Source: Aestuariivivens sediminis (GTDB lineage Bacteria > Bacteroidota > Bacteroidia > Flavobacteriales > Flavobacteriaceae). Taken from it: DNA of 64,000 bases. Position 1 is the stretch's first letter. Each line of letters opens with the position of its first letter. The DNA lies in assembly GCF_022662105.1 (NCBI RefSeq), contig NZ_JAKMCP010000001.1, positions 930,001 through 994,000 of the forward strand, read 5' to 3'. The translations under genes were made by a program, and so were the position numbers. Shown here piece by piece: positions 1 to 64,000 of this stretch. The notes below the pieces were generated by a model. That model made no database searches. It worked only from the letters and a program-made list of their open reading frames with translations, and was not told where the DNA came from.

Positions 1-148
1 CTTTCAGTAACTGTGCCATTTTATCTTCACTCCTTCCACAAAAGGCGACGTTAGCTCCGAAATCCAATAGTTTTAGGGTTAGGCTTTTTCCTATTCCAGA
101 AGTGGCCCCTGTAACGATTATGTTCTTCCCTTTAACACGTTCTTCCAT
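1..148 (-). CDS. Short-chain dehydrogenase/reductase, N-terminal part (cut by window edge)
   Basis: Only the first 49 residues lie in the window. They hold the SDR nucleotide-binding glycine motif TGATSGIG at residues 13-20, followed by an NVAFCGRS stretch that matches the second beta strand and the Arg that often gives NADP preference. This is a cytosolic NAD(P)-dependent oxidoreductase of the Rossmann SDR family; the catalytic Ser-Tyr-Lys lies outside the window, so the substrate cannot be judged. The ATG at 148 is the first in frame. It starts 20 bp after the stop of the upstream transporter gene on the same strand, so it is probably the next gene of the locus A operon. Confidence 0.8.
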   Translation of the reverse strand, partial: MEERVKGKNIIVTGATSGIGKSLTLKLLDFGANVAFCGRSEDKMAQLLK

Positions 149-168
149 GGGTGTATAATAATACGGTA

Positions 169-1473
169 TTAGGTTTTCTTCCAGGTTAATACCGCCAGAA
201 CCACCGAAATAGATGCCGCTGCTATCCAAAATATGGTGATTGCATTAAAGTTATATAGTGTTTCTCCATGGACTATGGTCTTATTATTCTCAATAAGAAA
301 CCCACTGGCGATATCCTGTATCCCTGCAGCCAGATAGCTCATGATACCCACTATACCCAGTGCGGCACCAGAGGCCTGCTTTGACGCGATATCCACAGCC
401 ATCAACCCCCCTAAATAGCAAATCAATGCCCCAATTCCCAGTCCGAATATCACCATACTCAAGGCATCCAGCCACCATATCTTTTCGGGAATCCCCAAAA
501 AGAGGGATAAGGCCAAAACATTCATCAGTCCAAAAATTAGTGCCGGTGCATTTCTGCGTCCTTTAAAAAATCTATCGGATACGAACCCTGATGAGGCTGT
601 TCCTAAAATGCCGCACACAGCACTTATGGCCACCAGGGTATTGGCTTCGGTTAAGGAATACCCCTTGGCCGCTTCAAAGTAATACGGCCCCCAACTGTTC
701 ACCGCATATCTGGAGATGTACATAAAGGCGCTGGATAAGGCCAACAGCCAAACATAAGGGTTCCTTAACACCCCTTTTTGCTCTTCCCATGTGGATACAT
801 GCGCTTTCTTAAAATCTTTATTAACCGGTGGCAGTCCTTTACTCTCCGGGGTATCATGGAAGAAGATTGAAATGATAAGTGCTCCCAATACACCCACTAT
901 GGCTGCTGCTCTAAAGCCCCATTGCCATCCAAAATAAGAGACCACAACCGCCGTGAGTATATAAGTTAATGCCTCTCCAATATTATGGCTGGTACTCCAA
1001 AACCCATAGAAACTACCCCGTTCTTTGTCTTTATACCAACGGGACAAGGACACCACACAGGACGGGGCTCCCATGGACTGAACCCAACCATTGACCCCCC
1101 AACACAGGGCAAAAAACAAGAACGTACTGGTAAAGCCCATGATTAAGTTGGCCAGAGCCGATACTAAAAGCCCAATAGACATGAACCGCCTGATGTTACT
1201 ATGGTCGGCTAAAAACCCATTGGTGAGTTTGCCTATGGCATAGGTGAAAAACAAGGCCGAACCTATTAAACCCAACTCCGATTCTGTTAAAACCCCTGCA
1301 TCTACAATCGGTTTTTTAACCACATTCAAACTTAAGCGACATACATAGTACAGACCGTAACCCAAGGTTGCCGATATAAAGACCTGCCATTTTAGATTTT
1401 TGTATTTCTTTGGATCTTCTATTAAGACCCCTCCTATTCCTTTTGGGAGTGATTTTTTAAAATAATTTAACAT
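169..1473 (-). CDS. GlpT/UhpT-type organophosphate:phosphate antiporter (OPA, MFS), locus A
   Basis: A twelve-helix MFS carrier of the OPA family, which exchanges sugar- or glycerol-phosphates for inorganic phosphate across the inner membrane. The family start GYGLYYVCRLSLN is present. Its Arg (residue 46 from the chosen start) matches GlpT Arg45, and Arg254 in MYISRYAVNSWGPYY matches GlpT Arg269, the two phosphate-binding arginines. Length (434 aa) fits the family. I chose the ATG at 1473 because it puts the first Arg at the GlpT position; an ATG at 1527 would add 18 residues. It follows a GDPD gene by about 100 bp, which suggests uptake of the released glycerol 3-phosphate. It is a close paralogue of the carrier at 29031-30398. 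A UhpC-like sensor role is possible but less likely here. Confidence 0.85.
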   Translation of the reverse strand: MLNYFKKSLPKGIGGVLIEDPKKYKNLKWQVFISATLGYGLYYVCRLSLNVVKKPIVDAGVLTESELGLIGSALFFTYAIGKLTNGFLADHSNIRRFMSIGLLVSALANLIMGFTSTFLFFALCWGVNGWVQSMGAPSCVVSLSRWYKDKERGSFYGFWSTSHNIGEALTYILTAVVVSYFGWQWGFRAAAIVGVLGALIISIFFHDTPESKGLPPVNKDFKKAHVSTWEEQKGVLRNPYVWLLALSSAFMYISRYAVNSWGPYYFEAAKGYSLTEANTLVAISAVCGILGTASSGFVSDRFFKGRRNAPALIFGLMNVLALSLFLGIPEKIWWLDALSMVIFGLGIGALICYLGGLMAVDIASKQASGAALGIVGIMSYLAAGIQDIASGFLIENNKTIVHGETLYNFNAITIFWIAAASISVVLAVLTWKKT

Positions 1474-1573
1474 CGATATTTTTTTAAAGGCCAAGATGAA
1501 AGGGCACAGCATAACACCATGCCCCATTCAACAACTAAACTCAATTCAACTAACTCAAACGTTTAAATCGCTA

Positions 1574-2527
1574 TTAATCATGAAGGTTTTTGGTTCTTAA
1601 ATAATTAAGTAATAATTCCGGCCTGTCCGTTTGAATCATATTCACGCCCTTTTCAACATACCATCCATAAATACTATCTGTATGAACAAGAGCCACGTCG
1701 TCTTCATATCCTGCATTAAGACTTTTCCAAAGGGAATTGACCCATACCTTGCTCCCCCTTTTTTTAATTATGGAAAACTTGTTAAGGACTTTAGAGGTAT
1801 CCGTAGAAAACACAAATTCAAAAGCCAAAGGCTTAATTTCATGTTGGTATGCTTCAATGATATCTTCTGCATCAACCTGTTTATCCAAATTAATGATGGG
1901 CATAAAAATGATGGAATCGAGTTTTGCTCCAAAATCTGATTTTACATCGGAAACCGATTTGTCATAGCCTTTAATGACCACTTGTTTTGCCGTGCCTGTT
2001 TCTTGAATGATTTTAAAGGCCTCGTCAAAATAGTCATAGCATTTATCCAGGTTAACCAGGACCTTCCCTTTGGCAGTCATTAATGCTTCTCTTAGTGTGG
2101 GGATTCTATGATGGGTAGGACGACCCGTTCCATTTTTTAGATGTAATGTTTTTAATGCCTCTAAGGTATACTCAGAAACCGGGCCTTTCCCAGTCGTGGT
2201 TCTATCAAGGGTTGCATCGTGTAGAACCACTAATTCATGGTCCTTGGTTTTTCTAACATCTATCTCCACCATATCAACGCCCAGGTCAATACAATTTTTA
2301 ATGGCCTGCAGGGAATTTTCAGGCGCGTTTCTCCAGTCCCCCCGGTGAGCGATCACCATAATGTCATTACTTGTTGAATTATTCAACGTCGCTAAAAGGT
2401 TTTCCAACCTGTTAACTTGATTTTGTGACGCCTGACTTGACACGTTCAACTTAGATGTGTTTGGAGCCTTGTTACAGGTGCAATACAAGGCTGTACTCAC
2501 CATCAATACAATCAGTTTATTTTTCAT
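1574..2527 (-). CDS. Glycerophosphodiester phosphodiesterase lipoprotein (GDPD/GlpQ family), locus A
   Basis: Predicted to hydrolyse glycerophosphodiesters to glycerol 3-phosphate and an alcohol, outside the inner membrane. The N terminus is a lipoprotein signal with candidate lipid cysteines at 16 and 18. GDPD active-site motifs are all seen: HRGDWRNAPENSL from His61, the metal-binding EID at 88-90, and LHDATLDRTT with His103. The end ...TDRPELLLNYLRTKNLHD is shared with the paralogue at 30528-31472 and, as a remnant, at 14871-14972. Length 317 aa is normal for the family. The gene lies 5 bp after the lipoprotein gene upstream and 46 bp plus a leader before the GlpT-like carrier. The exact alcohol released cannot be told from sequence. 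Confidence 0.9.
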   Translation of the reverse strand: MKNKLIVLMVSTALYCTCNKAPNTSKLNVSSQASQNQVNRLENLLATLNNSTSNDIMVIAHRGDWRNAPENSLQAIKNCIDLGVDMVEIDVRKTKDHELVVLHDATLDRTTTGKGPVSEYTLEALKTLHLKNGTGRPTHHRIPTLREALMTAKGKVLVNLDKCYDYFDEAFKIIQETGTAKQVVIKGYDKSVSDVKSDFGAKLDSIIFMPIINLDKQVDAEDIIEAYQHEIKPLAFEFVFSTDTSKVLNKFSIIKKRGSKVWVNSLWKSLNAGYEDDVALVHTDSIYGWYVEKGVNMIQTDRPELLLNYLRTKNLHD

Positions 2528-2532
2528 GTTAA

Positions 2533-3444
2533 TTAGTATTTATAATTCCACCATCTCACCTTATAGAGATTCATAAAAGGTATACTTAAGGTATCCATAG
2601 GGTTGGTTAAATGGATATGGTGTGACCACCACTTTTCTTCGGCCTGCACAAATGCGATTCTCGGATTATGAGGACCAGAAATGGACAGACCCTTAATATT
2701 CTTCTTATGGCCTAAGGGTTTAAAAATGTTGAACTCCTCCATCTCCTTGTTAAATATCCATACGTTATCACGGGTTGTTACTAACAGTTCTCGAGAACTA
2801 AAGCGCACCAGATCATGACCCCCGGTATCCTTTAAATTCCATTCTTTATAAAGTTTAAGTTTGGGCCTCTCGGTATACCAATCCATCAGCTTATAAGCTT
2901 TTAATGTGTCATCCCCAAGCGCATACAACAACCTCCTGTTTGAATCCCAAACCAATCCGTGCGCAGCATAAAGACGTATTTTATAAACAGGTTCCATTCC
3001 GGATCTATTGGTATTAAAAATGGCAATACAATTCCCATGGTCATGATGAGACCCTGCAACAGCCACTCGCGCATGAGGTAACTCTTCAATAGAATGCGCA
3101 TTGGCTACATAACTGAAAAACGTAACGTCTTTGGACGGTTTGTCAATTATGGCGACCCCTCCGGTACTCGAGGTAATCATGATTTTTTGCCCCTCTGCAA
3201 TGGGTTTACACTCATCAATTTTGTTAAAGTATTTTTGTTTATACGTTAATGGCAAACTCCGGGCATCACTGGGCTGCCATGCCCAAATTATGTTTGGGCT
3301 ATTGGTATTCCTCTTTTTTACATCGACAAGAATTACTTTATCACTACCACAGGCTATTACCGACCCATCCAAAGGGGAAATGCCCTTACACCCTGCCATG
3401 GCGTATAGCACAAAAATCCACCTTAACTTAAAAAGTGCTCGCAT
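2533..3444 (-). CDS. Hypothetical lipoprotein, probable beta-propeller (DUF6528-like)
   Basis: From the ATG at 3444 the protein begins with a lipoprotein signal ending in AMAGC. An earlier ATG at 3477 would start inside a terminator hairpin and is unlikely. The body of about 300 residues has repeated short beta-strand patterns (SVIACGSDKVILVDVK, AAHGLVWDSNRRLLYALG) typical of WD40/SMP30-like propellers, and I think it belongs to the group annotated DUF6528, from memory only. No catalytic motif stands out. It sits between a PQQ-like propeller protein and a GDPD, so a periplasmic or surface binding or accessory role in glycerophosphodiester use is a reasonable inference. Function is otherwise unknown. 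Confidence 0.6.
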   Translation of the reverse strand: MRALFKLRWIFVLYAMAGCKGISPLDGSVIACGSDKVILVDVKKRNTNSPNIIWAWQPSDARSLPLTYKQKYFNKIDECKPIAEGQKIMITSSTGGVAIIDKPSKDVTFFSYVANAHSIEELPHARVAVAGSHHDHGNCIAIFNTNRSGMEPVYKIRLYAAHGLVWDSNRRLLYALGDDTLKAYKLMDWYTERPKLKLYKEWNLKDTGGHDLVRFSSRELLVTTRDNVWIFNKEMEEFNIFKPLGHKKNIKGLSISGPHNPRIAFVQAEEKWWSHHIHLTNPMDTLSIPFMNLYKVRWWNYKY

Positions 3445-3476
3445 TACTGAATTCAAAAAGGAAAAAATGGGTACCA

Positions 3477-3513
3477 AAACGCACGGGAGTTCATGAATCC
3501 CCGTGCGTTTTTA
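3477..3513 (-). terminator. Rho-independent terminator hairpin after the locus A propeller gene
   Basis: A near-perfect inverted repeat: arm AAAACGCACGGG, an 10-base spacer, then CCCCGTGCGTTTTTA. On the minus strand it begins four bases after the stop codon of the gene at 3517-5436, and the stem is followed by TTTT. On the plus strand it also ends in a T run, so it could work in both directions. It splits the locus A operon, separating SusC/D, YdcF-like and propeller genes from the GDPD-GlpT part, unless read-through occurs. Confidence 0.8.
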
Positions 3514-3516
3514 TTA

Positions 3517-5436
3517 CTAATGGGATGTATGTTTTACATTTTTACCAAACATGGGCCAAACATCGTTGGCTAAACCCGTTGAAAACATTTCTAAAGCATG
3601 AAGTTTACCGTCATATCCCCCCACATAAATGGTGCCATCTGAACCAATGGCAGGGGATGACCACACGTTTCCTCCCGTTAAGAACTTATATTTCAGCGTC
3701 CCGTCAGGATTGACAGCATAGACATGATCATCCCATGACCCGAAATAGATGACGCCATTTTGATCTACAGCAGGAGACGAATTCAAGATGGCTCCCGGGG
3801 TAGAAAAAGACCAAATCTGTGAACCATTAGATACATTTAAGGCCAGCAAATTCTCACCCTCTTTGGTGCCAACATAAACCCTTCCATTTGCAATGGCCGG
3901 GGCACATACTGTTATTCTACCTGTAACATTGGTATTCCACTTTAGGGTCCCATCCGAATTTATGGCATAGACAGCACCTGCGCTTCCGCCTTGGTCAACC
4001 GCTGCAATAATGGTCCCATCCGAATTCACGGCAATACCGCTTTGGGCATTTCCCCCAATGGCAAAAGACCATAAAGCGCTTCCATTACCAGGATCGAGGG
4101 CATATAAATTATCATCATCCGAAGTGATGTATATGGTCCCGTCGGTTGCAATAGCCGGTGTCGACCTGATGTTGCTCCCCAAAGTATTGAATACCCATTT
4201 TTGGGTGCCGTCCGGATTCACCGCAAACAAATTATCGCTGTCGGAGCCTATGTAAATCGTTCCATCCGTTGCGATGGATGGTGTTGCATAAATGGCGTCT
4301 CCACCCATGTCAAATTTCCATTTTTGGGTGCCGTCGGGATTAATGGCATGCAGATGATTATCCTTTGACCCCACATAGATGGTGCCATCACTACCTATTG
4401 AAGCCGAGGAATACACATTATCTGAAATACCCGTATAGGTCCATTTTAAAGTACCATCCGGATTTATGGCATGGAAATTATTATTATCCTCAGATCCTAT
4501 ATAAATGGTACCATCGTCTGCTATTGCCGGTGACTGCGGTTTAATTTGGAAGCCTATATCATAGGCCCATTTTTCGCCCCAGACATAGACTTGCTGCGTA
4601 TCGTTAAATACCGTGCCTTGCCCATCTGTTATTTGAACGTTGACATCGTATATCCCAGGCGCATTATAACTATGTGTCGGATTTTCTTCTGAACTCGAAT
4701 TCCCATCACCAAAATCATAATTCCAGGAAGTCGCTGTACTTCCAGGTAAATAGGCCGGGTTGTAAGTAAACTGGACAAGCTCATTGACCATGGGAAATTC
4801 TACATTCAATAAAAATGCTGAAATTTCACCCGGTGTAGCTATGGCTTGAATCGTATTGGAATTACTTCCTCCTGAATAATGTATTATAAAATCGAAAGTA
4901 TATTCGGTATCATTGTTCAACCCTGTAATTTGATACGTGTTTTTATCCGGCGTGATCTCAACCTGTTGCCCCCCTGGTTCCCATGACAGCGTATACCCTG
5001 ATATATCACTCCGGTTTGGGGTATCCCAAAGGGCAATCGCAAATTCATTCCCTGGTAAAACCGTGAAATTTAGTTCATCCTGCGGTTTTAAATTTATTTC
5101 ATTAGCGCCCGATATTCCAATTGCACCATAATTGGCCTGAATAGAAAATTTATAATTCACATCATTTTGTAATCCAACCACCGTATAACTATTCTGTGAT
5201 GGATCCAAATCAATTTGTTGCCCATTCGGAGACCATTTCAACACATACCCCAAAAGAGGCGTATCTCCACCGGGACTTTGCCAAATCAAATCTGTCTTTT
5301 CATGAGCCACTTCACCGGAAAAGGTTGTCACTGCATCAAGATCAAAATTCGCTTGGGGTAAATCGTCATTTTGACAGGCCGTAAGTAAGAACACCAGGGC
5401 CAGATATGTAATATATATAAAGTTTAATGTTTTCAT
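3517..5436 (-). CDS. Lipoprotein with FN3-like domains, PKD domain and PQQ-like beta-propeller, locus A
   Basis: A surface or periplasmic lipoprotein (signal ending LLTACQ). In order: two fibronectin-III-like repeats (about 25-110 and 115-205), a PKD domain with WNYDFGDGNSSSEENPTHSY, and a seven-to-eight-bladed propeller from about residue 290 built of near-identical repeats with DGTIYIGS and INPDGTLKW. These blades match PQQ-binding-like/BamB-like propellers, but nothing shows that PQQ is bound. The tail DVWPMFGKNVKHTSH is shared with the proteins at 32569 and 34135. It follows SusC, SusD and the YdcF-like gene, the place usually taken by a surface glycan-binding protein, so a substrate-binding role is inferred. 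A terminator follows directly. Confidence 0.8.
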   Translation of the reverse strand: MKTLNFIYITYLALVFLLTACQNDDLPQANFDLDAVTTFSGEVAHEKTDLIWQSPGGDTPLLGYVLKWSPNGQQIDLDPSQNSYTVVGLQNDVNYKFSIQANYGAIGISGANEINLKPQDELNFTVLPGNEFAIALWDTPNRSDISGYTLSWEPGGQQVEITPDKNTYQITGLNNDTEYTFDFIIHYSGGSNSNTIQAIATPGEISAFLLNVEFPMVNELVQFTYNPAYLPGSTATSWNYDFGDGNSSSEENPTHSYNAPGIYDVNVQITDGQGTVFNDTQQVYVWGEKWAYDIGFQIKPQSPAIADDGTIYIGSEDNNNFHAINPDGTLKWTYTGISDNVYSSASIGSDGTIYVGSKDNHLHAINPDGTQKWKFDMGGDAIYATPSIATDGTIYIGSDSDNLFAVNPDGTQKWVFNTLGSNIRSTPAIATDGTIYITSDDDNLYALDPGNGSALWSFAIGGNAQSGIAVNSDGTIIAAVDQGGSAGAVYAINSDGTLKWNTNVTGRITVCAPAIANGRVYVGTKEGENLLALNVSNGSQIWSFSTPGAILNSSPAVDQNGVIYFGSWDDHVYAVNPDGTLKYKFLTGGNVWSSPAIGSDGTIYVGGYDGKLHALEMFSTGLANDVWPMFGKNVKHTSH

Positions 5437-5448
5437 TTTATGTTTTTT

Positions 5449-6786
5449 TTAAGGATCCAATGGATCAGATGAATCTAAATGTAATACCTTGATTGTTGGA
5501 GTAAATTCCAAGTCCCGATCGGTCAAACGATCGTTAAGTTCCATGGGTAAATGCCCCATTTGCGTTAAGCATCGCGTTGCAAACTGATTAGAAGAGACAT
5601 AATTACTTTGAGATTGGGATGTACTTAATAACGCCTTTTTAGTATCGGGAATGCCATACCTGAAAATGAGACGCCCAATGTTTCTCAAATTTGTAGTCGT
5701 ATGTCTGGCATGCGGATCCACCAAAATTTTATCTTCAGCAATACCGTACTTGTCCATGACATACTTTTTCATTTCAATAGCCTCATGATATTGCGATTGA
5801 AAGGGCGCCACATTGGCTCCCGTGAAAGCAATAAACGGTGCCATTCCCTTATTAAACAGGGTTACCGCATAATCGCATCTTTCCATACCCCCTAAACTTA
5901 TATTTGGCAGGTCTCCGGAGGAATTGGGTGCGTCGCCCAATACCACCAACAGACTATACTGATAATCCTGCCAACTCACCGATTTGATCGCCTCATAGGC
6001 GGGTGCGTTTTCTCCTAAATGCAGTGGCACAAATCTTGCCGCTTCATCTCTATTATTTAGCTTTAGAGCACCTAAAGCAAAATCGAGAAAGGGTTGATAG
6101 AAGAGTGTATAATACGCCTTCTTTGAGTTTAAATCATGGACCAGATTCTTTAGCAAGGTTTTATAGTCTTCACTATTAACATCATAGCTTACACGATCCA
6201 ATTCAGGATAAATGGGGTCAATACCAGCAACATAAGTATCAATGATTTGATTAATTCCCAACATCATTTCCTCGACAATCAATTGATTCAATCTGGCAAC
6301 ATCAGTCACTTCCTGAAAATGATTGAAAGCTCCGGAAGGTCCGAGATGCGCATTGCTAAATTCCACAAAGCCTTCGGCATTTTTCTCAACGACATTCTTA
6401 ATTGCACCGGAGATAGCCAGGCGCTCATCATCTGAAAAACGCAATGCATTGGCATACGCCGTAGCTGACACATTCGTCTGATTAAGCAGGTCTGCCAATC
6501 GTTTCTCCACTTGGGTTAAAAAGCCAGATAAATAATCATCATTTTCAATTTGCATGCTTACAGATGGCGTGTTTTCCACCAGGGTTGCCCAGTAAAAATT
6601 ACGGTCTTTAACAGCAGAAGCACTTTCCAAATACTCATAATTCCTATCAAATTCCGGAAGCACGATAGCAGTCGCCCCGTTATCGGAGTCACCACCATCT
6701 ATACCCGTGAAGCCTTTATCATCCTGAGACGTTGAGCAACTCGTACAAAAAAGGATTAATAAAATATGCAATAACTTAATACCCAT
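5449..6786 (-). CDS. YdcF/SanA-type (DUF218) lipoprotein, locus A
   Basis: A lipoprotein (signal ending LFCTSC) of about 445 residues. The N-terminal half is helical without a recognisable motif; the C-terminal half from the YSLLVVLGDAPN stretch is the DUF218/ElyC-SanA-YdcF fold, with GGMERCDYAVTLFN, PFIAFTGANVAPF and the end-of-fold KILVDPHARHTTTNL. Family members are linked to envelope functions and one binds SAM, but no reaction is established. I chose the ATG at 6786, which overlaps the SusD stop by 11 bp and gives a proper signal peptide; an ATG at 6879 would overlap SusD by about 100 bp. It lies between SusD and the propeller gene, so it may process or bind the imported substrate. Confidence 0.75.
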   Translation of the reverse strand: MGIKLLHILLILFCTSCSTSQDDKGFTGIDGGDSDNGATAIVLPEFDRNYEYLESASAVKDRNFYWATLVENTPSVSMQIENDDYLSGFLTQVEKRLADLLNQTNVSATAYANALRFSDDERLAISGAIKNVVEKNAEGFVEFSNAHLGPSGAFNHFQEVTDVARLNQLIVEEMMLGINQIIDTYVAGIDPIYPELDRVSYDVNSEDYKTLLKNLVHDLNSKKAYYTLFYQPFLDFALGALKLNNRDEAARFVPLHLGENAPAYEAIKSVSWQDYQYSLLVVLGDAPNSSGDLPNISLGGMERCDYAVTLFNKGMAPFIAFTGANVAPFQSQYHEAIEMKKYVMDKYGIAEDKILVDPHARHTTTNLRNIGRLIFRYGIPDTKKALLSTSQSQSNYVSSNQFATRCLTQMGHLPMELNDRLTDRDLEFTPTIKVLHLDSSDPLDP

Positions 6787-8143
6787 TATTTTGGTAGAAT
6801 ATTGACGTATTATTAATTTTTTCAATTTCTGCTTGAGGAACCGGATAGAGCAATTGATAATCTTGAATAACGACACCAATGCCCGAATTTATTTCAGAGG
6901 CTGCCGTATTTGTCCGGACTAAATCGAACCAACGATGCCCTTCGAACGGAAATTCCAAAAAGCGCTCCTGTAAAACAGCTTCTCTAAAACGGGCCTGATC
7001 TGGAAGATCGGTTGCCGTCAATGGTGTAAGATTAGACCTTTCTCTTACTTCATTCAGGTAGCTAAAAGCCGTACCGCCGGACTGATAGCCTTGTTCATTT
7101 AATGCTTCAGACAGCATTAACAGTACATCGGCGTGTCTCAACAGGATATAATCATTTCCAAAATTTCTAAATGAAGATTCCGTATCGAAAAATTTTGCCG
7201 GAACCAACAAATTTCCGGCAGGAACATAGTCGATCAAATCCTTCCTGGCATCACTTTCAGTGTAGGCATTAATTATTTTTGACGTAAAAGGTGAGATCGA
7301 AATATCTGACACTGCAAACCACAAGCCATGACCCTCCCCTTGTATTTCTTTATTGAATCGTATTGAAAAAATGATTTCACTGTTGTTTTTGTTTCCGGTA
7401 TCAAAGACATCCGCCACATTGTTCAGCAAACCATATTCCCCTAAAACACCATTTAAAACAGTAACCGCATCACCATATTTCTTTTGCGTCAGGTAGACTT
7501 TCCCCAGCAACGTTTTCGCTGCTCCGGAAGTTGCCCTTCCATAATCCTGTGCCGGGTAGGATGAAGGCAAGTTATTGGCGGCGAATTGCAAATCTTCTTC
7601 AATAAATTGATACACCTCTGTTACCGGGCTTCTTCCAATTTTTAAAGATTCCTCCGATGACACTACACTCGAAATAATAGGAGCATCCCCCCATAACCTG
7701 ACTATGTTAAAGTAAGTAAGGGCCCTGATAAATCTTGCCTCAGCCTCATATTGTTTCATTAAAATCTCATCAAAATTGACCCCTCCTAAATTATCGGTTA
7801 CCGAATTAGCACGGAAAATGCCGTTATAATAATTGGCCCATGCATCCCTAATAAGCTCGTTGGCCGAGGTTTCCTGAAACTTATTGATATTATATCTATC
7901 TTGCGTTCCTGCGGTGGGGGCCCCTAAGTCCAAATTATCTGAACGCCATTCGCTTAATTCAAAATAAAGCCCTACCTGTCCTTGTAATTTTGCATAGGCT
8001 GCCATGATGGCCGCGTTAAAATCGTCCGGTGTTTTATAAAAACTATCCGTAGTAGAGTTGTTCTCCGAAGCTAAATCTGTAAAGCTGTCGCTACAACTTG
8101 AGATTACCAAAAATAGAGTTACTATATATATTATTATTCTCAT
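6776..8143 (-). CDS. SusD/RagB-family outer-membrane lipoprotein, locus A
   Basis: The lid lipoprotein of a SusCD uptake complex: it captures substrate on the cell surface and closes over the SusC barrel. Lipobox VISSC, then the SusD N-terminal TPR-like region (DSFYKTPDDFNAAIMAAYAKLQ) and the C-terminal signature FPFEGHRWFDLVRTN followed by LLYPVPQAEIEKINN. 455 aa is at the short end of the family. It starts 12 bp after the SusC stop and overlaps the next gene by 11 bp, so the genes are translationally coupled. The substrate is inferred from neighbours to be a glycerophosphodiester, not a plain glycan. Confidence 0.92.
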   Translation of the reverse strand: MRIIIYIVTLFLVISSCSDSFTDLASENNSTTDSFYKTPDDFNAAIMAAYAKLQGQVGLYFELSEWRSDNLDLGAPTAGTQDRYNINKFQETSANELIRDAWANYYNGIFRANSVTDNLGGVNFDEILMKQYEAEARFIRALTYFNIVRLWGDAPIISSVVSSEESLKIGRSPVTEVYQFIEEDLQFAANNLPSSYPAQDYGRATSGAAKTLLGKVYLTQKKYGDAVTVLNGVLGEYGLLNNVADVFDTGNKNNSEIIFSIRFNKEIQGEGHGLWFAVSDISISPFTSKIINAYTESDARKDLIDYVPAGNLLVPAKFFDTESSFRNFGNDYILLRHADVLLMLSEALNEQGYQSGGTAFSYLNEVRERSNLTPLTATDLPDQARFREAVLQERFLEFPFEGHRWFDLVRTNTAASEINSGIGVVIQDYQLLYPVPQAEIEKINNTSIFYQNNGY

Positions 8144-8155
8144 GCTTTCTAGATT

Positions 8156-11100
8156 TTAAAATGATACGTTTATACCTAATGAATACGTTTTAGCCAATGG
8201 ATACACTCCATAATCTAAACCAGGTGTAAGTTGGTCACTTCCCCCTGCTAAATTAACCTCAGGGTTGTAGCCTGTATAATCGGACCAGGTGTAAAGATTA
8301 TTTCCGGTGATATAAATTCGGGCTTTGGAAATATTTAATTTTTCAACTATAGGTCCCGGCAGCGAATACCCCAAGGATACATTCTGCAATCTAAGATAGG
8401 AGCCATCTTCAATATGCCAGGTCGATGTACGCCCATTGTTTCCCCTAGATTTCCTATTGGCCCTGTTGGTATTGCCATCGCCCGGGTTAGCTTCAGACTG
8501 CCATCGGTTTAACATTTCACGGGTATTATTAAAATTTCCCTCGCTATTGGCGTTATATCTTCTCATGAGGTTTAATACTTCACCTCCATAGCTGCCCTGA
8601 AAGGCCACATTAAGGTCAAACCCTTTAAACTTAAATGCATTCGAAAACCCATAGGTAAAATCCGGAGCATAATTTCCCACGATAGTTCGATCTTCATTGA
8701 CATCTAATACCCCATCTTTATTGATATCGACAAACCTGAAGTCCCCTACTGCCGTATTCCCAAAATGAGGATACTGATCCAATTGTTCTTGAGTTGAAAA
8801 TATACCATCCTGAACCAGAACGAAATAATTGCCAATGGGCTGGCCTATTTCCGTTTTAAAAAAGGCATGACCTGTACCGGCTGTGGTAATTATTGGTGTT
8901 CCTTCCGGCCCTAATTCCTTAACCTCATTTCTGTTCACAGAAATATTAAAGCTGCTATCCCATTTAAAATCACCTAATTTGGGAGATATATTTACAATGG
9001 CTTCAAAACCCGAATTATTCACCTTACCTATATTTTGTAAGGCCGAACCAAATCCCGTCGTTTGAGGCACCGGGATTTCCAATAACAAATCTTCAGTATC
9101 TCCATTATAATACTCCACCGTGAATCGCAATTGCCGCTCGAACAATTCAGCATCCAGGCCTATATTAAACATGTATGTTTGTTCCCATGATAAATCGGGA
9201 TTAGGCACTTGAGAGGGCCGAAAACCGGTTTGCAATTGCCCTGGAATTCCGGTAACATATTCATCTGTCCCTAATAAGGCTGCCTGCTGATAATTACCAA
9301 TCTGGAAATTCCCTGTTGCGCCATAGCTGCCTCTTATTTTAAATTCATTTAACCAATTGATGTTTTTCATAAAACTTTCCTGGGAAATTCTCCAGCCCCC
9401 TGACACAGAGGGGAAATACCCCCATTTGTTATTGGCGCCAAAACGTGAACTGGCATCCGCTCTCATAGAGGCAGAAAGCAAGTATTTACCCGCAAAATCA
9501 TATTGTACTCTTGCTAAAAGCGAATATAACGACCACTCTCCCAGACTCGCTGTTGAGGTTACACTTTCCGGAGAAGCTGAGTTAATCACCTGAATGGCAT
9601 TTTCCACGCGCGTTTCCGGTCCAATCAGTGCCGAAGTTCTCTGTAATTTTGTTCTGCTTTTTTCGGCAGTCATACCGCCCAATAGCTCCAGATTGTGATC
9701 CCCAAAACGTTTCGTATAATTTATGGTGTTTTCAAACGTCCATTTATAAATGTTGGTGGTACTTAATCTCCCCTCCGAATTGGATAAACGCCCTGAATTA
9801 CCTCTACCTCTGGTTTCCAGTGAAGAAGGACGATAAAACTCGTTTTGGTATTCATTATAATTCAATGCAAAAGAGGATTTAATTTTCAAACCTTCAAGTA
9901 ATTCATACGCTATAAACAGATTACTCAATACATTTAAATGCTCTATTTCATTCGTTGGCAACAAAGCCAAAGCCACAGGGTTTACCATTTCATTGTGTTG
10001 ATAATCCGTCCCGATCCTCCAGTATCCATTACCTTGATAATTATACGATCCATCCGGATTGTAAACCGGCCATGTGGGTGAGTATGATAATGCGGTGTGT
10101 ACAATCCCATCGTCGAAATAGGGGTTGTTGGCCGACACCCTGTTTTCGAAAGTATATGAAGGGCTTAAATTAATCCCTATTTTGAACTTGCCGGAATTAA
10201 TGCCGAGATTGGCACGTAATCCCGTTTTTGAATAATCAGAATTAATTATGATGCCCTCCTGATCGGAGTGATTTGCCGAAATAAAATAATTTATGTTATC
10301 GGAGGCCCCACTTACAGAAATGTTATACCGTTGTACGGTCGCCGATCTGTATATCTCGTCTTGCCAATCTGTATCGATCAAACCGGTCTCTCCATTTAAA
10401 TATGGGAACAATTCCTCAGGGATCTTATGATACCCCAAAGGCCTGATGCTATTGGGATCATTTGCACTTCCGGTAGGCACCTCTTGCAAGTAAGCGGCAT
10501 CATGACCTTCCTTTGATAGTTGAGCATATTCGTAGGCATTCATCATGTCAATTTTTTTGGACACTTCCTGAAACCCGATAGAATGATTGAAATTCACTTT
10601 CATTTTACCCAATTTGCCCTTTTTGGTAGTAATAATGACGACCCCATTACCTCCACGGGACCCGTAAATCGATGCCGAGGCAGCGTCCTTTAATACCTGT
10701 ATGGATTCGATATCTTCCATATTAATGACTTCAGTGGCCTGTCCCGGACTTTCTACCGGCACCCCGTCTACAACATATAAGGGTTCTGCCCCGGCGGTTA
10801 TCGTTCCTGTCCCCCTAACCTTTATCGTAAGTTCCCGACCCGGTTCACCCGTGGTTTGAAGTACCTGGACCCCTGCCAATTTACCGGCTAGCGCCTGATC
10901 GAAATTTGAAACCGGAAAATCCTGTAACTCGCCCATAGCGGCTTTAGCAATGGACCCCGATACTTTTTTGGCTTGTTGAGAACCATAACCAACCACAACA
11001 ATTTCGTCTAAAGCGGCTGTATCTTCTAATAAAACTATGGCTAACTCGGTTTGGTTGTCTACTGAAATCTCCTGGGACTTATACCCTAAATACGAGACGA

Positions 11101-11641
11101 CCAGAACAGCATTACTGTTCGAAACAGATAACGTAAACCTGCCGTCGAAGTTCGATTGTGTCCCATTTTGCGTGCCTTTTTCGATGATATTGGCCCCTGG
11201 TAACGGCTCATCATTTTCATCGTATACGGTTCCGGATACCTCATGTTTTTGCTCCTGATCCAAACTCGGGATCGGTTTTTCCTTGATGACAATGGCATTG
11301 TTATCGTTTACAATAATTTCAAGATTCCCGTTTGATAAACTTCTCTTGAGCAATTCATTGGTGCGTATGGTTCCCTTTTTCAAATGTAACTTGGGATACT
11401 CATTGAAAATGCCTTCTTCATAAAAAAACCTAAAATTGGTCTGCTCCATGATGAGATCAAAAACCTGATCTACAGATAACGTTTTTTCCTCCTTGATTTT
11501 AATCTTACTGTTTTGTGATACTAAATCGTTTGGAGTAAACGCAAATATGGTGGTGAAACATAAAAATATAAAGGTTCTCATAATCATTAATAAGAGGTGC
11601 TTTCCTAATAGAAAACACGTACCAGTTAATTTAATTTCCAT
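8156..11641 (-). CDS. SusC/RagA TonB-dependent transporter with STN domain, locus A
   Basis: A TonB-dependent outer-membrane transducer and transporter of 1161 residues. Order: signal segment (about 18-42), STN domain (about 45-120) that contacts the FecR-type anti-sigma factor, CarboxypepD_reg-like domain (135-205, with PLPGANIIEKG and FDGRFTLSVS), TonB-box-like DEIVVVGYG at 212-220, plug (to about 345, ending IYGSRGGNGVVIITTKKG) and the 22-strand barrel ending in a C-terminal Phe. Translation may start at Met1 or Met21; all three SusC proteins here keep a prefix of exactly 20 residues before the second Met. The STN domain and the divergent sigma/FecR pair show cell-surface signalling regulation. 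It is coupled to SusD 12 bp downstream. Confidence 0.93.
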   Translation of the reverse strand: MEIKLTGTCFLLGKHLLLMIMRTFIFLCFTTIFAFTPNDLVSQNSKIKIKEEKTLSVDQVFDLIMEQTNFRFFYEEGIFNEYPKLHLKKGTIRTNELLKRSLSNGNLEIIVNDNNAIVIKEKPIPSLDQEQKHEVSGTVYDENDEPLPGANIIEKGTQNGTQSNFDGRFTLSVSNSNAVLVVSYLGYKSQEISVDNQTELAIVLLEDTAALDEIVVVGYGSQQAKKVSGSIAKAAMGELQDFPVSNFDQALAGKLAGVQVLQTTGEPGRELTIKVRGTGTITAGAEPLYVVDGVPVESPGQATEVINMEDIESIQVLKDAASASIYGSRGGNGVVIITTKKGKLGKMKVNFNHSIGFQEVSKKIDMMNAYEYAQLSKEGHDAAYLQEVPTGSANDPNSIRPLGYHKIPEELFPYLNGETGLIDTDWQDEIYRSATVQRYNISVSGASDNINYFISANHSDQEGIIINSDYSKTGLRANLGINSGKFKIGINLSPSYTFENRVSANNPYFDDGIVHTALSYSPTWPVYNPDGSYNYQGNGYWRIGTDYQHNEMVNPVALALLPTNEIEHLNVLSNLFIAYELLEGLKIKSSFALNYNEYQNEFYRPSSLETRGRGNSGRLSNSEGRLSTTNIYKWTFENTINYTKRFGDHNLELLGGMTAEKSRTKLQRTSALIGPETRVENAIQVINSASPESVTSTASLGEWSLYSLLARVQYDFAGKYLLSASMRADASSRFGANNKWGYFPSVSGGWRISQESFMKNINWLNEFKIRGSYGATGNFQIGNYQQAALLGTDEYVTGIPGQLQTGFRPSQVPNPDLSWEQTYMFNIGLDAELFERQLRFTVEYYNGDTEDLLLEIPVPQTTGFGSALQNIGKVNNSGFEAIVNISPKLGDFKWDSSFNISVNRNEVKELGPEGTPIITTAGTGHAFFKTEIGQPIGNYFVLVQDGIFSTQEQLDQYPHFGNTAVGDFRFVDINKDGVLDVNEDRTIVGNYAPDFTYGFSNAFKFKGFDLNVAFQGSYGGEVLNLMRRYNANSEGNFNNTREMLNRWQSEANPGDGNTNRANRKSRGNNGRTSTWHIEDGSYLRLQNVSLGYSLPGPIVEKLNISKARIYITGNNLYTWSDYTGYNPEVNLAGGSDQLTPGLDYGVYPLAKTYSLGINVSF

Positions 11642-11801
11642 AAATTTGTGTGTTATTAGATAGTTAGTTAATGTTTTTAATTAATTAGTAATAATATCCA
11701 AGGGATAGAGCTCTATACTTTAGCGGGTTAGACTTTATCCTTTTTCTATTGGTGCGTTGTTTTTATTTCATAGGCGGTAAAGATTTAATAATGGTTACTG
11801 T

Positions 11802-12959
11802 TTATTTAAGGGTTATCGTTTTATTCTTGATTTCATAATTGTTAATCGTCGTAGATTTCATTATGGCTAAAATCTCTTCAATGCTTTGGCTTTTATCCAG
11901 CGCCCCTTTAAATTTTAACACTTCGAGATCTTTGTTTTCAAAAACCACATCGACATCATACCACCGTGATATGACTTTCATGATATCTCTTAAAGGTTTA
12001 CTCTTAAAACTAAAGATGCCATCTTTCCAGGAAACCACAGTATTAACATCAACTTTTTCAATAGAGACCTTTTCATTGACCAGATCGAAATTGCATTGTT
12101 CATGAGGTAACAAATCCTGTTTTTCCCCGTTAACAGCAATGGCAACCTTTCCTTCAACCAGGGTGGTATAAACATGGGTTTCATCATCGTAGGCCTTGAT
12201 ATTAAATTCTGTGCCCAGTACCTCAACTTCCTGTGATTTATTAAACACTTTGAATCGTGCGCCCTCATTTTCTGAACTCGGTGTGACATCAAAATAGGCC
12301 TCTCCATACACCAGTTCGACTTCACGCGTTTGGCCTTCCATAAAAGTTACGGGATATTTTAGTTGCGATTCCGAATTTAACCAGACCTGGGTACCATCGG
12401 ACAAAATGATATGGAACTGTCCTCCTCTTGGAATCGTTAGGAAGTTATACGCCAATACCGTTGAATTACTGCTGTCATTTTGATATATAATTCGCTTACC
12501 ATCACTTTTGGAATTCTGGGACTGAAAGGCTTTACCCTTTTCCAAAGCAATAATTTCTCCCGATTCCAAGGTTAAGGTCGCCTTATCGGTGCCGGGCACT
12601 ATCTTATCCTGAACGATGGCAGGAGGGTTAGGATCCCTATGGCTTTCACTCATGGTGGTCTTTAGGAAGTAGGTTAACCCGAGGGCAAGAACCAGTATTG
12701 CCGCATATTTAACCCATGATTTATGGTAGAAAAACGCTGATTTTTTTTCTGCCCGAATCCGTGTTAAAATCTTCTGTTTTGCCTTATGCTTATCATAATG
12801 GGTAACCACATTGTTAATTAACGCATTGGTCTTTATATACTCCAGAAACACGGTTTCGTTTTCCGGATTTGAAATCCACAGTTCCAATTGATGGAGTTCA
12901 TCAAAACTGGCTTCTTTCTGTAAAAATTTTACGATTAGTTTTTCTATCTTCTTACTCAT
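11802..12959 (-). CDS. FecR-family anti-sigma factor, locus A
   Basis: An inner-membrane anti-sigma regulator that holds the ECF sigma factor until SusC signals. The cytoplasmic anti-sigma region covers about 1-80, a single transmembrane helix AAILVLALGLTYFL lies near 85-100, and the periplasmic FecR domain follows, with TIPRGGQFHIILSDGTQVWL, EVELVYGEAYFDV and VLGTEFNIKAY. The C-terminal domain (from WKDGIFSFKSKPL) is the STN-like part that interacts with the transducer. It is transcribed away from the sigma gene across a 103-bp divergent region. It is clearly more diverged from the FecR proteins of loci B and C than these are from each other. Confidence 0.92.
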   Translation of the reverse strand: MSKKIEKLIVKFLQKEASFDELHQLELWISNPENETVFLEYIKTNALINNVVTHYDKHKAKQKILTRIRAEKKSAFFYHKSWVKYAAILVLALGLTYFLKTTMSESHRDPNPPAIVQDKIVPGTDKATLTLESGEIIALEKGKAFQSQNSKSDGKRIIYQNDSSNSTVLAYNFLTIPRGGQFHIILSDGTQVWLNSESQLKYPVTFMEGQTREVELVYGEAYFDVTPSSENEGARFKVFNKSQEVEVLGTEFNIKAYDDETHVYTTLVEGKVAIAVNGEKQDLLPHEQCNFDLVNEKVSIEKVDVNTVVSWKDGIFSFKSKPLRDIMKVISRWYDVDVVFENKDLEVLKFKGALDKSQSIEEILAIMKSTTINNYEIKNKTITLK

Positions 12960-13062
12960 TATCTTGGGTGACTTTTATATCTTTATAACGAGACCAAAAA
13001 ACGATACCACTAGTATTCGTTAAAAAAATTTAATTTTACACTCCTTATTAGCGCTTGATATT

Positions 13063-13653
13063 TTGGGAAAAAAGGATTTAAATAATGACACCCTCGTGGA
13101 ACGCCTTATTAAAGGGGATGCCTTTGCGTATTCCTTGTTAGTCGACATTTATTACGATAAGCTTTGTCATTATGCGAGTAATCTGGCGCGGGATAATTTC
13201 AGCAGTGAAGATATTGTTCAGAATGTCATCATCAGGTTATGGCAACGGCGCCATATGCTTGATCCCCATATTTCGATTAAAAATTACCTGTATAAATCGG
13301 TTTATAATGAATTTGTAGACTATTATAGAAAGCATACGGCTGTCACTGCTTTGGAAAAAAAATATATTGAAGGGTTGGATACCGTTTATGAAGCTCCGGA
13401 GAAAAATGACACACAACATCTCAAGACCATTATTGAACGGGAAATCGAAAATTTACCGCGGAAATGTAAGGAAACCTTTTTGTTGAGCAAACGGGATGGC
13501 TTAACGTATAACGAAATTGCCGAATACCAAAATATTTCTGTTAATACGGTCGAAAACCATATGGTCAAAGCCTTTGCCATATTGAGAGACCAACTGAAAG
13601 ATAAAGTGCGCAACTTTTTGTTTTTGATGTTCGGAAGACCCAGGAATATTTAG
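13063..13653 (+). CDS. ECF RNA polymerase sigma-70 factor, locus A
   Basis: A 196-residue sigma factor with region 2 (AYSLLVDIYYDKLCHYA to DYYRKHT, about 20-90) and region 4 (LPRKCKETFLLSKRDGLT then the helix-turn-helix NEIAEYQNISVNTVENHM, about 130-180); there is no region 3, as expected for ECF factors. The start is a TTG: an in-frame TAA lies upstream at 13021, no ATG occurs before residue 60, and the TTG gives the same N-terminal length as the sigma factors of loci B and C. It is divergent from its FecR gene and should activate the SusC operon once released. Confidence 0.88.
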   Translation: MGKKDLNNDTLVERLIKGDAFAYSLLVDIYYDKLCHYASNLARDNFSSEDIVQNVIIRLWQRRHMLDPHISIKNYLYKSVYNEFVDYYRKHTAVTALEKKYIEGLDTVYEAPEKNDTQHLKTIIEREIENLPRKCKETFLLSKRDGLTYNEIAEYQNISVNTVENHMVKAFAILRDQLKDKVRNFLFLMFGRPRNI

Positions 13654-13740
13654 TCTTTAACGGCCATTTTAAAACAGGGACTCTAACTACACCTGTGCGC
13701 AGTACCACGCTTTTCTTTACCCCCTGACCGGACGGGCAGG

Positions 13741-13871
13741 TTCAAGTGAATTTTACGAATAAAATGAAATAAATTAGCATGCCTGCCTTTGGCAGGTATC
13801 GAGAATCAAATTTTAGTTCTTAAACTAGTGTTCTCGATACAATTTTCTATCGAAAATCACTCGAACTGACA
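13741..13871. repeat. Palindromic intergenic repeat element, copy 1
   Basis: An imperfect inverted-repeat element. The inner arms are TATCGAGAA (13797-13805) and TTCTCGATA (13831-13839), and the outer arms are TTCAAGTGAATTTTACGA and CACTCGAACTGACA. Copy 2 at 44286-44404 matches it in reverse complement (GTTCTCGATACAATTTTCTATCG here). This copy carries a small CCTGCC-TTT-GGCAGG hairpin as an insertion. Such elements resemble REP/MITE-like repeats; no transposase or RAYT gene is present in the window. Confidence 0.75.
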
Positions 13872-13891
13872 TTCATTTGTAACCTATAAAT

Positions 13892-13925
13892 CAAAATGCA
13901 CAACGCGTTACCCTCATCGTTTTCC
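13892..13925 (+). repeat. Short direct repeat flanking the palindromic element, copy 1
   Basis: A block of about 34 bp beginning CAAAATGCACAACGCGTTA recurs in the same orientation at 44414-44446, with one base changed near its end. In both places it lies just right of the palindromic element, although that element is inverted between the two places. Its role is unknown. Confidence 0.75.
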
Positions 13926-14084
13926 ATAATCATTAAAGTTTAATGATCAACTAACCGTATTGGGGGTGCTATGGTGGTGAGGCCTTGTGCAAGTTGTTCT
14001 ATCCTGGAATTAAAATGCCTAACTTTTGGTCATCCCCCCTCTTTACATAAGGGTGTAATTTTGCCTAAATAAATTTTAACTTTA

Positions 14085-14867
14085 TTATTTATTCGGATCA
14101 TGAGATAGTAATTTCTCCATGGATACAAATTCAAATCCCAAGAGCGTGCCCTCTTCCAGGATCTTGTCCAAAGCCATAAGCATCCCATTACGGTTTGAAC
14201 CCGCATCCTTATTGTCTTCCGCATCAAAGTCATGAAACAAAATAATGGCACCCGGTTGGAGTTTAGACATCACGGTCCGGGTCACCTGGTCACAACTGTT
14301 TTTAGTACGGTCCCAATCGTTCGAGGAAAAGGTCCATAATATGGTTTTTATCCCCTTGTTCTTTAAAAAGGCTATTTGCCTATCGCTGATATTCCCAAAA
14401 GGGGGTCGAAAGTATTGGACCCTATGATCCGTCAACTTCCTAAATGCTGTATTCGTTTTTTTTACCTGTTCCTTCCAGAACCTTTTTATCGAATGGTTTC
14501 CCAAATTAGCATGATCCCAACTATGATTGGCCATGGTATGTCCTTCCTCTATAGCTCTTTTAACGACCTCCGGATGCTCAGAAAGGTTGGATCCCAGCCA
14601 AAAAAATGTCGCTTTTGCATGGTACTTCCCTAAAATATCGATAATCTTATTTGAAAAATGGGATGGACCGTCATCAAAAGTTAAGCCTATTTGCCTGAGG
14701 CTGTCGCTACCCTTTATCACACAGAATTTCGGAAACAATGCAGCCTGGTCCTTAAACTGTTTGGGGATGTCATCCAAATAAACTTCGGATGTTATATTCT
14801 GTGAGATGGAGGCGCCTCCAACAAATAGAATACTGGTGCATATGATTTTACAAAATAGGTGACTCAT
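14085..14867 (-). CDS. Polysaccharide deacetylase (NodB homology domain), locus B
   Basis: A carbohydrate esterase 4-type deacetylase that removes N- or O-acetyl groups from a glycan. From the ATG at 14867 there is a signal peptide (LFCKIICTSILFVGGASIS). NodB motifs follow: LTFDDGP with the catalytic/metal Asp pair at 65-66, the metal histidines in HTMANHSWDH, RPPFGN, and ILFHDFD. About 260 aa, single domain. A longer reading from 14897 would add MRTRNLHNEL, but those residues are the leftover C terminus of a decayed GDPD gene, so 14867 is the better start. It is the last gene of the locus B polysaccharide operon. Confidence 0.88.
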   Translation of the reverse strand: MSHLFCKIICTSILFVGGASISQNITSEVYLDDIPKQFKDQAALFPKFCVIKGSDSLRQIGLTFDDGPSHFSNKIIDILGKYHAKATFFWLGSNLSEHPEVVKRAIEEGHTMANHSWDHANLGNHSIKRFWKEQVKKTNTAFRKLTDHRVQYFRPPFGNISDRQIAFLKNKGIKTILWTFSSNDWDRTKNSCDQVTRTVMSKLQPGAIILFHDFDAEDNKDAGSNRNGMLMALDKILEEGTLLGFEFVSMEKLLSHDPNK

Positions 14868-14870
14868 GAG

Positions 14871-14972
14871 TTCATTGTGCAAGTTCCGCGTTCTCAAAAA
14901 ATGTATTAATAATTGTGGCCTGTCCGTTGGAATCCTATGAATTCCCGTTTTGACCTATTATCCATAAATAAT
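14871..14972 (-). pseudogene. Remnant of the 3' end of a GDPD gene
   Basis: Reading the minus strand from 14972 gives I-I-Y-G-stop-stop-V-K-T-G-I-H-R-I-P-T-D-R-P-Q then LLIHFLRTRNLHNE. This aligns without gaps to the C terminus of the GDPD at 1574-2527 (SIYGWYVEKGVNMIQTDRPE, then LLLNYLRTKNLHD). TAA (14958-14960) and TAG (14955-14957) replace the Trp-Tyr codons, and the original stop is lost, so the frame runs into the deacetylase gene. Nothing of the GDPD 5' part remains before the GH2 stop at 14990. It shows that locus B once carried, or recombined with, a GDPD gene. Confidence 0.85.
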
Positions 14973-14989
14973 GCTTTTTATTAAAAACA

Positions 14990-17341
14990 TTATGGGGTCA
15001 TCCGGTATACCCCTGTAAGGCCTAATGCTTTGGCTTTTGCAACAATCGTTATCCGGTCGCCCCCCTTGTTTTTCCTTAAAAGTATACTTGAAATTCCCGC
15101 CTCACATGCTACCGGGTTTTCACCAACCACTTCGGCTTCGCCTAAGACGGTAAAGGAGACGTCACCGGTATAGTTGGAAACCGTTGTCCCGTGGGCATCT
15201 GTTATGTAGGCATGCACAAAAAAGTAATCCGGGCTTTCCACGGAACGATTTTTATAATTATCGTCTACCACGATTGTAATCTTTGAAGGTGCTTCAGGGG
15301 TTTGCCGTATAAAGGTTGCCACGACCCGATCCTTGATATAGCCTTTTGCTTCCAGCGTTCCTTCCGTGAACGTTTTCATTTTAAAGGTAAAGGGCGGGTG
15401 ATTTAAATTATGGGATATCCGATTCTCATCAGGTCTTTGGCGCCCTAAACTTTTTCCATTTAAAAATAATTCGACTTCCTCACAATTGCTAAAAATTCGA
15501 ACATCCAACGGACTATCCTTTTGCCAATTATTGGCAATATGGACCATGGGCGTTCCAAAGGGATCCGTAGCATCCCGCTGACTTTGAAAAAAATAATAGG
15601 CCGGTTTAGGCACTCGAAACAGATCCATGATCCCGGAAGATTCCAGATCGTTGGCATAACCCCTGTTGTAATCGAACATCACCCAATAGCCATCGGCGAA
15701 GGCCGGTGTCCCTAAATTATCGTTGTGTGCTTCCTGGATATTTGTGGCCTGCTGTAACAGGCGTTTTTCTCCAGCCCCCCTTAATTGCCTGCTGGACCGG
15801 TCTTCCTGCAACAAGTTCTCCCAACTGTTCTGGTTAAGACCCGCATTCATGGCATAGTACTCCCAATCCCCATATTCAGAGACATTATATGGTTTTTTTA
15901 AATCCCGGTCATAATGTTTTAATCGATGTTGACGTGCTTGTAAATAAATATCATAGCCATAGGGTTGCCATCCCGCAGTAAAACAGGGATTCCCCGGGTA
16001 TTCGTTATGGGCAATGGCGGTAAGGGAATCTATAAAGGGCTCCGGCATCCAGGATTCGTTCAATGAAACTTCCCAGGCTAATACGGAAACGTGATTTCTG
16101 TCGCGACGAATCAAATCTTTAGCCGTTTGAAACACCTGCTTTTGAAATGCCGAATCTTCGCTAAAATATTGCCACCCTAAAATAGCATCAATGGTCATTA
16201 TGCCCAGTTCATCACAAGCATCCATAAAGGCCGGTGCCTGCGGGTAATGGGATAAGCGCACGTAATCAAATCCTGCATCTTTGATTTTTTTGGCATCTCT
16301 ATATTGGGCATTGTCCGAAAGGGCATACCCTATATAGGGATACTCCTGATGCCTGTTTACCCCTCTTAAAAAGGTCTTCTCTCCATTTAAGTAAAACTCC
16401 TGTCCTTTAAAGGCCATGGTTTTTATGCCGATGCGATGTATTTCCTGATCGACCATGACACCATCTGTTACAATTTCTGTTTTAAGTCTATACAAATTTG
16501 GATATTGGGGTGACCAAAGTGCCGGAGCGTCAACAATCATTTCCGTTATTACTTCCGTGTCTTGATGTGCAGGTAATCGATGCGGATTGCTTTCCACCGC
16601 TATGACGGTGCTGTCATTTCGGTACAATGTATTGCGGATCACAAATGATTTTTCCTTTTCGTCCCTATTTTTAATGTGCGTTTGCACATGCACTCTGGCG
16701 CGTTCTTTAGACACTTCCGGGTAGGTCACGAACACACCCCCACTTGCCCGCTTGCCCTCCAAAACAGGATCCGTAATATGCAACGGATCTTTGGCAATCA
16801 ACCATACATTTCTATGAATACCACCGTAGGTATTGAAGTCTAAAATTTCAAGCGGTTTTGGTCCGGTGATCGGATTATCCGTATTATCCAATCGGACAGC
16901 TATGAGGTTTTCTTCATTGAACAAGGCGACATCCGTAAAATCAACTACAAAGGGTAAATAGCCTCCCTGATGGGTTATTAATTTTTTACCATTCACCCAA
17001 ACCTCAGCCCTATTCATAGCGCCTTCAAACGTTAACCAAAGTTGTTTCCCCTGGTACCCGGGGGAAAGGCTAAACGTTTTACGGTACCAACACAGGCCTT
17101 GCCATTGCTCATTCACAATTTTTGGTTCGATTCTGGGGGTGTGCGGCAGACCGACCTTTTCCCAATTTTCCATATTCAAATCCTTATGGAAATAGGTGCT
17201 GTCCGTTTGAGTTTCCGTTAATAATTGAAAATGCCAGTCTTTGTTAAAATTGACTTTCCCGATAAATTGCCTATGCTCCTGTCGGCAGGAGAACAGAACA
17301 GTAATTACAACCAAGGAATATATGTACTTCATAACATTCAT
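14990..17341 (-). CDS. Glycoside hydrolase family 2 lipoprotein (beta-galactosidase-like), locus B
   Basis: A retaining exo-glycosidase of GH2, most often beta-galactosidase in this subgroup. Lipoprotein signal VLFSC at 16-19, then the N-terminal sugar-binding jelly roll (about 30-185), an Ig-like domain (about 190-305) and the TIM barrel from about 310. The acid/base is Glu429 in the SLNES motif, the nucleophile Glu489 in VSEYGDWEYY, and RGVNRHQEYPYIG is the usual barrel start. A C-terminal DUF4982-like/Ig domain with FLNGKSLGRQR ends the protein. It begins directly after the stop of the GH5-like gene with no gap, so it is co-translated. beta-Mannosidase or glucuronidase specificity cannot be excluded. 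Confidence 0.9.
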   Translation of the reverse strand: MNVMKYIYSLVVITVLFSCRQEHRQFIGKVNFNKDWHFQLLTETQTDSTYFHKDLNMENWEKVGLPHTPRIEPKIVNEQWQGLCWYRKTFSLSPGYQGKQLWLTFEGAMNRAEVWVNGKKLITHQGGYLPFVVDFTDVALFNEENLIAVRLDNTDNPITGPKPLEILDFNTYGGIHRNVWLIAKDPLHITDPVLEGKRASGGVFVTYPEVSKERARVHVQTHIKNRDEKEKSFVIRNTLYRNDSTVIAVESNPHRLPAHQDTEVITEMIVDAPALWSPQYPNLYRLKTEIVTDGVMVDQEIHRIGIKTMAFKGQEFYLNGEKTFLRGVNRHQEYPYIGYALSDNAQYRDAKKIKDAGFDYVRLSHYPQAPAFMDACDELGIMTIDAILGWQYFSEDSAFQKQVFQTAKDLIRRDRNHVSVLAWEVSLNESWMPEPFIDSLTAIAHNEYPGNPCFTAGWQPYGYDIYLQARQHRLKHYDRDLKKPYNVSEYGDWEYYAMNAGLNQNSWENLLQEDRSSRQLRGAGEKRLLQQATNIQEAHNDNLGTPAFADGYWVMFDYNRGYANDLESSGIMDLFRVPKPAYYFFQSQRDATDPFGTPMVHIANNWQKDSPLDVRIFSNCEEVELFLNGKSLGRQRPDENRISHNLNHPPFTFKMKTFTEGTLEAKGYIKDRVVATFIRQTPEAPSKITIVVDDNYKNRSVESPDYFFVHAYITDAHGTTVSNYTGDVSFTVLGEAEVVGENPVACEAGISSILLRKNKGGDRITIVAKAKALGLTGVYRMTP

Positions 17342-19912
17342 TTATTCTAGATATATGCGTTCAATCTCCAGGATATGGGATTCGTTATATTGATCCTCAG
17401 GTATCCCGGGGCCTATTGAAATTTGTATGCTTTCAATCTCTGAAGGCTTAAATTCCTCCCCGCTTCGGGAATTAAACCAATAGGGCTGAAATACGGGAAA
17501 AGGACGAGGCAACAATACCTGAGGCACGCTTTGGAGTTCGCTATAAGGAATGTTGTACCTATGGGTATCCGAATTCAATGTAATGATTTTACCAAAGACC
17601 TCTCCATTATTAAGCTGAAGGGCGACCTGGATTTTTTGTTTGTTCCCCTTTTCAGAACGTCCCATAAAAACGAAATGATCCGTATTTCCAAGGTTATGGT
17701 TCCCATTTTTAATTTTATCGCTCACCCAAATCTTGAAGGTCATATCCGGTATTTTGGCATTCAAATTTTCAACGGTAATTTTAAGTGGCCTATCCGATTC
17801 GAATTTAGCGGCGGTTTTAAATGCGTTGTATTTCACTGCGTTCCATGTACTGGGCCAAACCATGTTTTTAGATTCAGAGTGGGCATCAAACAACACCACC
17901 ACCGCACTTTTATCAACGATTCTGGTACTATACCTGTCCTTCGAGACAAAATCCCATTCCTCCGGAGAACCTGATACCTGATTGGGGTAAGTTACGCGCC
18001 CCTCGGCTGTTGTTACAACAATGTAGTAGTGCAATGACGGTTGGTTTAATTGAGATTTGGGCAGGGTCACCGTATAAGAGAACGTTCCTGATTGCGCCAT
18101 GGGATATCTAACCACCCTATGATACCCCGACTGTAAAATGACTTCTGCACTTTCTATTTTTGATGGCGCTACAATCTGTGCACGAATCACTAAATCTGTA
18201 TCCTTTTCGATGGTTTCCTGTGGATGATGCACCACATAAACCCTGTCCAGATGTTCTTCCGGTGCTACAAATTCATTGCGCAACATATTTCCAACCTTTT
18301 CGTTTGATGGCCTGTTAACAGTATCCGATTGATGACTGAGAATATAGGTTCCGGGTTGAATTGAAAATGAGCCCCCTGAGACTTCAGGTTCAAAAGTATT
18401 CCCGTCATTAACCGGCCTGATAAAAAAGTCTTCTTCCAAATCGGGAAGGTTAATCGTCATGTTGTGGGCGTTCCATTTAACCACGGCCACCGTTTTTTTA
18501 AGACTTGCCTTTTCAAAGGGGTCATCCACCCACAAGACATCCGGCATGACCTCCAATCGCCATACGCCTGCCTCCAATCGGTCCAAAAAATAGGCCCCGG
18601 TTCCCGTATAATCAACTATGGGAGAACTTCCCACACCGGCTATATGCTCTAAATAGTGCAGATCTTTAGGCTGTAATGGGGTGGAATGGGTATGTATGTA
18701 TGTCGTCTTCGAACGGTAGGTCGCTGTATCGGTTTTAGGATCTAAATGGGTATTCCCAAAGGAAAGATTATTAGGATAGCGCCCATAGGACTGTCCGTTG
18801 TCCATGTCATGAAACACCGCTGATGCTATCCTAAGGGATAGGGCCTTGCTTGGGGTAAAGGCCAGGTTGAGATAATGGGTTTGGTATTCGGTGTTGGCAA
18901 ACGCTAAATCCATGGGGTCATAGGCAAATTGTGCGGCAAACTGGAACCTGGCTTCACGAAAGCTTCTTGCCATTGCCGGATATAAGTATGACGTTGCATT
19001 ATCTGCCGGATCGAACTCATAAATTATACGGGCCTTGTTTTGGAACGCCTTATGGTCTTTAAAGGGTATGTTATAGACATCCACATGGGGCAGGTAATTC
19101 CCTTTAAACTCCTGATTATAAACCAGCCCGGTAGGATACCACTGGAACGTACAGCCCTGGATATTGGCTTTGCAGTAGGCATCAACAAATTCTGATCGTT
19201 CGGATACATTGTAAAATATGGGATTTTGAAATCCCGTTTTACGAATGACCTCGACCATCCTGTTGATGTATGCAGTTGCTATCTCTGCATTGTCATGCTG
19301 GGGTTCGTTGTTGATTTCCAAAGCGATTATATCCGGATCGCTCTTGTAAGCAATTCCCGTGTACGGATTTATATGGTTTAGGAATTGTGTAAAATAGCGT
19401 TCCTGCTTTTTCAAAACGGTTTCCCCCGAATAGGTTTCCGGTTTGCTCAAATGGGCACTGAACCCGGGAGCAGGGACATCGTTTTCCGGATACCCGTTTC
19501 CGCCCACTTTAAAGGGGGTCACTATGGTCTTAATGCCGCGTTCCTTCATTTTAAACAGGGTATAGTCCAACAGGTCCAATTGGGCGGTTGGAATGATATT
19601 CCCCTCCGTATCGCTCATTTCGGCATCCCATACATGAATCCGAAACGCATCCAGTCCCAATCGTGCCATATGATACACATCCCTGTCAATGGCCTGTTTG
19701 TGGTCTTTACCGATATAATTGATGGCCCGAAACCCATGGGCAAAGGGCAGGGTATAATTGACTCCAAAAAGCCTGATTTCCTTATCGTTGCTGTGCCATC
19801 TAAAGACTCCGGAGGGGTCTACATAGGTAGATGGCTGACTATGCCCCCAGTAGCTGACGAACAAGATCATACATATACCATAAGGTCCAATAATTTTTAA
19901 AAACATGTTCAT
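17342..19912 (-). CDS. Secreted glycoside hydrolase, GH5-like TIM barrel, multidomain, locus B
   Basis: An 856-residue secreted enzyme with a signal peptide (LKIIGPYGICMILFVSYWGHSQ). The first 420 residues form a clan-A (GH5/cellulase-like) barrel: LFGVNYTLPFAHGFRAINY at the start, RLGLDAFRIHVWD, acid/base Glu203 in EINNEPQHD, and probable nucleophile Glu299 in IIYEFDPAD. The C-terminal half has beta-sandwich regions, one of which (YVVHHPQETIEKDTDLVIRA onwards) looks like an Ig-type module. It overlaps the SGNH esterase stop by 4 bp (ATGA) and abuts the GH2 gene. I cannot assign a CAZy family or substrate with certainty; an acetylated beta-linked glycan is likely given the neighbours. Confidence 0.8.
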   Translation of the reverse strand: MNMFLKIIGPYGICMILFVSYWGHSQPSTYVDPSGVFRWHSNDKEIRLFGVNYTLPFAHGFRAINYIGKDHKQAIDRDVYHMARLGLDAFRIHVWDAEMSDTEGNIIPTAQLDLLDYTLFKMKERGIKTIVTPFKVGGNGYPENDVPAPGFSAHLSKPETYSGETVLKKQERYFTQFLNHINPYTGIAYKSDPDIIALEINNEPQHDNAEIATAYINRMVEVIRKTGFQNPIFYNVSERSEFVDAYCKANIQGCTFQWYPTGLVYNQEFKGNYLPHVDVYNIPFKDHKAFQNKARIIYEFDPADNATSYLYPAMARSFREARFQFAAQFAYDPMDLAFANTEYQTHYLNLAFTPSKALSLRIASAVFHDMDNGQSYGRYPNNLSFGNTHLDPKTDTATYRSKTTYIHTHSTPLQPKDLHYLEHIAGVGSSPIVDYTGTGAYFLDRLEAGVWRLEVMPDVLWVDDPFEKASLKKTVAVVKWNAHNMTINLPDLEEDFFIRPVNDGNTFEPEVSGGSFSIQPGTYILSHQSDTVNRPSNEKVGNMLRNEFVAPEEHLDRVYVVHHPQETIEKDTDLVIRAQIVAPSKIESAEVILQSGYHRVVRYPMAQSGTFSYTVTLPKSQLNQPSLHYYIVVTTAEGRVTYPNQVSGSPEEWDFVSKDRYSTRIVDKSAVVVLFDAHSESKNMVWPSTWNAVKYNAFKTAAKFESDRPLKITVENLNAKIPDMTFKIWVSDKIKNGNHNLGNTDHFVFMGRSEKGNKQKIQVALQLNNGEVFGKIITLNSDTHRYNIPYSELQSVPQVLLPRPFPVFQPYWFNSRSGEEFKPSEIESIQISIGPGIPEDQYNESHILEIERIYLE

Positions 19913-20634
19913 TCCTTATCGACTAGATTTGTGATGACATTGACCCAATTCCTATACCCGTTCTCATTCAGATGCACCCCATCTGTTGAAAATGCCATAT
20001 CCATAAGATCATTTTCTGTGGCAAAATAATCATGCAATCCGATTAGGTTATAAGGTTCTGTTAACTCCGTGCCCATCAACAGAGCATTTATCTTTTGGAT
20101 TTTCATCTTGAGATGTTCTGTAGTTGTGGGTAATACGGTTTGCAAAAAGATTTGTGTATCCGGACTTTCATTATGAATTCGGTGTACGATCTTGATGATA
20201 TTATCATAGATCGCCTGTGCGGTCATGTCGTCCCGGAATGCATCATTAATTCCTATCAACATAAACACCTTGGAAGGCGTATAATAGATCAATTCGTTCA
20301 ATCTGGCCAACACCCCATCGGTGGTATCGCCGGCGATTCCCCTGTTTTTCACTTTGGGATTATGGAACCGTGCGCCCCAATCCCCTCCTTGTTCTGTAAT
20401 GCTGTTTCCCAAAAAGACGATATCACCATGTTCCAAAGGATGCGCCATAAATTCCTTTATTCGTATAGGATAATGGCCTCTCGTCCATTCGGTATGCGTG
20501 TCAATTATAAGGGTTTCAGAAGGATATAACCCTTTCAAATCCTGCTGGTCCTTATGTGCTGCATCATTTGAGGAGGAACACCCAAGAAAAATGCACATAA
20601 CTGTGGTTACAAATTTTATATATATGTAAGGCAT
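19909..20634 (-). CDS. SGNH/GDSL-family esterase lipoprotein, locus B
   Basis: A serine esterase, probably removing acetyl groups from the polysaccharide. Lipobox LGCSS with Cys19, then block I FLGNSIT with nucleophile Ser78, block II Gly in NRGIAGDTT, block III GIND (128-131), and block V STDGVHLNENGY with the catalytic Asp/His. 241 aa is typical. It is first in a second sub-operon after SusE, behind a hairpin, and overlaps the next gene by 4 bp. Together with the CE4-type deacetylase it points to an acylated substrate. Confidence 0.88.
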   Translation of the reverse strand: MPYIYIKFVTTVMCIFLGCSSSNDAAHKDQQDLKGLYPSETLIIDTHTEWTRGHYPIRIKEFMAHPLEHGDIVFLGNSITEQGGDWGARFHNPKVKNRGIAGDTTDGVLARLNELIYYTPSKVFMLIGINDAFRDDMTAQAIYDNIIKIVHRIHNESPDTQIFLQTVLPTTTEHLKMKIQKINALLMGTELTEPYNLIGLHDYFATENDLMDMAFSTDGVHLNENGYRNWVNVITNLVDKE

Positions 20635-20717
20635 ACGTTTGATTTTTGTGATGTGATGTCATTAGTGATTAGATAATTATGGTATCCCGTTAAATTCTCC
20701 ATTTAGACAAAAGATAC

Positions 20718-20745
20718 CCATCCAACCCTGAAAAAGCCTGGATGG
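20718..20745 (-). terminator. Hairpin between SusE and the esterase operon
   Basis: Perfect 7-bp arms CCATCCA and TGGATGG with a 14-base loop, 45 bp after the SusE stop on the minus strand. The following bases are only moderately T-rich, so it may attenuate more than terminate. It separates uptake genes from enzyme genes in locus B. Confidence 0.5.
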
Positions 20746-20790
20746 AATCTTTAAAAAATACCGTTAATTCAACGCGAAAAACGCCTGGCC

Positions 20791-21966
20791 CTATTGGGCT
20801 ATTAAAACAATGGTTTTATTTAATGCATCAATGGTGATTTCGTAATTCCCTTCACTACCAACAAATTTGAAATGACCATCCCCATTGTCTTCCAGTAAGG
20901 GATCGATAGTATAGTCTAATTCAGAAAAATAGGTGTAGCCATATTGGGTATCCCATACGTCCTTCATCGGGAAAAAGGAAAATCCTGAACCCCATTGCCC
21001 ATACCCCAGGGATACTACAGCCTGTCGTATATAAGCCGCTGTTTCAGGCAATCTCACAGTGTCATCGAAGGTCCATCCGTTGGCCGTACTGGCGTCACCC
21101 ACGATATAGTAGGGAACTGATGGTTCCAGGACAATGGTCCTTTCCTGTGCATTTACCGTTAATTGATACACCCCTTCCGTTCCCACAAATTTGAAGTGCC
21201 CATCGCCATTATCCTCTAATAAGGGATCTATGTCATACCCGTTTTCGGCATAATAGGTATAGCCATATGCTGTGGACCAGTCATCCTTACCGGGATAAAA
21301 GGAAAATGCCGAGCCCCACTGTCCATATCCCATAGCAAGCCTTGCGGTTCTGATTTTACTTTCAGTTTCCACTAAGACCACATTGTCATCGAAGGTCCAC
21401 CCATTGGCGGTCGTCCCGTCACCAACAATATAATACGGTTCTCCGGGGACAAATTCGGTTGTTTCCTCAATCCAGAAAATATCAATTCTTTGAATCGCTG
21501 AGTACATCTCCACCAAATTGGGTGTGCCTTCCCCAATCAATCCGCGTACCCTGAAATAGACCGACCCTGTATTATTAGGCGCCCCGGAACTATCGGTCGT
21601 TTCCGGATCGCTATCCAGTCCAAGGTCTAATGCAAAATTTAAGAGTTGTCGAACGGTAATGGCCAGGTTGGTCGTTGAGGTGGTCCCTAATAAATTGAAG
21701 GTTTCAAATTGCGCGTCTGTTGTGGCCTGTAATTCATACTTGATATTGGTTGGAACTCCAAAATCGGCCCTTGACCAAATAAATCGCTCCGCTATGTTGT
21801 CTTCCGTATCTTCAGAAAGCAAATACTGTGTGGAGAAGGAGGAATTGAGAAATGAAATCCCATCCTCCGAGGGATTCACAATTTGTATAGGATCAAATTC
21901 GTCTTCACACGAATTGAAGGTCATTAATACTGCAGCTGCTAATAGTAAATAAATTATATTTTTCAT
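20791..21966 (-). CDS. SusE/SusF-like outer-membrane lipoprotein with tandem repeat, locus B
   Basis: A surface starch-binding-type lipoprotein (lipobox FNSC, then EDEFDP). An Ig-like SusE domain covers about 25-155 (RFIWSRADFGVPTNIKYELQ). Two tandem carbohydrate-binding-like repeats of about 105 residues follow, each starting PYYIVGD and containing ANGWTFDD, GYGQWGS, DPLLEDNGDGHFKFVG. The repeats are very similar to each other, which suggests recent duplication. It starts 24 bp after SusD and presumably binds the substrate glycan at the cell surface. Confidence 0.88.
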   Translation of the reverse strand: MKNIIYLLLAAAVLMTFNSCEDEFDPIQIVNPSEDGISFLNSSFSTQYLLSEDTEDNIAERFIWSRADFGVPTNIKYELQATTDAQFETFNLLGTTSTTNLAITVRQLLNFALDLGLDSDPETTDSSGAPNNTGSVYFRVRGLIGEGTPNLVEMYSAIQRIDIFWIEETTEFVPGEPYYIVGDGTTANGWTFDDNVVLVETESKIRTARLAMGYGQWGSAFSFYPGKDDWSTAYGYTYYAENGYDIDPLLEDNGDGHFKFVGTEGVYQLTVNAQERTIVLEPSVPYYIVGDASTANGWTFDDTVRLPETAAYIRQAVVSLGYGQWGSGFSFFPMKDVWDTQYGYTYFSELDYTIDPLLEDNGDGHFKFVGSEGNYEITIDALNKTIVLIAQ

Positions 21967-21990
21967 GATATGTTTTTTTAGTTAAATGGT

Positions 21991-23547
21991 TTAATAACCG
22001 GGATTTTGGGTAAGATTGGGGTTGGCCAAAATATCGGGTGTGGGAATAGGAAATAAATTGTATTTCGGATCGACCGAAGTCCCGGCTTCCACGCCGCCTT
22101 TCCATGCCCACAGGTAACTTCCGGTAGTGAGTTTATTGAATCTGATCAAATCCGTTCTTCGGTGCGTTTCCCAATACAATTCACGTGCCCTTTCATCAAG
22201 GATAAAATCTAAAGTCAATTCACTCAAGGTTATATTACCAAGCGTACTAGAAGGATCATTGTCATAGGCCCGACCCCTTATTTGATTTATGTAATCCAAG
22301 GCCTGACTTTGATTCCCTCCGGAACCCCCTCTTAATACGGCTTCGGCATAGATCAAATATATCTCGGCCAGTCGGAATACGGGAAAATCGATATCAGACA
22401 AATTCCCAAAAGTGTTGTTCTGGGGCATGGGATTACCATCCCGGTCCACATTTCTATATTTATAGGCCGAGAAACCATCCGTACTTTTTTTAATGTTTTT
22501 AACCTCCAATTCCTGCCCATCGGTATAAAACTGCGCTCTTTGATCTATTGAAGTATCGAAAGTGGGAAAAAGCACAGGTATTTGTTGTGTGAATCTAAAA
22601 GCACTCCAGGATCCCGACATCCCATTAATGGACTGAGGTACTCCGGCTGCGCCCAAAGACAGAAAGTTTGTACCATACCAGGTTTGGAAGGTACTGTCGT
22701 AATTGATGACCCAAATGAATTCGTCTCCGTTCTTAAAATTATCTCCCAACATTAACCATGAATAATCGGGTATTAAGGAGTAGCCTGAATTCATAATCTT
22801 GGTGGCATAGGTTATGGCCTCAGAATAATGTGGAATGCCCGTATAAATTTCGGCATTTAGAAACATCCGGGACAGCAACCCCCAAACAGCCGCCTTATCA
22901 GGTCTTCCCCTTTCATTGGCTTGAGGTTCGGCCATACGGCTTTCAATTTCCATTAATTCCGTTTCTAACCATGCGAATAAATCGGCTCGCTGAATCTGCT
23001 CTGGGTTGGAATTCCCTAAATTCTCTTCGGTTGGAAAGGGCGGGTTACCATAGGCATCCATAAGGACCCAAAAGGCATAGGCTCTTAAAAACCGGGCCTC
23101 AGCCTGAAATTGCATAACCTGCTCGGCATCATTCCCTGTAAATCCTCTACTATCCAAATTGGCCTGAGAAGATTCAATAACAAAGTTGTTGCATTGGGTA
23201 ATGATTTTTAATAAATCATTGTACAAAAATGCCAGTGCCGGCGTATCAGGGCTCCACGATAATTCATGATACAGTAAATTATTGTCATCGCCCCATGTAC
23301 TCACCGCCATATCGGTAGTGTATTCCTGCATTTCCCAATGGTATCTCAGAAATGGCCCATAAACCAGATTTGCAAAAATAGATGCCAGACTTTGCTTATA
23401 GCCTTCAAGAGAGGCATATTGGTCGTCATTAGTTATCACATTAGTTGGCGTCTTTTCAAGATCTGCCGTACAAGCGCCTAACACGATAAGTACTAGCGCA
23501 GGGAGTAACACGGTCTTGTTTAAAGTCTTTATTATTATATTTTTCAT
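21991..23547 (-). CDS. SusD/RagB-family outer-membrane lipoprotein, locus B
   Basis: Substrate-capturing lid of the locus B SusCD complex. Lipobox VLGAC, TPR-like N-terminal region (RFLRAYAFWVLMDAYGNPPF), SusD C-terminal signature LDERARELYWETHRRTDLIRF and the ending LFPIPTPDILANPNLTQNPGY, which is the classic SusD terminus. 518 aa. It starts 12 bp after SusC and is followed at 24 bp by SusE, giving the order SusC-D-E. Confidence 0.93.
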   Translation of the reverse strand: MKNIIIKTLNKTVLLPALVLIVLGACTADLEKTPTNVITNDDQYASLEGYKQSLASIFANLVYGPFLRYHWEMQEYTTDMAVSTWGDDNNLLYHELSWSPDTPALAFLYNDLLKIITQCNNFVIESSQANLDSRGFTGNDAEQVMQFQAEARFLRAYAFWVLMDAYGNPPFPTEENLGNSNPEQIQRADLFAWLETELMEIESRMAEPQANERGRPDKAAVWGLLSRMFLNAEIYTGIPHYSEAITYATKIMNSGYSLIPDYSWLMLGDNFKNGDEFIWVINYDSTFQTWYGTNFLSLGAAGVPQSINGMSGSWSAFRFTQQIPVLFPTFDTSIDQRAQFYTDGQELEVKNIKKSTDGFSAYKYRNVDRDGNPMPQNNTFGNLSDIDFPVFRLAEIYLIYAEAVLRGGSGGNQSQALDYINQIRGRAYDNDPSSTLGNITLSELTLDFILDERARELYWETHRRTDLIRFNKLTTGSYLWAWKGGVEAGTSVDPKYNLFPIPTPDILANPNLTQNPGY

Positions 23548-23559
23548 AATCCTATTTTT

Positions 23560-26500
23560 TTAGAAATTCACATTTATCCCCAAAGCATAGATTCTTGGTA
23601 TCGGATAGGTATTCTCATAGCCTCCCAAGGCCTCCGGATCCCTGCCTGTATATTTTGTTATGGTAAATACATTCTGTACGGAGGCGTTAATATTTAAACC
23701 TATCCCCATACGTTCTTTCAAGCTGTTAAAAGTGTATCCCACATTAATATTGTCCAATTTCAGGAATGACGCATTTTGCAAATAATAATCACTAAAGGAT
23801 TGTGCTACATTTTGAGTTCTAAACCCTGTTTCATAATACGATCTATGTAAATTTTGTGAGACTTGCCAGGTGGTAATGGCAATGGCATCATCCAGGGGTT
23901 TATAAAATATATAGTGGCCAATATTAGCATGAGCTGCAGCTCCAAAATTCCAATTTTTATAATTCAAGGTTGTATTCAGGCCTATCAAATAATCGGGAGT
24001 TGTAGATTTATCGGTAATATAGCGATCCTCTGCATTGAGCATGCCATCATTCATTAAATCCACCATTTGACCTTCAATGGGTCTCCCGTTTTCATTATAG
24101 ACCTGCCTGTATAGATAAAAGGTGTTTCGTTTATAGCCAACCGTATTCACTAAGGTAACATCACTAAATAGCCCCACACTGTCATCATTGGAATCGGTCA
24201 ATTTGGTAATTTTACCGTCGTTATAGGTAAAGTTGGTATTAAAGCGCCAGGTGAGATTATCATTCTTTATCGGGATGGTGTTCAGAGTAAATTCAACCCC
24301 TTTGTTCTCCATGCTCCCAATATTTAGCAGAAGTTCATTATCAAAATTAACGCCTAAGGGTATGACCGTCAAATTGAGTAAATCCTTGGTGACCTTGTAA
24401 TACCCGTCTATGCTGCCCGATAAACGATTATTAAAGAAGCCGAAATCCACTCCTATATTGGAAGATTCCGTCTGTTCCCATTTCAGGTTGGGATTAAAAG
24501 AGCCCGGCGTTACCGTACTGTATCGGGTATCCCCGAACAGGTATTGAAAGCTGAGTTCTCCCTGGGAATATCCGGGAATGTATTCATAATTTCCAATGCC
24601 GTCTTGCTGACCGGTGATCCCGAAACTCATCCTTAGTTTAAGACTGGATAACACCTTACTGTCTTTTAAGAAATTTTCTTGGTTTATTTTCCAGGCCAGG
24701 GCCACAGCAGGAAATGTTCCCCATCGTTTTTCTTCTGAAAAACGTGATGACCCATCATGTCGTAACGAAGCCGTTAATAAGTATTTGTTATTAAAGCTAT
24801 AATTCAATCGGCCATAGAATGAGATTAGGGCATTACTGGGTTTGTCAAAGGGAAACGCCGGAATACTATTTGGGAAGATATCCCCGTTGTAATTCGTTGT
24901 GGAATAATTATAATTGGTCCTTAAGAAGTCATTATAAGAATACCCTAAAGTAATATCAAAATTACTGTTTATAGCGTCCACATTCTTAGTATAAGACAAG
25001 TAGGCCTCCAGTAATTTATTTTCAATTTTATTGGATGGATCGGCCACATAGATACTGCCTTCACTTACCGATGCGGGAAAATAATTATCGGGCACAATTT
25101 CACGCCATTTCCCTTCCGCCAAATCCACACCGGCATTAATATTTAAATGAAGATCGGGAAAGAAATGGAATTTATAATCCAATTGTACGTTACCAATGAA
25201 TCTTTTACTTTCATTCCTTCTGTCCAATTGTTCCAATACACTCAAGGGATTCGGAATCGCCAAAGCCGGGTTTGTGGCGAACTGGGTGTATTGGAAATAT
25301 CCCCCATACGTCTGGTCCTCCACATAAACAGGCTGTGTGGGATCAAATGCCTGTGCATAGTAAAATATCCCGTCACTGGCCAATCTCTGATCCTCCAATG
25401 AGCCTTTTAGGTTGAGGTTTATTTTTAAATGGTTATCAAAAAATTTGGGGTTTAGGTTTAGGAGCGCTGTGATTCTCTCATATTCATCTGTTTTTACAAT
25501 CCCATCCTGCTTTAAAAACCCCATTGATGCCCGGAATGGAATATTCCTGATGGCACCACTGGCACTTAAATTATTCTCTGTGGCCAAAGCGATTTGATAA
25601 ATTTCCTCCTGCCAGTTCGTATTGGCATTTCCCACGGGTGTTGAACTGCTCCCCAAGTCCTCGACAACTGCTCGATATTCATCCCCATTTAAAACGGGTA
25701 TCAGTTCCCTGACCTGTGATATTCTGGTGTTGGAATTTAAACTGATTTGGAACTCATCCAATTGCCCCTTTTTGGTCGTTATGATGATCACGCCATTGGA
25801 AGCCCGTGATCCATAGATCGCCGCAGAGGAGGCATCTTTTAGAACCGTGAAGTTTTCAATATCATTGGGATTCAACTGGCTTAAAATACCCGGCCCATTA
25901 TTACCGCCCTCGAGGGGCACACCGTCAATAACGATCAGGGGATCGTTACTGGCATTAAGCGAAGAACCGCCTCGTATTAGAATATTACTGCCGGCTCCCG
26001 GTCTACCACTTTGAGGTGTAATTTGGATTCCGGGTAATTGATTGGCTATTAATCCTTCCGCATTTGTTACGGGTATATTGTGGAATTGCTCGGAGTCCAC
26101 CGAAGCCACGGAGCCCGTTAAGTCTGTTTTTCTGGCAGTTCCATAACCAATAACCACAATTTCTTCAAGGTTTGCGGCATCCTCCTGTAATTGAATGCGC
26201 AACTCGGTTTCACCGGATAACCCTATTTCGACCGACTTGAATCCCAGATAAGACACCACAAGTACTGCATTACTGTTCGAAACGCTCAGAGCAAACATGC
26301 CGTCAAAATCCGTTTGGGTCCCATTGGCCGTTCCTCTTTCAATAATGTTGGCCCCGGGTAAAGGCTGTCCTAAGTCGTCCGTAACCACCCCTTTAACGTC
26401 AATCGTTTGTTGCACATCGACTGCGGTTTCTGTCGTATCCATTTCCAGAAAAGTAATCGTCTTTTCCTCGGAGACTTTAAATTTCAGGTTGCTTGAACCA

Positions 26501-26802
26501 AGACTGAGTTTTAATAATTCCCGTAATTCAATTTCCCCTTTTTTCAATTGGATTTTTGGGGTGTTCTTGAATAACTTTTTGGGGTAAATAAACCCGTAAT
26601 TGGTTTGCTTTTTAATTATTCTGAAAACCTGATTTACCGTGACTAATTGATCTTCCTGAATGGATATTCTCTCTTGAGAAAACGAATATTCAGAAGTCAG
26701 ACCCAATACAGTAGTACAGAATAGAATAATAAAAGTTTTCATAATAATGAACAGGATCCGCTTTTGGAAACAAAAAGGGTAATCCCTTAATTTAATTTTC
26801 AT
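23560..26802 (-). CDS. SusC/RagA TonB-dependent transporter with STN domain, locus B
   Basis: A 1080-residue outer-membrane transporter. Signal segment after Met21 (MKTFIILFCTTVLGL), STN domain (about 45-120), CarboxypepD_reg-like domain (about 137-205), TonB-box-like EEIVVIGYG, plug ending IYGSRASNGVIIITTKKGQ, then the barrel ending ...YALGINVNF. The STN domain indicates that it signals to the FecR protein encoded upstream. It is shorter than the locus A and C proteins by 80-110 residues in the barrel, consistent with a different cargo. A dyad and a shared leader motif precede the start. Confidence 0.93.
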   Translation of the reverse strand: MKIKLRDYPFCFQKRILFIIMKTFIILFCTTVLGLTSEYSFSQERISIQEDQLVTVNQVFRIIKKQTNYGFIYPKKLFKNTPKIQLKKGEIELRELLKLSLGSSNLKFKVSEEKTITFLEMDTTETAVDVQQTIDVKGVVTDDLGQPLPGANIIERGTANGTQTDFDGMFALSVSNSNAVLVVSYLGFKSVEIGLSGETELRIQLQEDAANLEEIVVIGYGTARKTDLTGSVASVDSEQFHNIPVTNAEGLIANQLPGIQITPQSGRPGAGSNILIRGGSSLNASNDPLIVIDGVPLEGGNNGPGILSQLNPNDIENFTVLKDASSAAIYGSRASNGVIIITTKKGQLDEFQISLNSNTRISQVRELIPVLNGDEYRAVVEDLGSSSTPVGNANTNWQEEIYQIALATENNLSASGAIRNIPFRASMGFLKQDGIVKTDEYERITALLNLNPKFFDNHLKINLNLKGSLEDQRLASDGIFYYAQAFDPTQPVYVEDQTYGGYFQYTQFATNPALAIPNPLSVLEQLDRRNESKRFIGNVQLDYKFHFFPDLHLNINAGVDLAEGKWREIVPDNYFPASVSEGSIYVADPSNKIENKLLEAYLSYTKNVDAINSNFDITLGYSYNDFLRTNYNYSTTNYNGDIFPNSIPAFPFDKPSNALISFYGRLNYSFNNKYLLTASLRHDGSSRFSEEKRWGTFPAVALAWKINQENFLKDSKVLSSLKLRMSFGITGQQDGIGNYEYIPGYSQGELSFQYLFGDTRYSTVTPGSFNPNLKWEQTESSNIGVDFGFFNNRLSGSIDGYYKVTKDLLNLTVIPLGVNFDNELLLNIGSMENKGVEFTLNTIPIKNDNLTWRFNTNFTYNDGKITKLTDSNDDSVGLFSDVTLVNTVGYKRNTFYLYRQVYNENGRPIEGQMVDLMNDGMLNAEDRYITDKSTTPDYLIGLNTTLNYKNWNFGAAAHANIGHYIFYKPLDDAIAITTWQVSQNLHRSYYETGFRTQNVAQSFSDYYLQNASFLKLDNINVGYTFNSLKERMGIGLNINASVQNVFTITKYTGRDPEALGGYENTYPIPRIYALGINVNF

Positions 26803-26846
26803 AAATTAGCATAGTTTAGTTAGACATTAGTTTAATTAAATATTAC

Positions 26847-26892
26847 AGAGAGATGAAGTTGAAACACTGCGAAACGTTAGACTTCTCTCTCT
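26847..26892 (-). terminator. Dyad between FecR and SusC, locus B
   Basis: Arms AGAGAGATGAAGT (26847-26859) and ACTTCTCTCTCT (26881-26892) pair with a small bulge, 7 bp after the FecR stop on the minus strand. It could terminate or attenuate FecR transcripts before SusC. A similar hairpin is found at the same place in locus C. Confidence 0.5.
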
Positions 26893-26898
26893 TTTAGT

Positions 26899-28074
26899 TT
26901 ATCTTAGAATTAATCGTTTTTCATCAAATTCAAAATCTTTTATAATGCCAAAATCTTTAATGGTCGAGATGATTTTATTTAAACTTTGATCTTTCCTTAA
27001 AAGTCCTATAAATTCTTCATCCTTTATCGCTTCATTTTCAAATACGACTTTAACATCATACCATCTCGCTAAAACTTTCATGATGTTTTGCAGGGATTCT
27101 TCTTCAAAACTAAAGATGCCATCCTTCCAGGAAATCTCATTGAACACATCAACCTCCTTAATGGTCGTTGTATGCGTTTGCAGATCAAAATCCAGCTGTT
27201 GATTAGGAACCAATCGTTGTTTACGTTCCGCAGGACCTACCAGCACTTTGCCCTCCACCAGGGTGGTGTAAATATTGGTCTCGTCCTTATAGGCCTTAAT
27301 GTTAAAGGCTGTACCCAATACCTCTACCTCTTGAGATGAATTTAGCACTTTAAATTCAGCCCCATTATGGGCAGTACTCGGAGACACCTCAAAGTAGGCT
27401 TCGCCATACACCAATTCCACCTCGCGGGCTTGCCCTTCCATAAAACTTACAGGATATTTTAGTTGCGATTCGGAGTTCAGCCAGACCTTGGTACCATCGG
27501 ACAGCTCAATAAAAAACTGCCCGCCTCTTGGTACCGTCAGATGATTAAAAACTAACTCAATTATGTCCTTGCTATTACCCTCATAAACGATTTCTTCCCC
27601 GTTACTTTTAGCGTTCCGGGTTTGAATGGCATTCCCTTTTTCCAGGGCTATCTGGGAGCCATCCTCTAAAGTCAGTATGGCCTTATCGGTACCCTGTTCA
27701 ATAACATTGGTATTCACTATGGCAGGGGTGCCGCCATCCTCAACGGATGTCGTGAATACATTAGTTCTAAAAAAATAGGCCGTCGCCAAAATACCCACCA
27801 GAATGGCGGCTGTTGCATATCTGTAAATCGATTGTGTTCTTAGCCTATAACGCCACGATTTTTCCTTACGAATGGCATCCAACAATCTTTGGATAGCAAC
27901 ATCTGTTTCCGGATCATTCATGTGCAGATTTATAATAAAATGCGTTTTCGCATACTCCTTAAACAATTCTTTATTTAAATCCTTTTCAATCCACACAGAA
28001 AGGAAATCCAAATCGGACAGTGTTGCCGAGTTGGTCAGGTACTTCACTATTACTTTTTTAATCTCAGGAGTCAT
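26899..28074 (-). CDS. FecR-family anti-sigma factor, locus B
   Basis: A 391-residue membrane anti-sigma factor: cytoplasmic sigma-binding region (1-80), one transmembrane helix (YATAAILVGILATAYFF), periplasmic FecR domain (TVPRGGQFFIELSDGTKVWL, VELVYGEAYFEVSP, VLGTAFNIKAYKDE) and a C-terminal STN-like domain from WKDGIFSFEEES. It has exactly the length of the locus C protein. The middle, about 27144-27873, is nearly identical in DNA to 42415-43144, while both ends are diverged. It is divergent from its sigma gene by 130 bp. Confidence 0.93.
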   Translation of the reverse strand: MTPEIKKVIVKYLTNSATLSDLDFLSVWIEKDLNKELFKEYAKTHFIINLHMNDPETDVAIQRLLDAIRKEKSWRYRLRTQSIYRYATAAILVGILATAYFFRTNVFTTSVEDGGTPAIVNTNVIEQGTDKAILTLEDGSQIALEKGNAIQTRNAKSNGEEIVYEGNSKDIIELVFNHLTVPRGGQFFIELSDGTKVWLNSESQLKYPVSFMEGQAREVELVYGEAYFEVSPSTAHNGAEFKVLNSSQEVEVLGTAFNIKAYKDETNIYTTLVEGKVLVGPAERKQRLVPNQQLDFDLQTHTTTIKEVDVFNEISWKDGIFSFEEESLQNIMKVLARWYDVKVVFENEAIKDEEFIGLLRKDQSLNKIISTIKDFGIIKDFEFDEKRLILR

Positions 28075-28204
28075 TATTTGAAATGTTCTTTATACCTCTA
28101 TAGCAAAGCAGAAATTAAAAACCCTTGCTTTTTTAACAAGTTTTTTTATTCTTCATAAAATTTTCATGACATTTACATAAAATAGGTTAGGTTCAATTCG
28201 TGTT

Positions 28205-28798
28205 ATGTCATTAAAATTTGAAAATTCATCCATACTGATTTTAAATCTGAAGGAGGGAAACGAAGAGGCTTATAGGTATTTGTTAAAAACCTATCATAGT
28301 CTCCTGTTTAATTATGCCTTCAGTCTGACCAACGATCGCGCTATGGCCCAGGATGTGATTCAGGAGGTTTTTATGAATCTCTGGAGGGATAGGGAAAAAC
28401 TTGATGCCTCCTATTCATTAAAAAACTATATCTTCAAGATGACCTATAATAAATTCATTAACCAATACCACAAAAAAAGAGCATTTTCTTCTATTGAACG
28501 TGCCTATATGGAAGCCTTGAATGAATCTGTAGATGATAATTATACCGAATTATTGGAAAAAAAATTAGCCTTAGTGTCGGAAGGCATTTCAAGTTTACCC
28601 AAAAAATGTAAAGAGACTTTTTTATTAAGCAAAAATGAGGGTTTGACCAATATTGAAATTGCTGAATACCTCAATATTTCCATAAAAACAGTGGAAGGTC
28701 ATTTAACCAAAGCCTATAATATCCTTAGAGAACGATTGGCAGAGAAGTTGAAACATATTTTGTTCATGCTATTTGAAAGGAATTCCACCAAATTATAG
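28205..28798 (+). CDS. ECF RNA polymerase sigma-70 factor, locus B
   Basis: A 197-residue ECF sigma factor. Region 2 runs from AYRYLLKTYHSLLFNYA through QDVIQEVFMNLWRDREKL, and region 4 has LPKKCKETFLLSKNEGLT plus the helix-turn-helix NIEIAEYLNISIKTVEGHL. It starts with ATG and is divergent from FecR. The intergenic leader is very A/T-rich and I could not pick out a convincing promoter. It should direct transcription of the locus B SusC operon when the anti-sigma factor is relieved. Confidence 0.93.
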   Translation: MSLKFENSSILILNLKEGNEEAYRYLLKTYHSLLFNYAFSLTNDRAMAQDVIQEVFMNLWRDREKLDASYSLKNYIFKMTYNKFINQYHKKRAFSSIERAYMEALNESVDDNYTELLEKKLALVSEGISSLPKKCKETFLLSKNEGLTNIEIAEYLNISIKTVEGHLTKAYNILRERLAEKLKHILFMLFERNSTKL

Positions 28799-29030
28799 AA
28801 TCCTATACTTATCTTGTTTTGAAAATTAAAAATAAAGACATCTTTCTGTTTTGGATTTACTTCTCCATTTATGAGGTATTACCGTCATATAAATAAATCA
28901 TGAGCAGGACGTCTTTCATGAGAACCCGTTTTGTCTTGACCTGGCCATGGTATTTTCCTTTATCGGGGTCACAAAACCCACTTGTCTACTCATACATGCT
29001 TTTGCAAATCATCCTGTAAAAAGTTATGCG

Positions 29031-30398
29031 TCATACCTCATCTTTAGCTTTAGCATTCCATACTAACAAGGCCAAAATCACTGAAAGTATGGCTGCTCCT
29101 AACCAAAATATCCTGATCTGTGAAAAATCATAAGATATCACACCATCTGTCATTAATGCTGAGTCTTCTATGTATATCCCACTTATAATCTCCTGGATCC
29201 CTGCACCTGCATAACTGGCTATACCTATCAAGCCCATAGCTGCTCCTGCTGCTTTCTTTGGAGCTAAATCCACTGCCATGAGCCCTCCCAGGAAGGTTAT
29301 CAAAATTCCTATGGCAAATCCATGTACGATCATTGAAATTGAGTCTGTAAACACATTAGAATTTGAATAAAATAAAAAGACCGAAACAGACAAGACATTG
29401 AGAATTCCTGCTACCAAGGCCGGCACATTCCGGCTTCCTTTAAAAAATCTGTCTGAAATAAATCCAGATAGAACCGTTCCAATAATTCCTGATATGGCTG
29501 TCAATCCAATAATTTGGGCTGCTTCAACATTACTGTAGCCTTTCTCAGCCTCGGCATAGAACACCCCCCAACTTTCAATAGCATACCGAATCACGTACAT
29601 CAATGCTGACGATAGGGCGAGTAGCCAAATAGCCGGGTTCTTTAATATCGATTTTTGTGAACTACTTACATCTTGGGGCTTATTTTCGGAACGTTTTCCT
29701 CCTTTCTGTTTCTGTTCAAGTGATACTACTGATGGCAGTCCCTTGCTCTCAGGACTATCATACAAAAATAGCTTCACCATAATTGCCCCAATTATTCCTA
29801 CTACTCCTGCTCCCCAGAATCCCCATCGCCATCCTCCAAAACCAATCAATAGTGGTAACAGTGTAAAGGCAATAGCCTTACCAATATTATGGCTGGCACT
29901 CCAGGCTGCATAATACGTTCCTCTTTCATTTGCTTTAAACCATCTGGTAAGGGCTACAACGCAAGGCGCTGCTCCCTGTGATTGGAACCAGCCACTCAAA
30001 CCCCATACTATAATAAATACCAAGAAAACAGGAAAAAACCCTAGAATTAGGTTAGCCAATGCCGTAAAAAGCAATCCTATAGAAATAAATTTATTGACAT
30101 TTAAATGATCTGATAAAAATCCATTAACCAGCTTACCTATAGCATAAGAAAAGAATAGTGCCGAACCAATTTGTCCTAATTGTGCAGGATCAAATATATC
30201 TGCATCAACCAGCGGTTTTTTAATCACACTCAAGCTCAACCTGCATACATAGAAAAAAGCATATCCAAATGTAGCGGAGAGGAAAACACTCCATTTGGAC
30301 ATCTTATACTTTTTTTGGACTAAGGTTTTATCACCAATTAATTCCCGTGCTGGCAAGGGCGCAAAATACGTTTTGATTTTATGTGTCTTTTGTATCAT
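29031..30398 (-). CDS. GlpT/UhpT-type organophosphate:phosphate antiporter (OPA, MFS), locus C
   Basis: Paralogue of the carrier at 169-1473 over its full length, with an extra charged loop (KQKGGKRSENKPQ, about 230-241) between the two six-helix halves. The two phosphate-binding arginines of GlpT are conserved: Arg53 in YAFFYVCRLSLSV and Arg271 in MYVIRYAIESWG. Expected to import glycerol 3-phosphate or a related phosphate ester against inorganic phosphate at the inner membrane. It is the last gene of the locus C series but is separated from the GDPD gene by a strong hairpin, so it may have partly independent expression. Confidence 0.87.
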   Translation of the reverse strand: MIQKTHKIKTYFAPLPARELIGDKTLVQKKYKMSKWSVFLSATFGYAFFYVCRLSLSVIKKPLVDADIFDPAQLGQIGSALFFSYAIGKLVNGFLSDHLNVNKFISIGLLFTALANLILGFFPVFLVFIIVWGLSGWFQSQGAAPCVVALTRWFKANERGTYYAAWSASHNIGKAIAFTLLPLLIGFGGWRWGFWGAGVVGIIGAIMVKLFLYDSPESKGLPSVVSLEQKQKGGKRSENKPQDVSSSQKSILKNPAIWLLALSSALMYVIRYAIESWGVFYAEAEKGYSNVEAAQIIGLTAISGIIGTVLSGFISDRFFKGSRNVPALVAGILNVLSVSVFLFYSNSNVFTDSISMIVHGFAIGILITFLGGLMAVDLAPKKAAGAAMGLIGIASYAGAGIQEIISGIYIEDSALMTDGVISYDFSQIRIFWLGAAILSVILALLVWNAKAKDEV

Positions 30399-30450
30399 AA
30401 TTTCATTTTTGATAACTTTTTATGCTAAAATTTAGCAGCGAAGGATTATA

Positions 30451-30487
30451 TTTTAAAAGCACAGTCACAAAAACTGTGCTTTTAAAA
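30451..30487 (-). terminator. Terminator hairpin between GDPD and GlpT-like genes, locus C
   Basis: Perfect 15-bp arms TTTTAAAAGCACAGT and ACTGTGCTTTTAAAA around a 7-base loop. The stem carries a T run on either strand, so it fits an intrinsic terminator. It lies 41 bp after the GDPD stop on the minus strand and 53 bp before the transporter start. Confidence 0.75.
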
Positions 30488-30527
30488 ACTAAACTAACTC
30501 AACTATAAAAAAACTAACTAAATTTTT

Positions 30528-31472
30528 TTAATTATGAAGTCCTTTACTTCTGAGATAATCTAATAGCAATTGGGGGCGATCTGTTTGAATTATATCAATA
30601 TTTTTTTCAATAAACCAATCATAAACTGTAGGATCTATCATAGCCTTTTCATCATCATGCCCTGCGTTATGTTGAGGCCAAAGCGCGTTTACCCAAATAC
30701 TAGAACCTCTGTGTCTAATCTTTTTAAACTCCTTGATAAATTTGATACTATCATGCTTTACGGTAAATTCAAATGCAATTGGTAGGTGCTTAGAAGATAA
30801 ATACGCGTCAATAATGGCCTTTGCATTGTCATTAGGCAAACCTATTATCGGCATAAAATGGACTTCGTCCAAATAAGCTCCAAACTCAGTTTCTACCTCA
30901 GATAACTGTTTTGACCCTTTTATGACTACTTGGTTTTGTGTACCTGTTTCTTTTATGATTTCGTAACATTTATCGAAAATGGGGTAACTCTTATCTAAAT
31001 TGATCAGAATTTTATCTTTTGATACCAATAGTGCTTCTTTAAGGGTTGGAATTTTATGTTGTGTTGGTACACGTAACCCATCCAATAAACGTAAAGATTT
31101 CAGCGAATCTAATGTCCATTCGCTAACTAAACCTTTCCCGTTTGTTGTCCTGTCAATGGTATTATCATGCATGAGAACTAAATGCCCGTCTTTAGTTTCA
31201 CGAATATCAATCTCAACCATATCCACTCCCATATCAATACAATTTTGTATCGCTTGTAGGGAATTTTCAGGCGCATTGCGCCAATCACCGCGATGTGATA
31301 CGACAATAATGTGATTGTTATTGGAATCTTTTAGATTTGCTATTTTTTCCTGAATTGAAGTAACGCTATTACTGTCAGCATTTTTCGTCTCTTCGGATTT
31401 TTTATTATCCTTGCACGAAACCAGTAAAAGAGTGCTAATCAATATTGTATATGTGAAAACTTTAAAGTTCAT
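30528..31472 (-). CDS. Glycerophosphodiester phosphodiesterase lipoprotein (GDPD/GlpQ family), locus C
   Basis: Close paralogue of the enzyme at 1574-2527. Lipobox LLLVSC with Cys20, then HRGDWRNAPENSLQAI, VEIDIRETKDGHLVLMHD and the shared end TDRPQLLLDYLRSKGLHN. The His, Arg, Glu, Asp and second His needed for metal-dependent phosphodiester cleavage are all there. Predicted product is glycerol 3-phosphate in the periplasm or on the surface. It lies 18 bp after the PhoD-like gene. Confidence 0.9.
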   Translation of the reverse strand: MNFKVFTYTILISTLLLVSCKDNKKSEETKNADSNSVTSIQEKIANLKDSNNNHIIVVSHRGDWRNAPENSLQAIQNCIDMGVDMVEIDIRETKDGHLVLMHDNTIDRTTNGKGLVSEWTLDSLKSLRLLDGLRVPTQHKIPTLKEALLVSKDKILINLDKSYPIFDKCYEIIKETGTQNQVVIKGSKQLSEVETEFGAYLDEVHFMPIIGLPNDNAKAIIDAYLSSKHLPIAFEFTVKHDSIKFIKEFKKIRHRGSSIWVNALWPQHNAGHDDEKAMIDPTVYDWFIEKNIDIIQTDRPQLLLDYLRSKGLHN

Positions 31473-31490
31473 GTATTTATTATTTTAGAT

Positions 31491-32507
31491 TTAATTAACG
31501 ACTGGAAACCGGAGGGTTTCTGACCAATATCTTATTCCCTTATCTCCATTAATTGATAATTTGGCTATAATCATATTATCTTGTTGAACCAGTTCTAATT
31601 GTCCATAATTCAAATGGGGTATTATACTACCTATTCGATATCGGTTGTAATCTTCCTTTAAAAACTCCCAAGAATGCGTCATACCGCTTGATGTTATTTC
31701 GTAGATTTCATAGTCTAAATCCTTAAGTTTGATTTTACTTATTTCAGCCATATGACGATCTCCACTTAAAAAAATCACTCCGGGGGTCTTATATTTTTCT
31801 AATAGATTGAAAATCCGCTGCCTTGATATAGGGAAATTAGCCCATTTTTCATCTTTATGATCAGCGGGTATAATCTGTAATCCACTACAAATAATGGTGA
31901 CACTTGAATTATTTTTCTCCAGTTCCTTCTCAAACCATTCCCATTGGTTTTGACCTAATATATCACCCTTATAATTTGGTTGATAAATCCCATTAATTCT
32001 AATAATTTCATCTTGATTATATCTAACATCCAATAGAATAACTTTTATAGAATGCTTTTCATTAATACTAAAAATATGAGCCGTATAAACCCCGTCATTT
32101 TCTCTTAGAAAACTATCTTCTGGCTCATCAAAAAAATCAAAAAACAGCTGCTTACTATCTTCTTTGTAACCGTAATTTTTATTTCCGTCATTAACCCCAA
32201 AATCATGATCATCCCAGGTTCCAATTACTTTAACCTTTCTCTTTAATTTTAGATAATCTTCATTGTTGCCCTGTTGTTTGTACTTTTGTTTTAAAACTTC
32301 CATATTATCTGTATCTCCATATATATTATCTCCAAGCCAAATCCATAAATCAGGCTTATTACTGATAATATCATCCCATAGCGGTTGAACTTTATCTTGT
32401 TTATTGCAAGACCCAAAGTTTATAACAAAATCGTTAGTCGAATCCGATTGTGCTAAACATAAAATGCTACTAAATACTATTAAATAAAGAAAGATATATT
32501 TAAGCAT
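31491..32507 (-). CDS. PhoD-like metallophosphoesterase (alkaline phosphatase D family), locus C
   Basis: A 338-residue exported phosphoesterase with a signal peptide (IFLYLIVFSSILCLAQ). Metal-site motifs of the PhoD/calcineurin-like group are visible: FGSCN (31-35), WLGDNIYGD (57-65), TWDDHDFG (97-104), SGDRHMAEIS (248-257) and SSGMTHSW. PhoD enzymes cleave phosphomono- or phosphodiesters; Bacillus PhoD cuts teichoic acid chains internally. It sits 18 bp upstream of a GlpQ-type GDPD and near a GlpT-type carrier, the same three activities used for teichoic acid recycling in Bacillus. The real substrate is unproven. Confidence 0.87.
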   Translation of the reverse strand: MLKYIFLYLIVFSSILCLAQSDSTNDFVINFGSCNKQDKVQPLWDDIISNKPDLWIWLGDNIYGDTDNMEVLKQKYKQQGNNEDYLKLKRKVKVIGTWDDHDFGVNDGNKNYGYKEDSKQLFFDFFDEPEDSFLRENDGVYTAHIFSINEKHSIKVILLDVRYNQDEIIRINGIYQPNYKGDILGQNQWEWFEKELEKNNSSVTIICSGLQIIPADHKDEKWANFPISRQRIFNLLEKYKTPGVIFLSGDRHMAEISKIKLKDLDYEIYEITSSGMTHSWEFLKEDYNRYRIGSIIPHLNYGQLELVQQDNMIIAKLSINGDKGIRYWSETLRFPVVN

Positions 32508-32568
32508 AAAAAATAAAAATTTAAAGCAGTTTCGTATAAGTAACCCGCTCTCATATTCACATAAAAGT

Positions 32569-34047
32569 TTATTTAATAATCAATTTTGTTGTTACTAACT
32601 TATTGTTCTCTTGAACCCTCAAAATATACATGCCATCTCTTAAGTTGGATGTTTTTATTTTTTCATTTGCTTCAATATTATTGGAATACACCTGTTTACC
32701 TGACATGTCAAAAATTTGAATCGATTTAGCACTATTTGAAGCCGTTGAAACATAAAACCCGCCTGAAACTACTGGATTAGGATATACTCTAAAGTCTTCT
32801 AATAGGATTTTCAGATTGGATAAGGTTATTGCGTTAACATTTGAGGTATGCTTTGCATTTTTACCATACATAGGCCAGCCACCTACTTGCAAACCTGTAG
32901 CAGAAGTTGTTAAGGCACTTAATTTACCGGCAGAAGCGGTTTCAACACCAACATATATTGTCCCATCTGAATCTATGGCTGCTGGAGATGTGATTTTAGC
33001 ACCCAGACTTAAAGGTGTATAAGCCTCAGTCCCATCGCTATTAAGAACATAAAACATACCACTTGTATCTCCAAAATAGAGTCTGCCAAGATTATCAATA
33101 GCTGGTACAACTTCAATCGCTGCCCCTGCAATATAAGTCCACAGTATGGTTCCATCCACAGGATTAAATGCCTGCATTTTCCTTCCGGCATTACCCAAAT
33201 ATACCGTGCCATCTGCAGCAACGGCAGGACCTCCCTTTTCGGCATTTTCACCTACAAAAGTTACAGACCACTTTTCGGTACCATCTGCCGGATTATATGC
33301 TTTCAAAACACCATCTCCTGCCGCATTTAATTTTGCAGAAGCATAAATTGTTTCATCGTTTGCAAGTGCAATTGCTGAACTGGCATAACCCCCGGTCCCA
33401 TAAGTTGTAGACCATTTTTGAGTTCCATCCGGATTAATCGCATACATAGTGTCATTTGTGGCTATCGCATAAATAGTACCATCAGACCCTATGGCAGGAA
33501 CACTGTTAAAATCTGTACCTGTTCCAAAAATCCAATTCTGCACTGTTAAATCAAGAGAATAGTTACGTAATCCTCTGTCGTTGTTGTTACGGGTAAGTAT
33601 ATAAACGTCACCGTTATTTGCAAATGCGGGAGCTGAATAGCGTACTCTAGAATTCATATAAAAGGTACGTAAAGTGTCTCCTGAAACGGCATTGAATCTA
33701 TGAACTCGTCTTCCGTAATGGCCACTTATATATACAGATCCATCGGCATTTATTGATGGGCTGGATATAATTTGGTCTACTTTATCTTGTAAAGCACCTT
33801 CATTTACATGTCCTTGCCATTTTAGCGTGTTATTTGGGTTAATAGCAAACACATTTTCAGGTGAAGTTTCGTAGGTTAGTGTATTACGTGTTGTGTAATC
33901 GCAAGCGATGTAAATTGTACCATCATCTGCAATAGCCGGACCCGAATAGGCTACTTTATCCGGTAATGTATAAGACCAGCTTTCAGCCAATTGTCCATAA
34001 GACCCCATAGATAATAATATGCCTAATATTGTGTAAATTTTTTTCAT
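32569..34047 (-). CDS. PQQ-like beta-propeller protein with T9SS type A sorting domain, locus C
   Basis: Signal peptide (MKKIYTILGILLSMGSYGQ), then about seven propeller blades with DGTIYIA/DGTVYLG and NPDGTQKW repeats (25-385), the WPMYGKNAKHTSN motif common to the three propeller proteins here, and a C-terminal domain of about 75 residues starting FRVYPNPV and ending KLVTTKLIIK. That last domain is the type IX secretion sorting signal, so the protein is expected on the cell surface or in the medium, unlike its two lipoprotein relatives. A binding or scaffold role in the glycerophosphodiester locus is inferred. Confidence 0.85.
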   Translation of the reverse strand: MKKIYTILGILLSMGSYGQLAESWSYTLPDKVAYSGPAIADDGTIYIACDYTTRNTLTYETSPENVFAINPNNTLKWQGHVNEGALQDKVDQIISSPSINADGSVYISGHYGRRVHRFNAVSGDTLRTFYMNSRVRYSAPAFANNGDVYILTRNNNDRGLRNYSLDLTVQNWIFGTGTDFNSVPAIGSDGTIYAIATNDTMYAINPDGTQKWSTTYGTGGYASSAIALANDETIYASAKLNAAGDGVLKAYNPADGTEKWSVTFVGENAEKGGPAVAADGTVYLGNAGRKMQAFNPVDGTILWTYIAGAAIEVVPAIDNLGRLYFGDTSGMFYVLNSDGTEAYTPLSLGAKITSPAAIDSDGTIYVGVETASAGKLSALTTSATGLQVGGWPMYGKNAKHTSNVNAITLSNLKILLEDFRVYPNPVVSGGFYVSTASNSAKSIQIFDMSGKQVYSNNIEANEKIKTSNLRDGMYILRVQENNKLVTTKLIIK

Positions 34048-34134
34048 AATGTTTAAGTTTTAGAATGTGGAATATCCGGACGGCTCAAAATAAGAACCGT
34101 CCAAAAGATTTTTAATAAATTGATTTTTAGAAGC

Positions 34135-35595
34135 TTACCTGCCTTGGTGTTTCGCATTTTTAGAACGCATTGGCCAACCACTTGAAGCAGGCCCTGAGGC
34201 ATTCGTTTTTAAAGCAAATAATTTACCCGTACCGTCAGATTGATCTGCGGCTACATAGATTGTACCATCTGAACCAATTGCTGCCGATGACCACACTCTA
34301 GAGCCCAACTGCATTTCTTTCCATTTCTTATTCCCATCAGGGTCTATAACATGAAAAAAGCCAGATTCATCCCCTACGTAGATATTACCATCATTATCAA
34401 TAGCAGGTGTTACTAATGATTCTCCCAATAAATCATAACTCCATTTTATTGTGCCATCGGCACTATTGTAGGCCAATAGTTTACCATCTTGTCCGGCCAA
34501 ATATAATGTTCCGTCAGGAGCAATAACCGGACCTCCCCTGGACACCTTATTGGTTCTACCTACGCGCCACTTTTCAGTTCCGTCATTGGGATCGTAGGCA
34601 ATCAAGACTCCTCCCGATGTTGGATCCAAATTATTGCCTTCACCTGAAAAATAAACCGTCCCATCTTCACCTATAGCGGTTGCACAAGCTGTCCAACTTC
34701 CATACTCTGATTTCCATTTCTCTGTTCCGTCCGGATTTATGGCATAGAAAAAATCATCTGTATTACCTACGAATAATGTTCCGTCTGAAGCAATTGCGGG
34801 GGTTGCATTAAAATCACCACCTGCTCCAAAATTCCATTTCTCTGTCCCATCCGGATTTAATGCAAAAAGTGCATCGGACTGTGAACCAATATAAATAGTG
34901 CCATCACTCGCAAAAACGGCACCATTATAACGCGGATTACTTCCCGTATCGAACTGAAAGCGCAACGTGCCATCAGGACTGAAGGCGTACAAATTATCAT
35001 CATAAGAGCCAAAATACACATTCCCATTATCATCTATGGAAACGGTACTTCTATTAATATCCCCTGCAGCATAGCTCCATTTGAGTGAACCTCCAGAGTT
35101 TATGGCAAACATGTTATCAAGACCATTTTTGGCACTACAAGCCATATAAACCGTCCCGTCATCGCCAACTGCTGGTGAGGCACTTTCAAACTTAGCAGGT
35201 AAATTAAATACCCAGACTTTAGTAGGTTCGGTTGTGGCGGTGGAAGGCTCAACTACATTAATTGTCTTCGAGAATTCGTTCACATTAATATTTCCCGAGT
35301 TATCCGTTACTGTGAGAACTACTGTAAATGCGCCTTTTTCATAAGTATGTACCGGAGATTGTTCAGACGATGTCGTGCCGTCTCCAAAATTCCAACTCCA
35401 AGATGAAATACTTCCATTTTGATCAAAAGATAAATCTGTAAAAACAGAAGCATTCCCTTCTATTACCTCAGTTTCGTTAACGCTAAAGGCCGCCACTGGC
35501 TTAGTATCCAAAACTGAATCTTCATTTTCGCATGAAACAATTCCAAAAAGGAAAAGGAATATGCCATATTTTAATAGTTTATTAATTTGTTTCAT
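34135..35595 (-). CDS. PKD-domain/PQQ-like beta-propeller lipoprotein, locus C
   Basis: Lipoprotein signal (LFGIVSC), one PKD domain (about 30-115, WSWNFGDGTTSSEQSPVHTY), then a propeller (about 130-470) of repeats with DGTVYMA, DGTIYIGS and INPDGTEKW, ending GWPMRSKNAKHQGR. Architecture matches the locus A protein at 3517 without the FN3 part. It lies 11 bp after the PKD-GDPD gene and 87 bp before the T9SS propeller gene. The two loci therefore share a propeller lipoprotein downstream of SusD, which fits a surface substrate-binding protein. Confidence 0.85.
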   Translation of the reverse strand: MKQINKLLKYGIFLFLFGIVSCENEDSVLDTKPVAAFSVNETEVIEGNASVFTDLSFDQNGSISSWSWNFGDGTTSSEQSPVHTYEKGAFTVVLTVTDNSGNINVNEFSKTINVVEPSTATTEPTKVWVFNLPAKFESASPAVGDDGTVYMACSAKNGLDNMFAINSGGSLKWSYAAGDINRSTVSIDDNGNVYFGSYDDNLYAFSPDGTLRFQFDTGSNPRYNGAVFASDGTIYIGSQSDALFALNPDGTEKWNFGAGGDFNATPAIASDGTLFVGNTDDFFYAINPDGTEKWKSEYGSWTACATAIGEDGTVYFSGEGNNLDPTSGGVLIAYDPNDGTEKWRVGRTNKVSRGGPVIAPDGTLYLAGQDGKLLAYNSADGTIKWSYDLLGESLVTPAIDNDGNIYVGDESGFFHVIDPDGNKKWKEMQLGSRVWSSAAIGSDGTIYVAADQSDGTGKLFALKTNASGPASSGWPMRSKNAKHQGR

Positions 35596-35606
35596 TTTTA
35601 ATATTT

Positions 35607-36749
35607 TTAATCATTTAAGTTTTGTGATTGTAGTTTTATTATAATATCAACAGGATTATCTGTTTGCACAATACGACCTCCAATAGTAATTACTTCATTT
35701 AATTGTGCATAATTGTCGGATTGAGGTGTGGTACTTGTATTTACATAGGCATTCCTGAAAATATACCATCCTTTGGAATGAACTTGTTGCTCCAGTGCAC
35801 TGTTATTAACATTAAACTGAAGCACATCAATATTAAAGCTATCATATTGGTTGAAGTCATTTTGATTTCTAACAATTGGCATAGGAATAATATCATTGTT
35901 ACCAACATGAATCATTTCTCTGATAACACTGAACTCTGAAGAGTAAAACAACACTTGTTTTAGCATGCCATACTGATTGACCAAAGTGTATACTTTATTA
36001 AATGACGCTTTTTGGTCTATATCCAAATCAATATATATCTTGCCTCTGGACAATTCTAAAACTTCTTTTAACAATGGAATTTTCTCAGTAGTTAACATTC
36101 CGTTATCCTTATACAGATTATACTGCTGAAGTTCTTGAATCGTATATTCACTTACTCTACCAGATCCATTTGTGGTCCTGTCTATGGTTTGATCATGCAT
36201 TAAAACCAACTCGCCATCTTTGGTTTGACGAACATCCAATTCAACCATAGCAATACCACTATGAATTGCATCCGTTATTGATTTTAAAGAATTCTCTGGG
36301 GCATCTAAATGATGTCCTCGATGTGCACAAACCATGATTTTTCCATTAAGAGCATTCAATTTATTTTTTAAGGAAGTTCTCCCGGAAATATCATTGGATA
36401 GCGATACCATCAATTCTTTTGACGCCGTATCTTCAGACTCCCCAGTTTTTGCGACAAGCTTTACTATAAAATCTCCTAACTTATTATAAGTATGCGTTGG
36501 GTTTTTTAAGGTAGATCCGGTCCCATCACCAAAGTCCCAATCAAAAGAGCTATTAGCTTCTATTCCAGTACTTTCATTAGTAAATTGAATATTTTCACCA
36601 ACTAAAGGATTATCTTCTGAAATACTAAAAGCGGCAACCGTATTTAATGTTCCACCGGTATCAATAGCATCATCATTCTTTGAACATGATGCTATTAATA
36701 AAACTGAAATACACGCTAATACCCTTATTTTAAAGAATGCCGTATTCAT
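35607..36749 (-). CDS. PKD-GDPD fusion lipoprotein, locus C
   Basis: A surface lipoprotein (LLIASCSKNDD) with a PKD domain (about 40-115, FDWDFGDGTGSTLKNPTHTY) joined to a GDPD domain (about 130-380). Active-site motifs: AHRGHHLDAPENSL, VELDVRQTKDGELVLMHD, TIDRTTNG and the end VQTDNPVDIIIK. It differs from the other GDPDs (HRGHH for HRGDW), so it may act on a different or larger substrate. I use the ATG at 36749, 5 bp after SusD; an ATG at 36764 would overlap SusD by 10 bp. Placed first after SusD, it is likely the outer-surface enzyme that feeds the SusCD pair. Confidence 0.88.
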   Translation of the reverse strand: MNTAFFKIRVLACISVLLIASCSKNDDAIDTGGTLNTVAAFSISEDNPLVGENIQFTNESTGIEANSSFDWDFGDGTGSTLKNPTHTYNKLGDFIVKLVAKTGESEDTASKELMVSLSNDISGRTSLKNKLNALNGKIMVCAHRGHHLDAPENSLKSITDAIHSGIAMVELDVRQTKDGELVLMHDQTIDRTTNGSGRVSEYTIQELQQYNLYKDNGMLTTEKIPLLKEVLELSRGKIYIDLDIDQKASFNKVYTLVNQYGMLKQVLFYSSEFSVIREMIHVGNNDIIPMPIVRNQNDFNQYDSFNIDVLQFNVNNSALEQQVHSKGWYIFRNAYVNTSTTPQSDNYAQLNEVITIGGRIVQTDNPVDIIIKLQSQNLND

Positions 36750-36754
36750 AATAT

Positions 36755-38497
36755 TTAATCCCAATTGGGATTTTGATCTAAATTTGGATTTAATAGAATA
36801 TCTCCAGATGGAATAGGATACAAGTAATCTCTCGATTCGTCAAACGCCTTTGTTCTGTCTGCAAAGGGCACTAAATTTCCATCGACTCCATTTGACAATG
36901 TGATTACCCCTCCTATTTCCAGGGTCTGCGGTGTATTAAAAGAAGTTGATCCTTGAAACAATTCAATATCAAAAGAGCCATTGCCATCCAAATCAAATTG
37001 TCCCAATCCGGAGAAATACATGCCATTGAAATGTTGTTCTAAAAGTTTACCATTTTTCCAACGCATCAAATCATCGTACCTAAACCCTTCTAGCACCAAT
37101 TCCACTCTGCGTTCTCTTCGAATTTCTAATATCACGCCAATATTTGAACCTGAAACATTTGAATATCTTGATTGTAAAACAGGGTCGGGTGAAGCATTAG
37201 CGTTAGCAAGATTTAAACCAGGCATGCCCACCCTTGCTCTTAATAGATTAATGGAAACATCTATATCTGCTTGTGTTAAAGTCCCCAACTCGGCCTTGGC
37301 TTCTGCAAAATTCAGCAATACTTCTCCAAATCTAAAGATTGGAATGTCCTGATATCCAGTTTGGAATCCATCTTGACTTTCGTCACTTATAAATTTGGCG
37401 ATTTGGTATCCACTTATTGACGCCGAAAAATCAGGCAAGACTGGACTGCCTGAACCAATTCTCGTGTACCCGGGTGTCCTTATGGTTTGCGCCATTCTAG
37501 GATCACGATTCTGAGATTCTTGAGAAAAATCAAAGGTTTCATATCCACTTTGTGAGGTAAATGGTGAACCGTCATTTAATAAGTAGGTATCAACAATGGA
37601 TTTCGTCAGTCCCACATCGCTTTGTGTTGGTGATGTAAAATAATAGTTGATATTATTAATGACATCCAAATCAATACTGTAACGTCTTGTAAGTATTATT
37701 TCATCTTCTTTGGCATCGTTGGAGGCAAACAAATCCCTGTAATCGATGTTTGGGTTTCCTGTTGAGTATAATCTGTAAGGCCCTTCATCCATAACCCGTT
37801 TTGCTGCTTGTTGTGCTAAATTCAGAAGTTCATCGGCACCTTGACCTCCATGATACTTCCTAAAGGTTCCTTCAAATAAGCAAACTCTAGATTTTAATGC
37901 TAAAGCAGTCCATTTATTGACTCGATCAGAAGACTTATCGGTATTGAGATTTGAAATTGCTCTATCTAAATCCTCAATAATCTTTTGTGTTATAAATTCC
38001 CGAGAATCTCTTGGTTTTAGAAGAAGTTCTGTATCATCACTTCCAATGACTTCGTCGTACCATGGCACATCTCCGAATCGCTTTAATTTATTGTAATAAA
38101 ACAAAGCCCTAAAGAAATAGGCCACACCACCATATTCCTGTTTAGCTACTTCGTCGGGAGACCGTTCATAGTTTTCAAAGAAAATATTGATTTTTCTGAG
38201 ATCTCCCCAACTCCAACCGCCGCTTCCAGCTTCGGCAGGAATTATTCGATTTCCCGTTTGCTCTAAGGGCACACCGTTAAATAATACATTGTCACTTAGG
38301 TTATCGCTTTCAATCACACCTCCAAACCCCGGTAAATCATTGTAAAAACTATTGGTATATAGTTCTAGATCTTGTGCAGTATTAAATGAGTTCTCTGGTG
38401 CAATCTCAGATAAAGGTGCTCTATCTAAGAAATCATCGTTACACCCTAAAAACAGAACTGCAATTATTAAAAAAGTTATAATTTTTTTCATTGTCAT
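36755..38497 (-). CDS. SusD/RagB-family outer-membrane lipoprotein, locus C
   Basis: A 580-residue SusD protein, larger than those of loci A and B. Lipobox LFLGC then NDDFLDRAPLSEI, TPR-like region (GGVAYFFRALFYYNKLKRFG), and the C-terminal signature EIRRERRVELVLEGFRYDDL with the usual ending YLYPIPSGDILLNPNLDQNP. It starts 4 bp after the SusC stop. It is the substrate-binding lid of the locus C transporter. Confidence 0.93.
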   Translation of the reverse strand: MTMKKIITFLIIAVLFLGCNDDFLDRAPLSEIAPENSFNTAQDLELYTNSFYNDLPGFGGVIESDNLSDNVLFNGVPLEQTGNRIIPAEAGSGGWSWGDLRKINIFFENYERSPDEVAKQEYGGVAYFFRALFYYNKLKRFGDVPWYDEVIGSDDTELLLKPRDSREFITQKIIEDLDRAISNLNTDKSSDRVNKWTALALKSRVCLFEGTFRKYHGGQGADELLNLAQQAAKRVMDEGPYRLYSTGNPNIDYRDLFASNDAKEDEIILTRRYSIDLDVINNINYYFTSPTQSDVGLTKSIVDTYLLNDGSPFTSQSGYETFDFSQESQNRDPRMAQTIRTPGYTRIGSGSPVLPDFSASISGYQIAKFISDESQDGFQTGYQDIPIFRFGEVLLNFAEAKAELGTLTQADIDVSINLLRARVGMPGLNLANANASPDPVLQSRYSNVSGSNIGVILEIRRERRVELVLEGFRYDDLMRWKNGKLLEQHFNGMYFSGLGQFDLDGNGSFDIELFQGSTSFNTPQTLEIGGVITLSNGVDGNLVPFADRTKAFDESRDYLYPIPSGDILLNPNLDQNPNWD

Positions 38498-38501
38498 TTT
38501 T

Positions 38502-41500
38502 TTAGAGTTTTATATCAAGTCCGAATACGTAGGTTTTGGTAAATGGATAATCATTTCCATTCCCTAATTGCTCAGGATCTACAGTACGATCAGGATTATT
38601 TTTATATAATGGAGAAAATGTGAATAAGTTGGTACCGGTAGCATATAGCCTTAAACTACTTATATGCAGTTTTTTTGAAATATTTTCAGGTAAAGTATAT
38701 CCAAACGTTATATTCTTTATTCTGAGATATGCTGCATTTTGGAGGTACTTATCTGAATTAACTCCCAACTGTGCCCCTTCATAAGGCCCGCCACGTTCTG
38801 CATATACTGCCAATCTGGGAAAATAGGCATTTGGGTTATCCGGTGTCCAAGAATTACTTTCTACACTTTTTGGATAAAAGTTTTGATACTGTCGCGCAAA
38901 TGGCCCCCAGAAAAACCCATTATCCGTTCCAGGATTCCAATCGCGTTGCATTATTCCTTGTGCAAATACGCTTAGGTCAAAACCTGCATAATCAGCCCCT
39001 AAAGTAATACCATAATTATATCTTGGATTACTATTACCAATGCGTTTTAAATCTCCCGGATTTGATAATGTCCTATCACCTGGGGTAATAGCTCCGTCTC
39101 CGTCTACATCCGTAAATTTAATATCACCAGCTACAGGATGATTAATCAGGTAGTTATTTTGAATTCTTTCATTAACTCTTGTCTGGTCTGCATGAGATAG
39201 GTATTCGTCATCGGTCTGAAAAAATCCTTCAACGGTATAACCCCAAATCTCACCCAATTCCTGACCAACATAAAATTGTTCAATGTCGCCATTCGGGTTG
39301 TCGAACTTTGTAATATGCGTTCTACTATCACCAAGGATAAAGCCAATGTTATACTGAAATGGTTTGTTTGCTATATTAAATTGGTCTTTCCACTTTAAAG
39401 AAAGTTCAAAACCTTTTGTACGTAAATCTGCTGCATTTTCATCTGGTTCATTAGCCCCAAACACCGAAGGTAATTGAGCTCCTTGCGTTAACATATCTTT
39501 GATATCTCTACGATACCAATCAAAAGTTGTTGTAAATCTATTATTAAAGGCTGCTATATCTATACCAAAATCTAAAGTCTCAGAAGTCTCCCATGTGAAA
39601 TTTGAGGAAACAGGATCTGGAGTAGATAAATAGTTTATCCTGCTACCATCTACGATATAATTACTTTGTCTAACGTCCAGAGTTGATATATAATCATAAG
39701 CACCTATGTTTTGGTTTCCAAGTGAACCGAATGATCCTCTTAATTTCACAGTGCCTATAAGGGGTTTTATCCCTGTCCAAAAGTCCTCTTCACTTAATTT
39801 CCATGCCACTGAAGTTGAAGGGAACAGACCCAGTCTGTTATCGACAGGAAATCGTGAAGACAAATCAAATCTGCCATTAAACTCAATTAAATATTTATCC
39901 AGCATATTATACTTTACCCTGAAAAACCCAGCTCTAATGGCCCATTCCTCCTCTGTTGAAGTAAGGAAAATATTATCCCCAGTTGCTAAATTGAAGGAAT
40001 TAAGATTCTCCGAAAGATTTCCATTTCTGCTTGCAATATTCCTTTTAAATGTATTCCATTCCTGATTATAACCCACTAAAGCAGAAAACGTGTGATCCTT
40101 TAATGGATTAAATGTGTAATCTGCATAAGCATTTACAGCTTGATAAAGTGTTCGGCGTTCCAATTCTTTATAAATTTGAGTATTCTCTTTGTATAAAGAA
40201 ACTCCCGCCCCATTTGGCTGATTTGTAAATGGTGTTGAAATGATTCTAACCCATTCGCTTTGGTTTCGATTTCTAAAACTGTAGTCCCCTTTAATTTCCA
40301 ACCCTTTTGCAAGTTTTAAGGCAACCGAGGTTGTATTAAACACTTCAAAATCATCTTCTTCCGCTCTACTTTTTCCATTCAAAATATCCGCAAATGTTCC
40401 ATCTGCAATATCTCTGTTGTTTGTATAAGCTCCTCTTATGATAAATGAACCATCCGGATTTCTAGGCAAATACAACGGTGATGCATGAAATGTATATTTT
40501 CTCCAATCTTCACTATTATCAGAGCCACTAACTCTTCTTGCATTAGTTGCGGGTTCAGAATAGTCTTTGTTAAAAACATTAATTGAATTCCCAACCGTTA
40601 ACCAATCATATGGCTTTGCTTCGATTTTAGCTCGAAGTGTATACGTATTGAGAACATCTTTATTGACTTTATAAATACCATCTCTTTTATAATATCTGCC
40701 GGATAGGTAAAAATTCATTTTTTCACTACCTCCTGAAAGACTCAAATTATGTTCAGCGGACATTTGTTGGTCACTAAACAAGGTGTTCCACCAATCGGTA
40801 TTCCCATAATGTACGTAACGCTCGGCCCCATTCACATCTTTAATTAAAACAGACGGAAGTGTTGGATCTAATCTCCTTGCTTCCAAATAAGCGTAGTCCT
40901 CTGCACCATAACCCAAATATGTACTGGTGTTTTCCAAAAGGCTTAATTTGTCACTTAAACGTGCCCACTCTAAACCGTCAGTAATAAAATTATCTGTTCT
41001 AATGGTAGGTGAACTCCAGCCATAATTTGTATTGTAGCTTATTCTAATGTCACCAGATCTTGCATTTTTCGTGGTAATCAAAATAACTCCAAATGCTGCC
41101 CTTGCACCATATATAGCAGCTGAGGCGGCATCCTTTAAAACGGAAATAGACGCGATATCTCTAGGGTTAATTCTATTAAGATTTCCTTGAACCCCGTCTA
41201 TCAAAATTAAAGGACTACCCCCATTAATAGACCCTATACCTCTAATATCAATATTAGCTTCTTCATTAATGCTTCCATTATCTAAGGTAATGTTTAGGTT
41301 AGGTGCCACTCCTTGTAAAATTTGACTTGTGTTTGGACCAATATTATTCTCTATTTGTTGAGAACTAATAGATTCAACTGCTCCTGTTAAATTCTCTTTT
41401 TTAACAGTGCCATACCCTACAACTACTATTTCATCCAATGCTGAAGCATCTTCTACAAGTGTAATATTCAGGTTTGTTTGTTCGCTTACCGGGATTGCCT

Positions 41501-42071
41501 GTGTTTTATATCCAATATATGAGATTACCAATATTGAATTTGCATCTTTTACATTTAATGTAAAAGCTCCATCAAAATCGGTTTGTGTGCCATTTGTAGT
41601 GCCTTTTTCTAAAATATTGGCTCCCGGTAGAGGTTGTCCATTTTCATCATGAACTTTTCCATTAACCTGAAGATCCTGATACTTATACGTGTTTGATTCC
41701 GCCACATTAGGCTCATTGATTACAATCACATTATTTTCAGAAAGGTTGAATTCAACACTACTATTGGACAATGTATAATCTAAAAGCTCTTTTAGCTCAA
41801 TAATCCCTTTTTTTAATTGGATTTTAGGGGCATCCTTGAACAATTCTTCAGGGTAAATAAAGCTAAAATCTGTTTGTTTGGTAATAATTTTAAATACCTG
41901 ATAAACAGAAACAATCTTATCTTTTTCAATTTTTATTTTCTCTTGGGAAAAGGTGTTAATTGAGTTAAAACCAAAAAGAGTGGTACACAATAAAAAGATA
42001 AATGTCTTCATAATAATCAGCAGGAGCCGTTTTCGAACATGAGAACAGCCGAGAATAAATTTAATTTGCAT
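38502..42071 (-). CDS. SusC/RagA TonB-dependent transporter with STN domain, locus C
   Basis: The largest of the three transporters (1189 residues). Signal segment after Met21 (MKTFIFLLCTTLFGF), STN domain (about 45-120), CarboxypepD_reg-like domain (about 138-205), DEIVVVGYG TonB-box-like motif, plug ending IYGARAAFGVILITTKNAR and a barrel ending ...YVFGLDIKL. The gene looks more A/T-rich than SusC genes of loci A and B by eye. Its leader (42087-42104) shares TAGTTTAGTT..ACATTA with locus B. Confidence 0.93.
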   Translation of the reverse strand: MQIKFILGCSHVRKRLLLIIMKTFIFLLCTTLFGFNSINTFSQEKIKIEKDKIVSVYQVFKIITKQTDFSFIYPEELFKDAPKIQLKKGIIELKELLDYTLSNSSVEFNLSENNVIVINEPNVAESNTYKYQDLQVNGKVHDENGQPLPGANILEKGTTNGTQTDFDGAFTLNVKDANSILVISYIGYKTQAIPVSEQTNLNITLVEDASALDEIVVVGYGTVKKENLTGAVESISSQQIENNIGPNTSQILQGVAPNLNITLDNGSINEEANIDIRGIGSINGGSPLILIDGVQGNLNRINPRDIASISVLKDAASAAIYGARAAFGVILITTKNARSGDIRISYNTNYGWSSPTIRTDNFITDGLEWARLSDKLSLLENTSTYLGYGAEDYAYLEARRLDPTLPSVLIKDVNGAERYVHYGNTDWWNTLFSDQQMSAEHNLSLSGGSEKMNFYLSGRYYKRDGIYKVNKDVLNTYTLRAKIEAKPYDWLTVGNSINVFNKDYSEPATNARRVSGSDNSEDWRKYTFHASPLYLPRNPDGSFIIRGAYTNNRDIADGTFADILNGKSRAEEDDFEVFNTTSVALKLAKGLEIKGDYSFRNRNQSEWVRIISTPFTNQPNGAGVSLYKENTQIYKELERRTLYQAVNAYADYTFNPLKDHTFSALVGYNQEWNTFKRNIASRNGNLSENLNSFNLATGDNIFLTSTEEEWAIRAGFFRVKYNMLDKYLIEFNGRFDLSSRFPVDNRLGLFPSTSVAWKLSEEDFWTGIKPLIGTVKLRGSFGSLGNQNIGAYDYISTLDVRQSNYIVDGSRINYLSTPDPVSSNFTWETSETLDFGIDIAAFNNRFTTTFDWYRRDIKDMLTQGAQLPSVFGANEPDENAADLRTKGFELSLKWKDQFNIANKPFQYNIGFILGDSRTHITKFDNPNGDIEQFYVGQELGEIWGYTVEGFFQTDDEYLSHADQTRVNERIQNNYLINHPVAGDIKFTDVDGDGAITPGDRTLSNPGDLKRIGNSNPRYNYGITLGADYAGFDLSVFAQGIMQRDWNPGTDNGFFWGPFARQYQNFYPKSVESNSWTPDNPNAYFPRLAVYAERGGPYEGAQLGVNSDKYLQNAAYLRIKNITFGYTLPENISKKLHISSLRLYATGTNLFTFSPLYKNNPDRTVDPEQLGNGNDYPFTKTYVFGLDIKL

Positions 42072-42124
42072 AAATTTGAATGGTGTTAGTTTAGTTAAAC
42101 ATTAAATTAATACACTACAAAAAG

Positions 42125-42169
42125 AAAGGGATGAAGTGAAACCGCAAATTTCAAGTGCTTTGTCCCTTT
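42125..42169 (-). terminator. Hairpin between FecR and SusC, locus C
   Basis: Arms AAAGGGA (42125-42131) and TCCCTTT (42163-42169) with further inner pairing (GAAGTGAAA with TTTCAAGTGCTTT). It starts one base after the FecR stop on the minus strand, and the stem is followed there by CTTTTT, as in an intrinsic terminator. It could lower read-through from FecR into SusC. Confidence 0.55.
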
Positions 42170-43345
42170 TTATCTTATAGCAATGGTTTTTTCGTTTATT
42201 TCATAGGCTTTGATTTTTCCATAGTTTTTAATAATATCAAGAATTTCGTTGATTTTTAATTTTCTTTTTAATAACCCATTGAACTTATTCTCTTCAACAG
42301 CTTTGTCTTCAAAAACAAAATTAATATCGTACCAACGTGAGAGTACTTTTGTAATTTCTTTCAAGGACATTCCTTCAAAAGTAAAAATCCCATCTTTCCA
42401 AGACACCTCATTGTACACATCAACCTCCTTAATGGTCGTTGTATGCGTTTGAAGATCAAAATCCAGCTGTTGATTAGGAACCAATCGTTGTTTACGTTCC
42501 GCAGGACCTACCAACACCTTGCCCTCCACCAGGGTGGTGTAAATATTGGTCTCGTCCTTATAGGCCTTAATGTTAAAGGCTGTACCCAATACCTCTACTT
42601 CCTGAGATGGATTCAACACTCTAAATTTGGCCCCCTTATGCGCAGTACTCGGAGATACCTCAAAATAGGCCTCACCATACACCAATTCCACTTCTCGTAT
42701 TTGACCCTCCATAAAATTTACCGGATATTTTAGTTGCGATTCGGAGTTCAACCACACTTTGGTACCATCGGACAGCTCTATAAAAAACTGCCCGCCTCTT
42801 GGTACCGTCAGATAATTAAAAACTAACTCAACTAAATTCTCATCCTTATTTTTATAAATGATTTCCTCGCCATTACTTGAGGCGTTTGGGGTTTGAATGG
42901 CATTCCCTTTTTCCAGGGCTATCTGGGAGCCATCCTCTAAAGTCAGTATGGCTTTATCGGTACCCGGTTCAATAACATGGGTATTCACTATGGCAGGGGC
43001 ACCACCATCCTCAACGGATGTCGTGAATAAATTATCCTTAAAGACATAAGCCGTAGCCAAAATACCCACCAGAATGGCGGCTGTTGCATATCTGTAAATC
43101 GATTGTGTTCTTAGCCTATAACGCCACGATTTTTCCTTACGAATCTGACTCAGTAACCGGTCCAGGGCATTTTTGGGGCTTGGATCATTCACACTGTAAA
43201 CAATGGCATAATTGGTATGCACATAATTTTCAAATTGTTTTTTATGGACCGGATCTTTTATCCATTCGGTTAGGATGTCCAAATCTTCTGCGGTTGCAGA
43301 ATTCGTGACATACCTGATAATTAATTTTTCAATTTTTGGAGTCAT
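42170..43345 (-). CDS. FecR-family anti-sigma factor, locus C
   Basis: 391 residues with the same layout as the locus B protein: sigma-binding N terminus (1-80), transmembrane helix (YATAAILVGILATAYVF), FecR domain and C-terminal transducer-interacting domain. From about residue 68 to 310 it is almost the same protein as locus B FecR, but residues 1-65 (MTPKIEKLIIRYVTNSATAE) and about 315-391 are clearly different. The differing ends are the parts that should meet the cognate sigma factor and SusC STN domain. Divergent from the sigma gene by 125 bp. Confidence 0.93.
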   Translation of the reverse strand: MTPKIEKLIIRYVTNSATAEDLDILTEWIKDPVHKKQFENYVHTNYAIVYSVNDPSPKNALDRLLSQIRKEKSWRYRLRTQSIYRYATAAILVGILATAYVFKDNLFTTSVEDGGAPAIVNTHVIEPGTDKAILTLEDGSQIALEKGNAIQTPNASSNGEEIIYKNKDENLVELVFNYLTVPRGGQFFIELSDGTKVWLNSESQLKYPVNFMEGQIREVELVYGEAYFEVSPSTAHKGAKFRVLNPSQEVEVLGTAFNIKAYKDETNIYTTLVEGKVLVGPAERKQRLVPNQQLDFDLQTHTTTIKEVDVYNEVSWKDGIFTFEGMSLKEITKVLSRWYDINFVFEDKAVEENKFNGLLKRKLKINEILDIIKNYGKIKAYEINEKTIAIR

Positions 43346-43470
43346 CTTTGAGTGCTTCGTTATTATTTATACAAATGAGAATGTCAGTACCCTCTATTTT
43401 TTTAAATAAAATTTTACTTTTTAATAAATTATTTATAACATTTACAACTTAATCCCTTCATTTTTAGATC

Positions 43471-44061
43471 ATGGCTTATAGCTATAAAGATAACGCACAA
43501 TTGATAAAGGATTTACAAAAAGGAAATGAATTGGCGTATACCTATTTGGTGAACACCTTTCATAAACCCCTTTTTATCTATGCCTTGAATTTGTGTAATG
43601 ATCATGATATGGCCGAAGATATTACACAAGATGTTTTCATTAAAACCTGGGAATTTCGTTTAAGGCTTAAAAGTGAGCGTAAGATTAAAAATTTTCTTTA
43701 CAAGATAGCGTATAACGAATTTGTTAATCTCTATCACAGAAAACAAATGACATCCGCATTGAATAAAATCTATATTGAAGCTTTGAATGAAGCGGTTGAT
43801 GATAGCCATGCTGCGTTATTGCCTCAAAAGATTGCTATTTTAAAAAGCGGCATTGAAGCCTTACCCCATAAATGTAAAGAAGTCTTTTTGCTGAGTAAAA
43901 AAGACGGGCTTACCAATGTTGAAATTTCAGAATACCTCAATATTTCCATGAAAACGGTCGAGGGCCATATCCGTAGAGCTTACCTTATATTACGCGAAGA
44001 GTTAGGGCAGAAATTGAAGGCCATTTTGTTTTTGTTGTTCGGGAGAACCGGAAAAATATAA
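43471..44061 (+). CDS. ECF RNA polymerase sigma-70 factor, locus C
   Basis: A 196-residue ECF sigma factor. Region 2: AYTYLVNTFHKPLFIYA and AEDITQDVFIKTWEF; region 4: LPHKCKEVFLLSKKDGLT and the helix-turn-helix NVEISEYLNISMKTVEGHI. It is similar to the locus B factor, less to that of locus A. ATG start with an A/T-rich leader. Expected to activate the locus C operon after signalling through SusC and FecR. Confidence 0.93.
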   Translation: MAYSYKDNAQLIKDLQKGNELAYTYLVNTFHKPLFIYALNLCNDHDMAEDITQDVFIKTWEFRLRLKSERKIKNFLYKIAYNEFVNLYHRKQMTSALNKIYIEALNEAVDDSHAALLPQKIAILKSGIEALPHKCKEVFLLSKKDGLTNVEISEYLNISMKTVEGHIRRAYLILREELGQKLKAILFLLFGRTGKI

Positions 44062-44285
44062 CTCTGTAATACGTCAGTCTTCAGGGGTTTTTAGAACGTG
44101 ATCCCTTGATCTATTCCCCATTAAAATCAGTTCCATTCTGGTTAAAGGCACACTTCAGGTGCTTCTCCGGAATATCTAATCTTTATTTTCAGGGCCCTGA
44201 TCTCCCTGTCGGCCATGGCCGGGGTTTGCAATAAAAAACGATATCCTCATCCGTTGTGTATTTTGATTTATTTGTTACAAATGAA

Positions 44286-44404
44286 TGTCAGTTCGAGTAA
44301 TTTTCGATAGAAAATTGTATCGAGAACACGAGTTTAAGAACTAAAATTTGATTCTCGATACTAATTTTACTCATTTTCAATCGTAAAATTCACTCGAATT
44401 GACA
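44286..44404. repeat. Palindromic intergenic repeat element, copy 2
   Basis: A 119-bp imperfect palindrome. Outer arms are TGTCAGTTCGAGTAATTTTC and CACTCGAATTGACA, inner arms TATCGAGAA and TTCTCGATA. It matches copy 1 (13741-13871) in reverse complement, including the ACAAATGAATG sequence just outside the left arm, which lies outside the right arm in copy 1. Confidence 0.75.
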
Positions 44405-44413
44405 AATTTTATT

Positions 44414-44446
44414 CAAAATGCACAACGCGTTACCCTCATCATTTTC
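44414..44446 (+). repeat. Short direct repeat flanking the palindromic element, copy 2
   Basis: Same block as 13892-13925 (CAAAATGCACAACGCGTTA onwards), same orientation, one base different. It marks the right side of the element in both copies. Confidence 0.75.
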
Positions 44447-44606
44447 CTGAAACTTCTCATAAACTAATGACACTTATTATTGATTACTTCGGTTAAAACC
44501 GTTATTTTTAAGATATCATTTTCCGGAGTTTTCAGGGTATACCAAACGCGTTAGCCTTGCTGATGCGTTTAAACCATACCCCGGTGAGCGCTTTTTAATT
44601 TAACAA

Positions 44607-45731
44607 ATGGTAAGGACCCATTCTTTTCGCAATATCATTGGCTACAAGGAGACTGTTCCCACCTGCCAACTGTCATCCAATATCAGAATGAAATGGGCCT
44701 CATCATTTCTATTTAATTTCATATTTCGCAAAAATCAAACCCAGCATTTTGAAGAGATGCCGTCTGAACATGGCGGCGCTCCCAAACGCCTTCAGCAACG
44801 CCTACATGATGAATTCCTATTAAAGAATACAGAAGAATTCAATAGCATTTTGCCCTTACCTGAAGTCGCCCCGGAGCATATTACCCCTAAGGAATTTGCC
44901 CGATGGAGAAAGCAGGTGAATATGCCGATTGTACTGAGAGGATTTATCAAAAATTCCAAGGCATGTCAAACCTGGTCCATCCCATGGTTAAGCACCCATT
45001 TTGGAGATCAGACCGTGCAATGTATCCCTCCGGATATTTCCAGCTTTCTAGGGGAGGAGGTTAAATTACAAGACCTATCCGTAAAGGACTTTTGTACGTT
45101 GAAGGCCTATGAAAATTATTATATAAACAACCATCATTCCTTATTTGGGAAAACCGATTTTTATGACTCCTGTGAGGGAAGGCGCATTGAGGCATTAAGA
45201 GGGGCCAGACATGTGGTCGACCAATGGTTTATTTCCAGATCTACCCAAACCGGAACGTCCTTACATTGCGCGAATGGCGACAACATGTTCCTGAATATCA
45301 AGGGACGCAAAGAATGGCACTTCATTCATCCGTCCTATACCCCCTTGCTTTCCCCGCTTGTAAGCAAATATGGCACCTATGCCGTAGCAGGTGTGGAAAA
45401 ATCACTGTTAAACCAATGGGACGCCATTACCGATACCTATCCGTATTTCAAACGAATTCCCGTTTACAAAGTTGTGCTCCAGGAAGGAGATGTATTGTTC
45501 AATCCGCCATGGTGGTGGCACTCGGTAAGAAATCTGGATCCCTTTACCCTGGGTTGTGCCACGCGATACCTCGCGCCGGGAAAGGCCAGTAACGTCCCTG
45601 TTTTTCATGTTTGTCAGGTTGTGGAAGCTTTAAGGCATCCCATCAAATCGGTTTACCCTCAAACCTTATACATGTTGTTCTTTAAAGGTGTTAACAAGGG
45701 CTTGCTGAACTCCATTTTCTCAAAGACGTAA
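44607..45731 (+). CDS. JmjC/cupin-8 Fe(II)/2-oxoglutarate-type protein with HxA metal motif
   Basis: A 374-residue protein with a cupin-like (FIH/JmjC type) core from about 85 to 325. The metal region reads TSLHCANGDNMFLNIKGRK. Against human FIH (AHYDEQQNFFAQIKGYK) it aligns without gaps: His220 = His199, Ala222 = Asp201, Asn226 = Asn205, Lys235 = Lys214 (2OG-binding). The distal His305 is in NPPWWWHSV. So both iron histidines and the 2OG lysine are kept but the iron carboxylate is Ala, as in SyrB2-type halogenases. It could be a halogenase-like enzyme, an altered hydroxylase, or inactive. Starts at Met28 or Met51 are also possible. It converges on the operon at 45743-58693, with 11 bp between stops. 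Confidence 0.82.
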   Translation: MVRTHSFRNIIGYKETVPTCQLSSNIRMKWASSFLFNFIFRKNQTQHFEEMPSEHGGAPKRLQQRLHDEFLLKNTEEFNSILPLPEVAPEHITPKEFARWRKQVNMPIVLRGFIKNSKACQTWSIPWLSTHFGDQTVQCIPPDISSFLGEEVKLQDLSVKDFCTLKAYENYYINNHHSLFGKTDFYDSCEGRRIEALRGARHVVDQWFISRSTQTGTSLHCANGDNMFLNIKGRKEWHFIHPSYTPLLSPLVSKYGTYAVAGVEKSLLNQWDAITDTYPYFKRIPVYKVVLQEGDVLFNPPWWWHSVRNLDPFTLGCATRYLAPGKASNVPVFHVCQVVEALRHPIKSVYPQTLYMLFFKGVNKGLLNSIFSKT

Positions 45732-45742
45732 CACTGACGGCC

Positions 45743-47989
45743 TTACAACTGTTTTCTAAACCATGTCAATACCAACATGGGCGCTAGAATTAAATCTACC
45801 GACAGGGCTATAATGATGATTATGGCCATAAACAGGCCGAGCGTAGCAATGGTTACCGTAGTCGATTTTATTAAGACCAAAAACCCTCCTATCAATATGA
45901 TACTGGTCGCCAATATGGCCTTACCACATTCTTTTTGAGCAATATATATGGCCTCTTCAATACCTTTTCCCATTTTCCTTTCCCATTGAAATTTACTCAA
46001 CAGATGAATGGTATCATCTACAGCAATCACAAAGCCAATCGTAAAAATCAAAGAAATTTCACCTCTTAATTCCAGTCCCGTAAAACCCATTATCCCGGCG
46101 GTAACGACCAGTGGGATAAAATTCAACACCAGGGCTAAGAGCATCAAGGCCATGTTTTTAAATATGACGCCCAGAGTTAAAGAAACCACCAACATGGCCA
46201 GAAGCAGCCCGAGTAACATACTATTGATACTTTTTTTCTGCGATACATCCATAAGAAAATCCATTCCCGACATCCTGGCATGAACCGGCTGATCTGCTAT
46301 TATTTGATGGACATGATTCAGAATGTCCCGGTTCAGTTTTTCTACATCCTCTCGTCCCAGTAAACCGGTTTGTGCCTTAAATTTAAACACCGTCTTTTCA
46401 GTATTAAACAAATAATTGTCTCGATTGCCTTTCCCAAACCCCTTTTCATAGTCCCTTATCGTCTTTTCATTGAACTTAAAATCATGAGCCCCTGCTGCGG
46501 AAGGATGCATGGCCTTTTGAATGGTTGTATAATATAATATGGGGGACTTTACCGCATGAAGTTTCTCGTGCTTTGAAAGATAGTCATGCACCCTGAATAA
46601 GGCCTTGAGAATCACGGGGTCATTCAATCTATGATCTTCCTCAGCTTCAATAACGAGTTCAAAGCGTCTTGATCCTCCAAAATGGTCTTCAAAAAACACA
46701 TGATCTTTTTTCAATTCACTGTCCCTTGGAATCTTATACTCCAGGCTATTGGTGTTTATAAAAAAAATCCCGCACCCGCCCAGGGCGATCAGCGCCCCGT
46801 AAAACATGAATATCTTATTTGGATGTTTCTGGATGTTTTGTGTTATGGTAAATATCCTTTGAAAGAAACCATCAAAATAACGGCCAATCGCAAAAAACCC
46901 CTTCACATTTTCATTGGCAAAAAATGCCGGTAACAATAACATGGTGAGCAAATAGGTGAACATGACGATAATCCCGGATTCCAGACCAAGATCTCTCATG
47001 GCCTTCATTGGCGCAATGATAAGGGTAAAGAACCCTATGGCAGTCGTGATGGAGGTAATAAAAGTGGTCCAGCCTATCTCCCGAAGGGCGATATGGGTCG
47101 CTTCTTTTGCCGATTTTCCGCGATGGCGTTCCACATCGTATTTAATCGCCAGGTGAATGACATCCGATACCCCAACGATTAAAATAATCGTGGGGAATAT
47201 ACTGGACATCATCCCCAATGGTTTGTCCAGCACAACCATGAATCCTAAAAAGACAATTATGGAAATAAGCACCACCAGCGTTGGAAATATTATGGCTTGC
47301 CATCTTTTGAAAATAAACAATAAGGCCAAAAAGAGGAATATAAAGACCCAATGCATAAAGCTCTTGAATTCTTTAAACAGAAGCTTCTTAAAGGAAAATT
47401 CAATATATTTTCGCCCCCATAAATAGGTTGTCGATCCGGTAAAAGCGCTTCTGAGCGCATTGATCTCATCAAACAACAGATCTTCCTGATCCTTGTCAAG
47501 GCCCTCACGGAGTTCAATCCAAAGAAATAAGGCGGTCCCCGCTTGATTTATAAAAAGATTCGTCGTCTCAAAATCCTTAACTATTTTTGTTTTATACCTG
47601 GATACATCGATGCTATCCTCTAACTTCAAATAAGGAAGCTCCATCATTCCGAAAAGGGTGTTTACCGGATAGGATAAATTATGAAGCCCCTTGACGTGTT
47701 CAACATTTTTAATTTGTTTTAATCTATCCGATAATTTTTGAACCTGAAGCATAAAAGACCTGTTGAACACATCCCGCTTATGGTCTATGGCAAGGATGAC
47801 CAGGTTCTCCTCCGTTTTTATTTCAGATTTCATCCTTTCATAAAAGGCATAATCGGAATCATTTTTATGGAAATACTGGGCGGAATCGGCATTGACCTGT
47901 ATTTGGGTCGCCCTGGTGCTAAAAAACAAGGTCAACACGATAACCAGTCCTAAAATCAAATACCTGTATTTAATTAAATAGGTTACCAT
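45743..47989 (-). CDS. MMPL/RND-superfamily transporter
   Basis: A 748-residue inner-membrane exporter of the MMPL/HpnN-like RND group, which moves lipids or hydrophobic products using the proton gradient. Two halves each have one transmembrane helix, a large periplasmic loop, then five helices. The relay motifs GVSDVIHLAIKY (from 273, first half) and AVDDTIHLLSKF (second half) carry the acidic residues. It is the last gene of the operon, 33 bp after the CmoA-like gene. No membrane-fusion or TolC-type partner is nearby, which fits MMPL proteins and not tripartite drug pumps. It is probably the export step for the product of region D. Confidence 0.87.
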   Translation of the reverse strand: MVTYLIKYRYLILGLVIVLTLFFSTRATQIQVNADSAQYFHKNDSDYAFYERMKSEIKTEENLVILAIDHKRDVFNRSFMLQVQKLSDRLKQIKNVEHVKGLHNLSYPVNTLFGMMELPYLKLEDSIDVSRYKTKIVKDFETTNLFINQAGTALFLWIELREGLDKDQEDLLFDEINALRSAFTGSTTYLWGRKYIEFSFKKLLFKEFKSFMHWVFIFLFLALLFIFKRWQAIIFPTLVVLISIIVFLGFMVVLDKPLGMMSSIFPTIILIVGVSDVIHLAIKYDVERHRGKSAKEATHIALREIGWTTFITSITTAIGFFTLIIAPMKAMRDLGLESGIIVMFTYLLTMLLLPAFFANENVKGFFAIGRYFDGFFQRIFTITQNIQKHPNKIFMFYGALIALGGCGIFFINTNSLEYKIPRDSELKKDHVFFEDHFGGSRRFELVIEAEEDHRLNDPVILKALFRVHDYLSKHEKLHAVKSPILYYTTIQKAMHPSAAGAHDFKFNEKTIRDYEKGFGKGNRDNYLFNTEKTVFKFKAQTGLLGREDVEKLNRDILNHVHQIIADQPVHARMSGMDFLMDVSQKKSINSMLLGLLLAMLVVSLTLGVIFKNMALMLLALVLNFIPLVVTAGIMGFTGLELRGEISLIFTIGFVIAVDDTIHLLSKFQWERKMGKGIEEAIYIAQKECGKAILATSIILIGGFLVLIKSTTVTIATLGLFMAIIIIIALSVDLILAPMLVLTWFRKQL

Positions 47990-48022
47990 TTTGTTATCAA
48001 TAGGATCATGATATTTAGGTTA

Positions 48023-48766
48023 TTACAGGTGGTCGACCATTGCCTTCTTTGCCAGAATACAGGCAAAATTGCACCACTTAAAAAAAAGCTGGGGATGCTC
48101 AAAATTTGCCTGACCTAATAAGGCCATGTTCTCCTCAAGGGTTAAGGGTTGCATAATATGTTTCAGACGCTCCTTTTTGGCCCTGATCTCCTCAAAAGTA
48201 AAATGATTTTCTTTCCACGTATGATGGACATTAACGAAAAAATCATGTTCGGCAGCGTCCGCATAACTTATCTTTTCACACAATATGAAATGGCCGTTGG
48301 GCTTCAGCGCTTTGTATATGCTTTCCAAAATGAAGGGTCTGTGTTCGGTTTTAATGAATTGAAACGTAAAGGCGGCTACAATAAGCTCAGCCGGTTTAAA
48401 TGTAAACGTTTCAAGGTCCTGGTTATAAAAGGTCACCTGCTTCATAGTTCTGCATTTTTCCCTGGCCACCTTTAACATGGACACGGATTTATCGACGCCA
48501 ACGTATCTTATTTTTGTGTTTGGATTGGCCCGATGAATACTTCGAATTATTTCGCCTGTAGCCGTTCCCAGATCATACACCAGGCTGTTATGAGAAAGGA
48601 TTCTTTTAGACAAAATACCTATGAGTTCCTGAATGTCGTTATAGCAAGGTATGGATTTCCTCACATGATCATCAAAAACCAAGGACACCTGATGGTCGAA
48701 TTCCCAGTCCCCGTCTCTTGATAAAATAATTTTCTCTATAGCTTCCGATGATTCCATAGGCTCCAT
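48023..48766 (-). CDS. CmoA-like SAM-dependent enzyme
   Basis: A 247-residue class I SAM-binding protein whose whole length resembles E. coli CmoA (carboxy-SAM synthase), recalled from memory: GDWEFDHQVSLVF, KSIPCYNDIQELIG, VYDLGTATGE, VGVDKSVSMLK, AFTFQF, CEKISYADA, HHTWKENHFT, NFEHPQLFFKWCNF. CmoA makes carboxy-SAM from SAM and prephenate for tRNA uridine modification. Here Tyr42 is kept, but the residue matching CmoA Asn132 appears to be Ala132, and the one matching carboxylate-binding Arg199 appears to be Lys198. It may therefore be an ordinary methyltransferase or an altered Cx-SAM enzyme. No CmoB gene is adjacent, so a tailoring role in the operon is more likely than tRNA modification. 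12 bp after the ICMT-like gene. Confidence 0.78.
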   Translation of the reverse strand: MEPMESSEAIEKIILSRDGDWEFDHQVSLVFDDHVRKSIPCYNDIQELIGILSKRILSHNSLVYDLGTATGEIIRSIHRANPNTKIRYVGVDKSVSMLKVAREKCRTMKQVTFYNQDLETFTFKPAELIVAAFTFQFIKTEHRPFILESIYKALKPNGHFILCEKISYADAAEHDFFVNVHHTWKENHFTFEEIRAKKERLKHIMQPLTLEENMALLGQANFEHPQLFFKWCNFACILAKKAMVDHL

Positions 48767-48778
48767 TGATTTATAGTT

Positions 48779-49390
48779 TTAAATCCATTTTCTGGTTCTA
48801 TTTCGGTACCTTTCATAGGCCTCTCCATGTAATTTATACAAATGTTCCTCCTCCAACAGGATTCGGATTGAAAAAATGAGATGCACTAAAATAATTATGG
48901 AAAAAGTGATCATATTGGGTGTCACCAAAAATAACCCAATGGTGCTTAAAAGCATCCCTAAAGCAATGGGATTCCGCGATACCTTGTATATCCCATCGGT
49001 TACGAGTGTGCCATGGGTTTCACTGGAATCTATGCCAATTCTCCACGCCCCCTTTAGTTGCATCTGAGAGAATCGTGTTAACAGCAATGATCCTATTAAT
49101 ACAACCACACCAATACCCTTCAAAAATGGGATCTCCAAATAGGGGATGGGGACCAATAGCTCATAATAGGTTGGAAAAAAGGCATACACCATAATATTCA
49201 TCATGAGACCGAAGAATATGCCATTACGGTACAATTGTAATTTATACATCACGGCATCGCTTTTTGTCACAACCCTTGGCTCAATATGATATTTATTCCT
49301 GAACGCCTTTATATTGAACACATATAGAACAAGGATATACACTACGAAGAATGTTATTAAAAAAATGCTGTAGAATAACTGTGTTTTCAT
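48779..49390 (-). CDS. Isoprenylcysteine/phospholipid methyltransferase-like membrane protein
   Basis: A 203-residue membrane protein with about five hydrophobic helices. The C-terminal SAM-binding signature of the ICMT/PEMT group is present: GTLVTDGIYKVSRNPIALG, then EEEHLYKLHGEAYERYRNRT. These enzymes methylate hydrophobic substrates (carboxyl, amine or thiol groups) at the membrane. In this operon a lipid-like amine or acid made by the neighbouring enzymes is a plausible target. 42 bp follow the P450 stop and 12 bp precede the CmoA-like gene. Confidence 0.82.
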   Translation of the reverse strand: MKTQLFYSIFLITFFVVYILVLYVFNIKAFRNKYHIEPRVVTKSDAVMYKLQLYRNGIFFGLMMNIMVYAFFPTYYELLVPIPYLEIPFLKGIGVVVLIGSLLLTRFSQMQLKGAWRIGIDSSETHGTLVTDGIYKVSRNPIALGMLLSTIGLFLVTPNMITFSIIILVHLIFSIRILLEEEHLYKLHGEAYERYRNRTRKWI

Positions 49391-49432
49391 CTTATTAAAG
49401 CTTTTAATGAACTCCTGATGCTGTTGTACCCC

Positions 49433-50773
49433 TCAGGTCATCCATTTGATCTTAGCAGGCACTCTTTTTGGGCAAATCAATGCAGCTCTGCGAACCCTAA
49501 GGGGTTCATGACAGATCTCCACATCGAAGCGTTGCAAGGTGCGTATGAGGGTTAAAAATATAACCATTATCGCATAATGGTCTCCAATACATTTTCTATT
49601 CCCCCATCCAAAGGGCATAAAATAATGTTTCGGTCTGGTCTTTGCGTTTGCGTTCGTAAATCGTTCCGGCATAAATGAATCGGGTTGCTCCCAAAATTCA
49701 GGGTGCCTGTGTATATTGAAAAGTGAAATGCAAACGGACTTGCCCTTCGGGATCTTAACGCCATGGGATGTAAAGTTTACTTTAGCTTTACGCCAAATGG
49801 AAAACGCCACGGGATACAACCGCATCGCTTCAAAAACTATGGAAGTGGTGATCGGAAAATCGTGATAAAAATTTTGATGGAATGTATAATCTGCAGGTTT
49901 GGAACGTATTTCATCGCACATTTTTTTATAATACTTCGGCTGTTCTCCCAGGGCATACCATAGCATTGAAAGACTACAGGAAATGGGAAAATAGCCTCCG
50001 GCAAGCATGGTTTTCATTTCGTCCAGCATCACCCGTTTTTCATATGCGGAAGCTGATTTTTTCCCCAGACTTTGCATTAATGTACCTGCCAGGTCATCAT
50101 TATCGAATGCTTCCAATTGCCGTTGTTGTATAATGGCTTCAAGGATATCATCAATCTGTTTAGAGATTTTTTTAATTTTTAAGTGTACCGGTGACGGCAC
50201 CCAAAGCGGCATATAAAATGGAAGACCCTTGGCGATGTAACCTGTTCCTGTTTTAACCACATGTTTTATTTTCCCCACATATTCCCTAAGGTCGCTGTGA
50301 AATAACAAGCGCCCTGAAATCATTATGGCCCATGTCCCCATGACATCCGCAAGATCGATTTGGTCATTATTTTCAAGGGATTGCCCCCATAGGTCCAGTT
50401 CGCTGTCGATCTGTTCTAAAGCCTCATCCATTTGCTCATGTAATTGATGGTGACTGAACACCGGATTCAACAACCGTCTCTGTGAGGACCATAATTCCCC
50501 TTGACTGGTCACCATCCCATGGCCAAACAGCGTTGTGACCCGCCGACCAATAAAATCGTTTTGGGAAAAATCCTTTTGATCCCGATTTAATATATCCTTT
50601 GCGATATCCGGATGATTGATGAGATAAAAATAAGGACCACATGCAACCACATCGCCATATTTTGCCATAAGATCATAAAAATGAAATGCAGGAAACCTCG
50701 TTGCTCCCCTGAAAAATTCCAGTAGGGATGGTCCGCTTGCCTGATGTTCTTCTTTTATGGTATTAACTAACAT
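49433..50773 (-). CDS. Cytochrome P450 with atypical I-helix
   Basis: A 446-residue bacterial class P450. Heme loop FGWGNRKCIG (388-397, Cys395 ligand), ExxR EAMR (315-318), PERF (369-372) and WSSQRR C-helix (95-100) are all present, so heme should bind. The I-helix normally reads (A/G)Gx(D/E)T; here it is LAGGYFPISCS (257-267), with no acidic residue and no Thr for oxygen activation. P450s of this kind often run peroxygenase, isomerase or other unusual chemistry. No ferredoxin or reductase gene is near. The start overlaps the upstream GNAT-like gene by 11 bp, so they are coupled. Confidence 0.9.
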   Translation of the reverse strand: MLVNTIKEEHQASGPSLLEFFRGATRFPAFHFYDLMAKYGDVVACGPYFYLINHPDIAKDILNRDQKDFSQNDFIGRRVTTLFGHGMVTSQGELWSSQRRLLNPVFSHHQLHEQMDEALEQIDSELDLWGQSLENNDQIDLADVMGTWAIMISGRLLFHSDLREYVGKIKHVVKTGTGYIAKGLPFYMPLWVPSPVHLKIKKISKQIDDILEAIIQQRQLEAFDNDDLAGTLMQSLGKKSASAYEKRVMLDEMKTMLAGGYFPISCSLSMLWYALGEQPKYYKKMCDEIRSKPADYTFHQNFYHDFPITTSIVFEAMRLYPVAFSIWRKAKVNFTSHGVKIPKGKSVCISLFNIHRHPEFWEQPDSFMPERFTNANAKTRPKHYFMPFGWGNRKCIGDHYAIMVIFLTLIRTLQRFDVEICHEPLRVRRAALICPKRVPAKIKWMT

Positions 50774-51902
50774 GTTCCGATAGTTGTTTCTTATACAATC
50801 TGTAGTGTTTTGTCGGAGACCCTCCTATTTTCAATAGTAATGAGTTCATGGTCTTATTGGTGGACATGACGTAACCCGCCTCACAATGAAATATATGCTG
50901 TTGATGCAGGGCCTCTGTGATTTTTTGATATAATACCAGATCCATCCCTGTTCCCCGATACGTATCCTTGATACCGATTAACATCACGCGCGCTGATTGA
51001 ATGGATTTGCGATACTTTAAAATTTTAAAGATTCCGAATGGAAAAAGTTTACCATTGCGAATTTTCCGTAATACCTGGTTGAAATCAGGAACGGCAATGA
51101 TATACCCAACGATCTCCCCTTCGACTTCGGCAAACAAGGCCAGATCGTAGGGCATAATGGATTTTAACTCGGAGGCCAAATATTCGAATTCCACTTGATT
51201 AAGAGGCATGAATCCCCAACTGCCCTCATTGCATGCGTTGTAGGCCATCCTTAATTTGGTGATGTCCGATGTATAGGTTTTTGGCGACATCGCCCTTATT
51301 TCTATGTTATTCCTATGAAGGTGCCCTTCTGCCCTGCGCATGATATTCGCATATTTTTCCAATTGGGGCTTTTCAAAGATCTCATAGGCCACAAGATCGA
51401 TCACCCCGGTACATCCAACGGCTTTTAATAGAGTATCATAATAGGGATAATTGTAGGGCATGTTGATTTGATTTGGATATTCAAATCCCTTACACAGGAT
51501 ACCGCAGGAATCATTGGTCGTCGGATTGGTTGGCCCAATAATGGCTTTAATGCCTTTGGATCTTAACCAAATACAGGCCTGGTCTAAAAGCATTTTGCAG
51601 ATTTGCACATCGTCAATGGCATCAAAAAAACCGAAAAACCCACAGGAATCATTATACTTATCCAGGTGGGTCTTATTCCATATGGCGGCAATCCTTCCAA
51701 CGATTTTCCCTTCTTTGGATTCTTTGGCAAGAAATAAAGCCATTTCAGAATGCTTTAAAAAGGGATTTCGACGACTTAACCTGCCTTTTAGAGTGATATC
51801 AAGATCGGAAATATAATTTGGTTGATGTTCATAAAGCCGGCGTGGAAAATCAATGAACTGTCTTAACTCTTTTTTAGTATTTACCTCAATAATTATAGCC
51901 AT
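50763..51902 (-). CDS. GNAT-fold acyltransferase-like protein (YghO-like)
   Basis: A 379-residue protein of the type annotated as GNAT-family or YghO-like in Bacteroidota. Recognisable stretches are LYEHQPNYISDLD, FLAKESKEGKIVGRIAAIWN, FFGFFDAIDDVQICKMLL, IIGPTNPTTNDSCGIL and the C-terminal GNAT core (EVEGEIVGYIIAVPDFNQ, VMLIGIKDTYRGTGMDLVLY). In this family two GNAT-like lobes occur. It may transfer an acyl group to an amine made in the pathway, but no substrate is known. 16 bp after the fusion gene, overlapping the P450 by 11 bp. Confidence 0.72.
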   Translation of the reverse strand: MAIIIEVNTKKELRQFIDFPRRLYEHQPNYISDLDITLKGRLSRRNPFLKHSEMALFLAKESKEGKIVGRIAAIWNKTHLDKYNDSCGFFGFFDAIDDVQICKMLLDQACIWLRSKGIKAIIGPTNPTTNDSCGILCKGFEYPNQINMPYNYPYYDTLLKAVGCTGVIDLVAYEIFEKPQLEKYANIMRRAEGHLHRNNIEIRAMSPKTYTSDITKLRMAYNACNEGSWGFMPLNQVEFEYLASELKSIMPYDLALFAEVEGEIVGYIIAVPDFNQVLRKIRNGKLFPFGIFKILKYRKSIQSARVMLIGIKDTYRGTGMDLVLYQKITEALHQQHIFHCEAGYVMSTNKTMNSLLLKIGGSPTKHYRLYKKQLSEHVS

Positions 51903-51918
51903 AGCCTACAAAATTTGC

Positions 51919-54759
51919 CTAATCTGCCATTTCTTTAACCTGAGCACCTTCTATAAACCCATGGTTTAGCACCCGATTTCCCAATGCGATCACCAATGCC
52001 TTCGAAATTTCGCCAAATGAATAGGGGTCCCGATCCTGTTCAAAGCCCATAAGCATCGTTTCAGCCATGCATGCAAAGGCTTGTCCATCCTCTAAAAAAA
52101 GACCGGGAGGATACAGATTTTCACCGTTAACCAACCTCACTATACCGCCCTTTACCACTTGAAAATCCTTGTCTTCCAGCAAGTCCTTTTCACAGTTTAA
52201 CGGAACGGAGATATCACATATAAACGCTCCTTTTTTTAAATAGGCTTTATTAAGGAAGGGGGTTGGATCGCTGGTAGCCACTACGATCACATCGCAATCA
52301 CGAAGGCGATTTAAATCCGTCCCAATTTCAATTTTCTTATCGGACTCAAATTGCTTAGTGTAGGCGTTCCAAATGTTGACATAATGGGAACTTGATTGAT
52401 GCTCTGAAGCACCCTTGTCCATATCGAGCCGGTTAATTTGATCATAGATCACATTGTCGTACGCCTTCCCTTCCGCAAGGTCCTTTAAGATTTCCTGTAT
52501 TAAAAACCCGGCATGGTCCATGAGTTTATTCGGGTTGCCATTAAACCGCCCCAATAACAGCATTTTATCGCATTGATCCGCCACCATGGTGGATAATACT
52601 TTGGCTATGTTACCCCCTGCACCAATTACGGCCAGTTTGGTGGATTGCCCTTTACGGTTTATTATGGCTTCATATACTTTTTGCACTACGGTAAAGGCGG
52701 TATAACCATTGCCCGTTGTCACTCGAATATGGGGATTGGTTATGGCCTTACCGTTTTGCATGATCATTGAATTGTATTGTCCAAGACCTATTTTGGTAAT
52801 TCCCAGATGGTATAAAAGGTCAATGCCTTTATTACAAATCCCCTGATATTTTATGATATTCCCCATAGACTCCCGCATATCATCAATGATCATTTTAGCG
52901 GTAAAGGACAGCCCTACAAAACTGATACAAATTTCCCGGCCCGCGGCATCCTTTATTCTGTTGCGACCAATCACTACGGGTTCAGAAAAAGGGCTTAGTC
53001 TTTCTATCAGATAAAGAACCAGGTCCTCCGGTAAAATATCCAGGGAAGGCAAATAAGCCCGAATGGTATGCACATCTATATAGTGGAGCAAAAACCCAAC
53101 CTCATCCATGCTACCGTCCATTTCATCCCATTTTACCCTTTGGGGATTAAAATTTGAAACAGGTCGGAGATGTTGCCCTCTTTTGGGCAACAGAAAGGAT
53201 ATCAATGCGTAGAAATCGCCATACATCAAAATTTTACATAATTCCTCCAAGGCCTCAATCCATTGATTGATCTCCGCTTTATCCATAAATAAAGAAGGTA
53301 GGAGTCTAAGGGTTCTGGGGTCCGACAGGGTTACGGAAACCCTGATATGCTTTTCATTAAGTAAATACGCTGACAAGACATACCCAAAATAATTGGAACG
53401 GGATATCCCCTGAAGTCCAAAACTGGTGCTGTAATCCATACTTTCAAAACGGATTCCAATCATCAGTCCCAGGCCTCTTACTTCGCGTATAATTTGAGGG
53501 TATCGGTTCTGTAAATCCACCAAAGCATCAAATAAACAGGCACTTACGCCCGGTATCCTGTGACAGTTTTTTTCCAGTAATTCAAGACTTTTATGCGCCA
53601 TAACCGTACTGTAGTCATCTTCGGCAAAGGTGGATGAATGCAAGACATCAAACTCAGGGATGTACAACCGCTTTTCAATGGCTACGGCGCTTATTTTGGC
53701 AAGTCCGCCCCCTAGGGATTTCCCTAAAATATAGTAATCGGCACTGACCTTGTGATGAAAGGAGGCTAGAAACGGTCCTGTTCTAAAGCACCCACATTGG
53801 ATCTCATCGAAAATCAACGGAATGTTATACGCTTTGGTGAATCTCCTTAAATCCGTCAGGAATTCCTTCGACACCACATGTATGCCCCCTTCTCCAATGA
53901 TGGGTTCCAGGATCGCGGCGGCAATTAAATTGAAAGTCTTCGTTTTAAATACAAGTTTTCCGTCCTTGGATACTTTTGGTATGGAAATCTCAATCTCATT
54001 TTCTTTAAACAGGGCTTCGGGGCATTCCGTATTTATATCCAGATAGATCGTTTCAAAGGGGGCATTCCTTAAAAATGGCATCCTAAAGGCTTGATTGGAG
54101 GTAACGGAAAGCGCCCCTAAGGTTTTACCGTGAAAGGACTTATTTGAAGCTACAATTTTTGGTCGGTATGTATTTGAATTCTTATTCAATGATTCCATGA
54201 GAGACCGTAACGCCTCGATGGAATGAATTTCATAATCGTTATACATAAGGGGGCTCTGAGGACAGGTGTTAAAAAACGATTCCTGAATATTCATCAGTTC
54301 CCTGGACAGGTCATTATCGATTGCCATGAGTTTATTATAAAACGTCAGCATGGCATGCTTTATCGCGGCTTCAACAGCTTCGGTTCCGGAATTGAGAACC
54401 ATGGTCGTGTAGTTCGCACGGGTTTGAGAACCTATAAGGTCATTGATCTTATGGCAAAGGGCATCCAATTTTGATTTTTTAGATAATTGATGGTGGGCAC
54501 AGACATGGTCTCCGAGCAATTCCTGCGCTGTTCTTATGAGATCCGGATGATTATGCCCAAGAAGCAACGAACCATAGCCCCCTGCGAGATCAAGATATTT
54601 TACCTGCTCTTGTCCCGCATCACTATACAAGTAATTCCCTTTGGCATGATGAAATTCCTTGTCCAGTTTTAAAATAGACAACAACTCCTGCAAATAGGGT
54701 TTCGTATAGCTTGTATTATGAGATTCCTGCATAATGCATTTTATTTTTTGAAATGTCAC
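51919..54759 (-). CDS. Class III aminotransferase fused to acyl-ACP-reductase (AAR)-like module
   Basis: A 946-residue two-enzyme protein. Residues about 20-510 are a PLP class III (ornithine-type) aminotransferase: NSGTEAVEAA (123-132), IFDEIQCGCFRTGP (from 317), and Schiff-base Lys347 in LGKSLGGG. Residues about 560-940 resemble cyanobacterial acyl-ACP reductase (AAR): TTGNGYTAFTV, nucleotide-binding VIGAGGNIAK (713-720), VVKGGIVRLVNGE, and FACMAETMLMGFE with Cys897 at the place of the AAR catalytic Cys. Together they could reduce an acyl thioester to an aldehyde and transaminate it to a primary amine in one polypeptide. PigE and TamH in prodiginine and tambjamine pathways do similar chemistry. 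The start overlaps the upstream gene by 44 bp; Met10 is an alternative. Confidence 0.85.
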   Translation of the reverse strand: MTFQKIKCIMQESHNTSYTKPYLQELLSILKLDKEFHHAKGNYLYSDAGQEQVKYLDLAGGYGSLLLGHNHPDLIRTAQELLGDHVCAHHQLSKKSKLDALCHKINDLIGSQTRANYTTMVLNSGTEAVEAAIKHAMLTFYNKLMAIDNDLSRELMNIQESFFNTCPQSPLMYNDYEIHSIEALRSLMESLNKNSNTYRPKIVASNKSFHGKTLGALSVTSNQAFRMPFLRNAPFETIYLDINTECPEALFKENEIEISIPKVSKDGKLVFKTKTFNLIAAAILEPIIGEGGIHVVSKEFLTDLRRFTKAYNIPLIFDEIQCGCFRTGPFLASFHHKVSADYYILGKSLGGGLAKISAVAIEKRLYIPEFDVLHSSTFAEDDYSTVMAHKSLELLEKNCHRIPGVSACLFDALVDLQNRYPQIIREVRGLGLMIGIRFESMDYSTSFGLQGISRSNYFGYVLSAYLLNEKHIRVSVTLSDPRTLRLLPSLFMDKAEINQWIEALEELCKILMYGDFYALISFLLPKRGQHLRPVSNFNPQRVKWDEMDGSMDEVGFLLHYIDVHTIRAYLPSLDILPEDLVLYLIERLSPFSEPVVIGRNRIKDAAGREICISFVGLSFTAKMIIDDMRESMGNIIKYQGICNKGIDLLYHLGITKIGLGQYNSMIMQNGKAITNPHIRVTTGNGYTAFTVVQKVYEAIINRKGQSTKLAVIGAGGNIAKVLSTMVADQCDKMLLLGRFNGNPNKLMDHAGFLIQEILKDLAEGKAYDNVIYDQINRLDMDKGASEHQSSSHYVNIWNAYTKQFESDKKIEIGTDLNRLRDCDVIVVATSDPTPFLNKAYLKKGAFICDISVPLNCEKDLLEDKDFQVVKGGIVRLVNGENLYPPGLFLEDGQAFACMAETMLMGFEQDRDPYSFGEISKALVIALGNRVLNHGFIEGAQVKEMAD

Positions 54760-55768
54760 TCATTGGGACCTTATCCTCATGATAAACACGATGGCCCCCG
54801 GTATGCGATGTATAGCTCAACTGGTTTCTCAGGCTGTTGAAAAGCCATCGAATCATCCTGTTATGATGATAGAGACACATTTTATTATTCCTTTTATAGG
54901 CTCCAAACCGGGCTTTGGAAATTTCGGCGGTTTGACCAAGATTTATGACATGACATTCTCTATGGATTCCTTCCTTGATGATCTCAATCAAATTATTGGT
55001 ATAGGAATCATACGTATCCCGGGCCTTATAATCCAGTCCTCCAAAAAGGAAATAAAGGGTCTTATTTTCCTCCAGCGTAATATTCCAGTACAACAGTTTT
55101 TCGTTATCGTAAAAGGAATTCAGATTAAAGGGTTCCGGAAGGGTTTTAAAAAAGGCCATACTCAATATTTCAAGTTTGGTTTTCGAGCGTTTAACCACCT
55201 CAAGATAGAGTTCATAATGGCGTTCTGTAAATGCCCCACAAGGTTCCCTACGTCCGGTAACAGTAGCTGTTTTATCCAGTGCTTTTAGGATACGTCTGCG
55301 ATATGGATGTCTCAATGCCTGCATGTACCCCTCCCAACTGTCATGTTCTATTTGAAAAATCATACTGGGCAAAGAGGTCATGTTAATGGTCTTGAAGTTG
55401 GGCAGGTCCTGTGCGTAATTTAAACAGAGCACTATCCCGCGTTCCTTCCGAAATATATGGGACAAAAGCGTCTCCACATAGGGATCACTTCCCCATACAC
55501 CGCTTTCGTCATTTGAAATGGGTAATCCAATAACCTGCATGGGAAGTTTAAGTTCCAGTTTTGAAAAGGTAAAGAGATTAATCTTTAAGGAATACACTAC
55601 CGCTCCGGCACATAAAACCCCCTTTTCATGGAGCGTATAATAGCGCTGATTCGAATGATTCGTCCGTTCCAAGTGCGACAAGAAGGAACGCTTCTGATAG
55701 ATGGAATGCGCGATATGGTCCCATTCGGGACTTAATTCTTGAACCTTGTTAACTTTTTCAATACTCAC
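54716..55768 (-). CDS. FemAB/GNAT-like transferase
   Basis: A 350-residue protein that looks like the double-GNAT FemAB/peptidoglycan-ligase-like or GNAT acyltransferase group. Visible features are HPYRRRILKALDK in the middle, and the C-terminal lobe NKTLYFLFGGLDYKARD, YTNNLIEIIKEGI, VINLGQTAEISKARFGA. Such proteins join acyl or aminoacyl groups to amines. No exact family can be given. It lies 11 bp after a radical SAM gene and overlaps the fusion gene, so it is part of the same operon and may condense the pathway amine with an acyl group. Confidence 0.7.
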   Translation of the reverse strand: MSIEKVNKVQELSPEWDHIAHSIYQKRSFLSHLERTNHSNQRYYTLHEKGVLCAGAVVYSLKINLFTFSKLELKLPMQVIGLPISNDESGVWGSDPYVETLLSHIFRKERGIVLCLNYAQDLPNFKTINMTSLPSMIFQIEHDSWEGYMQALRHPYRRRILKALDKTATVTGRREPCGAFTERHYELYLEVVKRSKTKLEILSMAFFKTLPEPFNLNSFYDNEKLLYWNITLEENKTLYFLFGGLDYKARDTYDSYTNNLIEIIKEGIHRECHVINLGQTAEISKARFGAYKRNNKMCLYHHNRMIRWLFNSLRNQLSYTSHTGGHRVYHEDKVPMSDISKNKMHYAGIS

Positions 55769-55779
55769 TTCAACCGGTA

Positions 55780-57300
55780 TTACATTGGAACTTCAGAGGG
55801 CACCTTTTCGGAACTATGTATGAATGCTTTAAATGCGTCATGCCTAAATTTATCGCTAAAGGTTAGGTTTTCAGGACGTGGTCCTTTAAATCTTGATCTT
55901 CTTATCTCCTTTGGGGAGTGATGGGTGTAACTGAATAAAAATTGTCTGCCAATCTTCAACGCACCCAGTATCAGCCTCCAGTAATCGCGTGTCCAAATGG
56001 ATGGAAGGGTTCTAAAGGTGTTTACACGTGCACTTCTCATGTTTAGCGTCGTTTGCGCATAAAGTTTTAGAAGCTCCCAGTAATACGCCTTTAATGAAAC
56101 TTTAGTTGGAGACAATTGATGAGACAGGTCAAACAAGCTGTGTGCATCCTCGGGAACCGTAAGCTGGTCTTTGAATTCATGATAATTTTCAGCGCCGGGT
56201 AAAGGGGTTGCCGGAGATATATTGACATAATATAAATGGTTATCATTAATAAATTTTGCAAGACGTCTCCAATCCGCTTTAGTGTAATCCGGGCCCGGAA
56301 TAAGTGATCCGTAAGTGTCAATCTCATGTTTTCTTAACACCTTAATGGCTTCAATATTGCAATAGGCCGGCAACTGTTTGTTCATGCCGTCCAATTCTTC
56401 ATCCGTGGTAGCCTCAAGACCAATAAAAACAGCCTTGAGTCCCAATTGCGCCCAATGCGCAATAATATCTTCATTTTCCGCCACGAAATCCGCTCGCGCA
56501 TAACAGAGATAGTTTTTCTTAATGTTATGTTTCCGAATAAGTCTTGATAGTTCATTGAGCCTGCTTTTATTGATGAGGAAGATGTCGTCGACAATATAAA
56601 TTTCATCGGATTCTATGGTCAACAATTCCGCTACAATGGATTGTGGGGACCTGCTGTATGGCAGTCCATCGGTAATTTTCCAGGTAAAACAGAAGTTGCA
56701 TTTATACCAGCATCCCCATGTGGTTTTCATCGTTGCCACGGGACGATGCATCAGGTAATAGTACTTATGTCGAAGGTGGGACACCAGGCTGCGGCTTGGG
56801 AACGGTAAATCGTCCGGTTTGGGCATGTAGGCCCTTTTTTTGGTGCTATACAATTTCCCTTCCCCATAAGGAATGGCAATTCCGGAAACCTCCGTCAGGG
56901 AGGTTCCGTATTCAATAGCATCAATGATTTCAGGCATGACCATGGTGCCATCTCCCATGCCTATAATGTCGACAGAGATATCGGCAAAATCCTGCGGAAC
57001 CAGGGTGGCGTGAACGCCACCTACCACCGTAATGCAATCGGATTTCACCGATTTTACATAGCGGAATATTTTCAACACTTCATTCGTCCCCGTTTTATAA
57101 CAGCTACTCACCACAACGTCCGGATTGAAATCCAAAAACCGTTGTTTAAACCCGCGTTCCACCAAATGATCAAATAGCATTAGTTCATGTCTTTCGAGAT
57201 TTGCGGCAACATATTCCAATTCCAGGGGCTCACAGATCATGATGTGCTTGAGTCCGATGGTATGTTTTGGCACCGGTGGACGAACTAATAAAATTTTCAT
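55780..57300 (-). CDS. B12-binding-domain radical SAM enzyme 1
   Basis: A 506-residue radical SAM protein with an N-terminal cobalamin-type Rossmann domain (about 1-140: ILLVRPPVPKH, VVSSCYKTGT, TVVGGVHATL, IGMGDGT) and a radical SAM core whose [4Fe-4S] cysteines are Cys197, Cys201 and Cys204 (GCWYKCNFCF). The layout is that of BchE/HpnJ-type and class B methyltransferases. They methylate or rearrange unactivated carbons. The C-terminal region (from about 400) is family-specific and unrecognised. 43 bp after the second radical SAM gene. Confidence 0.88.
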   Translation of the reverse strand: MKILLVRPPVPKHTIGLKHIMICEPLELEYVAANLERHELMLFDHLVERGFKQRFLDFNPDVVVSSCYKTGTNEVLKIFRYVKSVKSDCITVVGGVHATLVPQDFADISVDIIGMGDGTMVMPEIIDAIEYGTSLTEVSGIAIPYGEGKLYSTKKRAYMPKPDDLPFPSRSLVSHLRHKYYYLMHRPVATMKTTWGCWYKCNFCFTWKITDGLPYSRSPQSIVAELLTIESDEIYIVDDIFLINKSRLNELSRLIRKHNIKKNYLCYARADFVAENEDIIAHWAQLGLKAVFIGLEATTDEELDGMNKQLPAYCNIEAIKVLRKHEIDTYGSLIPGPDYTKADWRRLAKFINDNHLYYVNISPATPLPGAENYHEFKDQLTVPEDAHSLFDLSHQLSPTKVSLKAYYWELLKLYAQTTLNMRSARVNTFRTLPSIWTRDYWRLILGALKIGRQFLFSYTHHSPKEIRRSRFKGPRPENLTFSDKFRHDAFKAFIHSSEKVPSEVPM

Positions 57301-57343
57301 ATCTCTAGTTTTAATTTAAACCTTCTGTTACCTCAAAAAAACA

Positions 57344-58693
57344 CTACACAATTCCGGGGGTGATCCCGCGTCGAATGTGGTTTTGATAGATCATATTTGT
57401 CCCAAAGACAAATAATCTCATGAAATAATTTAATCCGGCAGGATTTCCTTTTAATCGTTTTATGATATTTTTAGTGGAATACAAGCGTTTATACAGATTC
57501 CAATAGCCTTCCTGCAGGGTTTGTGCCGACATCCTTTTAGGATGAAAAACGGCAGAACCTCCTACATATTTCTTAAAGTCAAAATCAAAAATTCGGCCTT
57601 CCTCCATTAATTGATTATACATGGGGGTTCCGGGTACCGGGGTTAAAATGTACATCCTTGGTAATGCAATTTTATGGGTCATAAGGAATTTAAACGTACG
57701 GTCAAAAACAGTCTCGTCATCGCCATCAAGCCCCAGGATCATCTCTGTACTAATTTCAATGCCATGCTTTTTTATGTTGGCGAAGGCGGTGCCGTAATTC
57801 TTAGGATCGTTCCACTCCTTGTCGATATGGGTAAGACTCTCCTCGTTAACCGTTTCTATTCCAAAGGACAAAATTCTACACCCGCTGTCGTAGGCCAGCT
57901 GAAGCATCTCATCCTCCTTGGCGATTTGCAAACTACACTGACTGGCCCATATGATCTTTTCCGGGATCAAGGCAGTCCATAATGCTTTGCAGTAATTAAA
58001 ATCTACGCCTATGTTATCATCAATAAACGTTATGTACTTACTCCCATGGGCTTTTGCCGCCCTAACGTCCCTTATCACCTGGTCGACCGGTCTTTTGCGG
58101 TAACTCCGTTTAAAAAACTCTGAAATGGAACAAAATGTACATGGAAAAGGACATCCGCGAGTGGCTTGAACGGGTCTCCAGAACCCATAATACTTGGCGT
58201 TGAATTTATCATAGGAGGGGGGTGGAAAAGCCGTGACATCGGGAACTTTTTCCATGGTATAAATAGGCTTGATCTCATCGTTCAGATAGTCCCTTAAAAA
58301 CCGTGGCCAGGTATCTTCCGCTTCTCCTTTAATGATCACATCGGTATGGGGTTTGGTCATGGCATCATCAAATAATGAAATAGCGATACCTCCCATGACC
58401 ACTATCGCTCCCCGTTTTCTGAATTCGTCCCCAATTTGATACGCCCGGATCACTCCGGCGCCTCCCATTCCCGTAAGCCCGACAATATCCCATTTCTCAT
58501 CCCATGGAATGGGCTCCGAAGTTTCAGAAACACAAGTAACCTCAAAATCATCCGGAGTTATAGCCGCCAGTTGAGGCATGGTTAATCCCGGCAAATAGGT
58601 TTTTCGCTGTACAATAGGGTTTCCCTCCCTATCCAAGCCCGTTGGGCTTATTAGAAGAATTCTCGCTTTACTCACATTAAAATTATACTCCAA
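57344..58693 (-). CDS. B12-binding-domain radical SAM enzyme 2
   Basis: A 449-residue radical SAM protein: cobalamin-type domain (about 10-145: ILLISPTGLDREG, WDIVGLTGMGGAG, VVMGGIAISL, IKGEAEDTW), iron-sulfur cysteines Cys181, Cys185, Cys188 (GCPFPCTFCS), then the usual core motifs ITFIDDNIGVD and ILSFGIETVNEESL. The C-terminal part looks like the DUF4070 tail seen in this group. It is the first gene of the operon. The start is TTG (CAA on the plus strand at 58691-58693); no ATG is available nearby. The N-terminal B12 histidine motif DxHxxG is not visible, as is common in this subgroup. Confidence 0.87.
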   Translation of the reverse strand: MEYNFNVSKARILLISPTGLDREGNPIVQRKTYLPGLTMPQLAAITPDDFEVTCVSETSEPIPWDEKWDIVGLTGMGGAGVIRAYQIGDEFRKRGAIVVMGGIAISLFDDAMTKPHTDVIIKGEAEDTWPRFLRDYLNDEIKPIYTMEKVPDVTAFPPPSYDKFNAKYYGFWRPVQATRGCPFPCTFCSISEFFKRSYRKRPVDQVIRDVRAAKAHGSKYITFIDDNIGVDFNYCKALWTALIPEKIIWASQCSLQIAKEDEMLQLAYDSGCRILSFGIETVNEESLTHIDKEWNDPKNYGTAFANIKKHGIEISTEMILGLDGDDETVFDRTFKFLMTHKIALPRMYILTPVPGTPMYNQLMEEGRIFDFDFKKYVGGSAVFHPKRMSAQTLQEGYWNLYKRLYSTKNIIKRLKGNPAGLNYFMRLFVFGTNMIYQNHIRRGITPGIV

Positions 58694-59052
58694 GTTGGAA
58701 GTAAAAGTAAACAGGGACTATGGGTAGCTAAAGCATCGGATACGATCTTGACTTATAAAACCAAAATCAGATAAATATAAGAAATATCTCATGTAAATAA
58801 CTATTCGGTGTTCACATTTATTAATTCTGCATCCGGTAGAGGTAGGGCCGGTGTGGGTTCCGGCTTTGTATTGGATACATAGTCCTCTAGCCCATGGATG
58901 ATCCCCCCGATCCGGATTATCCTTTGGCTGTTCACCTTCCTCATGAGGTCTCTTTCTGCACGGTACCGGACCATCCCGATCAAATAATATGCCCGCCGCA
59001 GTTAAAATTGTTCAAAATAAGCTATCTTTAAATCCACTAACTAAACCATTTA
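58694..59052. other. 359-bp divergent intergenic region with a possible small gene
   Basis: It separates the operon of region D from the DUF1553 gene, which read in opposite directions, so both promoters should be here. A minus-strand frame of 60 residues (58801-58983) is the only coding signal. The A/T-rich part next to 58694-58800 is the likely promoter zone of the radical SAM operon; no clear motif was found. Confidence 0.55.
58801..58983 (-). CDS. Possible small hypothetical protein or gene remnant
   Basis: A 60-residue frame (MIGMVRYRAERDLMRKVNSQ at the start, ending ELINVNTE). The composition looks protein-like and the stretch is richer in G+C than its surroundings. There is no recognised domain, no signal peptide and no clear ribosome site. 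It may be the tail of a decayed gene or a chance frame in a divergent promoter region. Confidence 0.25.
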   Translation of the reverse strand: MIGMVRYRAERDLMRKVNSQRIIRIGGIIHGLEDYVSNTKPEPTPALPLPDAELINVNTE

Positions 59053-62000
59053 TTGGGTATCCTATCTTTAAATAAATCGCGTTCTCCATCCAGAGGATGG
59101 ACATATCCTGTTCTCCTATTCTTTATTTGGATGAATTTTGGATGTTCAGGACGTTTGCCCAAGGAAATTTCTCAGGCTTATGCCTCCTTACCTGAAATTG
59201 TCGACTATAACTTCCATATTAAACCCATTCTATCCGACCGCTGTTATACCTGTCATGGCCCGGATGACCAGACAAGAAAGGCCGGATTGCGGCTGGATGT
59301 TGAAGAAGCAGCCTTTAAAAGACTGGAATCCGGCCATCATGCATTTGTAAAAGGCAGTTTGCGCAAGAGTGAAGCGATTCACAGACTATTAAGTGATGAT
59401 CCCAATGTGATGATGCCACCTCCCGATTCGGAACTCACAATGTCCGCCCGTGAGATTGCCATGATCGCCAAATGGATCGAGCAAGGTTCCCAATGGAAGG
59501 AACACTGGTCGTTTCTTGCTTTGAAAAAACCGGCCATACCCGAGTTATCCAACGACTGGCCAAGACGGAATGACATCGATTATTTCATTCAAAATAATTT
59601 GGAGCAGCTGGGTCTGCAACCCGCTTCGGAAACGGATAGAGCACATTTGATTCGACGGGTAACCATGGATCTTACGGGTTTGCCCCCAACGGTAGCGGAG
59701 ATTGATGCCTTTCTGAATGATCCTTCGGAAGAGGCCTATGAACAGGTGGTCGACCGGTTGTTACTGACGGATGCTTTTGCTGAACGCATGACTCAGGAAT
59801 GGATGGATGTATCCCGTTATTCAGACTCTCATGGCATGTCCTTTGATGGCTCCCGAACCTCATGGCCCTTTCGGGATTGGGTGATAAAGGCCTTCAAAAA
59901 CAATATGCCCTACAATACGTTCATCACCCACCAACTGGCCGGGGATCTTATTCCGGATGCCGATGAACAGTCCCGCATAGCAACCGCATTTGTAAGAATG
60001 AACCCTTTGGAAGGTTCGGCAGGGTCCATAGATGAAGAGTTTCGTATTGAATATGTGAATGAAAGGGCCGGAGTTACCGGAACCGCGCTTCTCGGACTTA
60101 CCCTGGAATGTGCGAAATGCCATGACCACAAATTTGATCCTATCACTCAAAAGGAATTCTATCAGATGTCAGCATTTTTTAACCATACCATGGAATATGG
60201 TCTCGCCCCGGCAGATTCGGATAGGGCACCTACCCTTATGCTCCTTAATGATGAGGAGAAATCCAAAATCAACACCTACCTGGCATCGCTTCAAACCGAA
60301 GAAAAAGCAGTAGAACAGCTAAAAAGAGAAGCCCGTTCCCAATATCATAAACCCCTTCCAAAAGGCATCGTTTCAGAGCCCATGGGCCACTACGCCTTTA
60401 ATACCATAAAACCGTATAAAAAAGAAATCAAGAAAAAGAAAGACGAGGAGGAGGAAAAAGATAAAAAGAAGGCAAAAAAGAAAGCAAAAAAGAAGGAGTA
60501 TAAGGAATTACAGATGCTGGATGACAATACGGACGCCGAGGCCAATTTAAACATCACACTCACAGAGGGAAAATATGGTAAGGCCGCCTATTTCAATGAG
60601 GAATATGATGAGATATACCTGCGGAAAATTGGGGAGTTCGACCATTTCGATCCTTTTAGCGTAAGCACCTGGATCCGTACCGAAAAGGACACCGTAGGAG
60701 CCTCGCAGACCATTATAGGCAATTCCGGTACGGTATTCCAATTTCATCGTGGTTGGGAACTCGCATTGGATTCCCTCAATCATGTTCGGGTCAGACTGAT
60801 CCGTCGTTTGCCGGATGAGCTTTGTTCCGTAAGTACTTTAAGTCCCATTCCTGCCAACACCTGGCAGCATATCGGGTTCACATATGACGGCAGCAAATCG
60901 GCGAAGGGCATCTCTATTTTTCTGAATGGCAGAAAAGTTAAAACCCAAACCCATTCGGACCAGCTCAAACGATCGATGATCCCGGTGAGCTTTAAAATGA
61001 AACGCGATTCCATTCCTCTGAAAGTGGGAAGAAGCTTTCGCCTATGGACCGAAGATCTGGGCCTGTTCCAAGGCGCCATTGACGACATCAAAATTTATGA
61101 TCATCAGTTATCGCAGTGGGAAATGGCCACGCTGGGTGAAGCCGAAATAGATTCGAATTCAGAAGCAATAAAAGAGGAGTACTGGTTTTTAAAGGATCCC
61201 GCTTTGGCTGTGAAAAGAAAGGGAATCCGTGAAACCAGAATTCAAATGGGTAAGATTCTGGACAGCGCGAACGAATTGATGGTAATGGAAGACATGAAGC
61301 TCCCACGAAAGACCTATATCCTGGAGAAAGGCATTTATAATCAGCATGGTGAGGCGGTTGAACCCGGAGGAATCGATAAGGTGCTTCCATACCGCAGTGA
61401 TTTCCCCAAAAACAGACTCGGGCTGGCCAGGTGGCTTTTTGATGATAAAAATCCCATTGTTGCCCGGGTAGCCGTGAATCGATACTGGCAGATGATCTTC
61501 GGGAGAGGATTGGTTAAAACCGCTGAAGATTTCGGAAGCCAGGGGGAACGTCCGAGTCATCCCGAATTGTTGGATTGGCTTGCTGTCGATTTTAAGGACC
61601 ATGGTTGGGATATCAAGCGCAGCATCAAACAAATGGTGCTGTCCCATGCCTACAGGCAAACCTCCTACTGTCCCGAAAGCTTGCGTGAGACGGATCCCGA
61701 AAACAGATATCTGGCTCGGAGTCCATCGTATCGCTGGCCGGCAGAAATGATTCGTGACCATGCCCTGAAGGCGAGCGGATTATTGGTTGAAGACATCGGA
61801 GGACCCAGTGTTAAACCCTATCAGCCTGAAGGCCTTTGGAAAGAAGTTGGAATGTCTTCCGAAACCTTGAAGACCTATGAGCAGGACAAAGGCAACAAGT
61901 TATACCGACGCAGTCTTTATACCTTCTCCAGACGATTCGCGCCTAATCCAACCATGATAAATTTTGATGCCACTTCCAGGGAAATCTGCACCATACGGCG

Positions 62001-62361
62001 CAATACGACAAGTACGCCGCTGCAGGCCCTGACGCTTTTGAATGATCCACAGTTTGTAGAGGCATCACGAGTCCTGTCTGAAAAGGTCCAAAAGGAATTT
62101 CCGGATAGTGTCACCCAACAGATCGTATCGGCATTCAGACGATCCACCGGTCTAAAACCCAATACTGCCCAGCTGACCGTGCTTCAAGACCAGTATGAAC
62201 AGTCCTTACGGCAATTTGAACGGGAACCGCTGTTGTCGGATTCCATTTTGTCTGTTGGGGAGCGGCCCTTTGACACCGTGTTATCCAAAGAAAAAACAGC
62301 AGCCCTGGCCCTGGTAGTCAGTACCATATTCAATTTTGACGAATCCTATATGAAACGCTAA
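59053..62361 (+). CDS. DUF1553/DUF1549 cytochrome-type lipoprotein with LamG-like domain
   Basis: A planctomycete-type protein of 1102 residues. TTG start gives a lipoprotein-like signal (VLLFFIWMNFGCSG). Order: PSCyt1 c-type heme domain with CYTCHGPD (about 55-135), DUF1549/PSCyt2 (about 170-390, including CAKCHDH, a second CxxCH), a Lys/Glu-rich linker (about 455-485), a LamG/concanavalin-like domain (about 500-690) and DUF1553/PSD1 (from about 790, FPKNRLGLARWLFDDKNPIVA). Such proteins occur with DUF1501 proteins and sulfatases in marine bacteria and are thought to act in polysaccharide catabolism by oxidation, but the reaction is not established. It is co-transcribed with the next gene 5 bp downstream. 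Confidence 0.88.
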   Translation: MGILSLNKSRSPSRGWTYPVLLFFIWMNFGCSGRLPKEISQAYASLPEIVDYNFHIKPILSDRCYTCHGPDDQTRKAGLRLDVEEAAFKRLESGHHAFVKGSLRKSEAIHRLLSDDPNVMMPPPDSELTMSAREIAMIAKWIEQGSQWKEHWSFLALKKPAIPELSNDWPRRNDIDYFIQNNLEQLGLQPASETDRAHLIRRVTMDLTGLPPTVAEIDAFLNDPSEEAYEQVVDRLLLTDAFAERMTQEWMDVSRYSDSHGMSFDGSRTSWPFRDWVIKAFKNNMPYNTFITHQLAGDLIPDADEQSRIATAFVRMNPLEGSAGSIDEEFRIEYVNERAGVTGTALLGLTLECAKCHDHKFDPITQKEFYQMSAFFNHTMEYGLAPADSDRAPTLMLLNDEEKSKINTYLASLQTEEKAVEQLKREARSQYHKPLPKGIVSEPMGHYAFNTIKPYKKEIKKKKDEEEEKDKKKAKKKAKKKEYKELQMLDDNTDAEANLNITLTEGKYGKAAYFNEEYDEIYLRKIGEFDHFDPFSVSTWIRTEKDTVGASQTIIGNSGTVFQFHRGWELALDSLNHVRVRLIRRLPDELCSVSTLSPIPANTWQHIGFTYDGSKSAKGISIFLNGRKVKTQTHSDQLKRSMIPVSFKMKRDSIPLKVGRSFRLWTEDLGLFQGAIDDIKIYDHQLSQWEMATLGEAEIDSNSEAIKEEYWFLKDPALAVKRKGIRETRIQMGKILDSANELMVMEDMKLPRKTYILEKGIYNQHGEAVEPGGIDKVLPYRSDFPKNRLGLARWLFDDKNPIVARVAVNRYWQMIFGRGLVKTAEDFGSQGERPSHPELLDWLAVDFKDHGWDIKRSIKQMVLSHAYRQTSYCPESLRETDPENRYLARSPSYRWPAEMIRDHALKASGLLVEDIGGPSVKPYQPEGLWKEVGMSSETLKTYEQDKGNKLYRRSLYTFSRRFAPNPTMINFDATSREICTIRRNTTSTPLQALTLLNDPQFVEASRVLSEKVQKEFPDSVTQQIVSAFRRSTGLKPNTAQLTVLQDQYEQSLRQFEREPLLSDSILSVGERPFDTVLSKEKTAALALVVSTIFNFDESYMKR

Positions 62362-62366
62362 ACGCA

Positions 62367-63791
62367 ATGCATGACCATCACCATCACCACCCCATAAGCC
62401 GGAAGGATTTTCTGAGCAAATCGACTTTAGGTCTTGGGGCACTATCTCTGGCTTCTCTGATCCATCCTTTGAGTGCCTTTGGATCTGCCTTGAATGCACC
62501 GGTAGGGCCCCATTTTGCGCCGAAGGCGAAACGGATCATTTTTCTAAACATGATAGGCGCCCCTTCGCAGTTGGACTTATTCGATTACAAACCTATTTTA
62601 ACAAAAATGCATGGTGTTGAATTACCTGAAAGTGTCATGGGAGATCGCCTGACGGCCACGGCGGAAGCGCAGGCCACAAAGCCTATCGTCAGGCCGCTGT
62701 ATGCATTTAAACAACGGGGGAAAAGTGGGATGTGGATGAGTGATCTGATGCCTTATATGGCACAAATTACCGATGAACTCTGTATGATCAATTCCGTATA
62801 TACCGAATCCGTTCAGCACGAACCGGCACAAATGTTTACCCATACCGGTTCGGAAATTCCGGGAAGACCCACCATGGGGGCCTGGATCAGTTACGGCCTG
62901 GGTTCGGAAAATGAAAATCTCCCCAGTTATATCGCCTTGATGACAAAAGGAAATGAAGGGGGATCTTCACGATTGCTGTCCAGTGGTTTTTTGCCTGCCG
63001 AACATCAGGGGGTTCAGCTTCGAAGCGGTAAAAATCCCGTGTTGTTCTTAAATAATCCCCCGGGCGTTACCGAAGGAATGAGACGCGGCCAACTTGACCA
63101 TCTGCAGCAGTTGCAGGATCAAAGTTACAGCACCTGGGAAGATGCCAGTATCAAGGCCAAAATGTCGCAATATGAAATGGCCTTTCGGATGCAGACCTCC
63201 GTTCCGGAAGTGATGAATATAGAAGGCGAACCTGAACATATTTATGAACTGTACGGTGAAGACAGTAAAAAACCCGGAACCTTTGCCAGTAATTGTCTGC
63301 TGGCAAGACGATTGGTTGAACGCGGGGTGCGATTTGTCCAGTTATATCATGGCGGCTGGGACCATCATAGCAACCTGCCCAAGCAGATTCCAAAAAATTG
63401 CAAGGATGTCGATCAGGGTTCTGCAGCCTTAATCATGGATCTTAAGCAACGTGGTCTTTTGGAGGACACTCTGGTTATCTGGGGCGGGGAGTTTGGAAGA
63501 ACCAGTTTTTCGCAGGGCCAGCTCACCAGGGATAATTTTGGCAGAGACCACCATCCCGACGCCTACACCATGTTATTGGCCGGCGCCGGAGTAAAAAAAG
63601 GACTTACCTATGGTGCTACCGATGCGTTCGGGTATCACATCATAGAAAACAAGGTGCATGTACATGATCTCAATGCCACCATCATGCATCTTATGGGATT
63701 GGATCATGAAAGGCTCACCTATAAATATCAGGGGCGCCGGTTTCGGTTAACCGACGTTCATGGCAATCTTGTAAAAGGTATTTTGAGCTGA
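62367..63791 (+). CDS. DUF1501 (sulfatase-fold) protein
   Basis: A 474-residue DUF1501 protein of the alkaline-phosphatase/sulfatase-like fold. The N terminus has a run of six histidines (MHDHHHHH) followed by a Tat-like signal (SRKDFLSKSTLGLGALSLAS). Fold motifs: IFLNMIGAPSQLDLFDYKP, LMPYMAQITDELCMINSV, YHGGWDHHSNLP, VIWGGEFGRTSFSQ and GRDHHPDAYTMLLAGAGVK, which carry candidate metal ligands. It is the constant partner of DUF1553 proteins. The start is 5 bp after that gene, and its stop overlaps the next ATG by one base. Confidence 0.9.
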   Translation: MHDHHHHHPISRKDFLSKSTLGLGALSLASLIHPLSAFGSALNAPVGPHFAPKAKRIIFLNMIGAPSQLDLFDYKPILTKMHGVELPESVMGDRLTATAEAQATKPIVRPLYAFKQRGKSGMWMSDLMPYMAQITDELCMINSVYTESVQHEPAQMFTHTGSEIPGRPTMGAWISYGLGSENENLPSYIALMTKGNEGGSSRLLSSGFLPAEHQGVQLRSGKNPVLFLNNPPGVTEGMRRGQLDHLQQLQDQSYSTWEDASIKAKMSQYEMAFRMQTSVPEVMNIEGEPEHIYELYGEDSKKPGTFASNCLLARRLVERGVRFVQLYHGGWDHHSNLPKQIPKNCKDVDQGSAALIMDLKQRGLLEDTLVIWGGEFGRTSFSQGQLTRDNFGRDHHPDAYTMLLAGAGVKKGLTYGATDAFGYHIIENKVHVHDLNATIMHLMGLDHERLTYKYQGRRFRLTDVHGNLVKGILS

Positions 63792-64000
63792 TGGATTGGA
63801 ATCTTTTTATTGGCCGTTTTCATCCTGTCATGGTCCATTTGCCCATTGGCATATTCATTCTGGGCTATGGTTTTGAAATCCTCTTCCAATCCGGGTATCG
63901 AAACCCCATTAATTCACGAAAAATCATTATCGCCACCTATAGCTTCGGTCTTTTGTCGGGCATTATTGCCGCAGTTACCGGTTGGCAGCTGTCCTTAAGT
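63791..64000 (+). CDS. DUF2231-like membrane protein, N-terminal part (cut by window edge)
   Basis: The first 70 residues are visible: IGRFHPVMVHLPIGIFILGY and a second helix IIIATYSFGLLSGIIAAVTG. This HP..VHLPIG pattern is typical of the DUF2231 domain that precedes cytochrome c or leucine-rich modules in DUF1501/DUF1553 operons. TGATG overlap with the upstream stop shows translational coupling. A cytochrome-domain part may follow outside the window. Confidence 0.8.
   Translation, partial: MDWNLFIGRFHPVMVHLPIGIFILGYGFEILFQSGYRNPINSRKIIIATYSFGLLSGIIAAVTGWQLSLS

Follow-up and report, generated by a model that had tools for sequence, protein, structure and literature searches.

What product would a flavobacterium make with a single protein that joins an aminotransferase to an acyl-ACP reductase (AAR)-like domain? 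The question is raised by a locus of Aestuariivivens sediminis within the 64,000-nucleotide stretch of DNA analyzed here, termed the window. A sequence-only reading had described positions 51919-54759 as one protein that may turn acyl-ACP into an amine, with no strand given. The minus strand holds one long open frame across this span, running from a GTG at 54759 to the stop at 51919 (946 aa), and frame 1 of the plus strand contains many stops; the single protein is confirmed as one minus-strand gene encoding an aminotransferase fused to an AAR-like domain. The real start is likely the in-frame ATG at 54732 (937 aa) because the relative in genome G681 also begins with an ATG, its N terminus being similar and longer by two residues, and because both genes overlap the stop of the upstream gene by 17 bases. 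Residue numbers follow the 946-aa frame from GTG 54759, and the features are collected in Table 1.

Residues 37-506 match the class III aminotransferase family (PF00202, E value 7.3e-64), and the best match of the fusion in the PDB is CrmG (PDB code 5dds, 220 bits). Lys347 is conserved in all 10 aligned fusions and the D318-E-I-Q motif is present, both as the sequence-only reading had claimed for this domain.

The C-terminal part taken alone (residues 540-946) is matched by the PigE model (77.9 bits) and by the TIGR04058 AAR model (59.4 bits, 3.6e-16), with the competing models hemA (23.8 bits), SbnB (22.2 bits), and FolD (14.9 bits) far weaker. A nine-row profile of the domain searched against the PDB finds PigE (PDB code 4ppm) at 3.2e-56, AAR at 2.3e-38, and GluTR at 2.2e-6. 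GluTR, FolD, SbnB, shikimate dehydrogenase, and ornithine cyclodeaminase were each rejected as the C-terminal family, being weaker than AAR and PigE; in Pfam, with no AAR model showing, the sole C-terminal match is Shikimate_DH (32.3 bits). The FACFAE segment of AAR aligns with FACMAE of the fusion, which contains Cys897, and the counterparts of this residue are Cys294 in AAR, Cys887 in TamH, and Cys296 in PigE. The resemblance to AAR and the cysteine proposed earlier are thus both upheld, with the proposed HMM searches matching aminotransferase III and AAR-type models. A better match to another dehydrogenase family or a misplaced Cys897 had been named as grounds for doubt, and since AAR and PigE lead the other families and Cys897 is aligned, neither is seen at the level of sequence. 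The glycine-rich nucleotide site that had also been claimed is present at G713-A719, but it is an incomplete GxxGxxG, with the third glycine replaced by alanine in the window, G681, and G759 and retained in the other eight rows. A full motif is noted for TamH (PMC9594044); it was not treated as defining aminotransferase-AAR (AT-AAR) fusions. Such a fusion is taken to have an N-terminal class III aminotransferase with the PLP lysine and a C-terminal AAR-like domain with the catalytic cysteine, and the window protein has both.

The score of 59.4 bits falls well short of the TIGR04058 equivalog cutoff of 449.7, and the domain is therefore called AAR-like and not an AAR equivalog. The PigE equivalog model NF053554 likewise gives 269.9 bits against a cutoff of 850, with the domain order reversed. 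Low-scoring matches to TIGR04058 also occur in 8 of 14 control genomes (over the cutoff in one) and in other host genes, so that single weak matches to this model were not used; one in genome G526 was rejected as what we read to be a hemA-like gene next to a hemC-like gene. The fold predicted for the domain from a two-row alignment only (the window and L009) has a mean pLDDT of 45, and with this model Foldseek places seven AAR chains first (best 5.3e-10) at a TM-score of only 0.31, but VIA-align 2 places AAR at rank 26 (Z 8.6), tied with many Rossmann proteins; no weight was given to this model. A tree of 11 AAR-like domains lends very weak support (26/15) to a common ancestry of the four operon copies. 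A search of viral contigs found no relative, and a pattern scan of genome contigs matched 13 stretches, one of which encodes a relative in the form of a stand-alone AAR-like gene.

Table 1. Features of the locus, with positions counted from the first nucleotide of the window
Feature	Positions	Strand	Basis or remark
AT-AAR fusion gene, likely CDS	51919..54732	minus	ATG start, 937 aa; ORF from GTG 54759 is 946 aa
Class III PLP aminotransferase domain, residues 18-511	53227..54708	minus	span of CrmG match
Lys347 codon, PLP lysine	53719..53721	minus	codon read; aligned in 10/10 fusions
AAR-like thioester reductase domain, residues ~552-946	51922..53106	minus	TIGR04058 3.6e-16; profile against PDB
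Glycine-rich nucleotide motif G713-A-G-G716-N-I-A719	52603..52623	minus	Ala in place of third Gly
Cys897 codon, predicted acyl-transfer cysteine	52069..52071	minus	invariant in 11/11 domains; aligned with AAR and PigE
GNAT-like N-acyltransferase, 379 aa, YghO/Aca relative	50763..51902	minus	YghO match, hhalign, tree
FemAB-like protein, 350 aa, overlaps fusion gene	54716..55768	minus	conserved in core; relatives aligned
rSAM-B, B12-binding radical SAM, HpnR-like	55780..57300	minus	TIGR04367 210.8 bits (cutoff 650); PF02310 and PF04055
rSAM-A, radical SAM, BchE-like	57344..58693	minus	TIGR02026 101.8 bits (cutoff 481); PF04055
Cytochrome P450	49433..50773	minus	PF00067 1.4e-63; in core of 4/4 AT-AAR clusters
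ICMT/PEMT-like membrane methyltransferase, outside shared core	48779..49390	minus	PF04191 1.2e-12
CmoA-like class I methyltransferase, outside shared core	48023..48766	minus	TIGR00740 180.5 bits (cutoff 193.3)
MMPL/HAE3-type RND transporter, putative lipid exporter	45743..47989	minus	PF03176 8.3e-23

The neighboring genes are the informative part of the locus, which the sequence-only reading overlooked. The FemAB-like protein of the window matches no family at an E value of 0.01, and its relatives match FemAB_like or FemX weakly and under the cutoff; it was rejected as a further relative of YghO (hhalign E value 0.4). Profiles of the GNAT and FemAB-like families matched nothing in the PDB below an E value of 0.01. 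A model of the GNAT protein predicted by itself has a pLDDT of 33 and was set aside. The B12-binding domain of rSAM-A is weak (PF02310, 22.4 bits, below the cutoff of 32.1). The match of rSAM-B to HpnR, an MMPL protein that is weakly HpnN-like, and a P450 whose two best models are terpene oxygenases could together be read as a hopanoid or terpenoid pathway, in which a triterpenoid is modified and exported by these proteins and receives an amino group on its side chain from the aminotransferase. However, the scores are far below the curated cutoffs (210.8 versus 650 for HpnR), and the C-terminal domain of squalene-hopene cyclase (SQHop_cyclase_C) was not found in the window genome and occurs in one of the six cluster genomes (G759, E value 1.2e-4, over the cutoff only with in-frame neighbors). 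The cyclase search and the HpnR score strongly disfavor a hopanoid pathway, which we consider highly improbable.

A different class of product is suggested by the GNAT-like acyltransferase, which aligns with YghO of E. coli BL21(DE3) at 33% identity over 385 columns (220 bits, 6e-73) and is related to it over its full length by hhalign (1.9e-61). In E. coli BL21, yghO adjoins genes for spt, an acyl carrier protein, an epimerase, and FAAL. The gene is listed as aca, the counterpart of Caulobacter CC_1154, which is one of five genes needed for dihydroceramide in that organism (PMC9386255); the genetic requirement applies to Caulobacter, and E. coli YghO itself is described there only as what "might be" an N-acyltransferase (PMC9386255). 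By analogy with the role of the YghO/Aca family, this suggests that the window acyltransferase is a predicted N-acylating enzyme for a long-chain base. Among 42 plasmid records with relatives, five were examined and were not chosen at random; in three of them the neighbors are annotated as genes for a PLP-dependent (oxoamine-synthase-like) protein, ACP, epimerase, and FAAL, in one as FAAL and epimerase genes, and in one as a PLP-dependent gene with an oxidoreductase. In relatives of the host an α-oxoamine synthase lies within 1.5 kb in 16 of the best 30 acyltransferase-family loci, compared with 0 of 36 control pieces (a small set, not random), and the host's second acyltransferase copy adjoins genes for an oxoamine synthase and for a cysteate synthase, the latter scoring above its curated cutoff.

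A six-gene core composed of two radical SAM proteins of the B12 type, the FemAB-like protein, the AT-AAR fusion, the GNAT-like acyltransferase, and the P450 is found in four genomes of the host's order, with a different gene order in G759 and G801. In G681, G759, and G801 the retrieved stretches showed no MMPL gene. It is conceivable that the fusion makes an amine and the acyltransferase acts on another substrate, the genes being merely neighbors, as 79 of 99 relatives in the host's order have a member of this widespread acyltransferase family and gene order varies. Against this, an acyltransferase copy lies near the fusion in 4/4 operons, although in G759 only a cut end is visible, reading away from the core, and that of G801 lies in inverted orientation and has a long branch in the tree. 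The cluster copies also form a branch separate from the others, with five of them and YghO on one side of a GNAT tree computed without the cut G759 copy (100/100), apart from 29 other copies. Mere neighborhood is, in our estimate, quite unlikely.

The position held by the fusion in these four clusters is occupied by other enzymes in two more, one in the host's genus (G003) and one in its family (G558), where an oxoamine synthase, an SDR, and a third radical SAM protein replace the AT-AAR and the P450. Both clusters share with the window rSAM-A (54%), rSAM-B (52-54%), the FemAB-like protein (27-29%), a YghO-like GNAT protein (33-36% to the window copy), and MMPL genes. The oxoamine synthases score best with BioF, below every cutoff. 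Comparison of these sequences suggests that replacement of an oxoamine synthase by an AT-AAR is visible between species of one genus.

The amine might alternatively serve an alkaloid-type product, as with KecF and TamH, in which it cyclizes or joins a pyrrole and no N-acylation occurs. TamH, PigE, and KecF serve such products (PMC9594044, PMC8341465, PMC6498172), and KS-like, SDR, and MMPL genes accompany a Photobacterium relative of the fusion in a cluster resembling that for koreenceine. However, tblastn searches of the whole window and of the G681, G759, and G801 stretches at 1e-3 gave no match to two Photobacterium KS-like proteins or to the sphingolipid ACP and the FAAL of E. coli, with controls found in each case. 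Ten window proteins scanned contain no ketosynthase or AMP-binding domain, and the conserved partner of the fusion is an acyltransferase of the ceramide-cluster type, so that an alkaloid-type product appears unlikely. A motif scan of short frames for a carrier protein found nothing, and E. coli Spt and the CerR-like epimerase gave no tblastn match at 1e-3 in the window, controls again being found.

The best explanation overall, which we hold to be probable, is that an amine made by the fusion is N-acylated, decorated, and exported, as predicted from the combined functions of the genes. An acyl thioester, probably acyl-ACP, would acylate Cys897 and, within the AAR-like domain, be reduced by NAD(P)H to a fatty aldehyde, and the PLP-dependent aminotransferase domain (Lys347) would convert the aldehyde to a primary amine with L-Glu as the probable donor. 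By analogy with bifunctional off-loading enzymes of the TamH/KecF type, this conversion of acyl thioester to fatty amine is very probable; homology and the characterized PtTamH give good support to the passage through aldehyde to amine in one protein, as the sequence-only reading had proposed. The long-chain amine would fill the place of the sphingoid base in bacterial ceramide synthesis, and the YghO/Aca-type acyltransferase may N-acylate it to an N-alkyl fatty amide, ceramide-like and lacking the serine-derived head. Coupling of amine formation to N-acylation by the neighboring enzyme, with a ceramide-like amide as the predicted product, is modestly favored. Decoration of the chains by the P450 and the two radical SAM proteins is possible, each such step being less sure than the coupling, and the MMPL transporter may export the product; roles given to the FemAB-like protein, the methyltransferases, the P450, and the radical SAM proteins are guesses. 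The wider proposal of a second ceramide-like route, in which reductive amination by AT-AAR replaces serine palmitoyltransferase and ketoreductase to give N-acyl 1-aminoalkanes with chains edited by radical SAM proteins and P450, is tentative and falls slightly short of an even chance. Counted against the pathway were the negative tblastn searches for a nearby ACP or acyl-activating gene (TamH needs acyl-ACP); the commonness of the acyltransferase family and the low scores of the G003 and G558 oxoamine synthases; and the unseen MMPL genes, the cut G759 and inverted G801 acyltransferases, and the low support in the AAR tree.

The position of the fusion beside a relative of a ceramide gene suggests an unrecognized ceramide-like lipid route lacking the usual serine-using enzyme. 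In the openly licensed literature we found no report joining acyl-ACP reductase and transaminase with sphingolipids or ceramide, and, among the papers listed, nothing on cobalamin radical SAM proteins in sphingolipids or on N-acyl alkylamines. If the amine is N-acylated by a YghO-type enzyme, bacteria would form ceramide-like amide lipids that avoid serine palmitoyltransferase. At least one survey uses this enzyme as its marker for producers of such lipids (PMC11334938), and AT-AAR producers would therefore be missed there if the route exists. The paired clusters of one genus, with oxoamine synthase or AT-AAR among several shared genes, allow a direct genetic test. The fusion is also one more member of the AT-AAR group, in which the conversion of a carrier-bound fatty acid to a fatty amine, shown for TamH, is useful for biocatalysis.

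The fusion of aminotransferase and AAR is an already known kind of enzyme, represented by KecF (2019) and TamH (2022), and what is new is the genomic setting. The sequence-only reading had set PigE and TamH apart by reductase type and domain order, which is incorrect, as TamH and KecF have the same order and an AAR-type reductase. In PigE (Serratia, prodigiosin) the AAR homologue, which contains Cys296, is N-terminal (PMC8341465), so that PigE differs from the window fusion only in domain order, with the reductase first; the two domain families are the same, and no PDB entry matches the domain profile better than the PigE reductase. Channeling was proposed earlier for PigE by analogy with GluTR-GSAM (PMC8341465). 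Cyanobacterial AAR (TIGR04058; PDB codes 6jzq and 6jzy) shares two homologous blocks with the window domain, the catalytic cysteine being aligned and the stretch between the blocks ~55 residues longer in the window domain (97 versus 42), but it stands alone and feeds ADO for alkanes. KecF (Pseudomonas koreensis, koreenceine) has an N-terminal aminotransferase and a C-terminal AAR-like domain, with a type II polyketide as its proposed substrate (PMC6498172), whereas no KS-like gene was found around the window fusion.

PtTamH of Pseudoalteromonas tunicata, from tambjamine YP1 synthesis, is the enzyme for which the conversion of acyl-ACP to amine was shown in vitro (PMC9594044). Its N-terminal transaminase and C-terminal AAR homologue (941 aa, K340, C887; PMC9594044) have the same order and types as in the window fusion (946 aa, K347, C897), with linkers of ~50 and ~40 aa, respectively; for TamH as for KecF, this comparison rests on published descriptions and not on direct sequence alignment. 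CrmG is named as the closest structural homologue of TamH (PMC9594044) and is also the best PDB match of the window fusion. TamH is NADH-specific and works with TamA (ANL-ACP), which must supply the acyl-ACP, acyl-CoA giving no amine (PMC9594044); it serves tambjamine, whereas no ANL or ACP gene was found in the window. The window fusion further differs in the alanine of its nucleotide motif and in its neighbors, which are ceramide-type and radical SAM genes. With the dihydroceramide genes of E. coli B and Caulobacter (spt, acp, FAAL, epimerase, and aca/yghO) the window has a full-length YghO relative in common, but no ACP, FAAL, SPT, or CerR-like epimerase was found in it; the amine maker in those clusters is serine palmitoyltransferase with a reductase, and in the window its counterpart would be the AT-AAR fusion.

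The fusion of a class III aminotransferase with a reductase resembling acyl-ACP reductase (AT-AAR) is encoded within a minus-strand gene set (see table), and its translation probably starts at the ATG at 54732, because a relative in genome G681 has a similar N terminus at its start and the overlap with the upstream stop is 17 bases in both genes. The aminotransferase half matches PF00202 over residues 37-506 (7.3e-64; numbering of the 946-residue frame), and its top match among solved structures is CrmG (220 bits, residues 18-511), named as the closest structural homologue of TamH in the available text of PMC9594044. Asp318, Glu319 and Lys347 are kept in 10/10 aligned fusions and Gln321 in 9/10, bearing out the sequence-only reading of an N-terminal class III aminotransferase with Lys347. 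Eight other stretches of the host genome match the fusion, all within this half.

Residues 540-946 searched alone score 77.9 bits against the PigE model and 59.4 bits against TIGR04058 (AAR), compared with 23.8 for hemA, 22.2 for SbnB and 14.9 for FolD, placing the C-terminal part closer to AAR than to these other dehydrogenases, as had been proposed. A PDB sequence search with this half returns PigE and three AAR sequences under E 0.1, with GluTR at 0.11, and a nine-domain profile finds PigE (3.2e-56) and AAR (2.3e-38) followed by the carmabin-pathway 'TAD' (5.8e-7) and GluTR (2.2e-6). Cys897 aligns with the cysteine of AAR and PigE, the expected active-site position, and is invariant together with Glu900 in 11/11 aligned domains. 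Judged by these comparisons the domain is AAR-like, so that the earlier AAR assignment holds for the domain type, with a score well below the AAR equivalog cutoff. The predicted glycine-rich nucleotide motif is present with its third Gly replaced by Ala in the window, G681 and G759.

The genes around the fusion recur together. G681 has the gene order of the window for rSAM-A (78% identity), rSAM-B (74%), FemAB-like (47%), AT-AAR (53-54%), GNAT (59%) and P450 (63%), followed by ABC transporter-type genes and not by methyltransferases and MMPL. G759 and G801, from another family of the host's order, hold all six gene kinds rearranged; G759, where a contig end cuts the GNAT gene, has a desaturase and a DUF3419 gene in addition. 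The rSAM-B search at 1e-90 finds 3/395 order genomes, the same three that have AT-AAR by profile. At 1e-100 it finds 4/299 family genomes, the host and G681 with AT-AAR and G003, of the window's genus, and G558 without it. In the latter two an alpha-oxoamine synthase and an SDR occupy the AT-AAR place in a cluster also holding rSAM-A, rSAM-B, FemAB-like, GNAT, MMPL and a third radical SAM gene. The synthase of G003 shares 33% identity with E. coli Spt and scores 329 bits for BioF, 321 for BioF/Kbl and 317 for serine palmitoyltransferase in NCBIfam, all under cutoff. A P450 is present in 4/4 AT-AAR clusters, and the stretches retrieved for the G003 and G558 clusters show none.

The fusion itself is sparsely distributed. 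In overlapping samples the reductase half is found at 1e-5 in 1/395 phylum genomes (the host) and 4/299 family genomes (the host, the 54% relative in G681, an ANL-AT-AAR protein in G453 and a hemA-like gene in G526), and the reductase profile at 1e-12 in 3/395 order genomes (the host, G759 and G801). The whole protein at 1e-30 matches only the host genome among 60 relatives, with no match in three other genomes of the genus. Matches occur in 10 plasmid records (tblastn, reductase half, 1e-5), five in Leisingera and one each in Rhodovulum, Photobacterium, Paraburkholderia, Haematobacter and Pseudorhodobacter.

Coordinates of the fusion, its gene set and other loci
Location	Coordinates	Feature
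Window, minus strand	58693-45743	Nine genes: rSAM-A, rSAM-B, FemAB-like, fusion (fourth), GNAT-like, P450, ICMT-like, CmoA-like, MMPL
Window, minus strand	54759-51919	Fusion frame
Window	3517-43345	Frames reading like SusC/SusD, anti-sigma and glycerophosphodiester phosphodiesterase in repeated sets (by eye)
Host contig G000:C10	L087:5109-8823	Second acyltransferase copy with neighbors
G453:C220	L016:1543-5970	1475-aa frame: AMP-binding, class III aminotransferase and AAR-like in one chain; adjoins MMPL-type and DUF3419 genes
G453:C220	L016:433-1539	DUF3419 gene (5.9e-35)
	L036:301-1383	DUF3419 gene (3.5e-52)
G759:C245	L038:3591-3965	Second AAR-like C-terminal fragment, rest cut off by contig end
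Leisingera sp. NJS204 plasmid	L021:9614-13801	1395-aa protein: aminotransferase, AAR-like, AMP-binding; lipoprotein-sorting gene before, MMPL gene after
Paraburkholderia phymatum pBPHY01	L023:7296-14037	One frame: AT-AAR preceded by an N-terminal segment resembling a carrier protein (E. coli ACP, tblastn 1.8e-4, weak); then FAAL-like gene (35%) and, by eye, P450-like and ICMT-like genes
Photobacterium sp. DA100	L018:7403-21814	KS-like genes, AT-AAR, two SDR genes, lipoprotein-sorting and MMPL-type genes
Bacterial MAG	L009:3363-4472	Stand-alone AAR-like gene, Cys and Glu kept; adjoins gene reading like ferredoxin oxidoreductase beta subunit

Several of these loci differ in architecture. The G453 protein perhaps combines acid activation, reduction and amination, and among the five Leisingera plasmids with matches an AMP-binding part is established for NJS204 only. 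The Photobacterium locus reads from its gene content as a koreenceine-like cluster. DUF3419, presumably linked with BtaA-type aminocarboxypropyl transfer, adjoins two different AT-AAR clusters. The G759:C245 fragment, nearly identical by eye to the copy on C219, may be a further copy of the gene or a duplicate produced by the assembly. The SusC/SusD-type sets are as expected of Bacteroidota.

Immediately downstream of the fusion lies the gene of a 379-residue protein that matches the Pfam GNAT model weakly (E 0.0062, under cutoff) and has 33% full-length identity to E. coli BL21(DE3) YghO, whose gene has spt and genes for a fatty acyl-AMP ligase, an epimerase and an ACP beside it. The Caulobacter gene CC_1154 is presumably the one called bCerS by others. 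In the available text of PMC9386255, yghO is entered as aca, an acyl-CoA N-acyltransferase with CC_1154 as its counterpart; the dihydroceramide requirement comes from Caulobacter and the E. coli role is only a 'might be'. This family is widespread in the order of the host (79/99 genomes at 1e-10), and an oxoamine synthase lies within 1.5 kb in 16 of the 30 best loci, compared with 0/36 in 4.1-kb control pieces drawn from the window plus four other loci, a small and non-random set. The window's own and the G003 cluster copies are among the 14 loci without one nearby. A tree of 35 rows separates five cluster copies and YghO (100/100) from 29 other copies, with long branches for YghO and G801. 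Relatives occur on 42 plasmid records; in five neighborhoods, chosen non-randomly among the 12 matches listed and viewed by annotation, the relative is accompanied by PLP-dependent (oxoamine-synthase-like), ACP, epimerase and FAAL genes in Rahnella, Klebsiella and Pseudomonas, by FAAL, epimerase and LptF/G genes in Roseomonas, and by a PLP-dependent gene and an NAD(P)-dependent oxidoreductase in Aureispira. Next to the second host copy lie genes for an oxoamine synthase that stays below its cutoff and for a cysteate synthase that exceeds its own (647 bits against 600), and the host therefore probably also makes sulfonolipids.

Sequence comparison establishes the domain types and order, the catalytic residues, the operon and the relation of the acyltransferase to YghO. 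By analogy with its homologues the fusion would convert an acyl thioester to an aldehyde and then to an amine, and channelling of the putative aldehyde within the protein is plausible. The gene context suggests that the amine would be N-acylated, that the radical SAM proteins and the P450 may modify the chains and that MMPL may export the product. At 1e-3, tblastn for ACP, FAAL, SPT, a CerR-like epimerase and KS recovers the controls and gives no match across the window or the stretches retrieved from G681, G759 and G801.

The fusion belongs to a known family, since KecF, TamH and PigE have already been described, and as such is ordinary. For KecF, a 2019 proposal has the C-terminal AAR-like domain reducing an ACP-bound polyketide and the N-terminal domain transaminating it (available text of PMC6498172, which does not name Photobacterium). 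TamH, which was classed as an AAR and shares the domain order of KecF, converts TamA-bound C12 to the C12 amine with NADH and L-Glu; when Glu was left out aldehyde was detected, and no amine was seen from acyl-CoA (available text of PMC9594044). In PigE the AAR homologue is N-terminal and the aminotransferase C-terminal, with channelling proposed by analogy with GluTR-GSAM (available text of PMC8341465). The sequence-only reading had set PigE and TamH apart by reductase type and domain order; on these accounts both are AAR-type, and the order is reversed only in PigE, the window fusion sharing that of TamH and KecF. The literature searched yielded no report of AT-AAR serving as the amine-making enzyme next to a ceramide-type acyltransferase and trading places with an oxoamine synthase from one species of a genus to another. 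Compared with these systems, what is new is the setting, AT-AAR beside a ceramide-type acyltransferase and exchanged with an oxoamine synthase, which is unusual as a pathway.
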